Assembly (NCBI GenBank): GCA_012034575.1 | Contig: JAAUPF010000029.1 | Span: forward strand, 1-49,199 | DNA from: Richelia sp. CSU_2_1 | GTDB lineage: Bacteria > Cyanobacteriota > Cyanobacteriia > Cyanobacteriales > Microcoleaceae | Direction: 5' to 3' | Length of the DNA stretch: 49,199 nucleotides | Position numbers and translations under genes: made by a program | The notes under the pieces: generated by a model | What the model was told of the DNA's origin: nothing | What the model saw: the letters and a program-made list of their open reading frames with translations, nothing else | Databases searched by the model: none | Shown here: positions 1 to 49,199 of the stretch, in pieces | Position numbering within the stretch: the stretch's first letter is position 1 | How the letters are laid out: each line of letters starts with the position of its first letter

Positions 1-128
1 GGGAGAGGGGGAGAGGGGGAGAGGGGGAAAATTGCCAATTCCCAATTACCGATGTCAACTCTCAACTCCCAACTCTCAACTCTCAACTCTCTTTCAACTC
101 AAAACTCAAAACTCAAAACTCCTAACAG
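1..128. repeat. Low-complexity purine tract and CAACTCT-type tandem repeat
   Basis: Positions 1-30 are a repeated GGGAGAGG purine tract. Positions 55-120 are degenerate direct repeats of CAACTCTCAACTCC and CAAAACTCAAAACT type. The same purine motif recurs inside a coding region near 3060 and the CCCAAATC motif near 16930, so this is a dispersed spacer repeat. A reading frame can be drawn through it but is only repeat translation. Confidence 0.85.
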
Positions 129-193
129 GGGTCTTGCCTGTGTTAGATTGAGCGTAACTATTTTGCACTATTTTCTCCCGGCGCGACAGACAA

Positions 194-1528
194 ATGGTTA
201 TTACAAAACGAGGGCTTGTTCTAAGTGCGGCGGCAGTGGTACTCACTGCTGTAACTCTTGCTAACACTGGGTGCAGTTCTAAATCTCTGGCTTCTTTTAG
301 GGAAAGTCCTAAAGAGTTGGTTGATGAAGTGTGGCAAATTATTGACAAAAGTTATGTTGATGGTACTTTTAACCAGGTTGACTGGAAAGCAGTACGGAAT
401 GATTTTTTAAACCGGACTTATACTAGCGACGAACAAGCTTATGAAGCAATCCGAGAAATGCTGAAGAAGCTTGACGATCCTTACACGCGGTTTATGGACC
501 CGGAAGAGTTCAAAAATATGCAGGTGGAAACTTCTGGGGAACTGACGGGTGTGGGAATTCAGTTGTCTCAAGATGAGGAAACTAAAAAGCTGGTGGTGAT
601 CGCTCCGATCGATGATTCTCCGGCTTTTAATGCGGGAATTCAAGCGAAAGATATCATTACTAAAATTGATGGCAAAAGTACCGATGGTATGGATACGAAT
701 CAAGCGGTAAGTTTGATTCGAGGACAGGTAAATACTGAGGTGACTCTGACGATTTTGCGCGGCAATAAAGAGTTAGAATTTAAGATCAAACGGGCGAAAA
801 TAGAAATTCACCCGGTACGGCATTCGGTGCAAAAAAGTCCGATCGGAGAAATCGGCTACATTCGATTGAATCAGTTTAGTGCGAATGCTGCTTCGGAAAT
901 GCGATCGGCAATTAAGGATTTGGAATCAAAAAATGTCAACGGCTACATTTTAGATTTGCGTTCCAATCCGGGGGGTTTGTTGTTTGGCAGTATTGAAATT
1001 GCTCGGATGTGGCTGAAAGAAGGTACGATCGTCTCGACGGTCGATCGCGTGGGTGAAGCCGACAGGCAAAGTGCCAATCAAAAAGCTTTGACTGACAAAC
1101 CGTTAGTTGTGTTGGTAGATGGTGCTTCTGCAAGCGCTAGCGAGATTCTTTCCGGGGCTTTGCAAGACAACAAGCGCGCGGTTTTGGTGGGAACTAAAAC
1201 GTTCGGTAAAGGTTTGGTTCAGTCTGTACGCGGTGTAGGAAACGGTGCCGGTTTGGCGGTGACAATTGCTAAGTATTTCACTCCCAACGGTACTGATATC
1301 AATCACGCGGGAATCGAACCGGATATTAAGGTCGAACTCAGCGATGCTCAAAAGCAGGAATTGAGGCGCGATCGAGATAAAATCGGTACGGCCGCAGACC
1401 CCCAGTACGCAAAAGCTATGGAGATTTTGGCGAAGAAAGTTGCGGGTCAAACAGTGGATAATAAAGCGCAATCGAAACCGAATGCGGCACCTGCAAAACC
1501 GAGTCCGAGTCCGGCTAAATCTAAGTAA
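194..1528 (+). CDS. ctp: Carboxyl-terminal processing peptidase (S41 family)
   Basis: This is a secreted serine protease of the tail-specific/CtpA family (444 aa). The N-terminus has a basic start, a hydrophobic stretch (residues 8-25) and NTGCSS, which could be a non-canonical lipobox at Cys27, so it probably acts outside the cytoplasmic membrane. A PDZ domain lies at about 105-195 (GVGIQLS, SPAFNAGI). The catalytic region contains GASASASEIL with Ser314 and TFGKGL with Lys339; their 25-residue spacing is that of the Ser/Lys dyad of Prc and D1 proteases. The C-terminal 25 residues are Lys/Pro/Ala-rich. Cyanobacteria have several paralogues (CtpA matures photosystem II D1); which one this is cannot be told here. 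No strong ribosome site precedes the ATG. A hairpin terminator follows at 1594. Confidence 0.93.
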   Translation: MVITKRGLVLSAAAVVLTAVTLANTGCSSKSLASFRESPKELVDEVWQIIDKSYVDGTFNQVDWKAVRNDFLNRTYTSDEQAYEAIREMLKKLDDPYTRFMDPEEFKNMQVETSGELTGVGIQLSQDEETKKLVVIAPIDDSPAFNAGIQAKDIITKIDGKSTDGMDTNQAVSLIRGQVNTEVTLTILRGNKELEFKIKRAKIEIHPVRHSVQKSPIGEIGYIRLNQFSANAASEMRSAIKDLESKNVNGYILDLRSNPGGLLFGSIEIARMWLKEGTIVSTVDRVGEADRQSANQKALTDKPLVVLVDGASASASEILSGALQDNKRAVLVGTKTFGKGLVQSVRGVGNGAGLAVTIAKYFTPNGTDINHAGIEPDIKVELSDAQKQELRRDRDKIGTAADPQYAKAMEILAKKVAGQTVDNKAQSKPNAAPAKPSPSPAKSK

Positions 1529-1593
1529 ACAGTCGATCGTTGACAGTCGATCGTTGTCACGCTTGAAGAAGGAAGAAGAAATGATATTCGCTG

Positions 1594-1624
1594 GTTCCCA
1601 GGCTATGCCTGGGAACTTATTTTT
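1594..1624 (+). terminator. Hairpin terminator after the ctp gene
   Basis: A perfect 10-bp stem (GTTCCCAGGC at 1594-1603, GCCTGGGAAC at 1607-1616) closes on a TAT loop and is followed by TTATTTTT. It lies 66 bp downstream of the stop codon and fits a factor-independent terminator. Confidence 0.7.
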
Positions 1625-1676
1625 GCGCATCAAATGGCAAATTACTGATATTATATTAAGTCATTTCGTAATTTCT

Positions 1677-1740
1677 GTAGGGGCGGGTTCGCCAACAATA
1701 TTTAATTCCTAACAACAATCTTGGTAAACCCGCCCCCACC
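1677..1740. repeat. Inverted-repeat element GTAGGGGCGGGTT...AACCCGCCCC
   Basis: GTAGGGGCGGGTTCGCCAA at the left is mirrored by AAACCCGCCCCCACC at the right, giving a foldable element of about 64 bp. A second copy lies at 13797-13859, a half copy in reverse orientation at about 41342-41361, and a relative at about 35527-35565 inside larC. It is a dispersed, non-coding, MITE-like repeat. The rest of 1529-2024 shows a short CAGTCGATCGTTGA duplication (1530-1557) and no gene. Confidence 0.75.
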
Positions 1741-2024
1741 ACACCAATAATCGTGTGGGCGTGAGTTTTTGAGACATAGATTATTGACAAAGATTATTCA
1801 TAAACCCGTCCGTACAAGACCGATCGAATTGCGAATTAACAATAGGATTCGGTAATTTTGCTGAGAATTAGACGATTTTGATTACCACCTCGCGATCCGC
1901 ATTCGATCGCGAATAAGAACGATCGCGAAAATTTATACTTTCCTGCTAAAAACTATGAATATAATTGAGGAATATAACCTTAATTTCTCCTCAAAGTCGT
2001 CGCATTTAAGGCAATCAGGCAGAC

Positions 2025-5000
2025 ATGAACGAATCTATTGTTGCACTACCAGGTTATCGAATTCTCGAACAAATCTATGCAGGTACTCGTACTATAGTTT
2101 ACCGGGGAGTTCGAGAGTCAGATTCCCAAAATGTTGTTGTTAAACTGCTGCGCAACGAGTATCCCAGTTTCAGCGAATTAGTTCTATTCCGCAATCAGTA
2201 CGCGATCGCCAAAAACCTCGATTTACCGGGAATTGTTCGCCCTTTGTCCCTGGAAGCACACCGCAACGGTTACGCTTTGGTAATGCCAGATTTTGGCGGC
2301 ATTTCCCTCCAAGAATATCTTGCTGCTAAAACAGGCAGTCGATCGCGCTTGTCCGTAAATCCCGCAAGCAACAACTCCGTAGAATTGCCGCTGACAAATT
2401 GCTGCTTATCTCTAGCTGAGTTTTTCCCCATCTCCTTGCAAATTGTTTCTATCCTCGAAGGATTGATTCGCGATCGCGTGATTCACAAAGATATCAAACC
2501 TGCAAATATTTTAATCGAACCCGATACCAAAGAAGTTAAATTAATCGATTTCAGCATTGCTTCTTTACTACCGAGAGAAACTCAAACGATCGCCACTCCT
2601 AATGTTTTAGAAGGAACTCTCGCTTATTTATCTCCAGAACAAACGGGACGAATGAATCGGGGGATAGATTATCGCAGCGATTTCTATGCTTTAGGTGTTA
2701 CTTTCTTTGAATTGCTGACAGGAAAGCTACCTTTTCAGTCTGCCGATGCGCTGGAGTTGGTTCACTCTCATATTGCCGAAAAACCGCCTGTCGCTAGCAG
2801 CGTCAACCCCGATATTCCTCCTGTTTTGTCAGCAATTATCGGTAAATTGATGGCGAAGAATGCCGAAGATCGCTATCAAAGTGCTTTGGGATTGAAATGG
2901 GATTTAGAAACTTGCTGGAATCAATGGCAAGCAACTGCTAAGATCGAAGCATTTGAATTGGGCAAGCGGGATATCAGCGATCGCTTTCTCATTCCTGAAA
3001 AACTTTACGGTAGAGAAACAGAAGTCGCGGCATTATTGGCAGCGTTCGATCGCGTTGCAGGGAGAGAGGGAGAGGGAGAGAGGGGGGGAGAGAAGGAGAA
3101 TTATTTAGCATCTTCTCAATCCCAAATCCTAAATCCCAAATCTCAAATCGAAATCATGCTAGTTGCGGGTTTTTCGGGAATCGGTAAAACTTCCGTTGTT
3201 AATGAAATTCATAAACCGATCGTCCGCCAGCGCGGATATTTTATCAAAGGCAAATTCGACCAATTTCAACGCAACATTCCTTTCAGCGCTTTCGTTCAAG
3301 CTTTTCGGGATTTGATGGGACAATTGCTGACAGAAAGCGACACGCAAATTCAGCAGTGGCAGCGTAAAATTTTGGCTGCTTTGGGCGATCGGGGTCAGGT
3401 AATTATTGATGTGATTCCCGAATTGGAACGCCTAATCGGCAAACAGCCCCCTGTTGAGGAACTTTTCGGGACAGCGGCGCAAAATCGCTTTAATTTTACC
3501 CTCCAAAAATTCATTCAAGTTTTCGCAGCTTCCGACCATCCTTTAGTCATATTTTTAGACGATTTGCAATGGGCTGATGCTGCTTCTTTAAATTTGATTC
3601 AGTTGTTGGCAAATGACCCAGAAACTCGCCATTTACTGCTAATCGGTGCCTATCGAGATAATGAAGTTTCCCCCGCACACCCGCTGATGTTAACTTTAGC
3701 AGAAATTCAGAAAGCGGGGGCGATCGTCAATACAATTACTCTTTCTCCCTTAGATCGAAAAGACTTAAACCGTTTAATTGCGGATACGCTAGTTTGCAAC
3801 GAAAAGATTGCTGAACCGCTGACTGAATTGCTGCATCAAAAGACTCAAGGTAATCCATTTTTTGTTACTCAATTTCTCAAATATTTGCACGAAGAAGAAT
3901 TGATTCATTTTAATTGGGATTGCGGGTATTGGCAGTGCGATATCTCCGAAATTAAGTTGCTTGCCATTAGCGATGATGTGGTTGAATTTCTTGCCGATCG
4001 CCTGAAAAAACTCCCGCAATCCACACAGCAAATATTGCAAATTGCGGCTTGTATCGGCAGTCAATTCGATCTGAAAACTTTGGCTGTTGTGTGCGAGCAA
4101 TCTCAGGTTGCAGTGGCGGCTAATTTGTGGAAAGCGCTGCAAGAAGAGTTAATTATTCCGGAAAATTTAGTTTACAAATTCTTTCAGGATGAACGGGAAA
4201 TCGATCGCCCGATTCCGGGAACAAATGAGGGAGAAATTGCACCGACTTATAAATTTTTGCACGATCGCATTCAGCAAGCTGCTTGCAGTTTAATCGCGCC
4301 GGAAAATCGCGAGGGCGTTCACCTGAAAATCGGTCGCCTACTGCTGGAAAATCTGTCGGAAAACGAGCAAAAAGAAAAGATTTTTGATATTGTCAACCAA
4401 CTGAATATTGCGGTTCGATTAATTGACGGTGCGGGCGATCGACTGCAATTATCTTTACTCAATTTGGCGGCGGGGAAAAAAGCGAAAGAGTCTACGGCTT
4501 ACACGCCAGCTATCTCTTATTTGACGGCGGGACAGCAGTTGTTGCCGGCAAATAGCTGGGAAATTTACTATGAATTAACTTGCGATCTCAGTCAAGAGTT
4601 GGCAGAATGCGAGTATCTGTGCGGCAATTTTGATGTAGCTGAAAATTTGTTTGAGGAGATTCTCAGTCAGGTCAAAACTGCGGAAGAACGAGGCGCTGTT
4701 TGCAATTTGCGGATGATTTTGTACACTAATTTGGGTCGGTGGAATGATGTTTTTGATGCTGGATTTGCAGGGTTAAAACTGTTGGGGATAGATTTGCCTA
4801 AAAGCGGTGATTCAGGATTTGTCGAGGCGATCGATCGACAATTAACTTTAGCAAAGATTCGGGCAGCAGAAATAAAAAATCCGCTAACTTTAGTGCAAAA
4901 TCCCGAAGTTGAAAGCCAAGGGTTGAAAGTTAGCATGAATTTGCTGATGAATATGATTTCGCCCGCCTATGTCTCGAATCAAGAATTATGTACTCTATTG

Positions 5001-7505
5001 GTTGCTAAGTTAACTAATCTTTCTTTTGAAGCTGGAAACTCGCCTGCTTCTGCTTTTGGATTTGTGTGGTTTGGCTGGCTGGGAATGATTTCTGATTGGC
5101 TCCCGGAAGGGTATAAATCAGGTCAAGAATACGCGCAGTTAGCTATTCAATTGAACGATAAATTTCACCAGGTGAGTTTGAATTGCAAATTGTATTTGCT
5201 TTCGGGGTTGGTAGATACTTGGCGGCGGCAGATGAATTCGAGTATTGATTATTTATTGAAGTCGTTCCAGCAAGGGGTAGATGGGGGAGATTTAGTTTGG
5301 GCTGGATACACGGCTCACCATTTATTTACCAGGCGGATTATTGCGGAGGAAAATCTGTCGCATATTGTTGATGAATGCCGGCAGCAAATGGCGTTTCTTT
5401 ACCGCACGAAAGATGAGACGATGTACGACTTGCAAAATATGTTGCTGCACGCGGTTTACAATTTACAAGGTTTGACTCGCGATCGCTTTTCTTTTAGTGA
5501 TGCCGAATTCGATGCGGAATCCTGCGTTGCTAATTGGGAAAAGTTGGGCTTTACTTACGGAAAGGTGCTGTACAATCTTTATCAACTGCAAATTTTATAT
5601 ACTTACGAAAACTTTGATGCTGCGTTGCAAGTGGCACGAGAAACTGAAGATTTGTTGGTGTACGTGCGCGGGCAAGTGACGGAGGAAGAGTTTTCTTTTT
5701 ATTATTGTTTGAGCGCGATCGCCCTGTTTTCAAAATCTCCAGAATCAGCGCGGAAAATTCTCGATCGCCACGTTCCAAAACTCGAAATGTGGGCTCACAA
5801 TTGCCCGGAAAATTTCCTGCACAAACACTTATTAGTACAGGCGGAAATTAAGCGAGTGTTGGGGCAAAAATGGGAGGCTGTGGAACTGTACGATCGGGCA
5901 ATTTCCTCAGCTCAAACACATCAATTTGTCCGCGATTTGGCATTAGCTAATGAATTGTGTGCCAAATTTTGGCTGGATTGCAACAACAGCCAAGTTGCCC
6001 AAACCTATTTTATCGCGGCTTATTACGGCTATGCCCGCTGGGGTGCGAAAGCTAAAATTGATGACTTAGAAATCTGTTATTCGGAATTAATTCATCCTTA
6101 CCTGCACCGGGAAACAATATCATTTAACGAGCGAGAAACTTTGCTCGAATCAATCGAGCGGCAAGGGACAGTTAATACTACTAATAACAGCCCTAGTAGC
6201 AAACTAGATTTAGCCAGCATTCTCAAAGCATCTCAAGTGCTGTCGGGGGAAATTCACCTCGATAAATTGCTGTCAACTTTGATGCGAGTGGTGATGGAAA
6301 ATGCGGGGGCTGACAAGTGCGCGCTGGTGCTGCGAGAATCAGAAAACTGGGCGATCGCAGCAGTTGCAAATACCGCAAATGAGAGCGATCGAGATGTTCC
6401 TCAAAGTCCGATCGATTATGTCAAGCGCACGGGTGAAACTGTAGTAATTCCCGATTTATTTGCCGAGACTAAATGGATTGCCGATCCTTGTTTTGCAACA
6501 CACCAGCCTCGAAGTATTTTATGCGCGCCGATCGTCAATCGCGGTGAGTTGACGGGCATTCTTTACTTGGAAAATCACTTGACAAATAATGCTTTTACTG
6601 CCGATCGGATTGAAGTTTTAAATATCCTGTGTTCTCAAGCGGCAATTTCTTTAGAAAATGCCGTGCTTTACAACACTTTGGAGCAAAAAGTTGCCGATCG
6701 CACCCGAGAACTTTCTCAAACGCTAGAACATCTCAAAAGCACGCAGAAACAGTTAGTAGAAGCCGAAAAAATGGCAGCTTTGGGTAGTTTGGTGGCCGGG
6801 GTAGCCCACGAAATCAACACTCCCGTAGGCACCAGCATTACCGCTGCTTCTACTTTAGCCGATGAAACGCGGGGTTTTGTAGAAGCAATATCAAGCGGCA
6901 ATTTGAAGCGATCGACCTTGCAAAATTACACAGAATTGGCCCGTGAAAGCACGGATTTAATTTTAAGTAACCTGCACCGGGCCGGAGAACTAATCAAAAG
7001 TTTCAAACAAGTTGCTGTAGACCAAATCGGCTTAGAAAAACGCCAGTTTGGGGTCAAATCTTATTTAGAAGAACTGGGAATCAGTTTAGCGCCGAAACTG
7101 AAAGAAAGCAACTGCATTTTGACTGTTGGGGGCGACGAAACGGTAATTATTGACAGTTATCCGGGAGCGCTGGCGCAAATCGTCACTAATTTAATCGTAA
7201 ATTCGATCGGTCATGCCTATCCTAACGGTGTCGAAGGTCAACTGCATTTAAATGTCAAGCGTGACACTGCGGATTTGTTTGTAATTACTTATCAAGATGA
7301 CGGGTGCGGGATTCCTCCAGAAAACTTGCCTAAAATCTTCGATCCTTTCTTTACGACAGCTAGAAATCGCGGGGGTAGCGGTTTGGGACTGCATATCGTG
7401 TATAATTTAGTTACGCAAAAGTTGCAAGGCAGGATTCAAGTGCAAAGCGAGGTAAATTTCGGAACAGCATTTACGATCGCGTTACCTATTGCTTTGGCTT
7501 TTTAA
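2025..7505 (+). CDS. Trifunctional Ser/Thr kinase / AAA ATPase / GAF sensor histidine kinase
   Basis: This 1826-aa cytoplasmic signalling protein has a multi-domain architecture common in filamentous cyanobacteria. Residues about 10-275 are a Ser/Thr kinase: Lys40 in VVVKLL, catalytic HKDIKPAN with Asp156, and LIDFS with Asp175 (DFS in place of DFG). Residues about 330-620 are a STAND/AAA ATPase with Walker A GFSGIGKTS (Lys388) and Walker B VIFLDDLQWAD. A long helical tetratricopeptide-like region follows. A GAF domain lies at about 1415-1555. A coiled coil leads to the HisKA box VAGVAHEINTP (His1595) and an ATPase domain (N box NLIVNSIGHAYP, G boxes DDGCGIPP and GSGLGLHI). Residues about 346-376 come from repeat-like DNA inserted between kinase and ATPase. 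The next gene starts 112 bp later and also encodes a histidine kinase, so the two probably work together. Confidence 0.95.
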   Translation: MNESIVALPGYRILEQIYAGTRTIVYRGVRESDSQNVVVKLLRNEYPSFSELVLFRNQYAIAKNLDLPGIVRPLSLEAHRNGYALVMPDFGGISLQEYLAAKTGSRSRLSVNPASNNSVELPLTNCCLSLAEFFPISLQIVSILEGLIRDRVIHKDIKPANILIEPDTKEVKLIDFSIASLLPRETQTIATPNVLEGTLAYLSPEQTGRMNRGIDYRSDFYALGVTFFELLTGKLPFQSADALELVHSHIAEKPPVASSVNPDIPPVLSAIIGKLMAKNAEDRYQSALGLKWDLETCWNQWQATAKIEAFELGKRDISDRFLIPEKLYGRETEVAALLAAFDRVAGREGEGERGGEKENYLASSQSQILNPKSQIEIMLVAGFSGIGKTSVVNEIHKPIVRQRGYFIKGKFDQFQRNIPFSAFVQAFRDLMGQLLTESDTQIQQWQRKILAALGDRGQVIIDVIPELERLIGKQPPVEELFGTAAQNRFNFTLQKFIQVFAASDHPLVIFLDDLQWADAASLNLIQLLANDPETRHLLLIGAYRDNEVSPAHPLMLTLAEIQKAGAIVNTITLSPLDRKDLNRLIADTLVCNEKIAEPLTELLHQKTQGNPFFVTQFLKYLHEEELIHFNWDCGYWQCDISEIKLLAISDDVVEFLADRLKKLPQSTQQILQIAACIGSQFDLKTLAVVCEQSQVAVAANLWKALQEELIIPENLVYKFFQDEREIDRPIPGTNEGEIAPTYKFLHDRIQQAACSLIAPENREGVHLKIGRLLLENLSENEQKEKIFDIVNQLNIAVRLIDGAGDRLQLSLLNLAAGKKAKESTAYTPAISYLTAGQQLLPANSWEIYYELTCDLSQELAECEYLCGNFDVAENLFEEILSQVKTAEERGAVCNLRMILYTNLGRWNDVFDAGFAGLKLLGIDLPKSGDSGFVEAIDRQLTLAKIRAAEIKNPLTLVQNPEVESQGLKVSMNLLMNMISPAYVSNQELCTLLVAKLTNLSFEAGNSPASAFGFVWFGWLGMISDWLPEGYKSGQEYAQLAIQLNDKFHQVSLNCKLYLLSGLVDTWRRQMNSSIDYLLKSFQQGVDGGDLVWAGYTAHHLFTRRIIAEENLSHIVDECRQQMAFLYRTKDETMYDLQNMLLHAVYNLQGLTRDRFSFSDAEFDAESCVANWEKLGFTYGKVLYNLYQLQILYTYENFDAALQVARETEDLLVYVRGQVTEEEFSFYYCLSAIALFSKSPESARKILDRHVPKLEMWAHNCPENFLHKHLLVQAEIKRVLGQKWEAVELYDRAISSAQTHQFVRDLALANELCAKFWLDCNNSQVAQTYFIAAYYGYARWGAKAKIDDLEICYSELIHPYLHRETISFNERETLLESIERQGTVNTTNNSPSSKLDLASILKASQVLSGEIHLDKLLSTLMRVVMENAGADKCALVLRESENWAIAAVANTANESDRDVPQSPIDYVKRTGETVVIPDLFAETKWIADPCFATHQPRSILCAPIVNRGELTGILYLENHLTNNAFTADRIEVLNILCSQAAISLENAVLYNTLEQKVADRTRELSQTLEHLKSTQKQLVEAEKMAALGSLVAGVAHEINTPVGTSITAASTLADETRGFVEAISSGNLKRSTLQNYTELARESTDLILSNLHRAGELIKSFKQVAVDQIGLEKRQFGVKSYLEELGISLAPKLKESNCILTVGGDETVIIDSYPGALAQIVTNLIVNSIGHAYPNGVEGQLHLNVKRDTADLFVITYQDDGCGIPPENLPKIFDPFFTTARNRGGSGLGLHIVYNLVTQKLQGRIQVQSEVNFGTAFTIALPIALAF
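3058..3155 (+). repeat. In-frame spacer-type repeat inside the large kinase gene
   Basis: The purine tract GGGAGAGAGGGAGAGGGAG and the following CCCAAATCC/TCTCAAATC units match the kind of low-complexity DNA found in spacers at 1-30 and 16927-16978. Here they keep the frame open and encode a charged, low-complexity linker (REGEGERGGEKEN, then ILNPKSQIE) between the kinase and ATPase domains. Confidence 0.8.
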
Positions 7506-7617
7506 ATGCAAAATCTCAAATTTGCCAGATTTAATAAACGTTAATTACGAACTTTTGGGTGTTGCAAAATGACAGGAAAACACCCAATTAATTAGCCTCA
7601 CGGGAGATACATCAATA

Positions 7618-9057
7618 ATGCTTCACGAAAACGATTTGATAAGATTTAGCGACGAAACTGTCTTGTTTGAAGGTGATGAGATTTTCTTAACAGAAGATGA
7701 CGTAAACCCGCCCGTCACAGATTGCTCGGAATCTGATTCTTCTCGTTGGAAAGTGCTGATTGTAGACGATGATGCAGCAGTCCATCAAGCAACGAAACTA
7801 GCGTTAAAAAATTTTTCATTTGAAAATAAGCATTTAACATTGATATCTGCTTATTCTGGAGAAGAAGCCAAAAAAATAATTGCCGATCGCCCCGATACGG
7901 CTTTTATTTTATTAGACGTGGTAATGGAAACCAACGATGCCGGATTGCAGGTAGTGAAATACATTCGCGAGGAGTTAAAAAACCAGCGGGTGCGGGTAAT
8001 TTTGCGCACCGGACAGCCCGGAGATGCGCCGGAAGAGTCGGTGATTTTAAATTACGATATCAACGATTACAAACTAAAAGTCGAACTCACCAGGCAAAAA
8101 TTAGTTACCACCGCGATCGCCGCCCTCCGATCCTATCGCGATGTGGTAGAACTGACCGAAAGCCGCCAAACTTTAGAACTGCAAAAAACACAAATTGCCC
8201 ACACTTTGCACCAACTGGAACAAACCCACTTCCAGCTCATCCAAACAGAAAAAATGTCGGCTTTGGGTCATTTAATGGCGGGAGTTGCCCACGAAATTAA
8301 CAACCCTGTCGGCTGCATTATGGGGAATCTCGAACAAACAACAATTGCCGTTCAAGATTTAATAGAATACCTTGAATTGTACTCAAAAAAATTCCCCGAT
8401 CGCAATCGCGAACTTGAAGATAAAGCTGAAGAAATTGACCTAGAATTTATTTTAAAAGACCTGCCGAAAATGCTGGCATCCATGAAGAATGGAACCGATC
8501 GCATCTACACGCTTTGCACTGCGATGCGAACTTTTTCCCGCGCCGATAAAGAGACAAAAGTTTTAGCAGATATCCACGACGGGATTAACAGTACCTTGAG
8601 AATTTTACAGTACCGCTTGAAAGCTAACTCCAAACGTCCGGCAATTCAAATTATCGCAAATTGCGGAAACCTGCCTAAAATCCGATGCTATTTGGGTCAA
8701 TTGAATCAAGTATTTATGAATATTCTAGTTAACGCGATCGACGCCCTAGAAGAGTCAAATAAAAAACGAAGTTTTGAAGAAATTGAAGCAAATCCCAACC
8801 AGATTTTTATTAAAACCAAAATGGCAGGCGAAGGCAAGATAGCGATCGAGATTAAAGACAATGGGGTCGGAATAGATGAGACAGCGATCGACAGAATTTT
8901 TGACCATTTATTCACGACAAAAGCCGTGGGCAAAGGCACCGGTTTGGGACTATCGATTAGCAAGCAAATTGTAGAAGAAGCCCACGGAGGGAGTTTGAGT
9001 TGTACTTCGGTGAAAGGCGAAGGAACCCAGTTTGCGATTTTGCTGCCGATCGATTAA
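7618..9057 (+). CDS. Response-regulator receiver fused to a histidine kinase
   Basis: A 479-aa hybrid protein. Residues about 40-170 are a CheY-like receiver (VLIVDDD at the start, phospho-acceptor Asp100 in LLDVVME). A coiled-coil linker follows, then a HisKA domain with MAGVAHEINNP (His225) and an ATPase domain (NAIDALEE, DNGVGIDE, GTGLGLSISKQIVEEAHGG). It has no membrane segment, so it is soluble and its receiver probably takes phosphate from another kinase. It follows the giant kinase by 112 bp on the same strand, with GGGAG about 13 nt before the ATG, so co-transcription and a phosphorelay between the two is a reasonable inference. No DNA-binding output domain is present. Confidence 0.94.
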   Translation: MLHENDLIRFSDETVLFEGDEIFLTEDDVNPPVTDCSESDSSRWKVLIVDDDAAVHQATKLALKNFSFENKHLTLISAYSGEEAKKIIADRPDTAFILLDVVMETNDAGLQVVKYIREELKNQRVRVILRTGQPGDAPEESVILNYDINDYKLKVELTRQKLVTTAIAALRSYRDVVELTESRQTLELQKTQIAHTLHQLEQTHFQLIQTEKMSALGHLMAGVAHEINNPVGCIMGNLEQTTIAVQDLIEYLELYSKKFPDRNRELEDKAEEIDLEFILKDLPKMLASMKNGTDRIYTLCTAMRTFSRADKETKVLADIHDGINSTLRILQYRLKANSKRPAIQIIANCGNLPKIRCYLGQLNQVFMNILVNAIDALEESNKKRSFEEIEANPNQIFIKTKMAGEGKIAIEIKDNGVGIDETAIDRIFDHLFTTKAVGKGTGLGLSISKQIVEEAHGGSLSCTSVKGEGTQFAILLPID

Positions 9058-9059
9058 GT

Positions 9060-9236
9060 TGACAGTTGACAGTTGACAGTCGATCGATTGATGAAATTTA
9101 TTTGCGTTGATCTGCGTTTATTCGCCTTTATCTGCGGTTGCAAGTTGATAGTTGATAGTTGACAGTTGACAGTTGATAGTTGACTAATTACCAATTACCA
9201 ATTACCAATTACCAACTACCCATTACCAATTCCCTA
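9060..9236. repeat. Cluster of heptameric tandem repeats (TTGACAG, AATTACC)
   Basis: TTGACAG/TTGATAG units at 9060-9083 and 9146-9183 and AATTACC/ACTACCC units at 9184-9236 resemble the short tandemly repeated heptamers described from cyanobacteria. Between them, at 9096-9140, lies a GCGTTGATCTGCGTTTATT segment that is the reverse complement of the GATGAACGCGGATGAACGCAG repeats at 41026 and 42630. No gene is present. Confidence 0.85.
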
Positions 9237-9249
9237 AAAAGTGCTGTAG

Positions 9250-10349
9250 CTACAAAATAAGCTGCTCTATATTGAGGTTGCGGCTGTGAATGGCAGCTTC
9301 AAATAACTCAGTAGAAAGAGCTTGTTCTACAGACCAAACGCCCGGTTTTTGCAGTTTTCCTTCTAACATTAATTGAGCTATGCTGCCAGTGCCGACGCCC
9401 GTAGCAGCAGCAGCATTTGGGTGTACGACTGTCGATCGAACTTGCGCGGGTTGGCCGTTTTTGATGCCGCTGACTTGCGATCGAACTGCAACTCCCACGC
9501 CGCTAAAGTTATTAGTAACAGCGGTCATTCCGTAACTGACGTAGGAGAGAAATTCAATCACCGAGTTATTTTTCAGCCAGCTAGCAGGCCAGTATTTAGC
9601 AACAAACCAAGTCAGGTGATTGTAAATATCGGGAGACGTACCGAATTTAGTAATAACAGTTTTAACTGGGAAAGTTTCAGGCAAAGTAATTGCTTCCGGC
9701 ATATCGAACCAGTAAACGCCTGTTTTGCCGTAGGGTTCGGGAAATTCAATTGTTTCGCGATCGCTGTAGGGTTTTATCTCCTGCCACTGGCCCTCTTCCC
9801 ACACCTCAAAAGGCGTTTGTAAACCTAAAAAAGTCGTTCTCATAACGGTAACGCCAGCACCGCCAGAACCGCCGACAACGTAACTCAAATGAATCTGTTC
9901 TGCCTCGTCTAATTGCTCGACATCTCGGCGAACCATGCTGTTAGAAATACCGGGAAATATCCCCGTATTAATAATAGCAGTAATTCCAGCATTTTTAGCA
10001 TTTACGCGCAATTCTAATGCTTTGCGCGTAAAACTGCGACTGTCGCTAACATCAGTATAATTAACACCCTCTTCTATGCAAGTTTTCAGCACACCAGCAT
10101 CTCGGTAGTGAAAAGGTCCCGCACAGTGAACGACAAGATTGGACGATGAAACTGCTTTTTTAGGGCTGCAGCATCCGCTAAATCAAAAGGTTTATACTGC
10201 ACTCGATCGGGCAGAAACTCCCCAGGGATAGAGCCTTGAGGGTCGCGTCCGGTAATCGTAATTTCTGCATCGGTATGGGAAACAAGGTCGCGGGCAACGC
10301 TGCTGCCAATTCGCCCCCGCCCGCCGACAATCAAAACTCGGTTTGTCAT
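9250..10349 (-). pseudogene. Saccharopine-dehydrogenase-like NAD(P)-binding protein, frameshifted
   Basis: The N-terminal part (10349 down to about 10160) starts MTNRVLIVGGRGRIGSSVAR, a Rossmann GxGxxG fold. The remaining sequence (about 10160 to 9250) continues in another frame with VLKTCIEEGVNYTDVSD and FPGISN, typical of saccharopine dehydrogenase/reductase-like proteins. The frame breaks at a run of six T (10156-10161; A6 on the coding strand). One extra A gives an uninterrupted 366-aa protein reading LKKAVSSSNLVVHCAGPF across the joint. The rest of both halves looks undamaged, so this may be a sequencing error, a recent mutation or a site of slippage. Substrate unknown; the family is oxidoreductases. 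Confidence 0.85.
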
Positions 10350-10542
10350 CGTTCAAAAAAGGGTAACGCTAATCTAAGTTTCTCAATTTTAGTCGCTCGT
10401 TTCCCTCTACATAAAGTATGAATTTGCTAGTCATGCTACAATGAATGTTAATCGATCGCCCTAATTTTGAAGAAAAAGCGACGGGCGATCGGCATTGTCC
10501 AATATTAGTTTCACGAGTTAAACGCTATGGCACAACAACAAC

Positions 10543-10761
10543 ATGACTTCAGAAGGTAACGTGGCTGATACGGGTATCTTACAAGAAATCTATCAATTAA
10601 GAAGAGAAGGCGTAACAGACGACAAATGCGAAGCGTTGAAAATCATCCTAGAGGAGGCTAAACGCATAGGTGATACTGCCAAACAGGTGAGAATATATCG
10701 AACTCAAAAAGCTTGCGGATGCAAACACAGCCAACATAGCGGTGGCAAAAAGAAAAGGTAA
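10543..10761 (+). CDS. Small basic protein of unknown function
   Basis: A 72-aa protein, mostly helical, with a Cys/His/Lys-rich tail (ACGCKHSQHSGGKKKR). I do not recognise a family. The ATG at 10543 overlaps a tiny out-of-frame ATG frame (10527-10559, MAQQQHDFRR), which may be a chance leader. It sits 59 bp upstream of the HEAT-repeat gene on the same strand and may share its transcript. The CxCKH tail could bind metal or nucleic acid, but this is speculation. Confidence 0.55.
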   Translation: MTSEGNVADTGILQEIYQLRREGVTDDKCEALKIILEEAKRIGDTAKQVRIYRTQKACGCKHSQHSGGKKKR

Positions 10762-10820
10762 ACTCGAACAATAGAAATTTTCAACAATTAACGGGCGCTC
10801 GCTCTAGGAATACTACAATT

Positions 10821-11612
10821 ATGAACAAACAAACAGTAGAAGTCTTGCTAGATAATTGCGATTCAGATGACCGAGTTCGGCAAGCCGCAGCAATTATAGA
10901 TTTGGTTGATGCCGGAGTTTATGAGGCCGTACCGAAAATAATAAAGTTGTTAAATTCAAGCGAGGTCGTTATTCGTTCCAATGCCGTATATGCGTTAGGT
11001 TATTTAGGAATAGAAGAAGTAGAAACAGTGGGCCCTGCATTAATGCCTTTGCTAAAAGATCTAGAAGAACTGGTGAGATCTGAAACAGTCGAAGCTTTGG
11101 GCGAACTTGGTTACACTCCAGCAGTTGCACCAATAGAAAATATCTTAAGAAACGATCCTTCAGCATTGGTGCGCGCATCAGCAGCAGAAACTCTCGGGTA
11201 TTTAGAAGGCCCCGAATCGATCGCAACTCTGGAAATTTCTTTGCTGGATAAAGATGAGGATCGAGCAGTTAGAAGCTATGCTGCTTATTCTATAGGTCTT
11301 TTAGGCACACCGCAACTATTGCCAAAACTGGAAAACTATCTAAAATTGGAGCTTCCTTTATCAGTGAAAGCTGAATTGCTGGGCGCGAAATATTGGTTGG
11401 GCGCGAAAGAAGACCTCGATCGACTGTTAAGTTTGTTGGAGAATGCTGACGAACTGCTAGCAACGATAATTCTGAATATTTTAACAGATTTGAAAGAGCG
11501 CGAACCAGTGGCAAATCTTGCCAACGATGCGCCGGATTTAGAGAGGGTGTTAAGTTCGATCGCCCTTCGTTTTCCCTTGATGCGGCAGCACGCAGAATCA
11601 ATATTAGAGTAG
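10821..11612 (+). CDS. HEAT-repeat protein
   Basis: A 263-aa protein built from about six HEAT/PBS-lyase-like repeats, visible as recurring units such as VIRSNAVYALGYLG, LVRSETVEALGELG, LVRASAAETLGYLEG and AVRSYAAYSIGLLG. Such repeats form curved helical scaffolds; in cyanobacteria they occur in phycobilin lyases (CpcE type), NblB and many proteins of unknown role. No membrane segment or catalytic motif is visible. Its partner is unknown. The upstream small gene lies 59 bp away on the same strand. Confidence 0.88.
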   Translation: MNKQTVEVLLDNCDSDDRVRQAAAIIDLVDAGVYEAVPKIIKLLNSSEVVIRSNAVYALGYLGIEEVETVGPALMPLLKDLEELVRSETVEALGELGYTPAVAPIENILRNDPSALVRASAAETLGYLEGPESIATLEISLLDKDEDRAVRSYAAYSIGLLGTPQLLPKLENYLKLELPLSVKAELLGAKYWLGAKEDLDRLLSLLENADELLATIILNILTDLKEREPVANLANDAPDLERVLSSIALRFPLMRQHAESILE

Positions 11613-11621
11613 CGATCGCTT

Positions 11622-11772
11622 CTATTCCCTAGTGTCTGTCAAGTCAGAAGTTCTTAGCTGCCTTGCGGAATGGAAAACAGTTAAAATGCTGACCGCATCA
11701 CTGTTTAACAAATATACAATGCGGTAACTGCCAAAGATAATCTCTCTAAGATTTTCCTCACTATCTTTTTAT
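11622..11772 (-). pseudogene. Remnant of a ParE/RelE-family toxin (C-terminal half)
   Basis: The minus strand encodes about 49 residues reading ENLREIIFGSYRIVYLLNSD followed by VSILTVFHSARQL, which matches the C-terminal half of ParE/RelE-type toxins (pattern LREIIxGxYRIVYR...ILTVFHxxR). There is no start codon and the N-terminal helical half is missing. Its frame begins directly after the stop codon of the transposase remnant next door, so the toxin gene was cut there. No antitoxin gene is recognisable beside it. Confidence 0.75.
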
Positions 11773-11895
11773 TTAGGCAGCTCTGGATTGATTTTGATTC
11801 AACATTCTTGCCAAAACATGAAGGTTGTGAATCACTGCCATCCGGCGCAGATCGAACAAATTTTTGCGCAGTCCTAAGTACCTAGCTTGCTTTCC
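11773..11895 (-). pseudogene. Remnant of a transposase C-terminus
   Basis: About 40 residues on the minus strand read GKQARYLGLRKNLFDLRRMA followed by VIHNLHVLARM and a stop at 11773-11775. The ARYxGLRKN...NL pattern is typical of the last helices of DDE transposases of IS1182/IS5-like type. Only this end survives; no inverted terminal repeat is visible. It abuts the ParE remnant and ends about 14 bp before the exonuclease start. Confidence 0.65.
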
Positions 11896-11908
11896 TTAAA
11901 GGTTAAAT

Positions 11909-12475
11909 ATGAATTTAAAAGATTACAATTACTATCTCGTGGTTGACTTGGAAGCAACTTGCTGCGATCGCGCTTCTATACCATCAAACAATATGGAAAT
12001 TATCGAAATAGGTGCGGTGATGGTGCATTCAGAATCTCTAAGTATAATTGATGAATTTCAAACTTTCATCAAACCGATTCGCCATCCGAACCTAACTGAA
12101 TTCTGCAAATCGCTAACATCTATTTCTCAAACACAAGTAGATGCAGCTCCAATTTACCCGGAAGCGATCGCACTTTTAAAAAAATGGCTGTCCGCTTATT
12201 CAAATGCTGTATTTGGTTCTTGGGGCGATTACGATCGCAAGCAATTTCAACAAGACAGCAACTTTCACAAAATACCTTTTCCCATTGCTTATCCTCACGT
12301 CAATCTCAAAAAATTGTTTTCTGAAACACAAGGTTTGCAAAAACGGTTGGGCATGGCGAAAGCTATGGAAATCGCGGGTTTGCCGCTAGAAGGAACCCAT
12401 CACCGAGGTATTGATGATGCGAGAAATATTGCTAAATTGTTGCCTTACATTTTGGAGAGAAAACATATTTCTTGA
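11909..12475 (+). CDS. DEDDh 3'-5' exonuclease (ERI-1/KapD-like)
   Basis: A 188-aa single-domain exonuclease. Motif I is YYLVVDLEATC (Asp/Glu metal ligands), the middle motif is SWGDYDRKQF, and motif III is HHRGIDDARNIAKLL with the His and Asp of the DEDDh class. The insertion of two Cys after motif I and the NMEIIEIGAV segment resemble the ERI-1/KapD subgroup, which trims RNA or DNA 3' ends. Substrate not predictable. Its last 31 bases overlap the 3' end of a small divergent-strand frame at 12445-12540. Confidence 0.9.
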   Translation: MNLKDYNYYLVVDLEATCCDRASIPSNNMEIIEIGAVMVHSESLSIIDEFQTFIKPIRHPNLTEFCKSLTSISQTQVDAAPIYPEAIALLKKWLSAYSNAVFGSWGDYDRKQFQQDSNFHKIPFPIAYPHVNLKKLFSETQGLQKRLGMAKAMEIAGLPLEGTHHRGIDDARNIAKLLPYILERKHIS

Positions 12476-12540
12476 AAGGCGATCGTAAAACCATAATAAC
12501 CGAGTTCATCGACAAGGGCTTCAAGTTCTTCTTGAGTCAT
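12445..12540 (-). CDS. Very small gene (31 codons) with a strong ribosome site
   Basis: On the minus strand ATG at 12540 opens a frame MTQEELEALVDELGYYGFTI ending FQEICFLSKM. AGGAGG is centred about 10 nt upstream (plus strand CCTCCT near 12552-12557). The first 20 residues look like a normal protein N-terminus, but the end reads through the antisense of the exonuclease gene, so this may be a gene truncated by rearrangement. It is divergent from the ribbon-helix-helix gene at 12644, and both share the repeat-bearing spacer. Confidence 0.5.
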   Translation of the reverse strand: MTQEELEALVDELGYYGFTIAFQEICFLSKM

Positions 12541-12561
12541 CTTTAAAAAAACCTCCTAGTC

Positions 12562-12606
12562 ACTACTTGAAAATACCAAAAGTAGTCAAAAGTAGTCAAA
12601 AGTAGT
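12562..12606. promoter_or_regulatory. Iterated operator-like repeats (AAGTAGT) between divergent small genes
   Basis: Three direct copies of CAAAAGTAGT lie at 12577, 12587 and 12597 with exact 10-bp spacing, so they face the same side of the helix. An inverted AAGTAGT (ACTACTT) lies at 12562-12568 and a looser GTAGTC near 12622. They sit just upstream of a MetJ/Arc-type small protein gene, and arrays like this are the usual operators of ribbon-helix-helix repressors. Autoregulation is inferred. Confidence 0.6.
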
Positions 12607-12643
12607 TAGAAAAAAGCTACCGTAGTCAGGGTATCCTTTTGGG

Positions 12644-12850
12644 ATGGCAACCAAGATGACACTCAGCATCAAGCTAGACCCTGAAGTGAAGACACAACTT
12701 GAGGAGATAGCTAAACAGCAAAACACCAGCTTAAATAGGCTGGTGTTGAGGTACATATCACAAGGTATTCAAGCTGATACACAAGTACCAGATAGGCTAG
12801 CGGTTATTGAGCGCCGGCTGGATGTTATTGAGCGTCGGTTGAATCAGTAA
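12644..12850 (+). CDS. Ribbon-helix-helix-like small protein
   Basis: A 68-aa protein beginning MATKMTLSIKLDPEVKTQLE, a beta strand followed by helix, with LNRLVLRYISQGI as second helix: the pattern of Arc/CopG DNA-binding proteins. A repeated VIERRLDVIERRL heptad tail may form a coiled coil. Likely a repressor or antitoxin-like regulator, probably of itself through the repeats just upstream. No toxin follows on the same strand; instead a second RHH-like gene converges on it and overlaps by 26 nt. Confidence 0.75.
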   Translation: MATKMTLSIKLDPEVKTQLEEIAKQQNTSLNRLVLRYISQGIQADTQVPDRLAVIERRLDVIERRLNQ

Positions 12851-12995
12851 TGAGCTTATATTCGTTGATAGTTGCCAGGAGCATCAGTTTATACATGGAT
12901 ATTCCTGACTCATCAGACAGCTTCTTCAGCTTTTGATGGATGTGGTTGGGCATTGTGACTTTTATGGTTTTGGAACCTTCCTCTTGTTCAGCCAT
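12825..12995 (-). CDS. Second small ribbon-helix-helix-like protein, convergent
   Basis: A 56-aa frame on the minus strand: MAEQEEGSKTIKVTMPNHIH, then KLKKLSDESGISMYKLMLLA and a short tail ending STDAQ. TIKVTMPNHIHQKLKKLSDESG is strand-helix-turn-helix as in CopG/ParG-type proteins. Start ATG at 12995; no clear Shine-Dalgarno. Its 3' end overlaps the 3' end of the 12644 gene. No family name is claimed beyond the fold class. Confidence 0.65.
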   Translation of the reverse strand: MAEQEEGSKTIKVTMPNHIHQKLKKLSDESGISMYKLMLLATINEYKLITDSTDAQ

Positions 12996-13164
12996 TTCAA
13001 GCAGTCATGTTTAGTTGACACCAGCTTATCCCTTTTCGATCGCTCGATCGCGCTTTCCTGCGACCTTTGTTTGAATTTTGCGGACTGCACACTTTCAAAA
13101 CACTATTGCTAGAATTGTTTCACTCTAGATAATTCCCAAAACTTCTCAACAAACAATATTAGAT

Positions 13165-13737
13165 ATGAAAAAACTCATATATTACATAGCCTGCACCGTT
13201 GACGGATTTATTGCCCGCGAAGATGGCTCGTTTGATTGTTTTCCGATGGAAGGAGAGCATTTTGCCGATTTGTTCGAGTTTTTTCCCGAAACTATTCCGG
13301 CTCACGTTCAAAAAGCTCTGGGAATTCGTCCCGAAAACAAGCAATTTGATACCGTATTGATGGGACGCAAAACCTATGAAGTAGGGCAAAAAATTGGACT
13401 AACTAATCCTTATCCTACCCTGAAACAGTACGTGTTTTCGCGCACTATGCAAGCCAGTCCCGATGAGAATGTCGAACTTGTCTCTGACAATGTTGTTGGA
13501 TTGGTGAGGGAATTGAAACAGGAAACGGGAAAAGATATTTGGTTGTGCGGCGGCAGCGATTTAGCGGCAACTGTTTTTTCCGAGATCGATCGGATGATTG
13601 TGAAGTTAAATCCGGTAATTATCGGAGCGGGAATTCCGCTATTTTCCAAAGCGGTATCAACTACAAATTTGGAATTGCGCGAGCGAAAAATTTATAACAA
13701 CGGTTTCATGTTGCTGCATTATCGATTGCAGAAATGA
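13165..13737 (+). CDS. Dihydrofolate reductase family protein (RibD C-terminal type)
   Basis: A 190-aa protein starting MKKLIYYIACTVDGFIARED, with the FDTVLMGRKTYEVG nucleotide-binding motif and DIWLCGGSDLAATVF toward the C-terminus. These are the hallmarks of the RibD-C/DHFR-like reductases that use NADPH. The true substrate of these stand-alone proteins is usually unknown; it is not the standard folA. The ATG is preceded by an AT-rich sequence without a strong ribosome site. Confidence 0.88.
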   Translation: MKKLIYYIACTVDGFIAREDGSFDCFPMEGEHFADLFEFFPETIPAHVQKALGIRPENKQFDTVLMGRKTYEVGQKIGLTNPYPTLKQYVFSRTMQASPDENVELVSDNVVGLVRELKQETGKDIWLCGGSDLAATVFSEIDRMIVKLNPVIIGAGIPLFSKAVSTTNLELRERKIYNNGFMLLHYRLQK

Positions 13738-13796
13738 GATAAAATTCGGTAGTTGGTCGATTAATAAGTGAGATATTGCAGCACGATCGATAACCT

Positions 13797-13859
13797 GTAG
13801 GGGCGGGTTCGCCAAGGACTTTAAAGCCTGCAAACAAATTACATAAACCCGCCCGACCC
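13797..13859. repeat. Second copy of the GTAGGGGCGGGTT inverted-repeat element
   Basis: TGTAGGGGCGGGTTCGCCAA at the left and AAACCCGCCCGACCCC at the right match the element at 1677-1740, with a different centre. The 3' end runs straight into a PIN-toxin remnant, so the insertion or a later deletion removed the start of that gene. Confidence 0.75.
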
Positions 13860-13863
13860 CACT

Positions 13864-13965
13864 CACATTCTAATTTGGTTTGTTGAAGGTAACGATCGGC
13901 TTGATGAAGCCGTGCGATCGCTGATTGCTAATCCTGCCAATGAAATATATAGTGGAATTACTTAA
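13864..13965 (+). pseudogene. Remnant of a PIN-domain (VapC-like) toxin
   Basis: The frame reads HILIWFVEGNDRLDEAVRSL followed by IANPANEIY and a stop. This matches the first third of PIN toxins (LDTHILIWFxEGxxRL). The start codon and first Asp are missing, replaced by the repeat element, and the protein stops after 33 residues. No VapB-like antitoxin gene is recognisable upstream. Confidence 0.7.
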
Positions 13966-13980
13966 AAAAATGCTGAGTTT

Positions 13981-14058
13981 ATGACATTTTTGAAAAAGTT
14001 ATCTCAAGAAAAAGCAACAATTTCACTGAGTGTTTTGCGAGAAGAGTTAGGGCTGTGA
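13981..14058 (+). CDS. Possible 25-codon frame overlapping the ATP-grasp gene
   Basis: ATG at 13981 opens MTFLKKLSQEKATISLSVLR ending EELGL, whose TGA overlaps a GTG (14055) in a GTGA arrangement. It is unrecognised. It may be the end of an older gene or a leader; evidence for translation is weak. Confidence 0.25.
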   Translation: MTFLKKLSQEKATISLSVLREELGL

Positions 14059-14078
14059 ACGCAGTCAAATGTATTATG

Positions 14079-14861
14079 ATATTTCTTTTCCCCAGCGATT
14101 ACTTCAATTCAAGAAAAATTGATGAGATCTACGTCGAGCAAGCCGAATCGCTGAAAAATGCAGGATTCAAAACTGCTGCTATCTCCTTAGAATCCTTGGG
14201 AAGCAATTCACCTAAAATCAGCCCGCCACTTCCCCAAAATTCAGAAATAGTCTACAGAGGTTGGATGCTTTCACCCTCGGAATACCAACATTTAGTTAAT
14301 GCTGTAGAAAGCACTGAAGCCTTTCCCTTTACTTCCCAAGATGAGTATTTATTAACGCACTATCTGCCAAATTGGTATCCCGCGATCGCCGATTTAACTC
14401 CAGCAACTAAGATTTACAGCATTGATGGCGATCTAGAAAGTGAATTGATAGCATTAGGCTGGGAAAGATTCTTTATCAAAGATTACGTTAAGTCTCTCAA
14501 AAATTTATCCGGCTCGATTATTGAACACCCTTCAGAAATTAGAGCGATCGTTGCCCAAATGCCAAAGTTTCGAGGCACGATCGAAGGCGGAATTTGCGTG
14601 CGCCAACTCGAAGATTTTGTTGTATAATCGGAGAAGCGCTACTTTGCTATACGCGGCCAAGTTTTTGCTGCTGGTGAGTGTGAAGAAATTCCCGATATTG
14701 TCAGGGAATGTGCTGCAAGAATTAAGAGCAAGTTTTTCAGTATAGATGCAGTCGATCGTCAAGATGGAGCCAAGCGAATTGTCGAGATTGGAGACGGGCA
14801 AGTATCAGATTTAGTTGGATGGTCTGCCGAACGTTTTGCACAACTTTGGGAAGGGGCTTGA
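14079..14861 (+). pseudogene. ATP-grasp domain protein, interrupted by a stop codon
   Basis: The gene begins MIFLFPSDYFNSRKIDEIY (ATG 14079; an in-frame GTG at 14055 is also possible) and runs to a TAA at 14625-14627. The frame stays open beyond this stop to TGA at 14859-14861, continuing SEKRYFAIRGQVFAAG and AKRIVEIGDGQVSDL. The homologous stretch at 16020-16050 has GAA at this position, so a G-to-T change created the stop. The repaired protein would be about 260 aa. FFIKDYVKSLK, GGICVRQLEDF and IGDGQVSDL fit the R2K/DUF4343 group of ATP-grasp enzymes, which ligate or phosphorylate unknown substrates. The truncated product lacks the C-terminal ATP/metal-binding strands and is probably inactive. 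Confidence 0.75.
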
Positions 14862-14909
14862 GGTCGATCGCACTTAAATTAAGTATTGAGTAAAGGCGAT
14901 CGCTTTGCG

Positions 14910-15248
14910 TCACGAAATTGCCAGCGATCGAAGTTTTTGTAGTTCCGGCAATTTGAAAGCCAAAACTATATCTCGTTCTGGAATTCCAGCCGCCATCAGT
15001 TCGTAAGCAATGCCCTCTTCTGTGCCGTCGTGTTCGATCCAAAGCTGGTTATCAATAATATCAATGTGCAGAAAAGTTCCGTATATTCGATAACCGTTTT
15101 GCCAACCAGTTTCGATTAATAAGTAGCGATCGCGCTTTTCGTCAAAAACCAATTCGACTTTAACATCATCATCGTTACCTAGAAAATCGGCATATTCTTG
15201 GAGAATTTTTTCTACTATTTCTCGATATTCAATGTTTACTGAATCCAT
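14910..15248 (-). CDS. xisI: XisI family protein
   Basis: A 112-aa protein with the XisI pattern: EYREIVEKILQEYADF at the start, ELVFDEKRDRYLLIETGW in the middle and WIEHDGTEEGIAYELMAAGI then DIVLAFKLPE at the end. In Anabaena XisI and XisH are needed for excision of the fdxN element, but most cyanobacteria carry xisHI pairs without such an element and their role there is unknown. The start codon overlaps the end of xisH by 13 nt, so the two are translationally coupled. Confidence 0.92.
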   Translation of the reverse strand: MDSVNIEYREIVEKILQEYADFLGNDDDVKVELVFDEKRDRYLLIETGWQNGYRIYGTFLHIDIIDNQLWIEHDGTEEGIAYELMAAGIPERDIVLAFKLPELQKLRSLAIS

Positions 15249-15655
15249 TGCTCGATCGCCTCCTTTACTGGCTCAAAAGTAACTAAACGAATGATGCCAT
15301 CTTCAATTAATGTTTGACCTGCTTCTTCTTCAAACACCCTTTTTTTGGTGTCTTCGGTGACTGCTAGAAATAATACGCGATCGGGATAGTAGCGTTTCAG
15401 CAAGCGCTCGTAAAGCACGAACTGACCGGTAGCCTCTTCAAGATCCTTCATGTCTGAAGGACTGATAAAACTTTTGACCTCAACCGCTATTTTCTCAGTT
15501 CCGCGTTCTGCTGCCAATATTCGCTCTGCTCCTAAATCTACAAACAGATTTTTACGGCGGGCCAAACGAATTCGCAGCGGGTCGTGCGTTATTGTCCAGC
15601 CATCCTTGACGAGGGCATTTTTAACAATTTGGTGATAAGTATCTCTAGCAGGCAT
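15236..15655 (-). CDS. xisH: XisH family protein (PD-(D/E)XK nuclease-like)
   Basis: A 139-aa protein, MPARDTYHQIVKNALVKDGW at its start. I chose ATG 15655 because XisH proteins begin MPARD/MSAKD; the frame is open for 45 codons further upstream but that part is not XisH-like. NLFVDLGAERILAAERG followed by IAVEVKSF gives the Asp...Glu-x-Lys arrangement of restriction-endonuclease-like folds, as known for XisH structures. FEPVKEAIEQWIQ closes the protein. It overlaps xisI. The pair is flanked by two copies of an ATP-grasp gene segment. Confidence 0.92.
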   Translation of the reverse strand: MPARDTYHQIVKNALVKDGWTITHDPLRIRLARRKNLFVDLGAERILAAERGTEKIAVEVKSFISPSDMKDLEEATGQFVLYERLLKRYYPDRVLFLAVTEDTKKRVFEEEAGQTLIEDGIIRLVTFEPVKEAIEQWIQ

Positions 15656-15786
15656 AGTGTTTCTATTATAGCAGATCGGTAGGCTCCAGAGCACAAACTT
15701 GAAAAACGGAATCATTACACCGCTAGCATTTCCCGATATTCGAGTATCGGTTGAAAGACGTTTAGGTTGAATAAGGTCGATCGAAC

Positions 15787-15969
15787 TCATACATCCCTAG
15801 TTGATTCTACTTCCGATCGCTCCCTCATTTCTGACTCTGAAAATCCTCCCTTTCCTTTTTGTTCTTTGGCTGACTCCAAAATCGATACAAATTTAGGATC
15901 GTTCAACAGTGAGAGAGTTTCTGAATCAGAATTTCTCCTACTTGCAGACCTAGTAACAATTTTCGATAG
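15787..15969 (-). pseudogene. Unassigned frame upstream of xisH, possibly an antitoxin tail
   Basis: On the minus strand 60 codons are open up to a TGA at 15787-15789. The part SETLSLLNDPKFVSILESAK and GFSESEMRERSEVE loosely resembles the C-terminal tail of Phd/YefM-like antitoxins (LLxDPxxxxxLExA). The TGA overlaps an ATG (15788-15790) that is in frame with xisH. There is no start codon, and the upstream end meets the duplicated ATP-grasp segment. The assignment is weak. Confidence 0.3.
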
Positions 15970-15972
15970 CTA

Positions 15973-16275
15973 AGTATTTATTAACGCACTATCTGCCAAA
16001 GTGGAATTTGCGTGCGGCAAGTCGAAGATTTTGTTGTAGAATCGGAGAAGCGTTACTTCGCTGTACGCGGCCAAGTTTTTGCTGCTGGTGAGGACGAAGA
16101 AATTCCCGATATTGTGAGAGAATGTGCTGCAAGAATTAACAGCAAGTTTTTTGTATAGATGCAGTAGATCGTCAAGATGGAGCCAAGCGAATTGTCGAGA
16201 TTGGAGACGGGCAAGTATCAGATTTAGTTGGATGCTCTGCCGAACGTTTTGCACAACTCGCGCTTAAATTAAATC
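15973..16275 (+). pseudogene. Decayed partial duplicate of the ATP-grasp gene
   Basis: Positions 15973-16000 repeat 14344-14371 exactly (AGTATTTATTAACGCACTAT and on). About 215 bp are then missing, and 16001 onward matches 14587-14861 with about 95 percent identity by eye. The copy keeps GAA where the first copy has the TAA stop, but has an indel near 16149 (AAGTTTTTTGTATAG against AAGTTTTTCAGTATAG) and a truncated end. The shared CTTAAATTAA tail shows that the duplication includes flanking DNA. Confidence 0.85.
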
Positions 16276-16353
16276 TCGATCCATGCAATCTCCGCAAATG
16301 TTGAAAAAAATCTTTCAATTTTCCCAAAAGTTGTGTTATAATAATTTAAATCG

Positions 16354-16427
<74 letters not shown>

Positions 16428-16630
16428 TTTTTTTCTCTCCCTTATTCTTTCCTTTGGTTAAAAGCAGAATATCTTACGCCAACCCGAATTCTAGCTCTCA
16501 AGGGTTTAATTGTCTTTTCTGCGGGCTAAACCGCGACTTGGACTGAGAAATTATAAATAAAGTCAGCAAGTTATTGGATTGTGACTATCAAGGAGACGAT
16601 AGTCAAGAAGATTGTAAGAGTTTCTTTAAA

Positions 16631-16702
16631 AGCGGGTGACGCGATTCGAACGCGCGACATTCACCTTGGCAAGGTGACGCTCTACCACTGAGCTACACCC
16701 GC
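16631..16702 (-). tRNA. tRNA-Gly (anticodon GCC)
   Basis: The reverse strand folds as a standard tRNA: acceptor GCGGGTG/CACCCGC, D arm GCTC-AGTGGTA-GAGC, anticodon stem TCACC/GGTGA around loop TTGCCAA (anticodon GCC), T arm GCGCG-TTCGAAT-CGCGT, with one G-T pair. No encoded CCA. It converges with tRNA-Lys; a GACTATC/GATAGTC hairpin (16581-16603) lies between them. Confidence 0.95.
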
Positions 16703-16861
16703 ATTTCCTGCGGTATTAACTATATTCTCTTAATTCTCCGAGTTTGTCAAGTCTTGTTCGAGATCTTTTTTTGACCCCGCTCAACAACGGATACGAGCCC
16801 CCAGATTCATCTGTGCAGTCGATAGACTCCGGACGCAAAAAACTGCTTGCTACTCTACTGA

Positions 16862-16979
16862 TGGCTGTAACGCGCGCACCGCACCCTACATCTAGAGGTT
16901 TTGCATCCGGGACTGTAAATCTCGCACCCCAAATCCCTAATCCCAAATCTAAAATCTTAAAGATCGAATCTCAAATTGA
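16862..16979. repeat. Dispersed spacer repeats (GTAACGCGCGCACCG and CCCAAATC)
   Basis: GCTGTAACGCGCGCACCGCACCC (16864-16886) and the degenerate CCCAAATCCCTAATCCCAAATC array (16927-16978) are low-complexity spacer sequences. The second resembles the repeat that entered the large kinase gene at 3118-3150. No gene is supported in 16703-17026. Confidence 0.65.
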
Positions 16980-17026
16980 CTGGGCAGCAAAGTTACAATC
17001 AAACTGGAACTTGGGGAAACACTGTC

Positions 17027-17167
17027 ATGTCAGACTTAAATCGTGGAATCATGAAATTCAAGGGAGCTGACAGCCCTGCTGCAATCGCCGTTTCAGCGAT
17101 TGTACTTGCGGGCGGAATCGGCTTTCTCATCTGGTGGGCGCTGCAATCCGCCTACGCCTTGAGCTAA
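17027..17167 (+). CDS. Small single-span membrane protein
   Basis: A 46-aa protein, MSDLNRGIMKFKGADSPAAI at the start, then a hydrophobic helix (about residues 19-42, AVSAIVLAGGIGFLIWWAL) and a short SAYALS tail. ATG 17027 is preferred over the open frame upstream because GGGG lies about 10 nt before it and the upstream codons are repeat-like. Size and layout resemble the small subunits of thylakoid complexes (photosystems, NDH-1), but it matches none I recognise. Confidence 0.7.
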   Translation: MSDLNRGIMKFKGADSPAAIAVSAIVLAGGIGFLIWWALQSAYALS

Positions 17168-17318
17168 AAGACTGCTCGCATCTAAAAATCATCAAGCATT
17201 GCTCGGAAGGCAGAATTTCTGAAAAGTTCTGCCCTCTGTATTTTTGCCCTCAGACACTACTGTTAGTCAACCTCAACACGAGTATTGGCAGGCTAGAAAC
17301 TCTATAACTCAATGCTGA

Positions 17319-17681
17319 CTAATGACTGCGAGTAATTTCGAGAGTAATTTTGCCACCGAAATCGGGAATGGGGGCGGCGGGTTTTGACAGTTTTACTTTA
17401 ACTTGCTCGACCAGCGGCTGCTGTAAAATCCCTTCAGCGATCGCATCTGCTAACCTTTCTATTAAGCAATACTTCGAGGTTTTTACTAACTCTTGTACCA
17501 AACTAATCGTAGTTCGATAATCCAGAGTATGTTCGATGTCGTCGCTTTTTCCTGCTGGCGATAAATCCAGCCAGAGAGTGACATCCACTTCAAACCACTG
17601 CCCCAAAACTTGTTCTTCCGGCAGATAGCCAGTGTACCCGTAGCAGCGAATCCCTGTAAGTTGAATTGAATCCATTTTCAA
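17319..17681 (-). CDS. folB: Dihydroneopterin aldolase
   Basis: A 120-aa protein of normal FolB size that converts 7,8-dihydroneopterin to 6-hydroxymethyl-dihydropterin in folate synthesis. IQLTGIRCYGYTGYLPEEQ carries the conserved Tyr and Glu of the active site, followed by FEVDVTLWLDLSPAG, LDYRTTISLVQELV and LIERLADAIAEGIL; the C-terminal KPAAPIPDFGG contains the KPxAP motif. It is a soluble tunnel-fold enzyme. No other folate gene is adjacent. Confidence 0.93.
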   Translation of the reverse strand: MKMDSIQLTGIRCYGYTGYLPEEQVLGQWFEVDVTLWLDLSPAGKSDDIEHTLDYRTTISLVQELVKTSKYCLIERLADAIAEGILQQPLVEQVKVKLSKPAAPIPDFGGKITLEITRSH

Positions 17682-17869
17682 ATAAACTAAAAATTAAGTT
17701 GCCCTTACCAATTTGCATTAAACCAGAAAACCTTTTGATAATCTCTTGAGTTTTGTGAGGTGCGCTTGTAATGCTTTGGATTCGGAAACACTAAGGTACT
17801 AGCTCTCTTTCTCTCCTCTGCGCCCTCTGCGCCCTCTGCGGTTAATTTATTCTTATTCTATCTCAAATC

Positions 17870-19226
17870 TCACAGTCGTTCTCCCTTTTCTAACCGATCG
17901 AGCAAATCTTCAGCAACTCTATACCATTTTTCCCTGATTGCTGCATCTTCCGGCTTTTCTGTCAAGGTACGCCCTTTCAATTCAGGGTACTTATTGTAAA
18001 ATAACTCATCAACTTTTTGATAAAAAATATCTTTGTCAATATCGAGATTTTGCGGCGGCTGCCAATTTTTTCTTGCCTAGCTATTTCAAACTCTGAAGCT
18101 GGCGCATCTGGAAACGGCGGGAGTTCCGGCAATTTAGGAAAACTAAAACCCGATGTGACCAGATTAAAGCTAACATTCCCGGCAACAAAACCACGCTCAA
18201 ACTCGCTACGGCTTTCCACGGAACTAACTTGAAACCCTTGCGGATGTTATTAATAGCTTGATGGTTGTGCGCGGCGGGCGGATTTTTGCTGCTAGCAGTT
18301 TGAGAACCCGATTGGAAAGGACGGCCGACAAAGTTTACCGTCATGATTTGGGAGAGAATGCTGCTAATTTGCGAGAGTTTGGGGTCTTTGAGTGCTGCGC
18401 GAATTTCCTTTGCCGATTGGTAGCGATCGCGCGGCTGTTCTGCTAGCATTTTATCCAAAACTGAGCCGAGATTTTGACTGACTTGTACGCGCGATCGCCA
18501 GTTCCAAGTTTTGCTATTGCTATCGTACAATTTCTGCGGCTTGTTCCCGGTTAGCAATACCAAAATCGTTACGGCTAAAGCATACAAATCACTGGCGACA
18601 GAAACTTTTCCCAATCGCATTTGTTCGGGTGGCGAATAACCCTGTTTGCCGATCGCGGTATCTTGCTGTTTGCTAAACTGATATACAGCATTTGCTGCTA
18701 TTTGTTTGACGGAACCGAAGTCAATTAAAAATGGCAGTTTGTCAGAATTGTTTTGAATGATGTTGTCTGGCGAAATATCCCGGTGAATTAAATTTTGAGA
18801 GTGAATGTATTCTAAAACTGGTAAGAGCTGAAACAGCATTTGAGTAACTTCGGCTTCGCTAAAGCTTCTACCCTGCTGCTGGCGCGCTATCAGTAGTTCT
18901 TCATAAGTTGGACCTTCGATGTAATCTTGCACTAAAAATAAAGATCTGTTTCCACTCAAATCTGTGCGCAGCAGTTCTCGAAAGCGAGGGATTTGAGGGT
19001 GGTGGAGTTGGTACAGCATACTCGCTTCGCGAGCGAACAACTCTTCCGCTTTCGTGCTGTGAACTACCGGGGAAAATTCTTTGAGCACGCAGCGTTCGCC
19101 GTAGCGGTTGATGTCTTCTGCGAGGTAGGTTCGACCGAAGCCTCCGCGCCCTAATTCGCGGAGGATGCGGTAGCGTTTTTCTAGTGTTGAACCAGGAGCT
19201 AGGAGGGAAGAGTTAGACATAGACAA
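17870..19226 (-). pseudogene. Ser/Thr protein kinase, frameshifted twice near its 3' end
   Basis: The kinase domain is intact (residues about 18-285): GRGGFGRTYLAED glycine loop, LKEFSP Lys, HRDISPDN with Asp150, LIDFGSVKQ. A membrane helix follows (AVASLSVVLLPGMLALIWS). The reading frame then breaks. Its continuation FSFPKLPELPPFPDAPASEF lies in a second frame and NWQPPQNLDIDKDIFYQKVD to EKGERL in a third, ending at TGA 17870-17872. Adding one base near 18150-18158 and one A in the A6 run at 18066-18071 restores a single protein of 452 aa. Without repair the kinase ends at 381 aa with an aberrant tail but keeps kinase and membrane parts, so the truncated form could still be active. Confidence 0.82.
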
Positions 19227-19540
19227 CTGAAAATTATTCGAGTTGTAGGGCGTACCAACAATTATAAGACTTACGCGCTCTGAGACCTAGAAATCGGATT
19301 TTTAACTTCGATCGAGGGTGTAAAACAAGTATCTTAGGTTAGCGTATTTGGCAGTCAAAAACCCTACTTTAAATTTTTTTCCTAATTTAAAAAAAATGCC
19401 CAAAATTTTTAGCTTGTGCTTGACTTGTTTCAGACTTTTATTGTATGCTATTAAATAATGGGAATAGTCGCAAAAATAATTTTTAGCAAATAGGCCCATT
19501 ATGAAAGTAACTATATCAGTTAAATAATTGACTTGTCAAC
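19227..19540. other. AT-rich spacer without a recognised gene
   Basis: This stretch between the kinase start and the structured region is AT-rich. A 65-codon frame on the minus strand has a Lys/Phe/Tyr-rich, protein-unlike composition and no ribosome site. It may hold the kinase promoter; no convincing -10/-35 pair could be assigned. Confidence 0.5.
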
Positions 19541-19590
19541 AGTTTTGTCAGGAACCCAACTCTAAAGAGATTGGGCTTGTAAGAGAAATC

Positions 19591-19983
19591 GATCAGGCCG
19601 TTCTGACCAGCCTAAGTCTTCACTGACTACGTTATTTGGGTCACGACACCAGGCGGATGCGACGCCAGTCTCCTGCTCTGTCGCTAGTTGTTAAACAGTT
19701 TTAAGGTCACTGAAACAGTGCTGCTAGCCCAACAAGCCCTGATAACATTGGCGAGGCGAACATCACCCCGAAAGGGAGGCTCCACAAGAGCAAACATTAT
19801 GCGTACAGGGTTGCAAGGTTTGAAATGGTAATTGTCCCATTGAAAGTACATCACAAAAGTACACCGAACTAAGCAACTCCAAGGCGGTAATGGATAAAAG
19901 AAAATTTAAGGCGATTGAAATCGCCGAGTCGTTTTCCTCTCAGGGCTAAAGCCACTGAGTTTCTCACTTACCGAGTGTTTTTT
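19591..19983 (+). ncRNA. Candidate structured RNA (chain of hairpins)
   Basis: At least eight stems occur in about 390 bp without a gene: AGGC/GCCT (19595/19610), GCGAC/GTCGC (19659/19680), CACTG-AAA-CAGTG (19708-19720), a long-range CCCTG/CAGGG (19737/19806), CCC-GAAA-GGG (19767-19776), AATGG/CCATT (19824/19837), GGCGA/TCGCC (19910/19921), and CTCAG-GGCT/AGCC-CTGAG (19939-19959). CACT-TACCG-AGTG with six T (19965-19983) closes it and could end a transcript. It is not tmRNA, RNase P RNA, 6S or SRP RNA by their conserved motifs. It could be a new non-coding RNA, a leader of lapA, or a relic of a guide-RNA mobile element. Confidence 0.45.
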
Positions 19984-20286
19984 ATGAAAACAATTCCCCT
20001 GCTAGGCATAAGTTTTTTAGTAGCAATTTGGGCCAGCGCGATCGGCATTTTCTCGGTGCAAAACGCAACGCCAGTATCTTTCAACTTTTTGTTTTTGAAA
20101 TCAATACAAATGCCGATCGGAGTAGTGTTGGCGCTCGGGTTAAGTGCGGGGGCGATTGCCGGAGCCCTGCTGCAACCGCTGTGGAGCCTTTCCGATTCCC
20201 CAAGTTCGCGCCGCCCTCAATTTCAGACAGATAGAGCAGAACCGGACGACACCGAACGATTAGAAGAAGTAGAGGGCAAACTGTGA
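19984..20286 (+). CDS. LapA-domain (DUF1049) membrane protein
   Basis: A 100-aa protein, MKTIPLLGISFLVAIWASAI at its start. Two membrane helices (about 5-25 and 41-62) are separated by FSVQNATPVSFNFLFLKSIQ, the signature of the LapA/YciS family. The acidic tail (about 70-100) is cytoplasmic. In enterobacteria LapA helps lipopolysaccharide assembly; its role in cyanobacteria is unclear. ATG 19984 directly follows a T6 tract; an upstream in-frame ATG at 19915 would add a segment with no membrane or family features. Confidence 0.82.
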   Translation: MKTIPLLGISFLVAIWASAIGIFSVQNATPVSFNFLFLKSIQMPIGVVLALGLSAGAIAGALLQPLWSLSDSPSSRRPQFQTDRAEPDDTERLEEVEGKL

Positions 20287-20325
20287 AACAATTTAAGTCA
20301 AACAATTCAAGTCAAACAATTGAAG

Positions 20326-21327
20326 TTAATTGAGTGTCTTTTCCGGTTCGATCGCATAAACCTGACCGTCAATCAGCAGCCGAGTAATCCCCTTCGCTTG
20401 CAAATAATGGGCTGTTTTTTGCAGCATCCTGCCGTCAGGAACCTTACAAACTCTTTGATTGCGAGTAGAAAATCGGCGAGCCACTCGGTGGTTGTCAAAA
20501 ACTGGCAAAGTTTTCTCCCGAATTTCTTGGGCCGGAATTTGGCCTAGTTCGCCAAAAGCTTTCAGGGGTCTAGTGATTAACTCTGCAGCTCGATCGACCA
20601 CTAAATAGCAAATTTTGGGAATAGATGCTTCACTTAAAGGCAAAACTTGAACCACCGTTTTTGCAAGCAGTTCTCCCGACGCCCCCACCGAGCGCCTTCC
20701 CAGCAGGCTCGCTGCAAATAAAGAGTTTTCGTCCTCTAAATCCTCTGGGTCGAAGTCATCTAAATCTGGATCGCCATCATCCTCATCATCGTCCTCATCA
20801 TCTCGATCGTCCTCATCATCTTCGTCAAAATCGCTAAAATCTTCCCCTGCGAGCATCTCAGCTCTTGGGAGCGCATCTTTAAACTCGACCGTCTCAGAGA
20901 GAACGCCAGCGCGCTCGACTGCTGGCAAATCAGAAAAATCGCCTGCATTTGACTGTAAAGTCGATCGAAACTCACTATCAGCAACTGATTCAGCAGCAGA
21001 TAAAGAATGCTTCCCCACTACCGAGCGCGAATTCGATCGCGAAGAAATAGAAGTGCCTGCTGGAGCTGGATCGATCGAAGAAGGTGAGGAGCCAACATCA
21101 GTATCCCCTATTTGTTCCGGAACGCTGGTGCGATCGGGTAAACGCTTCTGTTTTTGATGGACCAAAGATTCGTATTCAAGCTCCGACAAAGCGCTTTGAA
21201 GAATTCGCCTCACAGTAGAACTACTTACTCCGTAACGCTTGGCCAGAGTGATAGTATTCTCGTCCGACTGTCGGTACAGCCTGAGGATTTCGCATTTGTC
21301 TGAATCGGAGAGTTTTGTGGGCGTCAT
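20326..21327 (-). CDS. HTH protein with Asp-rich linker
   Basis: A 333-aa protein. Residues 5-50 (KLSDSDKCEILRLYRQSDEN, LAKRYGVSSSTVRRILQ) form a Hin/transposase-type helix-turn-helix. A Ser-rich linker leads to a very acidic tract (about 168-205, DFDEDDEDDRDDEDDD and on), and a folded C-terminal domain (about 215-333) contains LPLSEASIPKICYLVVDRAA and LQAKGITRLLIDGQVYAI. The HTH could be taken for a transposase, but no catalytic DDE residues are arranged as needed and the protein looks like a cyanobacterial conserved regulator. Start ATG at 21327. Confidence 0.75.
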   Translation of the reverse strand: MTPTKLSDSDKCEILRLYRQSDENTITLAKRYGVSSSTVRRILQSALSELEYESLVHQKQKRLPDRTSVPEQIGDTDVGSSPSSIDPAPAGTSISSRSNSRSVVGKHSLSAAESVADSEFRSTLQSNAGDFSDLPAVERAGVLSETVEFKDALPRAEMLAGEDFSDFDEDDEDDRDDEDDDEDDGDPDLDDFDPEDLEDENSLFAASLLGRRSVGASGELLAKTVVQVLPLSEASIPKICYLVVDRAAELITRPLKAFGELGQIPAQEIREKTLPVFDNHRVARRFSTRNQRVCKVPDGRMLQKTAHYLQAKGITRLLIDGQVYAIEPEKTLN

Positions 21328-21754
21328 GGTTATCCAAAACTTTGACTTTTCGGACTTAGTGGCTAACGGGCACCATCGAGTCCCGCCATACCTGAACTGC
21401 CTGCCTAGTAGCGTTGTCCAAGCTTTGTCTACCTCATCTATCCATCCGTCTAGCAGACATACTAGCAGACATAACTAGCTACGGCACGAGTATTTGAACC
21501 AATGAGATAGCCATCCTTATAGTATGTGGCAACGTTCCACACAGCTAATAATATCAAATAAAATTAAACTTTTGAAGAATTAGTTCTAATGGGGAGTTTC
21601 CCAGCCGCAAGAAGTATTTCGAGCTAGGATAGCGATCGCCAAACTGCAATGTCGAGCTGGATTCAAACTCCCAGAATGTTTTTGGGGATGCAAAGTCTTT
21701 GCATCCCTAGTAGCCTGCCACATTAGCCAGCCTGTAGCTGTCGAGTTCAACTCG
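21328..21754. other. Spacer without a recognised gene
   Basis: This 427-bp gap separates the starts of the HTH gene and the end of the membrane-protein gene. A CTAGCAGACATA duplication (about 21450-21475) is visible and the remainder appears unstructured. Frames across 21586-21957 are antisense to the downstream gene and are not supported. Confidence 0.45.
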
Positions 21755-22798
21755 CTACGCACCGCGCCTGCCGCGCCTGCTCTGGCGAGAACGGGTTGAG
21801 ATGTCATGTTCCAAGGTAGCCCCAATTCCGAACAGAATAGCGCTGAAAACAAAAAAGACTTCCAGCAAGCTGCCACTTTGGTAACTACCCTCTGCCTGAG
21901 TATCCCGCCACTTAAAATACATATCTGCGATGTACAGAGAAAAAGTTGCCGCCGCAATCATCCGCCAAGATTGGGAAAAACGACCTCCCCAAAACGCCAG
22001 CAGCAGTGCCGTGGCAATAATCAGCAGAAAAACATCTCCCACAATGTAAAACAAGTTGATGGAATAGGCATAGGGCGACAGTTGCTTGTCAAGGGCTAAC
22101 ACCCAGGCTGGAGCTGTGGTTTCTTCTTCTTCAGCTTCAGCAGGTTCGGGTACAGCAGGCGCTCCTGCTTTTGCCTTTGAGCCATCCACAGCAGGGGCTG
22201 CTGTTGCTTTGGTTGCTGGGGCTGTTTCTGTCACTGTTTCGAGACTTGATGTTGGAGCCAGGCCTAGCTGCACTCTCCAAGAGTCAGGAGCGGCAACCCA
22301 GACAGCAATAGCAATCCCAAAAGCAGCAATTGCGGATAAAAGTCCCCATTGCCAAAGTTCCAGATTCAGCCTTTTTGAGGAAACAGCCACAACCATGCCT
22401 CCGATGAGCACGACATAGCTGCCCAGATAAAAGGCATCGGCGGGGGATACGTCGGGATCTAACCCAAAATAGAGTTCCCAAATCCCGAACAGTACCCCGG
22501 CTATAAAATAGAACAGCATTCCCAGACCGATGCCCAGCCAGACGTTGCGTCCGCTGACCATGTGGGGGCTTTTCCAGTTTCTAAAACAGACTAAAGCTGC
22601 TCCCAGGTAAGCCCCGCATTCAAACACATAGGTGCCGATTGAGTACCAAAGGGGTAGACCCTCTTCTTTAGAGAGGGGGACGCTGAACAGCAAAAAAAAC
22701 AGCAGCGCCATGACAGCCCAGATAATGCCAGCAATGACGAGGTTCTGAGCTGAGAAGAGAGAAGAAGACGTAGATGACTTTTCTGAAGTGCTGCTCAT
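21755..22798 (-). CDS. Polytopic membrane protein of unknown function
   Basis: A 347-aa protein starting MSSTSEKSSTSSSLFSAQNL. I place the start at ATG 22798, since upstream codons belong to the right end of the IsrB element. About eight hydrophobic helices are visible (for example VIAGIIWAVMALLFFLLFSV, VWLGIGLGMLFYFIAGVLFG, AFYLGSYVVLIGGMVVAV and FYIVGDVFLLIIATALLLAF). A loop rich in Ala, Pro and Glu (about 185-230) and a basic tail (RQSRRGRRGA) are the only soluble parts. No transporter or enzyme motif was recognised. Its native upstream region was replaced by the mobile element, whose end lies within a few bases of the start codon. Confidence 0.72.
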   Translation of the reverse strand: MSSTSEKSSTSSSLFSAQNLVIAGIIWAVMALLFFLLFSVPLSKEEGLPLWYSIGTYVFECGAYLGAALVCFRNWKSPHMVSGRNVWLGIGLGMLFYFIAGVLFGIWELYFGLDPDVSPADAFYLGSYVVLIGGMVVAVSSKRLNLELWQWGLLSAIAAFGIAIAVWVAAPDSWRVQLGLAPTSSLETVTETAPATKATAAPAVDGSKAKAGAPAVPEPAEAEEEETTAPAWVLALDKQLSPYAYSINLFYIVGDVFLLIIATALLLAFWGGRFSQSWRMIAAATFSLYIADMYFKWRDTQAEGSYQSGSLLEVFFVFSAILFGIGATLEHDISTRSRQSRRGRRGA

Positions 22799-22844
22799 CA
22801 GGAAAATGGGTTGAAACCCCGTCCTTCTAGGACGGCTTGACAAT

Positions 22845-23879
22845 TTAATTAGCAATGCGCCACGAATTGTAGGACAAGAATTTACAATTTTCTGGCATTG
22901 CATTTTGGCACAATCGTTTGCCTGTCGTTAGACTGTGCAAACTAATTGTTTTTCTGTCTGGGTCTTTTTTCGTAGGCGACTCTTGCCAACCTCCTACATA
23001 ACAAAACCCATATTTTGAATGTTTAACAATTGAACCGCGCTTAAATCCGGTGCTAATCGTACCACCATATCTAGAACGGATGTGACCGATAGAATGCTGC
23101 AATCGATGCAATTGTCGCCTGTGGAATTCGAGGGGAACAATCTCAATTAGCGATATGTTGTCGGGTTGAATGTGTCCTCCCGTATACCAATTAGCCAACA
23201 CCCAAGAATCAACACAATGTGCTTCAAACTTGTCCGATAGCTTCTGTTTGGATTTTTTGAGTCCTAAGTCTTGACGCAGGTTATAAGTGTCGTTTCCCGA
23301 TTTAATCTCAAGATGGGCAATTTTTTTCAGTTCGGAATAGAACCAATGCTTGCCTACTTCTAAAGGGCTAAACGATACATTCCACTTGCGTCCGTTTTTC
23401 CAAGTTCTTGCCTTGATATCTTCCACAACAATTGTCGATATTGGAAACATCAATGTTAGCCAATTAACTATCCTTAACTTCCACTGCCACCTTGCTTTAG
23501 TAGATGGAGAAATCCGATTTTTGTTAACCAACCTGTTAGCTCGGTTTTGACGGCACGGCGTGTTCCGAAACCTTCTGGCACGTCGCATATTTCGCCTTAC
23601 TTCAACATGGTCTTTTACCCAGTCAACAGCATGGGTTTGAACGTTTAAGTAGGTATGTGATTTGGATTTAACGGTAAATCCTTCACGTTTGCTACCCGGA
23701 TCGAGTCCTACCGCTATGGGCTGATAGTTGTGGCTTGAAGGTTCTCTATTTAGCCGGACACAAAACACTCCTTTTCTCCAAAATGGTGTTGCCTTGCCCG
23801 ATCGTATCCAGCGCTTGGCGCGACTTGGGGTAGTCGGCATTAACGGTCTATTTTCGCTACTGACAACGGGTACAAACAT
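22845..23879 (-). CDS. isrB: IsrB RNA-guided nickase (RRXRR family, RuvC without HNH)
   Basis: A 344-aa protein. The N-terminus has the PLMP domain (RPLMPTTPSRAKRWIRSGKA). RuvC-I is AVGLDPGSKREG (Asp60), then an Arg-rich bridge helix (VRRNMRRARRFRN), RuvC-II IVVEDIKA (Glu153) and RuvC-III HCVDSWVLAN (His221, Asp224). Only about 65 residues lie between RuvC-II and RuvC-III and contain no HNH motif, so this is IsrB rather than IscB. All three catalytic acids are present, so it should nick DNA with a guide RNA (known for the family). It may be functional. ATG at 23879; the upstream region on the same strand is the expected location of the guide RNA. Confidence 0.85.
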   Translation of the reverse strand: MFVPVVSSENRPLMPTTPSRAKRWIRSGKATPFWRKGVFCVRLNREPSSHNYQPIAVGLDPGSKREGFTVKSKSHTYLNVQTHAVDWVKDHVEVRRNMRRARRFRNTPCRQNRANRLVNKNRISPSTKARWQWKLRIVNWLTLMFPISTIVVEDIKARTWKNGRKWNVSFSPLEVGKHWFYSELKKIAHLEIKSGNDTYNLRQDLGLKKSKQKLSDKFEAHCVDSWVLANWYTGGHIQPDNISLIEIVPLEFHRRQLHRLQHSIGHIRSRYGGTISTGFKRGSIVKHSKYGFCYVGGWQESPTKKDPDRKTISLHSLTTGKRLCQNAMPENCKFLSYNSWRIAN

Positions 23880-24110
23880 TTACGGTAAGCCCTATTTCTA
23901 GGTGTATATTTCCCTTCGCCACTGACTGCCAGAGGGGTTAAAAACTAGGGAGGCATTCTTAACGTCCTACGGGATACCACTCCCAGACAGTTCAGTTTGT
24001 CTTTCAACACAGGCTAGACACCGTTTTAGTCTCGAATTAAGAAGGTGGTTAATCTTCCTCTTTCAAGCCCCATGCCTTCAGGCTGGGGTCAGTGACAGGG
24101 ATTTTCAGAT
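23880..24110 (-). ncRNA. Candidate omega (HEARO-type) guide RNA of IsrB
   Basis: In IscB/IsrB systems the guide RNA is encoded immediately 5' of the gene. This 230-bp, gene-free strip upstream of isrB contains several stems on the minus strand, among them GGGA...TCCC (about 23970-23990) and the CCCCA/TGGGG hairpin near 24080. The guide segment would lie at the far end near 24100-24150. Presence is inferred from position and folding; boundaries are approximate. Confidence 0.55.
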
Positions 24111-24251
24111 GTCTAACTAGCAATTCTATTGCCACAAGGTATGTGGCATCTAAACAGACTTAACAATTTTGCCGATCGATGCAAGCTTGTCACTGGGCTA
24201 GCATTTGGCACGACCAGCAGCGCAATTATCCGAGCAATTGTCCGATATTTT

Positions 24252-24932
24252 TTATGTGGCAATCCACAGTTTGTTGAGGGCTGATTGTTTGAGCCAATCT
24301 AGAAACTGATTGCGCTCCGGTGCTGGCATATCTTGCAGCACGTCGCTCACTCCCTCAGCGAAACCGGTATCGCCAAAATACGATTTGCCCAAACGGTGCA
24401 GTTCTTGCAGCAAAGTCTTGAGGTGCTGCTCTTGCCAGGGTGGGACTTTGTGATTTTGCAAGGGGCTGACAGTTAGCCAATTTTTGACCGCATCAGGGGA
24501 GTCTGCCTGGGGGAAGTTTCCCTGTTGAAATACCTTGGCGATATCTTTCTGAAACGATGCGGCTTGCCTTGCGCCTAGGAGGTCTTCGACATCGAAATAA
24601 ACTGCTTGGAGCAGCAGCAGGCAGGCTTGGGCGAACAGTGGCGGTTTGGCTCCTGCTGCTTCACCACCTCCTGGCTCTTCGCCGATAAGCTGGTCTAAAC
24701 GAACTTTTCCCCAGACGCTGTAACGATCCGGCTCTTCTAGCAGGACGCAGGCTTTGCCTCGGTTGTCGGTTAAATCCCGCCACAAGGCTCTGGCGTCTTC
24801 TGCTTGTTTGCCGTTGAAGGCGCTGATTAGGCGAAATGTCTGCCCCTGATAATTGAGAATGGGGATTTGCTGATCCCGTTTTGGGTGTTGAAAGTTAGTG
24901 ATCTCAACATCCTGCCGTTTCAGAATAAACAT
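24252..24932 (-). CDS. Npun_F0813-like conserved cyanobacterial protein
   Basis: A 226-aa soluble protein beginning MFILKRQDVEITNFQHPKRD, with FRLISAFNGKQAEDARALWR, CVLLEEPDRYSVWGKVRLDQ and a helical C-terminal half (QACLLLLQAVYFDVEDLLG, LLQELHRLGKSYFGDTGF). I associate it with the cyanobacterial family called Npun_F0813 family; its function is unknown. No catalytic motif or membrane segment is visible. The IsrB element lies downstream on the same strand, starting within 100 bp of its stop codon. Confidence 0.78.
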   Translation of the reverse strand: MFILKRQDVEITNFQHPKRDQQIPILNYQGQTFRLISAFNGKQAEDARALWRDLTDNRGKACVLLEEPDRYSVWGKVRLDQLIGEEPGGGEAAGAKPPLFAQACLLLLQAVYFDVEDLLGARQAASFQKDIAKVFQQGNFPQADSPDAVKNWLTVSPLQNHKVPPWQEQHLKTLLQELHRLGKSYFGDTGFAEGVSDVLQDMPAPERNQFLDWLKQSALNKLWIAT

Positions 24933-25421
24933 GACACTGCGATTTGACTCCTGTCATGGCCGAGGTGCTGTGCTGTGGACACTGCTTCGTAAAACTTACT
25001 CAAAGTTAGCTCGCGCTATTTGACGTTTACGAACTGCGCTGTTGGGTAGTAGGCTATCCCAATATGAGTAGGAATACGAGCAGGCTATCCCCCGGTTGCC
25101 GAGGGTTTCCAATTCAAGATATTCGTACTAGCGTTACTCTAGTTTATGTCTTACAGCATGGTTTGTATTGTGAATTTACCTAAAAGTGCCAGAATGTAAC
25201 CAATATAGCTCACCTGCTGCGATACAAACAGGCAAAATTGATTTAATCCCCCGCCAACGGAAAGGATTATGGTGGGGGTTCAGAAACAGGTTCAGAAACA
25301 GGCAACTGGTGCGAATAACCCACAGAAGTTTCGCGCCGTGCGTGGCTGGGCATCCCGGAAGCCGACCTGCGGTGAGGATGTCGTTGGTCGATCGAGAGTG
25401 CTTCAATTTAATTCTGCCTGC
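24933..25421. other. Spacer without a recognised gene
   Basis: The 489-bp region contains a GGCTATCCC duplication (25050-25100) and no credible gene; frames of 76 and 79 codons on opposite strands of the same segment have no family features and no ribosome sites. Confidence 0.5.
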
Positions 25422-26378
25422 TTAGTCTGCAAATCCTAATTTTTGCAATCGCGATCGAATTGCGGCCGGTTGTCTCTGAAATTTTTTGACCAATTCGCTA
25501 ATATCTTGACCGCTAGCATATTCATTTTTTAAATTTTCATCTTCTTCTCGGCTCCATTTGATATAAGCTCTGGGGTACTTTTGGCGAATTTTTTCATTTT
25601 GATTTTTGTGTCTGTCGCCCTGGTTTTTTACGGTCGGACTTTCGCGCTCTAAATTACTGTCACCTGCGATTTCATTTCCTCCTGACTGTTGGTTGAATTG
25701 CTCGCCCCGACTGCCGACGGCTTCCTGAACTCGATGGGGAATGCCGGCAATTTCTTGCGCTACTTGGTGCAAAGAATTTTCTACTTGTTGTTGGAGTTCT
25801 GTTAGCTGCCGCTGCTGCAAATTTCCCCACTGCGGCAGTTCGTTGATAAACTGCTGCAAGTCGAGCATAATTGTTGTCAAAGTTTCGATTTGTTCTAACT
25901 CCGGTCGCTGTTTGAACTGCCTGCTCGTAATGTCAATTTCGCTTTGAATCATTTTGATGGTTTTTTCTAAAATTATGACTCTCTGTCGCAGGTTTTCCAA
26001 TGCAGAAATTAGAGAATGTACGTTCTCTCCCGGTCCGGTATTAAAATTTTCTCGGGAGGTTTGGGCGACGGCTTCGTCTAGAGATTTGATGGCGATTTGT
26101 AACTGTTCGATCGACCTATCTGTTGCTGCTGCGTGTTGGTTCGATCGTTCGATCGAGGCGGCGGTATTTGCTTTGATTTGTCGCTGCAATTTCTGCCTGT
26201 TAACAAAGTTCAGCAGCAGCGCTATAATTACAGGGACTCCAGCATAGATAGCTTGTTGTAGGACCACAGCAGCAGCCAATCCGATAGCAGAGGCGGCAAG
26301 AAAAACTAATTCGGCAGTTTCTAACAAATTGCTCGATTTTGAATTTTTAATTTTGGTTTGCGAATTCGAGGGGGACAT
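25422..26378 (-). CDS. Membrane-anchored coiled-coil protein with SANT/HTH-like end
   Basis: A 318-aa protein. Two close hydrophobic helices (about 20-65: AELVFLAASAIGLAAAVVLQ and VPVIIALLLNFV) anchor a long coiled coil (about 65-220, rich in Gln, Leu and Glu). A Ser/Gly/Asn-rich linker leads to a C-terminal domain, YIKWSREEDENLKNEYASG then IRSRLQKLGF, a Myb/SANT-like helix-turn-helix that is also seen at the ends of various cyanobacterial proteins. Function unknown. A membrane anchor plus a DNA- or protein-binding tail suggests tethering. Confidence 0.75.
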   Translation of the reverse strand: MSPSNSQTKIKNSKSSNLLETAELVFLAASAIGLAAAVVLQQAIYAGVPVIIALLLNFVNRQKLQRQIKANTAASIERSNQHAAATDRSIEQLQIAIKSLDEAVAQTSRENFNTGPGENVHSLISALENLRQRVIILEKTIKMIQSEIDITSRQFKQRPELEQIETLTTIMLDLQQFINELPQWGNLQQRQLTELQQQVENSLHQVAQEIAGIPHRVQEAVGSRGEQFNQQSGGNEIAGDSNLERESPTVKNQGDRHKNQNEKIRQKYPRAYIKWSREEDENLKNEYASGQDISELVKKFQRQPAAIRSRLQKLGFAD

Positions 26379-26412
26379 AGGTTTAAGTATTTAGGTGAAG
26401 TTAAAGTACAAT

Positions 26413-26612
26413 TGAATTGGTAATTGGGAATTGGTAATTGGGAATTGGTAATTGGTAATTGGGAATTGGTAAGAAGTTTTGAGTTTTGAGTTTTGAGTTA
26501 AAGACAGTTTACGCATTCACAATGGTAACTTAAAACTCCCCCTCTTCCTTCTTCCTTCTTCCTTCTTCCTTCTTCCTTCTTCCTTCTTCCTTCTTCCTTC
26601 TTCCTTCTTTTG
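26413..26612. repeat. Tandem heptamers AATTGGT/GGGAATT, TTTTGAG and CTTCCTT
   Basis: Three arrays follow each other: AATTGGTAATTGGGAATTGG units (26413-26472), TTTTGAG units (26477-26498), and about ten perfect CTTCCTT heptamers (26543-26610), a pure pyrimidine strand. Related purine/pyrimidine tracts flank the HlyD gene at 28158-28275 and 30240-30319. No gene is present. Confidence 0.9.
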
Positions 26613-26692
26613 GTAATTTATGTCGGGAAGCTGGCAATAGTTAAAATTACTATTTTTGGGGATTCCTCTCGATTTAAATATATTAGACAGCA

Positions 26693-28093
26693 TTAAACCT
26701 GCAAAATCATTCTTGCTAAAGAGAAGTAAATCAAAACCCCCAAAACGTCAACGGCTGTGGTGATAAAAGGAGCGGACATTAAAGCCGGGTCTAAACCCAA
26801 AGAACGAAATAGAAACGGCAGAGACGAACCTGCCACAGAAGCTAGAATTGAGATCGCCAACAAACTCACTCCTACCGCAACTGCTACTGCTAAATTCCCT
26901 TGCAAGGTGTAAGCCCAGCCAGTTGCCACTGTCCCCAATATAGACCCTAACAGCGCTCCCGCCATCCCCTCGCGAACGATTACTTGAAATGGTCCCATAG
27001 CTGTAATTTCGTCAGTGTTCAAACCGCGAATTACCACTGTTGAGGACTGAGCTCCGACATTACCTCCCGTCCCCGTCAGCAGGGGAATAAAGGCTGCTAG
27101 AGCGACTACTTGCTGCAAAATATCTTCTTGCGCTCTAATAATTGTACCCGTGACCGAATTGGTTAAGAGCAGAACAAACAGCCACACGACCCTTTTGCGG
27201 GCAACGGTTAATAAATCTGTCTGAAAATAATTGTCGCCGCCGGACTGGACGCCGCCCAAGGTATAGATATCTTTAGCTGCTTCTTGCTCTAAAATGTCGA
27301 TCGCGTCGTCAACTGTAATGATGCCAACTAAACGCTGTTCGCGGTCTACAACGGGTACTGCTAAAAAATCGTAACGCTGGATCAGCCTTGCAACTTCTTC
27401 TTGGTCTGTTCCTGTTTGAACTGAAACTACTTCGCGGGTCATAATTTCGCCGACCGTTTTATCGAGGGGAGAGGTGACTAAATCCCGCAAAGATAAAATG
27501 CCGGTCAAACAGCGGGCGGCGTCGGTGACGTAAAGAGAATAAATAGTTTCGGTAGTTTTAGCTAAAGAACGAATGCGGTCTAAAGCTTGGGTGACGGTAA
27601 AGCTTTCTTTGAGAGAAATATACTCTGGGGTCATGATCCGACCGGCGGTACCGGCTTCGTAGCCCAAGAGTTGGGCCGTTGCTTCCCGTTCCGCCGGACT
27701 CAATTGACCTAAGAGGCGGCGGACTAAAATTGCCGGCAATTCATCAAAAAGTTTAGCTCGATCGTCCGGGGACATTTTGTCTACAATATCGAGGACTTCT
27801 TGACGTTTGAATTTTTCGCACAGGGACTGCTGAACGCTGGAGTCAAGATATTCGTAAACAGCGATTGCTTCGTCTTTAGCAAGCAAGCGGAACGCTATTA
27901 CCTGCATTGTTTCTGGCAGGCCTTCAATGGCTTCAGCGATGTCAGCTTCTTGGACTGGCTGCAAAATTGCTTTTGCTCCAGGAAAGTCTCCCTGTTCTAG
28001 CAGAACTTGAAGCTGCGATCGGACTAATTCGCGCAGTTCTTTTCGCGCGTAGGTCGGTAAAGTAGAGGATGGATAATAATTTTTTTCTGTCAC
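26693..28093 (-). CDS. mgtE: Magnesium transporter MgtE
   Basis: A 466-aa Mg2+ channel. MgtE-N domain at about 30-135 (LLEQGDFPGAKAILQPVQEA, LFDELPAILVRRLLGQL), a CBS-domain pair at about 135-260 (FLAVPVVDREQRLVGIITVD), and five membrane helices from 280 to the end (WLFVLLLTNSVTGTII, GGNVGAQSSTVVIRGL, FITTAVDVLGVLIYF). The GTG at 28093 is chosen because AAGGGGG precedes it by 7 nt and the protein then starts like other cyanobacterial MgtE. The frame is open for 101 codons further upstream but that part is translation of the GGAAGAA repeats. CBS domains gate the channel by Mg2+ in the known family. Confidence 0.93.
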   Translation of the reverse strand: MTEKNYYPSSTLPTYARKELRELVRSQLQVLLEQGDFPGAKAILQPVQEADIAEAIEGLPETMQVIAFRLLAKDEAIAVYEYLDSSVQQSLCEKFKRQEVLDIVDKMSPDDRAKLFDELPAILVRRLLGQLSPAEREATAQLLGYEAGTAGRIMTPEYISLKESFTVTQALDRIRSLAKTTETIYSLYVTDAARCLTGILSLRDLVTSPLDKTVGEIMTREVVSVQTGTDQEEVARLIQRYDFLAVPVVDREQRLVGIITVDDAIDILEQEAAKDIYTLGGVQSGGDNYFQTDLLTVARKRVVWLFVLLLTNSVTGTIIRAQEDILQQVVALAAFIPLLTGTGGNVGAQSSTVVIRGLNTDEITAMGPFQVIVREGMAGALLGSILGTVATGWAYTLQGNLAVAVAVGVSLLAISILASVAGSSLPFLFRSLGLDPALMSAPFITTAVDVLGVLIYFSLARMILQV

Positions 28094-28157
28094 TGACAAC
28101 CCCCTTAACCCGTCCTGATTGCGTTTCTGAATCCAGTTTAGAGCTAATTGACGCTGC

Positions 28158-28275
28158 CGAAGGAAGAAGGAAGAAGGAAGAAGGAAGAAGGATGAGGGAT
28201 GAGGGATGAGGGATGAGGAATGAGGGATGAGGGAATAAGAAAGAAGGAAGAGGGAATAAGAAAGAAGGAAGAAGA
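28158..28275. repeat. Purine-strand tandem repeats GGAAGAA and GGGATGA
   Basis: The plus strand is almost pure purine: GGAAGAA units (28161-28189), GGGATGA units (28193-28232), then GAATAAGAAAGAAGG units. Reverse-oriented pyrimidine counterparts (CTTCCCTCATC) occur at 30240-30319, so the HlyD gene lies between mirrored arrays. They lie upstream of the mgtE start and read as a hydrophobic SSLIPHPSSFFLL tail when translated. Confidence 0.88.
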
Positions 28276-28278
28276 TTG

Positions 28279-30066
28279 CTACAAATTCATACCGCCTTTT
28301 TGCAGTTGTTTGAGCGGATCGAGCAAAATGTCGGCTACAGAGCGCTGGCGGATGACGATTTCGGCGCTGGCTGTTTGCCCTGTTTTTAACTTCCAAGTTC
28401 GATTGTTTGCAGTTACTGAATCGCGATCGATACTGACTTCAACACTGTAGACAACTCCCAGGAGATCGTCAGTTTTGCTATCCGGCGAAATCGAGACAAC
28501 TTTGCCCGGAATCACGCCGTAGTTTTGATAGGGAAAAGCGTCGAATTTGACTTGCACTGGCATTCCAGTTTTGACAAAACCCGCTTCTCGGTTTGGCAAA
28601 TTGACTGCTAGGACGAGGGGAGCATTGTTGGGAATGACTTCGGCAATTGTTTGACCTGGTTGAACGACTTCTCCTGTGTTGTGAAAGTTGAGGGCGGACA
28701 CGACTCCGCTGACTGGGGCGTAGAGAAATCTTTGTTTCAATTTACTGTTAGCTCGATCGAGCAAAGTTTGGGTTTCAGCAATTTTAGATTTGATTTGATT
28801 TAAATCCATTTCTAACTGCTGAATTTTTTGCTCTTTTTCTAACTGAGTTTGGCGCGCTGCTGCTTGCTGGCTGGCCGCTTCAGCTTGCAGCCGATCGAAC
28901 TCTGCGGATTTTTCTGCGAGTTCGCCTTTGGTGCGAGCGATCGCGCTAGTTCGATCGCGCAAAGCTTGCTCTACTTCAAACAGTTTTTCCTTAACTTGAG
29001 TGGCGTCAGAAAGTTGGCTCCTGATGGTGGCGCTAATGCGATCGCGCACGGTTTGTTCGATTTCAAAAGCGCGATCGTCGGCTTGCGTTTCCTCCCCCAA
29101 CTGACTGCGAATTACCGCGTTTTCGCTCTCCCGCAAAGCTTCTTCAGCTTGAAACAATACATCTTTTGACAAAGCACCTTCATCTACCAAAGGTTTGAGC
29201 CGCGCGATCCTTTCTTTGTGGGCAGTTACTTTTGTTTGGAGTTGCGCGAGCAAATTTTGAGTCTTTTGTTGTAGCGGCTTCACCTGAGCTCGCCGCCCCT
29301 GTTGGGATGCCACATCTTCTTGCAGTTGTGCGAGCAAATCTTCGGCGTTTCTTTCCAAAGGTTTGAGTTGCTGCTGGCGCGCTTGTTGGGATGCTGTATC
29401 GGCTTGCAGTTGCTCGATTTGAGCCTCTGCGGTAGCAACGGAGGCGCGGGCGCGGGCGATCGCAGCTTCGGCCCCCCGTTTGTCTGCTTCGGCAATTGCT
29501 TTGCTGGCTTGAGCTTCGAGTTTGGTGCGCTCGATCGAACTCTGCATTTGTACTAATTGAATTTGATAACCTGCGAGCATTTTATCGAGTCTCTCGACTT
29601 CGCTGGCGGCCGTTTCCGGATCTAATTCTGCTAGCAATTGTCCGGCTTTAACCTTTTGACCTTCTTTAACAGGAAGGTTAACGATTTTGCCCGGTTCGAT
29701 CGAGTGAATTTTGTAAACATCACCTTTGGGAACTAATTTGCCTTGAGCGTGGCCGACTTCATCAATTTTTCCGAAAGTTGCCCACGCAGCAAAAGCCAGC
29801 GAAAAAACAATTCCTCCTAACATCAACCGCTGGGGAAAAGATACCGGCGGTTGGTCGAGTACCGAGTGCAAAGAAGTTGACCAATTATCGGATGAATTGG
29901 GGAACTTCGAGGGATAAATTAAGTCATTAGTTTGAGAAGCAACTTTTTGATGCTTGGCTATTTCTGGTTTCCTAACTTCATTTTCAGGCCGGGAAGCTGT
30001 CGCTGCTGGGACTTCCGCTATGTGGTGTGGAGGGGAACCATATCTGTTGGCATCTTTTGAAAGCAT
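28279..30066 (-). CDS. HlyD-family adaptor of a type I secretion/ABC exporter
   Basis: A 595-aa membrane-fusion protein. A cytoplasmic N-terminal segment (1-80) precedes one membrane helix (LMLGGIVFSLAFAAWATFG, about 80-100). A biotinyl/lipoyl-like half (EPGKIVNLPVKEGQKVKAG) is followed by a very long periplasmic coiled coil (about 150-430, Gln/Ala/Lys-rich repeats) and then by the second lipoyl half and beta barrel (FLYAPVSGVVSALNFHNTGE, GMPVQVKFDAFPYQNYG). It links an ABC exporter to an outer-membrane channel. The C39 ABC transporter lies just upstream on the same strand, 253 bp away, so the two form a transport unit. No TolC-like gene is in the window. Confidence 0.92.
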   Translation of the reverse strand: MLSKDANRYGSPPHHIAEVPAATASRPENEVRKPEIAKHQKVASQTNDLIYPSKFPNSSDNWSTSLHSVLDQPPVSFPQRLMLGGIVFSLAFAAWATFGKIDEVGHAQGKLVPKGDVYKIHSIEPGKIVNLPVKEGQKVKAGQLLAELDPETAASEVERLDKMLAGYQIQLVQMQSSIERTKLEAQASKAIAEADKRGAEAAIARARASVATAEAQIEQLQADTASQQARQQQLKPLERNAEDLLAQLQEDVASQQGRRAQVKPLQQKTQNLLAQLQTKVTAHKERIARLKPLVDEGALSKDVLFQAEEALRESENAVIRSQLGEETQADDRAFEIEQTVRDRISATIRSQLSDATQVKEKLFEVEQALRDRTSAIARTKGELAEKSAEFDRLQAEAASQQAAARQTQLEKEQKIQQLEMDLNQIKSKIAETQTLLDRANSKLKQRFLYAPVSGVVSALNFHNTGEVVQPGQTIAEVIPNNAPLVLAVNLPNREAGFVKTGMPVQVKFDAFPYQNYGVIPGKVVSISPDSKTDDLLGVVYSVEVSIDRDSVTANNRTWKLKTGQTASAEIVIRQRSVADILLDPLKQLQKGGMNL

Positions 30067-30082
30067 GACTGTTTCTCCAAAT

Positions 30083-30319
30083 CAGTAATTAGCAATTGGT
30101 AAGTAGCGATCGGTAATTAGTAATGGGGAATTGGTAAGGGAGGATGGAGTCTTAGTAATGAGCTAAGCGTTGCACGGGGAATTGAAAATTGGTAATTAAG
30201 AATTAGTAGCGAAGAATTGTCCATCAAAACTTAAAACTTTCTTCCCTCATCCTTCTTCCTTCTTCCCTCATCCTTCTTCCCTCATCCTTCTTCCCTCATC
30301 CTTCTTCCTTCTTCCTTCT
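30083..30319. repeat. Spacer repeats between the exporter genes
   Basis: AATTGGTAAGTAGCG/TAATTAGTAATGGGG units (30085-30205) are followed by about eight CTTCCCTCATC/CTTCCTT pyrimidine units (30240-30319) that touch the stop codon of the ABC transporter gene. The pyrimidine block is the mirror of the purine block at 28158-28275. Confidence 0.88.
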
Positions 30320-33300
30320 TTAAAGAGCTAGTTGTTGTTGAGCGAGATGGTAGTAAAGTCCCCGATCGTCCATCAATTTATCGTGAGTGCCTTGTTCGGC
30401 TAAAATTCCCCGATCGAGAACCAAAATGCGATCGGCATTGCGTACCGTAGACAATCGGTGAGCGATGATAAACACAGTGCGATCGCGGCTAATTCGTGCC
30501 AAATTTTGTTGAAACCTGCGTTCTGATTCGGTATCCAGCGAAGAAGTTGCTTCGTCTAAAATCAAAATCCGGGGATCGCCTAAAAGAGCGCGGGCGATCG
30601 CAATTCTTTGTCGCTGTCCTCCAGACAAACTCGTTCCCCTTTCCCCCACAGGAGTTTGATATCCTAGCGGCATATCTTGGATAAATTGGTGAGCTTCTGC
30701 AAGTTTGGCAACTTCGATCGCCCGCTGGCAACTTGCAAAATCGGCATCTTTTGTTTCCTCGTTTTGGTAAAGGGAAGTTGGCCCGTTTTTATAGAGCACG
30801 ATATTTTCTAAAATCGTGCCGGAAAACAAGAAACAATCTTGAGGAACTACACCCAACTGACTCCGCAGCGAGTGAGGGGAAATATGTCGGATATCGTGCC
30901 CGTCTACAGTCAGCCGCCCTGTTTCTGGATAGTAGAAACCTTGCAGCAATTTAACCAAAGTGCTCTTACCGGAACCGCTGCGGCCGACAATTGCCACAGT
31001 TTCGCCGGCTTCTACTTCAAAGGAGATATTTTGCAGCGTGTGGCGTTCGTCATTTGGGGAATAGCGGAAACAAACATTTTCTAACTTGACATTTCCCTGA
31101 ATGCGCGGCAATACCAACATCGGTTTGTCGGGACTTTCTTCCGGTTGAGTCGCAAAAACGTCATCCAAACGTTCGATCGAAACTACAACTTCTTGGAACT
31201 CATCCCACAATCCCACCACAGAAAGCACCGGAGAAATCACGCTGCCGATCATCATATTAAACGCCACAAATTGACCGATCGTCAGTTGGTCTTGAATTAC
31301 CAGCATCGCTCCGTACCACAGCAAAACCGTGCTGCCTAAAGTATTAACCGATCCCCCGATTACTTGCAAGGAATTTGCCAATTTCTGCCCGCGAAATTTG
31401 GCATTAATCATCTCAGTTAATTGGTCTTCCCAACGCCAGCGCATTTCTCGATCTGCTGCGGTTGCTTTAATCGTCGCAATCCCCGAAATCATTTCTACCA
31501 AATAAGAGTTTTGCTTCGCGCCTTCATTGAAAATATCTCGCGATACTTGCCGCAGCAAGGGAGTTGCAGCCAAAGTCAAAATTACGATCGGCGGAATTAA
31601 AGCCAATACCAACAAAGCCAACTGCCAGTTGTAGTAAACCATCAGCCCGATGTAAACGATTGCCATCAAAGCATCCAGCCATGCAGTAATCGCTTGGCGG
31701 GTCAAAAATGCTTGAATTTTTTGATTTTCCTGAACTCGCGTCAAGATGTCACCAACGTGGCGCGATTCAAAGAATTTGATCGGCAAACTAAGGGTGTGAT
31801 TGATAAAACCGCTAACTAAAGTGAGGTCAATGCGGTTGGAAAGGTAATCGAGCAAATATTGTCTGGTGGCGGTAAGCAGCAGCCGCCAAACACCGAACAA
31901 TAAAAGTCCGATCGCAAAAACGTGCAGGGTGACAAGGCTTTTGCTGACAACTACTTGGTCGAGAATTACTTGAGTAAATAGAGGCGTAATTATCCCGAAC
32001 AATTGGATGAATAAAGACGCTGCCAAAATTTGGGCGACAATGCCCCGGTAGGGCCAAACTATGCCGAGAAAGTTTTGAGTTTTAATGCCTTTGTTTTCGG
32101 CATTGCGGTTGCGGTATAGCTGCGGTGTGGGGTCTAAAATTATCGCGTAACCAGTCCAATTCTCGCTAAAAGTTTTAACGTTCATCCACCGCTTGCCCGC
32201 TGCGGGATCGGCAATTAAAACTTGATGGTTGCGGAAGCGGCAAACTACGACGTAGTGATTGCCTTGCCAGTGAGCGATCCAGGGATTTTGATTGCGGAGG
32301 GGGGCTAAAGATGCGCGCACGGGACGGGCTTGAAATCCTAAATTTTCAGCGGCTTTAGCGAGGTTTTTAGGAGAAGTGCCGCTGCGGCCGACTTCTGCTA
32401 CTTCGCGCAGGTAATTGATGCTGTATTTTTTACCCCAATATTCGGAAATCATCGCCAAACACGCCGCCCCGCAATCTGATGCGCTTTGCTGCTGCTGGAA
32501 GGGAAATCCGAAACCCAACCACTTGCGCTGTTTGGGTTTGGGAAAGATAACGGTTGCAAATCCCGGTTTTGAATTCTGGATTTTGGCTGGTGTTTGCTGC
32601 TCGCTGGTTGGGGCGGATTTTGAATTTTTGGTGGGGGTGAGTAAGGTTAAAGGGCGAGATTTGCGGATGATTTTAGGGGGGGAATTGCTGTCTGCTGCTA
32701 CTGCGGCTTTTGCTATTTCCCACTGTTGAGATTCGATCCGGTAAATTAGTAAGTCTGTTTGAGCTTTCCAGTTGTCGGGTATGGGTTCGGGATGTCCCCA
32801 GCTACTGCCTGCTAAAGGGGCTTCTAAACCTTGGATTTGACCGCTGCGCAACCAAAAGTGACTGGGGGATTTTTGGCAGCCTTCGGCAACTGCAACGCCT
32901 GCGGGAATTCGGATTTCTTCTAAATAAGGTAACAGGTGAGACCAGAGAGTTTGCTGTTGTTGAGTTGTCAGCGATCGCACTTCTGTTTCTGTCTTGAAAA
33001 AGATGAGTTGGTGCCGTTCTTGAAATTGTTGCTCTAACCGCTGTTGCAGTCGTGGCAATTGTTGTAAAATTGTCTGGAATTTGGCGGACTCGATTCGGGC
33101 GATTTGACCGTTACTGGCGGCAATTGCTCTGTAGGAAATCGCGCTGTCAATAAATAGGTCATCAACTCCAAATATTGCACCGGTTTCCAATACTACTGCC
33201 GAAACTTCTTGGTGGCTGGATGTTTCTCGTGCTAGCAGTCTGACTCGACCTTCGCACACTAAATAAAAAGTGCGTGCAGCAAAGAGATTGGGCGGGGAAT

Positions 33301-33520
33301 CTTCTCGTTTGTTTTCTGCTAAATTGCTGTTATTTTCTGGGATTTGATATTTTGCTATCTCGTCTCCTAGCTGAAGTTCAAACGTTGTTGACGCGCTGCT
33401 CAATTGGGAAATTAAGCTGGGTTCTGCATCTGTATCTTCTAAGAGTTTTGCAAGCGCCGTAACTTGTACTGGTTCTGGCGATCGGGTCAAGTAATTACTG
33501 TCCAGCAAATCTTTTTTCAT
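30320..33520 (-). CDS. Peptidase-C39 ABC exporter with cNMP-binding-like N-terminus
   Basis: A 1066-aa exporter of the bacteriocin type (HetC-like layout in cyanobacteria). Residues about 45-175 and 190-270 resemble cyclic-nucleotide-binding beta-roll domains. The C39 protease (about 340-460) has Cys350 in SASDCGAACL, His422 in NHYVVV and Asp438 in IADPA, so it should cleave leaders after Gly-Gly. A six-helix membrane domain (about 485-780) and an ATPase follow: VGRSGSGKST, LSGGQRQRIAIARALL, ILILDEATSSLD. It cuts and exports peptides across the inner membrane with the HlyD partner downstream. Substrates are not adjacent; the tandem GG-leader genes at 48.7 kb are candidates. Confidence 0.93.
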   Translation of the reverse strand: MKKDLLDSNYLTRSPEPVQVTALAKLLEDTDAEPSLISQLSSASTTFELQLGDEIAKYQIPENNSNLAENKREDSPPNLFAARTFYLVCEGRVRLLARETSSHQEVSAVVLETGAIFGVDDLFIDSAISYRAIAASNGQIARIESAKFQTILQQLPRLQQRLEQQFQERHQLIFFKTETEVRSLTTQQQQTLWSHLLPYLEEIRIPAGVAVAEGCQKSPSHFWLRSGQIQGLEAPLAGSSWGHPEPIPDNWKAQTDLLIYRIESQQWEIAKAAVAADSNSPPKIIRKSRPLTLLTPTKNSKSAPTSEQQTPAKIQNSKPGFATVIFPKPKQRKWLGFGFPFQQQQSASDCGAACLAMISEYWGKKYSINYLREVAEVGRSGTSPKNLAKAAENLGFQARPVRASLAPLRNQNPWIAHWQGNHYVVVCRFRNHQVLIADPAAGKRWMNVKTFSENWTGYAIILDPTPQLYRNRNAENKGIKTQNFLGIVWPYRGIVAQILAASLFIQLFGIITPLFTQVILDQVVVSKSLVTLHVFAIGLLLFGVWRLLLTATRQYLLDYLSNRIDLTLVSGFINHTLSLPIKFFESRHVGDILTRVQENQKIQAFLTRQAITAWLDALMAIVYIGLMVYYNWQLALLVLALIPPIVILTLAATPLLRQVSRDIFNEGAKQNSYLVEMISGIATIKATAADREMRWRWEDQLTEMINAKFRGQKLANSLQVIGGSVNTLGSTVLLWYGAMLVIQDQLTIGQFVAFNMMIGSVISPVLSVVGLWDEFQEVVVSIERLDDVFATQPEESPDKPMLVLPRIQGNVKLENVCFRYSPNDERHTLQNISFEVEAGETVAIVGRSGSGKSTLVKLLQGFYYPETGRLTVDGHDIRHISPHSLRSQLGVVPQDCFLFSGTILENIVLYKNGPTSLYQNEETKDADFASCQRAIEVAKLAEAHQFIQDMPLGYQTPVGERGTSLSGGQRQRIAIARALLGDPRILILDEATSSLDTESERRFQQNLARISRDRTVFIIAHRLSTVRNADRILVLDRGILAEQGTHDKLMDDRGLYYHLAQQQLAL

Positions 33521-33632
33521 TGCTTACCCCTGTATAATCTATGTAATTCAGTGCTTGGCAGCTCTTAATTTTGTTGCAATTAAGTAGCTCTTTTAAGCTG
33601 AAGGATGGGAAAACAGCTTCGGGAGCGACGAG

Positions 33633-33764
33633 CTATTTTAATTGCCGGTGGTGCGAGATCTCAAGAGTTGATTTTCTCAACTTACCTGCACCTCCCCACT
33701 GAAATGAATTTCTCTTAAACCATCCGATCGCGCGCAGAAATACTCCGAAAAAAGCAGCACCCAT
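33633..33764 (-). CDS. Unannotated 43-aa peptide upstream of the C39 exporter
   Basis: On the minus strand ATG 33764 opens MGAAFFGVFLRAIGWFKRNS, continues through FQWGGAGKLRKS and ends HHRQLK (stop 33633-33635). AGGAGAA lies 8 nt before the ATG, a good ribosome site. The first half is hydrophobic or amphipathic with Trp and Phe, the second basic, and a Gly-Gly occurs at residues 24-25. It is 112 bp upstream of the exporter gene and on its strand. It could be a small secreted or membrane-active peptide, but the GG leader lacks the usual acidic helix, so this is only a candidate. Confidence 0.45.
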   Translation of the reverse strand: MGAAFFGVFLRAIGWFKRNSFQWGGAGKLRKSTLEISHHRQLK

Positions 33765-34972
33765 TGTCAGTTTCTCCTGTTTCATTTTTCTGTTAGCCTG
33801 CCCTTAGTTTGCAAGTTGCCAACAACCAAAACTCAACTTATTCCGAATTCTAAAAAAGATTAAAGTCTGAGTTTTTTTTGCTGGATTGCAAATAGATTAG
33901 CGGTAAAAAAAGCTCGATCGCGCACAGCCCTTGTTAGGAATTGGGTTAGGATTTGGGTTAGGATTTGGGCTGGGATGTTGCTTGGGATGTTACTTGGGAT
34001 GTTGACCGGCCACTTGGCTGAAAACTCGATTGCCAATTTCCCAAACTGCTGGTTGTAGCTTCGATCGACTTGAAAAACCGCTGTTTCCGACACAGAAACT
34101 TAATTGAGCGAGCAAAATATTTCCTTAATGCCCTTGCTTTTCCTCAAAAATCCAGTTTTTTCGGTTTGGATTTGGCAAGTATCGAACCATTGGCGCGGCT
34201 CGTAACAGGAAGAGCAAAAGACTTTACACCGACTTAAAAAATGCCACTTAACTAGCCTTTCCCTACATCAAAATAGGGCTGATACCAGTTGACAGACCGC
34301 ACTTGGAGCCTGGTCCAATCTCTCTCACTTTATCCTCAATTCACGGTTGCAAACTAGGAAAAAACATCTCTTTTAACCTTTATTCAAAACCTTGAGAATC
34401 TCGGATGTTTTTTGTTTGGAGAGTTGGGGTAATTACGTAAGTGCTGTGGCAGTTGGACTCCATCATAGCTTACGCAACAGCTATCTTGACTACAGTTCTT
34501 GCGCTATCTTTACTAAATCTTTAAAATACCACCGTATTATCGCCGATAATTGTGAAGTTTGGATGAAGGAAAGATGAAGAAAATCAGTATAGTGACTGTT
34601 TTTGAGTGAAAATGCCCAAAAACAACCATTTTCCATTGCTGAGTGTTGGAAACGGATTTACAGCCAGATTTGGTATTAATTATTAAAAAAAACTCACTCA
34701 GCAAGAATTTGTGCAGTAAAGTATCGCCAAAAAATAAAGAAATATTACTGTCAGTGAAGCGGATAGGTACTGAGTTACTTGACAAAAAGTTACTATTTGC
34801 ATCCAAAAATTTAAGTTATAAATTCGGCTGGATAATTTTCTGCATGACTTGCACGTTCGATCGATTTGATGCGCTTTTGAAACGCTACAGATAGCAGTAA
34901 GGTGCGCAGCGCGCACCTTACATAATTTAACAGTTGGTCAACTCTGTATTTGTTGTGCGAGTTTGAGAAATC
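33765..34972. other. Long AT-rich region without a recognised gene
   Basis: The 1.2-kb gap contains a degenerate direct-repeat array of TTGGGATGTTACTTGGGATG type (33940-34003; also GGATTTGGGTTA). Translations of it give SNIPSNIPS-like repeats that I regard as non-coding. An 83-codon frame on the plus strand (34643-34894) and several antisense frames have no recognisable features. At 34897-34921 is an 11-bp stem palindrome (GTAAGGTGCGC-AGC-GCGCACCTTAC) shared with 42532. Confidence 0.5.
34897..34921. repeat. Palindromic repeat GTAAGGTGCGC/GCGCACCTTAC
   Basis: A perfect 11-bp stem with an AGC loop. A partial copy lies at 42532-42552 and variants (TAGGGTGTGCACTGCGCACC, TAGGGCTTGCACTGCGCACC) form a tandem pair at 38650-38710. 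It is a dispersed palindrome family. Confidence 0.8.
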
Positions 34973-36456
34973 TCAATTTTCAGCAATCGATCGATCGTAC
35001 CAATTTTGCAGGGCCAAGCGGTGAACTTCGCGCCAACTAATATTGTTGGCTTTGGCAATTTGGGCGCAATCTTCATATTCCGGTTGCACGTTAGCGATCG
35101 AAAGTCCAGTCTTAGCAACTTTTATTCGCACTTCGCCGTATTTTGTTTGCACTTTGTGAATTTCTCGATACAAAACCGTTCTTTGTTGCATCGATATACG
35201 TATGCCTAAAGTAGTAGTTTCCCGAAAAATAACAGTTTCGCAAGCCTCCTGAAATTCGGGAGGGCAAATCGCAGTCAGCAAAACCCCCAATCGCGATTTT
35301 TTCATCACAATTGGCGCAGTAAAAACATCCAGAGCTCCAACGGCAAACAAAGCATCAAAACATACGCGATCGCTTGAGGGATCAAATCGTCGATTTGCGT
35401 TTCCAAAACACAGATTGTTTCTTGGGAATTAGTAATAGGTAATTGGGAATTGGTAATGGGTAATTGGTAATGGGTAATGGGTAATTGGGAATTGGTAATG
35501 GGTAATGGGGAATTCTCCGACTCTATCGGGGGCGGGCACGGGGGCACCGCCCCTACAAACCCCCTCTCCCCAATCCACAGGCGCAAAATATTAGGAATTG
35601 AGAGATTGCGGGAACCGGCACCCAAACCGATGGTGTGAATTTGCATCGGCGGTGGCGGGCCAAAACTTTCGGCCAAAGTACAGGCAATTGCAGTTCCCGT
35701 AGGCGTGCACAATTCGCGATCGATCCCGTTACTATAAACGGGCACTTGGTGCATTTCCCAAAGTTTCATCACCGCCGGCGTCGGTACCGCCAGCCTGCCG
35801 TGGGCAGCCTTCACCGTACCCCCGCCCGTCGGCATCGTGGAAAAGTAAAATTCCTCAACATCCAACCAATCCAAGCCCAAACAAGTACCGACAATATCCA
35901 CCAACGCATCGGCAGCCCCCACCTCGTGAAAGTGCACCTCGTCAGGCGAAATTCCGTGCACGGCACCTTCTGCCTCAGCTAATTTCCGAAATACAGCCAA
36001 ACTCCAGGTTTCAACGCGCTTTGGCAAGTTTGCAGAGACAATAATTTGCTCGATTTCGGGCAAATGGCGGTGATGGGCGTGACTGATTTCTGTATCTGTT
36101 TCGGCGTGGCTGTGGGAATGTTCGTGGGAATGTTCGTGGGAATGTTCGTGAGAATGTTCGCCGCCGTGATGGTGGTGGTAGCGTCGATCGAAAGTGGGAG
36201 ATTCTGTTTCAGCCGGATCGAGTTCCGGATTTTGGGTTTTTTTCGGTAAATCCGAAATCAAATCCACATAAACTTTAGTTGCTTGCTGAGTATTCCGGTG
36301 GACTAATTGAGCCCGCAATTGATACTCTGCCGAAATGCCGAGCAATTGGAGTTTCTGCGCGATGTAATCTAAAGGTACGCCGGCGTGGACGAGAGCACCG
36401 AGACACATATCGCCAGCAATTCCGGTAGGACATTCAAAATAAGCTATTTTATTCAT
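34973..36456 (-). pseudogene. larC: Nickel-pincer cofactor protein LarC, split by one missing base
   Basis: LarC inserts nickel into the lactate-racemase cofactor (known for the family). The first frame (36456 to about 35360) has MNKIAYFECPTGIAGDMCLG, a His-rich metal-binding loop (HHHHGGEHSHEHSHEHSHEH), HFHEVGAADALVDIVGT, VPTPAV and IDRELCTPTGTAI. After VLETQIDDLIPQAIAYV it runs into an aberrant tail. The expected continuation FDALFAVGALDVFTAPIVMK KKS is in another frame ending at 34973. Adding one T on the coding strand (A4 at 35357-35360) gives a 494-aa protein. In Lactobacillus LarC is made through a frameshift, so a programmed event is possible; a sequence error is equally so. Residues about 320-345 (LPITNSQLPITHYQLPITNS) come from the AATTGGTAATGGGT spacer repeat inserted in frame. 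Confidence 0.85.
35427..35515 (-). repeat. In-frame AATTGGTAATGGGT repeat inside larC
   Basis: The plus strand reads GGTAATTGGGAATTGGTAAT followed by further GGGTAATTGG units, the same tandem repeat found in spacers at 26413 and 46354. It encodes a Pro-Ile-Thr-Asn-Ser-Gln repeat that joins the main LarC domain to its C-terminal domain, and keeps the frame. Confidence 0.85.
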
Positions 36457-36528
36457 TAGTTAACAATTAATTTCGCTGTCGATTGTTTTCCAGATAACAT
36501 TCAGTAACCCACCGGGCATCACCTTAAT

Positions 36529-37206
36529 ATGGCAATTATTTACGAAGTGCATCCAGTTACACCCCAAAAAGACAGGATCGAGAAGATTAAAAACGCCCTG
36601 CAAGATGGGGCAGTGATGCTGTATCCGACCGATACAGTTTACGCGATCGGCTGCGATCTCAATGCCAAATCTGCGGTTGAACGGGTCAGGCGGATCAAGC
36701 AACTCTCCAATGATAAACCATTGACGTTTTTGTGTTCTTCCCTGTCAAATATTTCGGAGTATGCCGTTGTCAGCGACGAGGCCTACAGGATTATCAAGCG
36801 GTTAATTCCCGGGCCTTATACTTTTCTGCTGCCGGCGACGAAGTTAGTGCCGCGTTTGGTAATGAATCCGAAACGGAAAACCACAGGAATTCGCGTGCCC
36901 GATCGACCGATTTGTTTTACGCTTGTCGAAGCATTGGGCAATCCGATTATTTCCACATCCGCCCACATTACTGCCGACTATGAAGGTGAAGCACCTCTAG
37001 TAGTAGCAAAAGCAGCAAACTTTGGCAAAGCCGAACTTTTTGACTGTTTGGAAAAATTAGTAGATGTAATTGTCGATGACGGGTCCGATCCGGGCGATCG
37101 AGTTTCAACAATTCTCGATTTAACCGAAAGCGAACCGAGTGTAGTCCGCCGCGGTTTGGGCTGGGAAGCGGTGGCCTCTTGGGAAATGCAATCAGTCGAT
37201 AGTTGA
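36529..37206 (+). CDS. YciO/Sua5-family protein (threonylcarbamoyl-AMP synthase-like)
   Basis: A 225-aa protein. GAVMLYPTDTVYAIGCDLNA, IKQLSNDKPLTFLCSSLS, LIPGPYTFLLPAT, TTGIRVPDRPI and PIISTSAH are the YrdC-domain motifs for binding ATP, bicarbonate and threonine. It may make threonylcarbamoyl-AMP for tRNA t6A37, or be the YciO relative with unclear substrate; length (225) and C-terminus (LTESEPSVVRRGLG) fit the shorter YciO/YrdC-like group and lack the second Sua5 domain. Divergent from larC with 72 bp between starts. Confidence 0.9.
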   Translation: MAIIYEVHPVTPQKDRIEKIKNALQDGAVMLYPTDTVYAIGCDLNAKSAVERVRRIKQLSNDKPLTFLCSSLSNISEYAVVSDEAYRIIKRLIPGPYTFLLPATKLVPRLVMNPKRKTTGIRVPDRPICFTLVEALGNPIISTSAHITADYEGEAPLVVAKAANFGKAELFDCLEKLVDVIVDDGSDPGDRVSTILDLTESEPSVVRRGLGWEAVASWEMQSVDS

Positions 37207-37218
37207 TAGTTGACCGTT

Positions 37219-37330
37219 ACGGTTTGTAGTGAGGATTTTAGTCCGATCGAAATGCGGATTTTAGTCCTCACTCCGAACTAATTTTATTGCGGGCGATCGA
37301 ACTGATAAAGATGCGGACTGAAGTTTGAAT
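37219..37330. repeat. GTAGTGAGGATTTTAGTCC inverted repeats
   Basis: GTAGTGAGGATTTTAGTCC (37230) and GGATTTTAGTCCTCACT (37254-37271) are repeats of the GCGGACTTCAGTCCGC family seen as a 37-bp tandem array at 46504 and, in part, at 48195. They read as a foldable element in the spacer before the Uma2 gene. Confidence 0.65.
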
Positions 37331-37387
37331 TCTGACTGTATTTTAGAGTAAAATCAAACAAGATGCTGCTAGCAAAGGACTCATCCT

Positions 37388-38125
37388 ATGACTGCCACAA
37401 TCGCTACTCAAAACCAACCCGCGATCGTCTACCCGGAAGATGACGGCAATCCTATGTCAGAAAATACCAAGCAATTTCAATTAATTATGAGAATTCAAGG
37501 CGGTATCGACGCCTTATTCAAAGATAACGACAGCGTATTTGTTGCCGGCGATTTGCTGTGGTATCCAGTTGAAGGTAATGACAAAACCCGCCAAGCGCCC
37601 GATATCATGGTAGTATTTGGCAGACCAAAAGGTGACAGAGGTTCCTACCAACAGTGGCTGGAAGATAATATTGCCCCGCAAGTGGTTTTTGAAATCATTT
37701 CTCCAGGAAACCGCATGAAAGCAATGTATAAGCTTTTCAAGTTTTACCAGCAGTATGGAGTCGAAGAATATTATGTCTACGATCCAGCGGATAATGAATT
37801 AATGGGTTGGCTGCAAACTGACGGAGAACTCAACTATATTGAATCGATCGAAGGTTGGGTAAGTCCGCGTTTGCAAGTACGTTTTGAAACTGCATCGGGA
37901 GATTTGGAAATTTACCAGCCTGACGGACAGAAGTTTTTGTCTTACGTGGAATTGTCGAGGCAAAAAGAGTTGGCGCAGCAACAAATGGAACTAACTCAGC
38001 AACAAATGGAACTAACTCAGCAACAAATGGAACAGGAACGTCAAGAGAAAGAATTAGTGCAGCAAAAAGCCGATCGAATCGCTCAAAAATTAAGAGAAAT
38101 GAACATCAATCCCGACGAATTGTAA
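37388..38125 (+). CDS. Uma2-family PD-(D/E)XK protein (DUF820)
   Basis: A 245-aa protein. Residues about 40-190 form the Uma2 restriction-endonuclease-like fold: APDIMVVFGRPKGDRGSYQQ and PQVVFEIISPGNRMKAMYKL show the Asp and Glu of the catalytic core; YYVYDP follows. The C-terminal 55 residues are a Gln/Glu-rich coiled coil with the repeats QQQMELTQQQMELTQQQMEQ, encoded by tandem 21-bp units. Many copies of this family occur in each filamentous cyanobacterium; their role is unknown. The repeat may alter length between strains. Confidence 0.9.
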   Translation: MTATIATQNQPAIVYPEDDGNPMSENTKQFQLIMRIQGGIDALFKDNDSVFVAGDLLWYPVEGNDKTRQAPDIMVVFGRPKGDRGSYQQWLEDNIAPQVVFEIISPGNRMKAMYKLFKFYQQYGVEEYYVYDPADNELMGWLQTDGELNYIESIEGWVSPRLQVRFETASGDLEIYQPDGQKFLSYVELSRQKELAQQQMELTQQQMELTQQQMEQERQEKELVQQKADRIAQKLREMNINPDEL

Positions 38126-38146
38126 AGCTATTCCTAGAAAATTAAA

Positions 38147-38187
38147 AAGTTTTTATGATGGCATTTAAATCTCCATCATAAAAACTT
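38147..38187 (+). terminator. Long inverted repeat after the Uma2 gene
   Basis: AAGTTTTTATGATGG (38147-38161) pairs perfectly with CCATCATAAAAACTT (38173-38187), a 15-bp stem with an 11-nt loop. It starts 22 bp after the stop codon. AT-rich arms give A and T runs in both orientations, so it can act as a terminator for genes on either strand. Confidence 0.7.
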
Positions 38188-38198
38188 CGCGATCGACA

Positions 38199-38308
38199 GT
38201 CATTAGTCATTAGTTGTTAGCCATTAGTCATTAGTCATTAGTTGTTAGTTGTTAGTTGTTAGTCAGTAGAAAAACAACTGTCAACTGTCAACTGTCAACT
38301 GTCAACTC
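38199..38308. repeat. TTAGTCA/GTTAGTT and CAACTGT heptamer arrays
   Basis: Units TCATTAG/TTGTTAG (38203-38262) are followed by four CAACTGT units (38275-38305), the spacer heptamers found also at 9060 and 46812. They run to the stop codon of the DUF427 gene. Confidence 0.88.
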
Positions 38309-38589
38309 TTTTCTACCTTAACTCCTTTCCAAAAAGCAATGTAGCCAGCAATATTTTTAGCTGCATCCTTCGGAGTCGGATAGTACCAAGCAGCATCTTT
38401 GTTAACTTGTCCGTCAACCTCAACGCTATAATAACTGGCAACACCTTTCCAACCGCAAGTAGTGTGAGTGCTGCTGTCCTTGAAATACTCGCGGTTGATG
38501 GCATCGGGGGGGAAGTAATAGTTATTTTCTACGACTTCGCACTTATCGCTTTCGGCCAAAACGGCACCATTCCAAATTGCTTTCGGCAT
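38302..38589 (-). CDS. DUF427 domain protein
   Basis: A 95-aa protein. MPKAIWNGAVLAESDKCEVV, NYYFPPDAINREYF, TTCGWKGVASYYSVEVDG and AAWYYPTPKDAA are the conserved strands of DUF427, with the conserved TxCxWKGxAxYY motif. This small single-domain family has a beta-barrel structure and unknown biochemical role. ATG at 38589; repeats at 38650-38710 lie upstream. Confidence 0.9.
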   Translation of the reverse strand: MPKAIWNGAVLAESDKCEVVENNYYFPPDAINREYFKDSSTHTTCGWKGVASYYSVEVDGQVNKDAAWYYPTPKDAAKNIAGYIAFWKGVKVEKS

Positions 38590-38644
38590 CGGTTTCTCTG
38601 TTTAAAGTTTTGAGATTTTTAATTATTGTAACTGAATTTTGCCA

Positions 38645-38712
38645 TAAATGTAGGGTGTGCACTGCGCACCTTACCGCTATAAATGTAGGGCTTGCACTGC
38701 GCACCTTACCGC
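38645..38712. repeat. Tandem pair of TAGGG...GCACTGCGCACCTTACC palindromes
   Basis: Two copies of about 33 bp (38645-38678 and 38679-38712) each contain GTGCGCAGTGCACAC-like dyads and differ by two bases. They belong to the palindrome family at 34897 and 42532. Confidence 0.75.
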
Positions 38713-38818
38713 CATCAGTAGGGCGTCAAACCAAAGGAATGTAAAAAACTTGTGATTTTAACTGAATTCGATCGCCCGCAGCATACAATAATATAGAAGT
38801 CAATTAAAACTACTGCAA

Positions 38819-41014
38819 ATGTCAGGGTCGATTCCACCAACATTTACTCAACCCCGATCGCTCGAACAAGCACTCAAACATTTTTTTGGCTACGACTGTT
38901 TTCGTCCGGGACAGCGAGAAATTGTCGAAGCAGCTCTCGAAAAGCGGGATATGATGATTGTCATGCCTACGGGCGGCGGCAAATCTTTGTGCTTTCAATT
39001 ACCTGCTTTATTGAAACCGGGATTGTGTGTGGTGGTTTCGCCACTGATTGCTTTGATGCAAGACCAAGTAGAAGCTTTGCAAGATAACGGAATTGGTGCG
39101 ACTTTTCTCAACAGTACGTTAAGCGGAATGGAAGCTCGATCGCGCGAAACAGCTATTCTTAACGGTCAGATTAAATTGCTTTATGTTGCTCCCGAAAGAT
39201 TGTTGGGCGAGAGATTTTTACCCTTCTTAGATATAGTAGCAGAAAAGTTAGGAGTTTCGGCATTTGCGATCGACGAAGCGCACTGCGTTTCCGAGTGGGG
39301 ACACGATTTTCGCCCGGAATACCGGCAGATGCAACAAGTGCGCGATCGATACCCGGATATTCCAATTATGGCACTCACTGCGACCGCTACCGAGCGCGTC
39401 CGGCAAGATATCATCCAGCAGTTAAATCTGAGAGATCCGTTCGTCCATGTCGCCAGCTTCAACCGCCCGAATTTATACTACGAAGTTCGCGAGAAAACCA
39501 AGCGCAGTTTTGCCGAAGTTTTGCAAATCGTCCAGCAAAAAGGCGGTTCGGGAATCGTCTACTGTCTCAGCCGCAAACGAGTTGAAGAAGTTGCGTACAA
39601 ATTGCAGCAAAGCGGCATCCAAGCTTTACCTTACCACGCAGGCATGAACGATGTCGATCGCTCCACAAATCAAACCAGATTCATCCGCGACGACGTGCAG
39701 GTAATGGTAGCAACAATTGCCTTCGGAATGGGCATCAACAAACCCGACGTGCGGTTTGTCATTCACTACGACTTGCCCAAAAATCTCGAAGGATACTATC
39801 AAGAATCCGGTCGTGCGGGACGGGATAACGAACCATCCCACTGTACCTTATTTTTCGGCTACGGTGATGTCAAAACCATCGAATACATTATCGACCAAAA
39901 ACCAGATCCCCAAGAACAGCGAATTGCCAAACAGCAGTTGCGGCAGGTAATTAACTATGCCGAATCGAGTGAATGCCGCCGCACGATTCAGTTAAGTTAT
40001 TTTGGCGATTTATTCCCCGGAAACTGCGCTCAGTGCGACAATTGCTGCGCGAAAAAACCTGTAGAAGACAGGACTTTAGATGCGATGAAATTTCTGTCTT
40101 GCGTGGCGCGATGCAAAGAAAAATTCGGCATGAATCATATAATAGATGTGTTGCGCGGCTCAAAAAACCAGAAAGTTTTGCAGTACCAACACGACCAACT
40201 TTCTACTTACGGCATCGGCAAAGATCGCAGTGCAGATGAGTGGAAAACCTTAGCTCGATCGCTCTTGCATCAAGGATTGTTAGAGGAAAGAACCGACGGA
40301 TTTCCTACTTTAAAATTGAACGATCGCAGTTGGGAAATTATGAAGCGGCAGCGGACATTTGAAATGGCCGTAGAACCGAAACGAGATGTTCCGGGAAAAA
40401 CCCGTTCTTTAGCCGTAGAAGTTTCCACATTATTTGCCTTGCTGCGAACCCTGCGCAAACAAATCGCCGACGAACAACAAGTACCGCCCTACGTCGTATT
40501 TCCCGATAAAAGCTTGATGGACATGGCAGAAAAACGCCCGCAAAATCTCAGTGAATTTGAGGACGTTCACGGAGTCGGGCGCAACAAACGCGATAAATAC
40601 GGTCAAGTTTTTCTGGAGGCAATTCGCACTTTTTGTGAAGAACAAGGATTGCCGCTTGGTAATGCACCTGGGCCAGTTACTAACCTGCCGAAAGTTCCCG
40701 ACGTTCCATCTTATTCGCAGATGCAAACCCTAGAATTGCACAAGCAAGGTTTGACAATTCAAGCAATAGCCCAAATGCGGGGGATGACTCCCGGTACTAT
40801 TTCCGAACATCTAGTCAAGGTGATGGAAATGGGGCACTCCGTTGATATTAATTTGTTGGTTGAACCGAACCGCCAGCAGCCGATAATTCAAGCTATTGAG
40901 ATTATTGGGGATGAGAGGTTGCGACCGATTTTTGATTTTTTGCAAGAGAGTTATTCGTTTGAGGAGATTAAGTTTGTGCGGGCTTGGTGGTGGCAAAATA
41001 ATGTTGGTTTTTGA
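38819..41014 (+). CDS. recQ: ATP-dependent DNA helicase RecQ
   Basis: A 731-aa 3'-5' DNA helicase that acts in recombination repair. FRPGQREIVEAAL is motif 0, MPTGGGKSLCFQ (Lys55) motif I, AIDEAHCVSEWGHDFRPEY motif II with aromatic-rich loop, IAFGMGINKPDVRFVIHYDL and QESGRAGRD motifs V-VI. The RecQ-C zinc site (CRRTIQLSYFG, CAQCDNC) and winged helix follow, then an HRDC domain at about 520-605 (TLRKQIADEQQVPPYVVFPD). The last 120 residues carry a helix-turn-helix-like end (TIQAIAQMRGMTPGTISEHL) typical of the long form. No neighbour links to it. Confidence 0.95.
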   Translation: MSGSIPPTFTQPRSLEQALKHFFGYDCFRPGQREIVEAALEKRDMMIVMPTGGGKSLCFQLPALLKPGLCVVVSPLIALMQDQVEALQDNGIGATFLNSTLSGMEARSRETAILNGQIKLLYVAPERLLGERFLPFLDIVAEKLGVSAFAIDEAHCVSEWGHDFRPEYRQMQQVRDRYPDIPIMALTATATERVRQDIIQQLNLRDPFVHVASFNRPNLYYEVREKTKRSFAEVLQIVQQKGGSGIVYCLSRKRVEEVAYKLQQSGIQALPYHAGMNDVDRSTNQTRFIRDDVQVMVATIAFGMGINKPDVRFVIHYDLPKNLEGYYQESGRAGRDNEPSHCTLFFGYGDVKTIEYIIDQKPDPQEQRIAKQQLRQVINYAESSECRRTIQLSYFGDLFPGNCAQCDNCCAKKPVEDRTLDAMKFLSCVARCKEKFGMNHIIDVLRGSKNQKVLQYQHDQLSTYGIGKDRSADEWKTLARSLLHQGLLEERTDGFPTLKLNDRSWEIMKRQRTFEMAVEPKRDVPGKTRSLAVEVSTLFALLRTLRKQIADEQQVPPYVVFPDKSLMDMAEKRPQNLSEFEDVHGVGRNKRDKYGQVFLEAIRTFCEEQGLPLGNAPGPVTNLPKVPDVPSYSQMQTLELHKQGLTIQAIAQMRGMTPGTISEHLVKVMEMGHSVDINLLVEPNRQQPIIQAIEIIGDERLRPIFDFLQESYSFEEIKFVRAWWWQNNVGF

Positions 41015-41529
41015 ACCGCAGATTTAGCTGATGAACGCGGATGAACGCAGATGTTTTTGCAACCGCAGATGTGGCAGATTAACGCTGATTAACGCTGATA
41101 ATCGATCGGACATGATATAACTGATGACTAATAACGATCGACTATCAACTCCCAATTTTCAACTCTCAACTATTTGCTTCACCTGTGATCTTGCACCAAT
41201 GTTAATTGGGGATTTTTCGTGGGGTAGGTTCAAGGTAGAACTCGTAGGCGAAGCCAGCGCGAAGCGCTTATGACAAGCGAAGCACATTCGAGTTCTACCT
41301 TGAAAGGGTTTATTTAACCTATTTGCTACGTTTAAGAACCTTGGCGAACCCGCCCCTACAGCTTTGTTGGGAATGGTGCAAGATCTCAGCTTCACCCTAC
41401 TTCATGCTGTTTCATCTAACTTCAACTTCGTAAATCGAACTACTATTCATTGAACAGCCTTGCAGGTTGGTCGTTGCAAATTCCTCACTTCCTGCTACAC
41501 AATGGCTGCAAGAGTTAGGAACGGAAAAC
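41015..41529. other. Repeat-filled spacer
   Basis: At 41014-41105 lie GATGAACGCGGATGAACGCAG and TTAACGCTGATTAACGCTGA repeats, also found at 42609-42652 and in reverse at 9096-9140. At 41231-41302 is a 72-bp hairpin element with 14-bp perfect arms (CAAGGTAGAACTCG/CGAGTTCTACCTTG). A half copy of the GTAGGGGCGGGTTCGCCAA element lies at 41342-41361 in reverse. I see no gene; a TTG at 41467 extends the next gene's frame upstream by 21 codons but the ATG at 41530 is preferred. Confidence 0.8.
41231..41302. repeat. 72-bp MITE-like hairpin element
   Basis: Perfect 14-bp arms (41231-41244 and 41289-41302) enclose GTAGGCGAAGCCAGCGCGAAG-like inner repeats with GCGAAGC/GCTTATG sub-dyads. It is a self-complementary, non-coding insert. 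Confidence 0.75.
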
Positions 41530-42492
41530 ATGAAAACTACTTGTAAAGTACATACAATTGATTTAGCTGGCAATCGGTATCGAAATCCTCACTACTTGCA
41601 AACTCGTGCCAGAATCAACTCTCTCATCGACCATTATATGTCAGTTGAAGTGTTGAGCGATCGACTTTCAGATCTCCCCGAACAATTTTACAACCCGCGT
41701 GCCCGTTTGTGGGAATCGATCGACTGGCAAGGGATCGATCGCGAACAAATTATTGGTGTCAAGCCAGAAGTATTTTTACAAATTTTAGCAAGTGCCGCAG
41801 AAATTGAAGCTCCGATTCGCAGCTACAGTAAAGAAAGTTGGTGCTACTTGCAGCATATATACCCGGAAATGGCGCGGTTTATGGGAGGAGTTTTTGATGC
41901 TAGCGGCAACATTTTAGAGATAGGTGTTTGGGAAAAAGAAGAACGCCAGCATTGTCCGACATTTCGGAAAATTTACCAGCAGTTAACAGGCGAAAAACTG
42001 CAAGTTAAACCAAACTCTGTTAATGGTTTTCAACCTACAGGTGACGCTTGGCAAGATACCTACAAACACATTATCAGTCGCTTGAGTACCGAGTGGGGGG
42101 CTACTTCTGTTTATTTATGGTTGATGGTACACTCGACGGGGGCGTTGCAACAGGCAATTGCCCAGCCTTTACAGGATGAAATCAATCATTTAGCTAAGTT
42201 TTGGGGTTTCAGCCGCTGGGCTTTTTCTCAGAGTTATTTTAATCAACTCAAAGGTTCTACTAAAAACTTAATTTCTCTGCTGAAACACCATCAAATCGAA
42301 CGGACTCACGGCAATGATGTGTTTAATGCTTCGCTGAGGATCGAACAGATTTCTTTGATGGTTGAATTGACTTTTACCTTCACGCGAGTGATGGTGCGTT
42401 TGCGGCGTTGGAATCGCGAACTCAGTCGCAGTTATTTGAGGCATTTGTTCGGTACTGCGCCGGTGGTTGATGCACCGCGCAAGGTTGCTTAA
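41530..42492 (+). CDS. Ferritin-fold di-iron protein, acyl-ACP desaturase-like
   Basis: A 320-aa protein from ATG 41530 (AGGAACG lies 8 nt before it). Two E/D-E-x-x-H motifs, EERQH (Glu138, His141) and DEINH (Glu217, His220), and Glu188 in STEWGATSVYLWL reproduce the ligand set and spacing of the di-iron site of soluble acyl-ACP desaturases (EENRH and DEKRH in the plant enzymes). The family in cyanobacteria is poorly studied; desaturation or another oxidation of a bound substrate is inferred. No membrane segment. Confidence 0.75.
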   Translation: MKTTCKVHTIDLAGNRYRNPHYLQTRARINSLIDHYMSVEVLSDRLSDLPEQFYNPRARLWESIDWQGIDREQIIGVKPEVFLQILASAAEIEAPIRSYSKESWCYLQHIYPEMARFMGGVFDASGNILEIGVWEKEERQHCPTFRKIYQQLTGEKLQVKPNSVNGFQPTGDAWQDTYKHIISRLSTEWGATSVYLWLMVHSTGALQQAIAQPLQDEINHLAKFWGFSRWAFSQSYFNQLKGSTKNLISLLKHHQIERTHGNDVFNASLRIEQISLMVELTFTFTRVMVRLRRWNRELSRSYLRHLFGTAPVVDAPRKVA

Positions 42493-42531
42493 ATAGATAG
42501 GGCGCAAGGCAGGAATTTTAACGCTATTTGT

Positions 42532-42652
42532 GTAAGGTGCGCAGCGCGCACCGCCATGTTAAGGTACGGACATATCTACTTTTTTGTTTGGTGTTTTTGA
42601 GGGATGCTTGCAACCGCAGATGTGGCGGATTAACGCGGATGAACGCAGATGA
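42532..42652. repeat. Palindrome copy and GATTAACGCGGATGAACGCAG repeats
   Basis: GTAAGGTGCGCAGCGCGCACC (42532-42552) is a copy of the 34897 palindrome. AACCGCAGATGTGGCGGATT followed by AACGCGGATGAACGCAGATG (42609-42652) repeats the element at 41058. Nothing else is seen in 42493-42750. Confidence 0.8.
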
Positions 42653-42750
42653 CGATTCGATTTAATAGGGAGAATTGAAGCTAAAATTATTGATGGAATT
42701 GGAATAAGATTGAACGCGGTTGGTATTTGGCGTGAATTAGGAGATAAGTT

Positions 42751-43008
42751 ATGGATCGTAAAATCTACGCTATTGTAAATATTGAATGTCAAAAACTATT
42801 TGTTGGTGAAGCTGATCGATTGACAAATGATTGGCCGCCTTTATTGGCTTTACTTAACAGCAGGAAGTATTCGGATATTGAGTTTCAAGCTGCATGGAAT
42901 CGGGCAGCAAACCAGCGCTACTTTTCCTTTGACACTTGGCGAGATTTGGCAGATTTAGCTAATAGCTGCGATGTGCTGGGGTTGCCAAATTGTGAAATTT
43001 TAAGATAA
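42751..43008 (+). CDS. Small protein, possible divergent GIY-YIG-like fold
   Basis: An 85-aa protein, MDRKIYAIVNIECQKLFVGE at the start. The order IYAIVN - KLFVGEA - L - DWPPLLALLNSRKYSD - FQAAWNR faintly recalls GIY-YIG nuclease domains (IYxI, VYIGxS, xxRWxxHxxxLxxGxHxNxxLQxAWN), but the catalytic Tyr and Arg are not conserved, so no nuclease activity is claimed. AGGAG lies about 10 nt before the ATG. Unknown function. Confidence 0.6.
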   Translation: MDRKIYAIVNIECQKLFVGEADRLTNDWPPLLALLNSRKYSDIEFQAAWNRAANQRYFSFDTWRDLADLANSCDVLGLPNCEILR

Positions 43009-43042
43009 AGTAGAAATTAAAAAGTATCTTACATTATGCAAA

Positions 43043-43448
43043 TTACGATCGATGACTCCAGCCATATTGAATCGCTTGGTTAATGTACCAAATACGTTCA
43101 GTTGAGTTTTTAACCTTGTCCAAAACACGCAGTTGTGGAACCAGGGAATTTGTCCAGCAGCTTGCTGGACTATAACTCTTAAAAAAACAAGTAGAATCGA
43201 TAGTCCCTGCTTTCTCCATCCAATAGCACTTCAACAGTATGTTTAGCTTCAGGGGTCAAATTTGCTCGCGCGAGACACCAATCAGCAAATGTTCTTCGTC
43301 CACTTTTTCCCGGTTGCGGTTCGGAGACTAACGCGGAAGGTTTATTGCTTCCCGGTTGCGGATCTGTCCCCAATACCGAAAATCCATTTCCACATGATGC
43401 TAGGCCGATCGCACTCCAAATAACTACTATAAATTTTGAGAGATTCAT
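43043..43448 (-). pseudogene. Broken lipoprotein gene (LRR-protein N-terminus)
   Basis: ATG 43448 opens MNLSKFIVVIWSAIGLASCG, a lipoprotein signal with lipobox LASC. A Pro/Ser linker precedes FADWCLARANLTPEAKHTVE, which resembles the start of cyanobacterial leucine-rich-repeat lipoproteins (WCxxxxxLPxExxHTVExLLxxAGT). The frame is lost near 43210 where GATGGAG looks like a 4-bp duplication; the expected EKAGTIDST continues in another frame to 43043 and ends without LRR units. The product would be about 89 aa. Confidence 0.6.
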
Positions 43449-43575
43449 GTTTTTTGCAACTCTAAGCGTCACATCCTTTACCTGAAATTAACGATAATAT
43501 AAATTATGCAAAGTAAGAGCGCCCGCGTTTAAAAACTTAACAAAATTCCAAACTACTTGTACATCAATATCAAAG

Positions 43576-43638
43576 AAACCGGTTTTTTTAACAACATTAA
43601 AGGCGAAGATGCAAGATTTTTGGAAAAAACCCGGTTTC
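43576..43638. repeat. Inverted repeat GAAACCGGTTTTTT/AAAAAACCCGGTTTC
   Basis: GAAACCGGTTTTTTT (43576-43590) and GGAAAAAACCCGGTTTCTG (43622-43640) pair with one bulge. It can fold as a hairpin element in the spacer between the lipoprotein remnant and the acyl synthetase. No gene was seen in 43449-43801 otherwise. Confidence 0.55.
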
Positions 43639-43801
43639 TGCCTCAGACTCATAAATGAAAAGATAGCAAATCGCAAAACATAGCTCCTCCCAGGTACAGA
43701 CAGGCTGCAAACTGCCCCAGTTCGATCGCACCCCTTCAGATATAAATTAATAATAGATTTACAAACAACGCTTTAAACTCGCACAAAGGGCAAAAACAGC
43801 T

Positions 43802-45742
43802 ATGAACAACCTCACATATCAAATGACCGCGATCGAACGCGCTAACCTCAGCCGGACGATCGACTATACTGGCATTCGATCGATCCCGGAAATCTGGGCA
43901 ACCGTCAAACAGCGCTATCCCGACATCGTAGCCCTCCACGACCCTCACAGCGAACCGGAAATCAAACTCACCTACACCGACCTCTACCAGCAAATCCAGC
44001 AATTCGCCGCCGGCCTCCAAGCCCTCGGCATCGAACCAAATCCCGAAGAAGCAGTCCCCCCCCGCGTCGCCCTCTTCGCCGACAACAGCCCCCGCTGGCT
44101 GATAGCAGACCAAGGTATCATGACGGCAGGTGCCGCCAACGCCGTTAGAGGCGCAACCGCTGACCCTGAAGAACTCCTCTATATTATTCAAGACAGCGGC
44201 AGTACCGCCCTGGCAGTCGAAAATTTGGCGTTACTGAAAAAACTGCAACACCGCCTCCCCGATTTGCCCGTCCAACTCATCGTCCTCCTCTCCGACGAAA
44301 CGCCGGAAACCGACCAAACTCCTATCAAAACAGTAAATTTTTCCCAAGTTATGGCCGCCGGAGCCCAACGGACTCTCAAACCAAGCAATCACAACCCTCA
44401 AAGCCTCGCCACCCTCCTCTATACCAGCGGTACAACCGGCAAACCCAAAGGCGTCATCCTCACCCACGGCAATTTGTTGCACCAATTAACAACATTCGGT
44501 ACAATTCTGCAACCGGAAGGGGGCGATCGAGTTCTCAGCATCCTCCCCAGTTGGCACGCCTACGAACGCACTGTGGAATACTTTTTGCTGTCCCAAGGAT
44601 GCACGCAAATTTACACCAGCATCCGCTATTTCAAGCAAGATTTTAAAACCTGCAAACCCCAGTACATGGTTAGCGTTCCGCGCATCTGGGAATCGATTTA
44701 CGAGGCAGTACAAAAGCAATTCCGGGAACAGCCAGCCAACAAACAAAAATTGGTGAATTTCCTGCTATCTGCCAGCCAGCAATATATCGAAGCCTGCCGC
44801 ATTTATCGGGGATTGACTCTCAGTTTAAAACCTGCTTCTGATTCCGAAAAACTTATTGCCCGCATCAAAAGCATTCTGTTATTCCCCGTTCACGCCCTCG
44901 CCGAAAAACTGGTTTATCAAAAAGTTCGCGAAGCTACGGGCGGCCGTTTTAAATGGGCAATTAGCGGCGGCGGTTCCTTGGCAGCCCACATCGATAATTT
45001 CTTTGAAATCGCCAATATCGGTTTGTTAGTCGGCTACGGCTTGACCGAAACTGCCCCCGTTTTAACTGTCCGCCGTCCGTGGCACAATCTCAAAGGTTCC
45101 GCAGGACAGCCGATTCCGGGTACGGAAATTAAAATAGTAGACCCGGAAACCAAACAGCAACTGTCTCCGGGCCAGCGCGGTTTGGTATTGGCGCGTGGGC
45201 CGCAAATCATGCAAGGCTACTATCTTAATCCCCAAGCTACCTCAAAGGCGATCGACCCTGAAGGCTGGTTCGATACCGGCGATTTGGGCTCGCTGACTCC
45301 CGGCAACGATTTAATCTTGACGGGCCGGGCCAAAGATACCATCGTCCTTACCAACGGCGAAAACATCGAACCCCAACCCATCGAAGACGCTTGCCTCCGC
45401 AGCCCCTACATCGACCAAATCATGCTAGTCGGGCAAGATCAAAAATCCGTCGGCGCGTTAATTGTCCCCAACCGCGAAGCCGTGGAAAAATGGGCGGCAG
45501 AACAAACTCCTTCAATACACGAAATTGACTGGAATAGCAAGGCAATTCAAGACTTATTCCGCAAAGAATTAAACCGCGAGGTACAAAATCGCCCCGGATA
45601 CCGCGCGGACGATCGCATCGGTCCGTTCCGCCTGATTCAGGAGCCATTTTCGATGGAAAATGGAATGTTGACTCAAACCCTGAAAATCAAGCGCCCGGTT
45701 GTGACGGAACACTACCGCGATATGATTGACGGGATGTTTTGA
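43802..45742 (+). CDS. aas: Long-chain fatty acyl-ACP/CoA synthetase
   Basis: A 646-aa AMP-forming ligase. LYTSGTTGKPKGVILTHGNL is the P-loop A3 motif, RVLSILPSWHAYER and GYGLTETAPVLTVRRPWHN follow, then GWFDTGDLGSL and LTGRAKDTIVLTNGENIEPQ. LACS-like order and length match the cyanobacterial acyl-ACP synthetase (slr1609 type) that reactivates free fatty acids from membranes or medium. Whether it uses ACP or CoA cannot be told. CDS starts ATG 43802, preceded by AACAGCT without a strong ribosome site. Confidence 0.92.
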   Translation: MNNLTYQMTAIERANLSRTIDYTGIRSIPEIWATVKQRYPDIVALHDPHSEPEIKLTYTDLYQQIQQFAAGLQALGIEPNPEEAVPPRVALFADNSPRWLIADQGIMTAGAANAVRGATADPEELLYIIQDSGSTALAVENLALLKKLQHRLPDLPVQLIVLLSDETPETDQTPIKTVNFSQVMAAGAQRTLKPSNHNPQSLATLLYTSGTTGKPKGVILTHGNLLHQLTTFGTILQPEGGDRVLSILPSWHAYERTVEYFLLSQGCTQIYTSIRYFKQDFKTCKPQYMVSVPRIWESIYEAVQKQFREQPANKQKLVNFLLSASQQYIEACRIYRGLTLSLKPASDSEKLIARIKSILLFPVHALAEKLVYQKVREATGGRFKWAISGGGSLAAHIDNFFEIANIGLLVGYGLTETAPVLTVRRPWHNLKGSAGQPIPGTEIKIVDPETKQQLSPGQRGLVLARGPQIMQGYYLNPQATSKAIDPEGWFDTGDLGSLTPGNDLILTGRAKDTIVLTNGENIEPQPIEDACLRSPYIDQIMLVGQDQKSVGALIVPNREAVEKWAAEQTPSIHEIDWNSKAIQDLFRKELNREVQNRPGYRADDRIGPFRLIQEPFSMENGMLTQTLKIKRPVVTEHYRDMIDGMF

Positions 45743-45901
45743 AAATCCGCGCGGGACTTGGGGAATGGAGAAGCAAAAATTATCCCAACACCCGAGTCAC
45801 GAGTTCGAATCCTCAGTCCCCAGTCCTTGGTTCATGTCTGCCAACTAATGACTGATGACTAAGGACTAATGCCTAATTCTCAATTGACAAACTACAACTT
45901 T

Positions 45902-46345
45902 ATGTCCACCCCGCAATTACTTTTGAGGCGATCGATTAACGTTAAAGTAATCGTTACCCCTCGCTGGAAAGAAGAAGCTCAACAACAGCTTCAAGCCCAA
46001 ATCAACCAAATCGATTCTCAGTTGCAGCAGCTCGAAATGCAAGGGCAGCGGATGATTTCGGAAATCCAGCGTCAAAGCTTGCAACCCCCCGGCCCGCAGG
46101 TAACGCAACAAATCGAAAACATTCAAATTCAGGTGAACCAAAAGAAAAGCGAACTGCTAGAACAGAAAAACCAAAGCTTGCAACAACTCCAGCAAGTGCA
46201 GGTACTGGATCTCGAACAGGAAGTAAATCAAGGTCAAATTGACGGTACGTTCACGATCGAGCTGGGAGAAAACTTGATTCAAAAAATGCAAGTAGAAATT
46301 CTCCTCCGCGACGGCGTTGTCGAAGAAATTAGAGGTGACATTTAA
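45902..46345 (+). CDS. YlqD family protein
   Basis: A 147-aa protein from ATG 45902 (an open frame upstream adds 11 repeat-like codons). SINVKVIVTPRWKEEAQQQL opens it, a central Gln-rich coiled coil follows (about 25-110), and the end DGTFTIELGENLIQKMQVEI and VVEEIRGDI is the small beta domain of YlqD. Cytoplasmic; the role of YlqD is unknown. It is preceded by an AATGACTGATGACTAAGGAC spacer repeat. Confidence 0.85.
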   Translation: MSTPQLLLRRSINVKVIVTPRWKEEAQQQLQAQINQIDSQLQQLEMQGQRMISEIQRQSLQPPGPQVTQQIENIQIQVNQKKSELLEQKNQSLQQLQQVQVLDLEQEVNQGQIDGTFTIELGENLIQKMQVEILLRDGVVEEIRGDI

Positions 46346-46854
46346 AACCTATTAATTGGTAGTTGGTAATTGGTAATTGGTAATTGGCAATAAATTTTGT
46401 GCCGTCAGTGGCGAATATTCGCACTGGAAACTGACACAATAATAAGTATTGTCGATCGCCAATTAGATAGCGTCCGCTAGATTACCAGCGATCGAAACCG
46501 TTCGTAGTGCGGACTTCAGTCCGCTCCAAAATTGCTGTTTGTAGTGCAGACTTCAGTCCGCTCCAAAATTGCTGTTTGTAGTGCGGACTTCAGTCCGCTC
46601 CAAAATTGCGGACTTTAGTCCGTACTACGAACCTGACACTACGAACCTGACTTCGCAACGCTCGATCGGACGCGATATTACAGCAAATTTGAGGTTTTCG
46701 TAGGAGCAATCTCCCCGAATTCGCTCAGCCGCCGCGACCTAAGAGCATCGCTCTGAATTTTTTTTCTGTAACGCACTTACTGCAGTTGACAGTTAAAAAT
46801 TAACAATAGTCAACTGTCAACTGTCAACTGTCAACTCAACAGGACTTGGGACAA
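46346..46854. other. Repeat-rich spacer before the E2 gene
   Basis: It contains AATTGGT heptamers (46354-46385), a tandem array of three 37-bp units (46504-46614; GTAGTGCGGACTTCAGTCCG core), and four CAACTGT units (46809-46836) immediately before the ribosome site of the next gene. No gene was seen. Confidence 0.8.
46504..46628. repeat. 37-bp tandem repeat with GCGGACTTCAGTCCGC dyad
   Basis: Units start at 46504, 46541 and 46578 (exact 37-bp period, one substitution in the second), followed by a partial GCGGACTTTAGTCCG. Each holds a 16-bp dyad (GCGGACT-TC-AGTCCGC). No spacers vary between units, so this is not a CRISPR array. Confidence 0.9.
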
Positions 46855-48156
46855 ATGATTCGTGAAGTTTTTATGCCGGCTCTCAGTTCGACCATGACCG
46901 AGGGCAAGATTGTTTCCTGGGTGAAGTCGGCCGGGGACAAAGTAGAAAAGGGCGAAACAGTGGTAGTTGTTGAATCTGACAAAGCCGACATGGACGTAGA
47001 ATCTTTCTATGAAGGTTTTTTAGCAACAATTATCGTACCTGCAGGTGAAGTTGCGCCAGTAGGAGCTGCGATCGCCCTGGTAGCGGAAACAGAAGCCGAA
47101 ATCACCCTCGCCCAGCAGCAAGCAGCAGGAGCAGCCGCTCCCGCCGCCGCTGCCGCTCCCGCCGCCCCCGTCAAAGCAACTGCAGCTTCTTCTCCAGGCT
47201 TGCAGCAAAATGTCAGCCGCCAAAACGGCCGCAGTATCGTTTCTCCTCGCGCCCGCAAGCTGGCCAAGGAACTGAAAGTAGATTTGAATTCCATCAAAGG
47301 CTCTGGCCCTCACGGCCGGATCGTCGCAGAGGATGTGGAAGCAGCAGCGGGCAAAACCGCACCCGCACCGGTCCGGCAACCCGCGATCGTCTCTGCAATT
47401 CCCGCCCCAGCAGCGCCCGCCCCTGCGCCCGCCGCAGTCAAACCCGCACCGGCTAAGCCCGCTGCCCCCGCCCCAGCAGTTGCAGGCCAAACAGTACCGA
47501 TGAACGCGCTGCAAAATGCTGTAGTGCGTAATATGGAAGTTAGTTTGAGCGTGCCGTGTTTCCGCGTCGGCTATACGATTACTACGGACAATTTGGACAA
47601 ACTCTACAAACAAATTAAGTCGAAAGGCGTCACGATGACGGCGCTGCTGGCGAAAGCAGTTGCAGTAACTTTACAAAAACATCCCCTGCTGAATGCTAGT
47701 TATGTGGAGTCGGCTATTCAATACCGCGCCGATATTAATGTTGCTGTCGCGGTGGCGATGGATGGAGGCGGCTTGATTACGCCGGTGCTGCAAAATGCCG
47801 ATCGCCTGGATCTCTATTCTCTCTCCCGCAGTTGGAAGGATTTGGTCGATCGAGCTCGCGCCAAGCAGTTGAAACCTGAGGAATACAGCACGGGAACTTT
47901 TACTCTTTCAAATTTGGGAATGTTTGGCGTAGATAAGTTTGACGCTATTTTACCGCCCAATCAAGGCTCGATTTTGGCGATCGGCTCTTCGCGGCCGCAG
48001 GTAGTTGCGAATGAGGACGGTTTGATGGGAGTCAAGCGGCAAATGCAGGTTAACATTACTTGCGACCACCGAATTATTTACGGTGCTGATGCTGCGTCAT
48101 TCTTGCAGGATTTAGCGAAATTGATTGAAACCAATCCTCAATCTTTGACGCTGTAG
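46855..48156 (+). CDS. pdhC: Pyruvate dehydrogenase E2, dihydrolipoamide acetyltransferase
   Basis: A 433-aa core subunit of pyruvate dehydrogenase. One lipoyl domain (1-80) carries the lipoyl lysine Lys43 in VVESDKADMDVE. An Ala/Pro-rich linker leads to the E3-binding domain SPRARKLAKELKVDL (about 128-165), a second Ala/Pro linker, and the catalytic domain (about 205-433) with STGTFTLSNLGMFGVDKFDA and CDHRIIYGADAASFLQDLAK. The His is present; the usual Asp of HRxxDG is Tyr, as in plastid-type E2. ATG 46855 is chosen over TTG 46846 because lipoyl domains begin MIREVFMPALSSTMTEG. AGGA precedes it. CAACTGT repeats lie upstream. Confidence 0.93.
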   Translation: MIREVFMPALSSTMTEGKIVSWVKSAGDKVEKGETVVVVESDKADMDVESFYEGFLATIIVPAGEVAPVGAAIALVAETEAEITLAQQQAAGAAAPAAAAAPAAPVKATAASSPGLQQNVSRQNGRSIVSPRARKLAKELKVDLNSIKGSGPHGRIVAEDVEAAAGKTAPAPVRQPAIVSAIPAPAAPAPAPAAVKPAPAKPAAPAPAVAGQTVPMNALQNAVVRNMEVSLSVPCFRVGYTITTDNLDKLYKQIKSKGVTMTALLAKAVAVTLQKHPLLNASYVESAIQYRADINVAVAVAMDGGGLITPVLQNADRLDLYSLSRSWKDLVDRARAKQLKPEEYSTGTFTLSNLGMFGVDKFDAILPPNQGSILAIGSSRPQVVANEDGLMGVKRQMQVNITCDHRIIYGADAASFLQDLAKLIETNPQSLTL

Positions 48157-48657
48157 CTGGCATTCTCCCACGTCAGTCTTGCCAAAAACGGTTCGTAGTG
48201 AGGACTTGGATTTGCAAAATAGAGCAAACTCAAGTTCTTACTACGAACTTATCTTATTGAGCAGGCTCAAATTTATACTACGAACTCATCCGATCGCCAA
48301 TCTCATCAAATCTCAAATCTCAAATCGAATAAATCTGCCAAATTGGCAACACGATCGGCCGATCGTACTTGATAATTTATTTGCGAATCAAATAAAAGCA
48401 GCTTATTAGCTTGCTGCACCCTCATTCCAGTCTCGCAATTTAATTGCAAAGCGAGGCTGGTTTTTGCGCGCAAATTTAGCTTAATTACCGTCAAAATAGT
48501 CGGTAAATTTCACAAATATTCATGAATTTTACTTCACATTTTAATTTCCAACAAATCTGCCAAATTGGCAACACAGCTCAAATTAGTCCGCCTATATTGA
48601 GTACATCGAAAGAAAACAACAGTGCTTCGAGCAACACTCAATTCAAAGGAGAAAGCC
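48157..48657. promoter_or_regulatory. Spacer upstream of the tandem peptide genes: palindromes and terminator
   Basis: TAGTGAGGACTTGG (48195) and ACTACGAAC repeats follow the E2 gene. A 22-bp direct repeat AAATCTGCCAAATTGGCAAC (plus AC) occurs at 48331-48352 and 48553-48574; its core TGCCAA-A-TTGGCA is a perfect dyad, so it could be an operator. Between them lies a terminator at 48427-48465. GAGGGG-type promoter elements could not be assigned. Confidence 0.55.
48427..48465 (+). terminator. Rho-independent terminator
   Basis: CCAGTCTCGC (48427-48436) pairs with GCGAGGCTGG (48451-48460; one T-G pair) and is followed by TTTTT. It lies upstream of the peptide genes, so it would end a transcript coming from the E2 side. 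Confidence 0.8.
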
Positions 48658-48939
48658 ATGAATATTTCCGATTTAGAATTAGTCGAAAACCTTGCTGAAA
48701 CAACCGCGATCGAAGGTGGCAGCTACTATTATCCAGGCCACAAACAATACGATTATGTGAACGTCTACGCCAGCTCCGGTATCTTCAGCGCAGCGGTTAT
48801 TTACGGTAACACAGCAGTCGCTAGTGGAGATGCCAAAGCTTACGGTTACGATACTTTCACCAAGAGCGCTACCTATACGGTGACAGATCCTTATTTCAGC
48901 GGTTCCAGCTCTTATTCCTTGTCAGCAACCGGCTACTAA
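48658..48939 (+). CDS. Double-glycine-leader secreted peptide, copy 1
   Basis: A 93-aa peptide. The first 21 residues (MNISDLELVENLAETTAIEG plus G) form an acidic helical leader ending in Gly-Gly, the cut site of C39 peptidase exporters. The mature part (72 aa) is rich in Tyr, Ser, Ala and Gly: SYYYPGHKQYDYVNVYASSG at its start, SSSYSLSATGY at its end. AAAGGAG precedes ATG 48658 by 6 nt. I choose this ATG because an upstream in-frame ATG at 48622 would add 12 codons before the leader. The family is not recognised beyond the leader. Fate of the mature peptide (bacteriocin, adhesive or signal) is unknown. Confidence 0.75.
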   Translation: MNISDLELVENLAETTAIEGGSYYYPGHKQYDYVNVYASSGIFSAAVIYGNTAVASGDAKAYGYDTFTKSATYTVTDPYFSGSSSYSLSATGY

Positions 48940-48982
48940 GTTAATGTCGGTGCGATCGCCTCAAATCTCAGCTATTTCCATG

Positions 48983-49021
48983 CTCCCCGATCGGAGTTCA
49001 ACGATGGTTGGTATCGGGGAG
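48983..49021 (+). terminator. Inverted repeat CTCCCCGAT/ATCGGGGAG
   Basis: Perfect 9-bp arms at 48983-48991 and 49013-49021 lie between the two peptide genes. No T run follows, so it may attenuate or stabilise the first message rather than end it. Confidence 0.5.
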
Positions 49022-49074
49022 TAAACCACAAATTCTTTGTTTCACAAAATTGCAATTACTCTCAGGATAAAACC

Positions 49075-49199
49075 ATGAATATTTCCGATTTAGAATTAGT
49101 CGAAAACCTTGCTGAAACAACCGCGATCGAAGGTGGCAGCTACTATTATCCAGGCCACAAACAATACGATTATGTGAACGTCTACGCCAGCTCCGGTAT
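49075..49199 (+). CDS. Double-glycine-leader peptide, copy 2 (cut by window end)
   Basis: The 125 nt from ATG 49075 to the window end are identical to 48658-48782, so the leader and first 20 mature residues are the same. The upstream sequences differ (CTCAGGATAAAACC against AAAGGAGAAAGCC), so the duplication begins at or near the start codon. More copies may follow beyond the window. Confidence 0.72.
   Translation, partial: MNISDLELVENLAETTAIEGGSYYYPGHKQYDYVNVYASSG

Follow-up and report, generated by a model that had tools for sequence, protein, structure and literature searches.

The analysed stretch of DNA, hereafter the window, comprises an entire contig of its assembly (C32, 49,199 bp). 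Two genes for a small peptide with a double-glycine (GG) leader lie at its right end, and genes for an exporter and an adaptor are located on the opposite strand. The features are as follows.

48658..48939, + strand: copy 1, a complete GG-leader precursor gene of 93 aa (open reading frame; relatives found by profile search)
48658..48720, + strand: leader of 21 aa, MNISDLELVENLAETTAIEGG, with cleavage predicted after Gly-Gly (conserved positions)
48721..48936, + strand: predicted mature part of 72 aa, net charge -1, no Cys (translation; conserved positions)
48940..49074, + strand: spacer between the copies, 135 nt, with a homologous spacer in the relative G007 (comparison with G007)
49075..49199, + strand: copy 2, truncated by the contig end after its first 125 nt (sequence comparison)
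48656..48782, + strand: instance 1 of an exact 127-nt repeat, instance 2 being 49073-49199, up to the contig end
30320..33520, - strand: HetC-type exporter of 1066 aa with cNMP-binding, C39 peptidase, ABC membrane and ATPase domains (Pfam/NCBIfam)
28279..30066, - strand: HlyD-type adaptor of 595 aa (Pfam/NCBIfam)

The preliminary description of this DNA stated that two genes 135 bp apart are identical over the 125 visible nucleotides and have unlike upstream DNA, and sequence comparison confirmed this. Copy 2 starts at 49075, 135 nt past the stop of copy 1, and the exact repeat covers 127 nt, 125 of them coding, beginning with the CC that precedes the ATG. Since the copies share no base 5' of this CC, their upstream DNA differs. 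The wording "identical genes" holds for the 125 visible nucleotides but not for the full genes, because copy 2 is cut at 49199; at the full 282 nt of copy 1, it would be missing 157 nt from the contig. The visible part of copy 2 shows no frameshift, an outcome that the preliminary description had named as a refutation. An identity that stops exactly at a contig end is what an assembler halted at a repeat would leave, and its length therefore says little about biology. On stopping at a repeat, a de Bruijn assembler would produce a 127-nt identity if k were 127, and the contig end is possibly such an assembly breakpoint. However, neither the first 127 nt of the window nor the first 127 nt of contig C181 has an exact partner elsewhere in the bin, so k = 127 remains a guess. 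Copy 2 could even be a product of the assembly itself, a loop in the assembly graph drawn from one gene in the cell, in agreement with the identity of exactly 127 nt that stops at the contig end and with a repeat that is matched by no other contig of the bin. This is highly improbable, given that G007 has two tandem copies, both complete and different from each other, with the same unit length (417 bp) and a homologous spacer of 135 nt, and that arrays of two to three tandem copies recur in G001, G004, G016, G022 and G028. The G007 pair gives independent support for the tandem arrangement.

Translation of copy 1 agrees with the acidic leader ending in Gly-Gly and the Tyr/Ser/Gly-rich core that had been described: the leader MNISDLELVENLAETTAIEGG is acidic, and Tyr, Ser, Gly and Ala abound in the 72 residues after it. 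A search with this single sequence returned 5 relatives, and a profile of 21 members returned 380 at E ≤ 1e-3; the profile search proposed in the preliminary description thus revealed a real family, to which we refer as family A. Leader positions I3, D5, L6, G20 and G21 are invariant among 58 aligned members, with E10 among the invariant or near-invariant positions; in the set of 102 members G20 is still invariant, and D5 and G21 are kept in at least 90%. Core positions G50, A53, A61 and G63 are invariant or nearly so and fall in an alternating stretch of the type GNxAxAxADAxAYG. Names among the best 120 of the 380 relatives include "hypothetical protein", these 120 come from genera such as Microcoleus, Calothrix, Lyngbya, Coleofasciculus and Nodosilinea, and none of them has a Pfam domain. 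In a draw of 386 genomes of the phylum, 30 genomes in 20 of the 142 genera gave a match, several of these matches covering the leader only.

Scans of the query and the 102 members against Pfam and NCBIfam gave only weak matches, none reaching any cut-off. The NHLP and Nif11-type (N11P) precursors likewise have GG-type cleavage and occur in cyanobacteria; their models, which are presumably included in these libraries, matched neither the query nor any of the 102 members at the curated cut-off and were not among the weak matches. The preliminary description had allowed that the peptide might belong to a known non-secreted family, and no such family was seen when this was checked. A profile search against the sequences of solved structures gave a single match (E 0.22), and our keyword search of the main texts of open-licence papers recognised none describing the core family, which appears to be unnamed.

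The mature parts of family A are mostly acidic: 83 of 102 have a net negative charge, 10 are neutral and 9 are positive. They are rich in Ser, Ala, Tyr and Thr, and 87 are devoid of Cys, which occurs in the other 15. Their hydropathy alternates with a period of two (-0.19, +0.06, -0.21 and +0.08 at lags 1 to 4, about -0.01 in shuffles), and the pattern is held by 20 non-redundant members (z of -6.2, 2.2, -8.9 and 4.0 at the same lags). AlphaFold2 models were poor, with a mean pLDDT of 46.9 from the 21-row alignment and 42.5 from the 102-row alignment, and the strands in them are of low confidence.

The exporter gene of the window is 15.1 kb from the peptide genes. Its C39 domain has Cys350 and His422, which we take to be the catalytic residues expected of this family, and we predict that it transports the family A peptide. 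The PpiC gene and the end of the RTX gene of the assembly are on contig C181, which begins within the RTX repeats and is collinear with the downstream DNA of G007. Judged by G007, the gap between C32 and C181 is about 1.2 to 1.4 kb and takes in what remains of copy 2, the GG peptide that follows and the beginning of the RTX gene. The cassette of G007 has the same split layout in two blocks. The HetP protein of the assembly is encoded near the end of contig C12 and not beside the peptide; since the contamination of the bin is 6.6%, C12 may not belong to this genome.

To place these genes among relatives, we scanned 30 stretches from 29 genomes for seven neighbour genes: 9 stretches around relatives, 20 (from 19 genomes) from the phylum search, and the window. 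Among the 30 genomes of the phylum search, G000, G001, G022 and G030 were already covered by earlier stretches, and seven with mostly short matches (G018, G040, G042, G048, G053, G110 and G205) were left out. The exporter was found in 24 stretches, HlyD in 25, the PpiC protein in 24, an RTX-repeat match in 17 and HetP in 14. Example proteins show the cNMP-binding, C39 peptidase, ABC membrane and ABC ATPase domains in the exporter, the HlyD domain in the adaptor and RTX calcium-binding repeats in the RTX protein; the HetP proteins match NF037966 over the cut-off, and the PpiC rotamase also matches TIGR04500, below threshold. L026, L027 and L029 share the order exporter, HlyD, HetP, two to three family A peptides, another GG peptide, RTX protein, PpiC, as do L031, which has extra genes, and L028 as far as its contig reaches. 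Six stretches lack the exporter. Two of them are at contig ends (L064, L070), L068 is a 5.3-kb contig, in L034 the exporter is 18 kb away, and in L069 and L071 all seven neighbour genes are missing within about 10 kb. A GNAT-type acetyltransferase with TPR adjoins GG-leader peptides in L031 (11614-13380), L032 (7070-8773), L064 (3307-5013) and L078 (10406-12196). In a separate observation, the HlyD N-termini of L026, L027, L028, L031 and L033 contain Tyr-Gly-Gly (EVYGGVA or EIYGGVA), resembling the end of a leader; the window HlyD (28279-30066) reads EVPAATA at this place.

The genus, to which both the window genome and G028 belong, was surveyed in 29 genomes, with cut-offs of E ≤ 1e-5 for the peptide and E ≤ 1e-150 for an exporter of the window type. 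This exporter was present in 15 genomes, including all 13 that have the peptide (two of them, G018 and G025, with partial matches only), and none of the 14 exporter-negative genomes has a family A peptide. Fisher's test, which ignores kinship, gave 1.8e-6 for the association of peptide and exporter, and 5e-5 when only the 11 genomes with full-length matches were counted. Moreover, in 13 of 13 genomes the peptide is on the contig of the exporter, 2.8 to 18.4 kb away. The HetP family occurs in 14 of the 15 exporter-positive and in 0 of the 14 exporter-negative genomes (Fisher 2.1e-7, kinship ignored). Exporter and HetP are found together with no family A peptide in G002 and G003, and G007 has exporter and peptide with no HetP; in G000 and G003 HetP and the exporter are on different contigs. 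In a control set of 14 well-known genomes HetP gave a match in one, below the cut-off. The earlier proposal of a secreted-peptide system with a GG leader is thus supported by the C39-peptidase ABC exporter, HlyD and rotamase near most relatives and by the co-occurrence in the genus. Cleavage after Gly-Gly and export of the core by the C39 exporter is the natural reading of the leader, the exporter, the adaptor and their linkage, and we consider it very probable.

When separate leader and core profiles, built partly from sequences on which they were then run, were applied to the 12,725 ORFs of the stretches, 40 ORFs matched both profiles, 40 the leader only and 2 the core only; the leader-only group includes the cut copy 2, HetP proteins and some weak matches. 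As leader-only ORFs stand alongside those with leader and core, the leader looks like a shared export tag. The HetP proteins have a GG-type leader within the chain, with a variable C-terminal tail after it, and the D, L, E, G and G of this leader are invariant in 11 of 11 aligned proteins, one of them from the assembly of the window:

L100 6285-6755 (contig C12): HetP with internal leader; others in L026-L029, L031-L033, L064, L072 and L083

Four further HetP ORFs (L030, L065, L066 and L067), outside the alignment, showed no leader motif when screened by pattern. The motif itself, KIXDLXYLEX10GG, was reported for HetP in 2011 (PMC3140520). A HetP search gave 2,986 relatives among 7,992 scored candidates; the best 120 of the 2,986 all have the same Pfam accession, and no named Nostoc HetP is among these 120. 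As a separate observation, the short contig L068 (C334 of G398) has six family matches, and at 148-516 and 558-926 it carries tandem GG-leader ORFs of equal translation with a different core.

The recurrence of HetP beside the exporter raises the question of whether the peptides act as differentiation signals between the cells of a filament, for instance in hormogonium formation. This reading follows from the HetC domain order of the exporter (cNMP, C39 and ABC, with Cys and His; the likeness is one of domain order) and from its accompaniment by a HetP-family protein. In the HetC-HetP module of Nostoc PCC 7120, a cNMP-binding, C39 and ABC exporter adjoins HetP, as here, and heterocyst formation needs the peptidase residues of HetC, the substrate of which is described as unknown (PMC10986499). 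According to the same text, no adaptor gene or GG-leader gene is near Nostoc hetC, whereas here HlyD and GG peptides belong to the cassette. The distribution of HetP over exporter-positive and exporter-negative genomes (14/15 against 0/14), the 0 of 14 controls over the cut-off and the leader inside 11 of 11 aligned HetP proteins would all agree with a signal. On the other hand, an acidic chain of some 72 residues in two to three almost identical copies suits a bulk product better than a signal, HetP is lacking in 16 of the 30 stretches and in G007, and the HetP gene of the assembly sits apart on C12, in a bin with the above contamination. We therefore find a signalling role quite unlikely.

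The copies in relatives also show how the tandem genes evolve. In G001, G004 and G028 the last copy has a Cys-bearing tail (SCYCY, SFCGC and SFCWC), and the tails of the earlier copies are YYRW or YYYW. Tails at the same position in different genomes are alike at 16 to 18 of 18 sites (early copies) or 16 to 19 of 21 (last copy), whereas tails at different positions are alike at only 11 to 13 of 18, within a genome too. The bodies behave in the opposite way: within a genome 204 (G001), 216 (G004) and 206 to 214 (G028) of 216 sites are alike, but between genomes only 190 to 199. The G004 copies share 277 of 279 leader and body sites and 12 of 18 tail sites, and the first copies of G001 and G004 match throughout the tail (18 of 18 sites) and at 196 of 216 sites of the body. 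Homogenised bodies with position-specific tails are the mark expected of gene conversion that ends before the tail. In a tree of 14 copies, lacking the third family A copy of G016, which the start pattern missed, grouping by genome was at its maximum, with 6 changes, and none of 200 shuffles was as low. Support for within-genome grouping was strong for G004 and G028, weak for G016 and G022, and absent for G001 and G007. The two G007 copies show 8 differences over the 63 leader sites and none over the 62 sites that follow. For the expansion, the preliminary description had put forward duplication or gene conversion; in the relatives, duplication plus gene conversion is supported by the mosaic of tail and body and by the grouping of the tree by genome. 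In these genomes the tandem copies have undergone concerted evolution, homogenised within each genome while the C-terminal tails stayed position-specific, and we infer the same for the window.

Selection on the mature part is uneven. The dN/dS values are 0.11 and 0.12 between the window and G007 and 0.13 between the two G007 copies, indicating purifying selection; five comparisons among G001, G004 and G028 gave 0.36 to 1.02, and the two G022 copies gave 1.17. Among the matches listed, the HetP protein nearest to that of the assembly (P0204, 97% identical) shares its longest-contig entry (55,412) with two peptides that are 69-70% identical to that of the window. This difference hints that the peptide can turn over fast.

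No Rfam family reached the gathering score in 28000-49199, and no promoter consensus or terminator-like site was found on the + strand in 48140-49199. Spacer hairpins were not clearly more stable than those of shuffles in the window (z -1.0), G007 (0.3), G001 (-1.1), G004 (-0.7) and one of the two G016 spacers (-1.3); z was about -3 to -4 in G022, both G028 spacers and the other G016 spacer. The spacers in L027, L028 and L029 (three genomes) contain a long inverted repeat, GGAGTTTAAACT...AGTTTAAACTCC, and those of the window and G007 contain an unrelated one, CTCCCCGAT...ATCGGGGAG. Elsewhere in the window, positions 1-127 belong to a family of dispersed repeats, matched 49 times across the assembly, and repeats and inverted repeats of the type GTTCGTAGTGCGGACTTCAGTCCGC at 46500-46637 and 48186-48290 flank the gene upstream of the peptide, presumably one for a dihydrolipoamide acetyltransferase-like protein. 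A 344-aa protein encoded at 22845-23879 on the - strand may resemble the RRXRR/IscB-IsrB nuclease group.

The preliminary description had called this a new kind of GG-leader peptide. That claim is not supported, as GG-leader precursors next to long-type peptidase-ABC transporters with HlyD, SurA and HetP form a class described in 2011 (PMC3140520). The core itself, which the preliminary description called unlike known bacteriocins, has no Pfam or NCBIfam match at cut-off. The groups I/II clusters of that paper have a long-type exporter (nucleotide-binding, C39 and ABC), HlyD and SurA/rotamase, all also found here; GG precursors were sought in them within 20 kb, and HetP is skewed to group II (PMC3140520). 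Our system has the GG leader, the long-type exporter within 20 kb and HlyD in the window and PpiC on C181, while the HetP typical of group II is present in 14 of the 30 stretches and, in the assembly of the window, on C12. It differs from the published clusters, as far as the main text of PMC3140520 presents them, in that the cassette of the window and G007 is in two blocks and that an RTX/Ser-rich protein recurs; neither the family A core nor the term "RTX" is named in that text. Thus, the type of system has been known since 2011 (PMC3140520), and the core family found here appears to be unnamed.

Because such clusters were classed as bacteriocin groups I/II, the mature peptide could be a bacteriocin that is exported by the same pump and inhibits competing cyanobacteria. 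This published label counts against a role in the matrix (PMC3140520). A toxin would also be compatible with dN/dS near 1 in some pairs of relatives and with many cores behind one leader in the same stretches (the 40 leader-only among 12,725 ORFs, with the composition given above); indeed, uneven selection would fit a diversifying toxin or signal. A cationic mature peptide is usual in class II bacteriocins, but the mature part of the window has a charge of -1. Moreover, the acidic and Cys-free character of most mature parts (83 and 87 of 102, respectively), the absence of LanM or a similar modification enzyme among the neighbours scanned by profile, and the homogenisation rather than diversification of the copies in relatives all speak against a bacteriocin, which we consider rather unlikely.

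The closest parallel to the proposed matrix role comes from EbfG1-4 and PteB of Synechococcus elongatus PCC 7942, where likewise several small GG-leader proteins are encoded in one array and served by a C39 transporter (PMC4997328, PMC9981879). EbfG1-4 need this transporter and are required for biofilm (PMC4997328), and EbfG1-3 form amyloid (PMC9981879). Mature EbfG1-4 are, like family A, small and without named domains; the published text states that they have no homology to proteins of other cyanobacteria (PMC4997328, PMC9981879).

Taking these points together, we propose that a GG precursor is cut and exported by a HetC-type exporter with HlyD, and that its 72-residue mature part assembles, once outside the cell, into a beta-rich protein of the matrix or surface. 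The C39 domain would bind the IxDLxxxE...GG leader and cleave after GG, the ABC/HlyD channel would export the core, and the chain, once exported, would be acted on by the SurA/PpiC-type isomerase. The acidic, Cys-poor cores rich in Ser, Ala, Tyr and Thr, with their strand-like alternation, could then self-associate, as EbfG1-3 do in Synechococcus elongatus. Gene conversion or unequal crossing-over would be the simplest way to homogenise the tandem copies, the tail of each position staying distinct, and homogenisation would keep the dose of a single product high. The acidic, Cys-poor alternating cores, the homogenised copies, the rotamase and the RTX protein favour bulk extracellular material, although a matrix role draws little support from alternation and composition, and the structure models, with pLDDT of 46.9 and 42.5, back no fold, which counts against it. 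Also against the proposal are the uneven selection, the hint of fast peptide turnover, the G007 and G001 copies, which the tree does not back as nearest kin, L069 and L071 without the neighbour genes, and G002 and G003 without the peptide. We therefore regard the account as a whole as evenly poised between right and wrong; for the mature part to be bulk beta-rich matrix or surface material of the EbfG kind, judged from sequence and by analogy, the chances seem a little short of even. In a wider version, a HetC-type pump with a single leader would release many cores, including a self-assembling beta-rich protein of filaments or mats, encoded by twin genes under gene conversion, and the C-terminal segment of HetP; HetP would then be a substrate of HetC, and commitment to heterocysts in Nostoc would derive from a system that exported peptides to build extracellular matrix. 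This version is distinctly improbable.

Microcoleus forms soil crusts and benthic mats. To our knowledge, little is known about the proteins of its extracellular matrix, and the genus is not known to make heterocysts. Family A is a concrete candidate for a Microcoleus matrix protein, being predicted to be secreted, strand-patterned and tied to one exporter. In addition, the linkage of exporter, HetP and peptide may provide a handle on the export substrate of HetC, a question that was called open in 2024 (PMC10986499).
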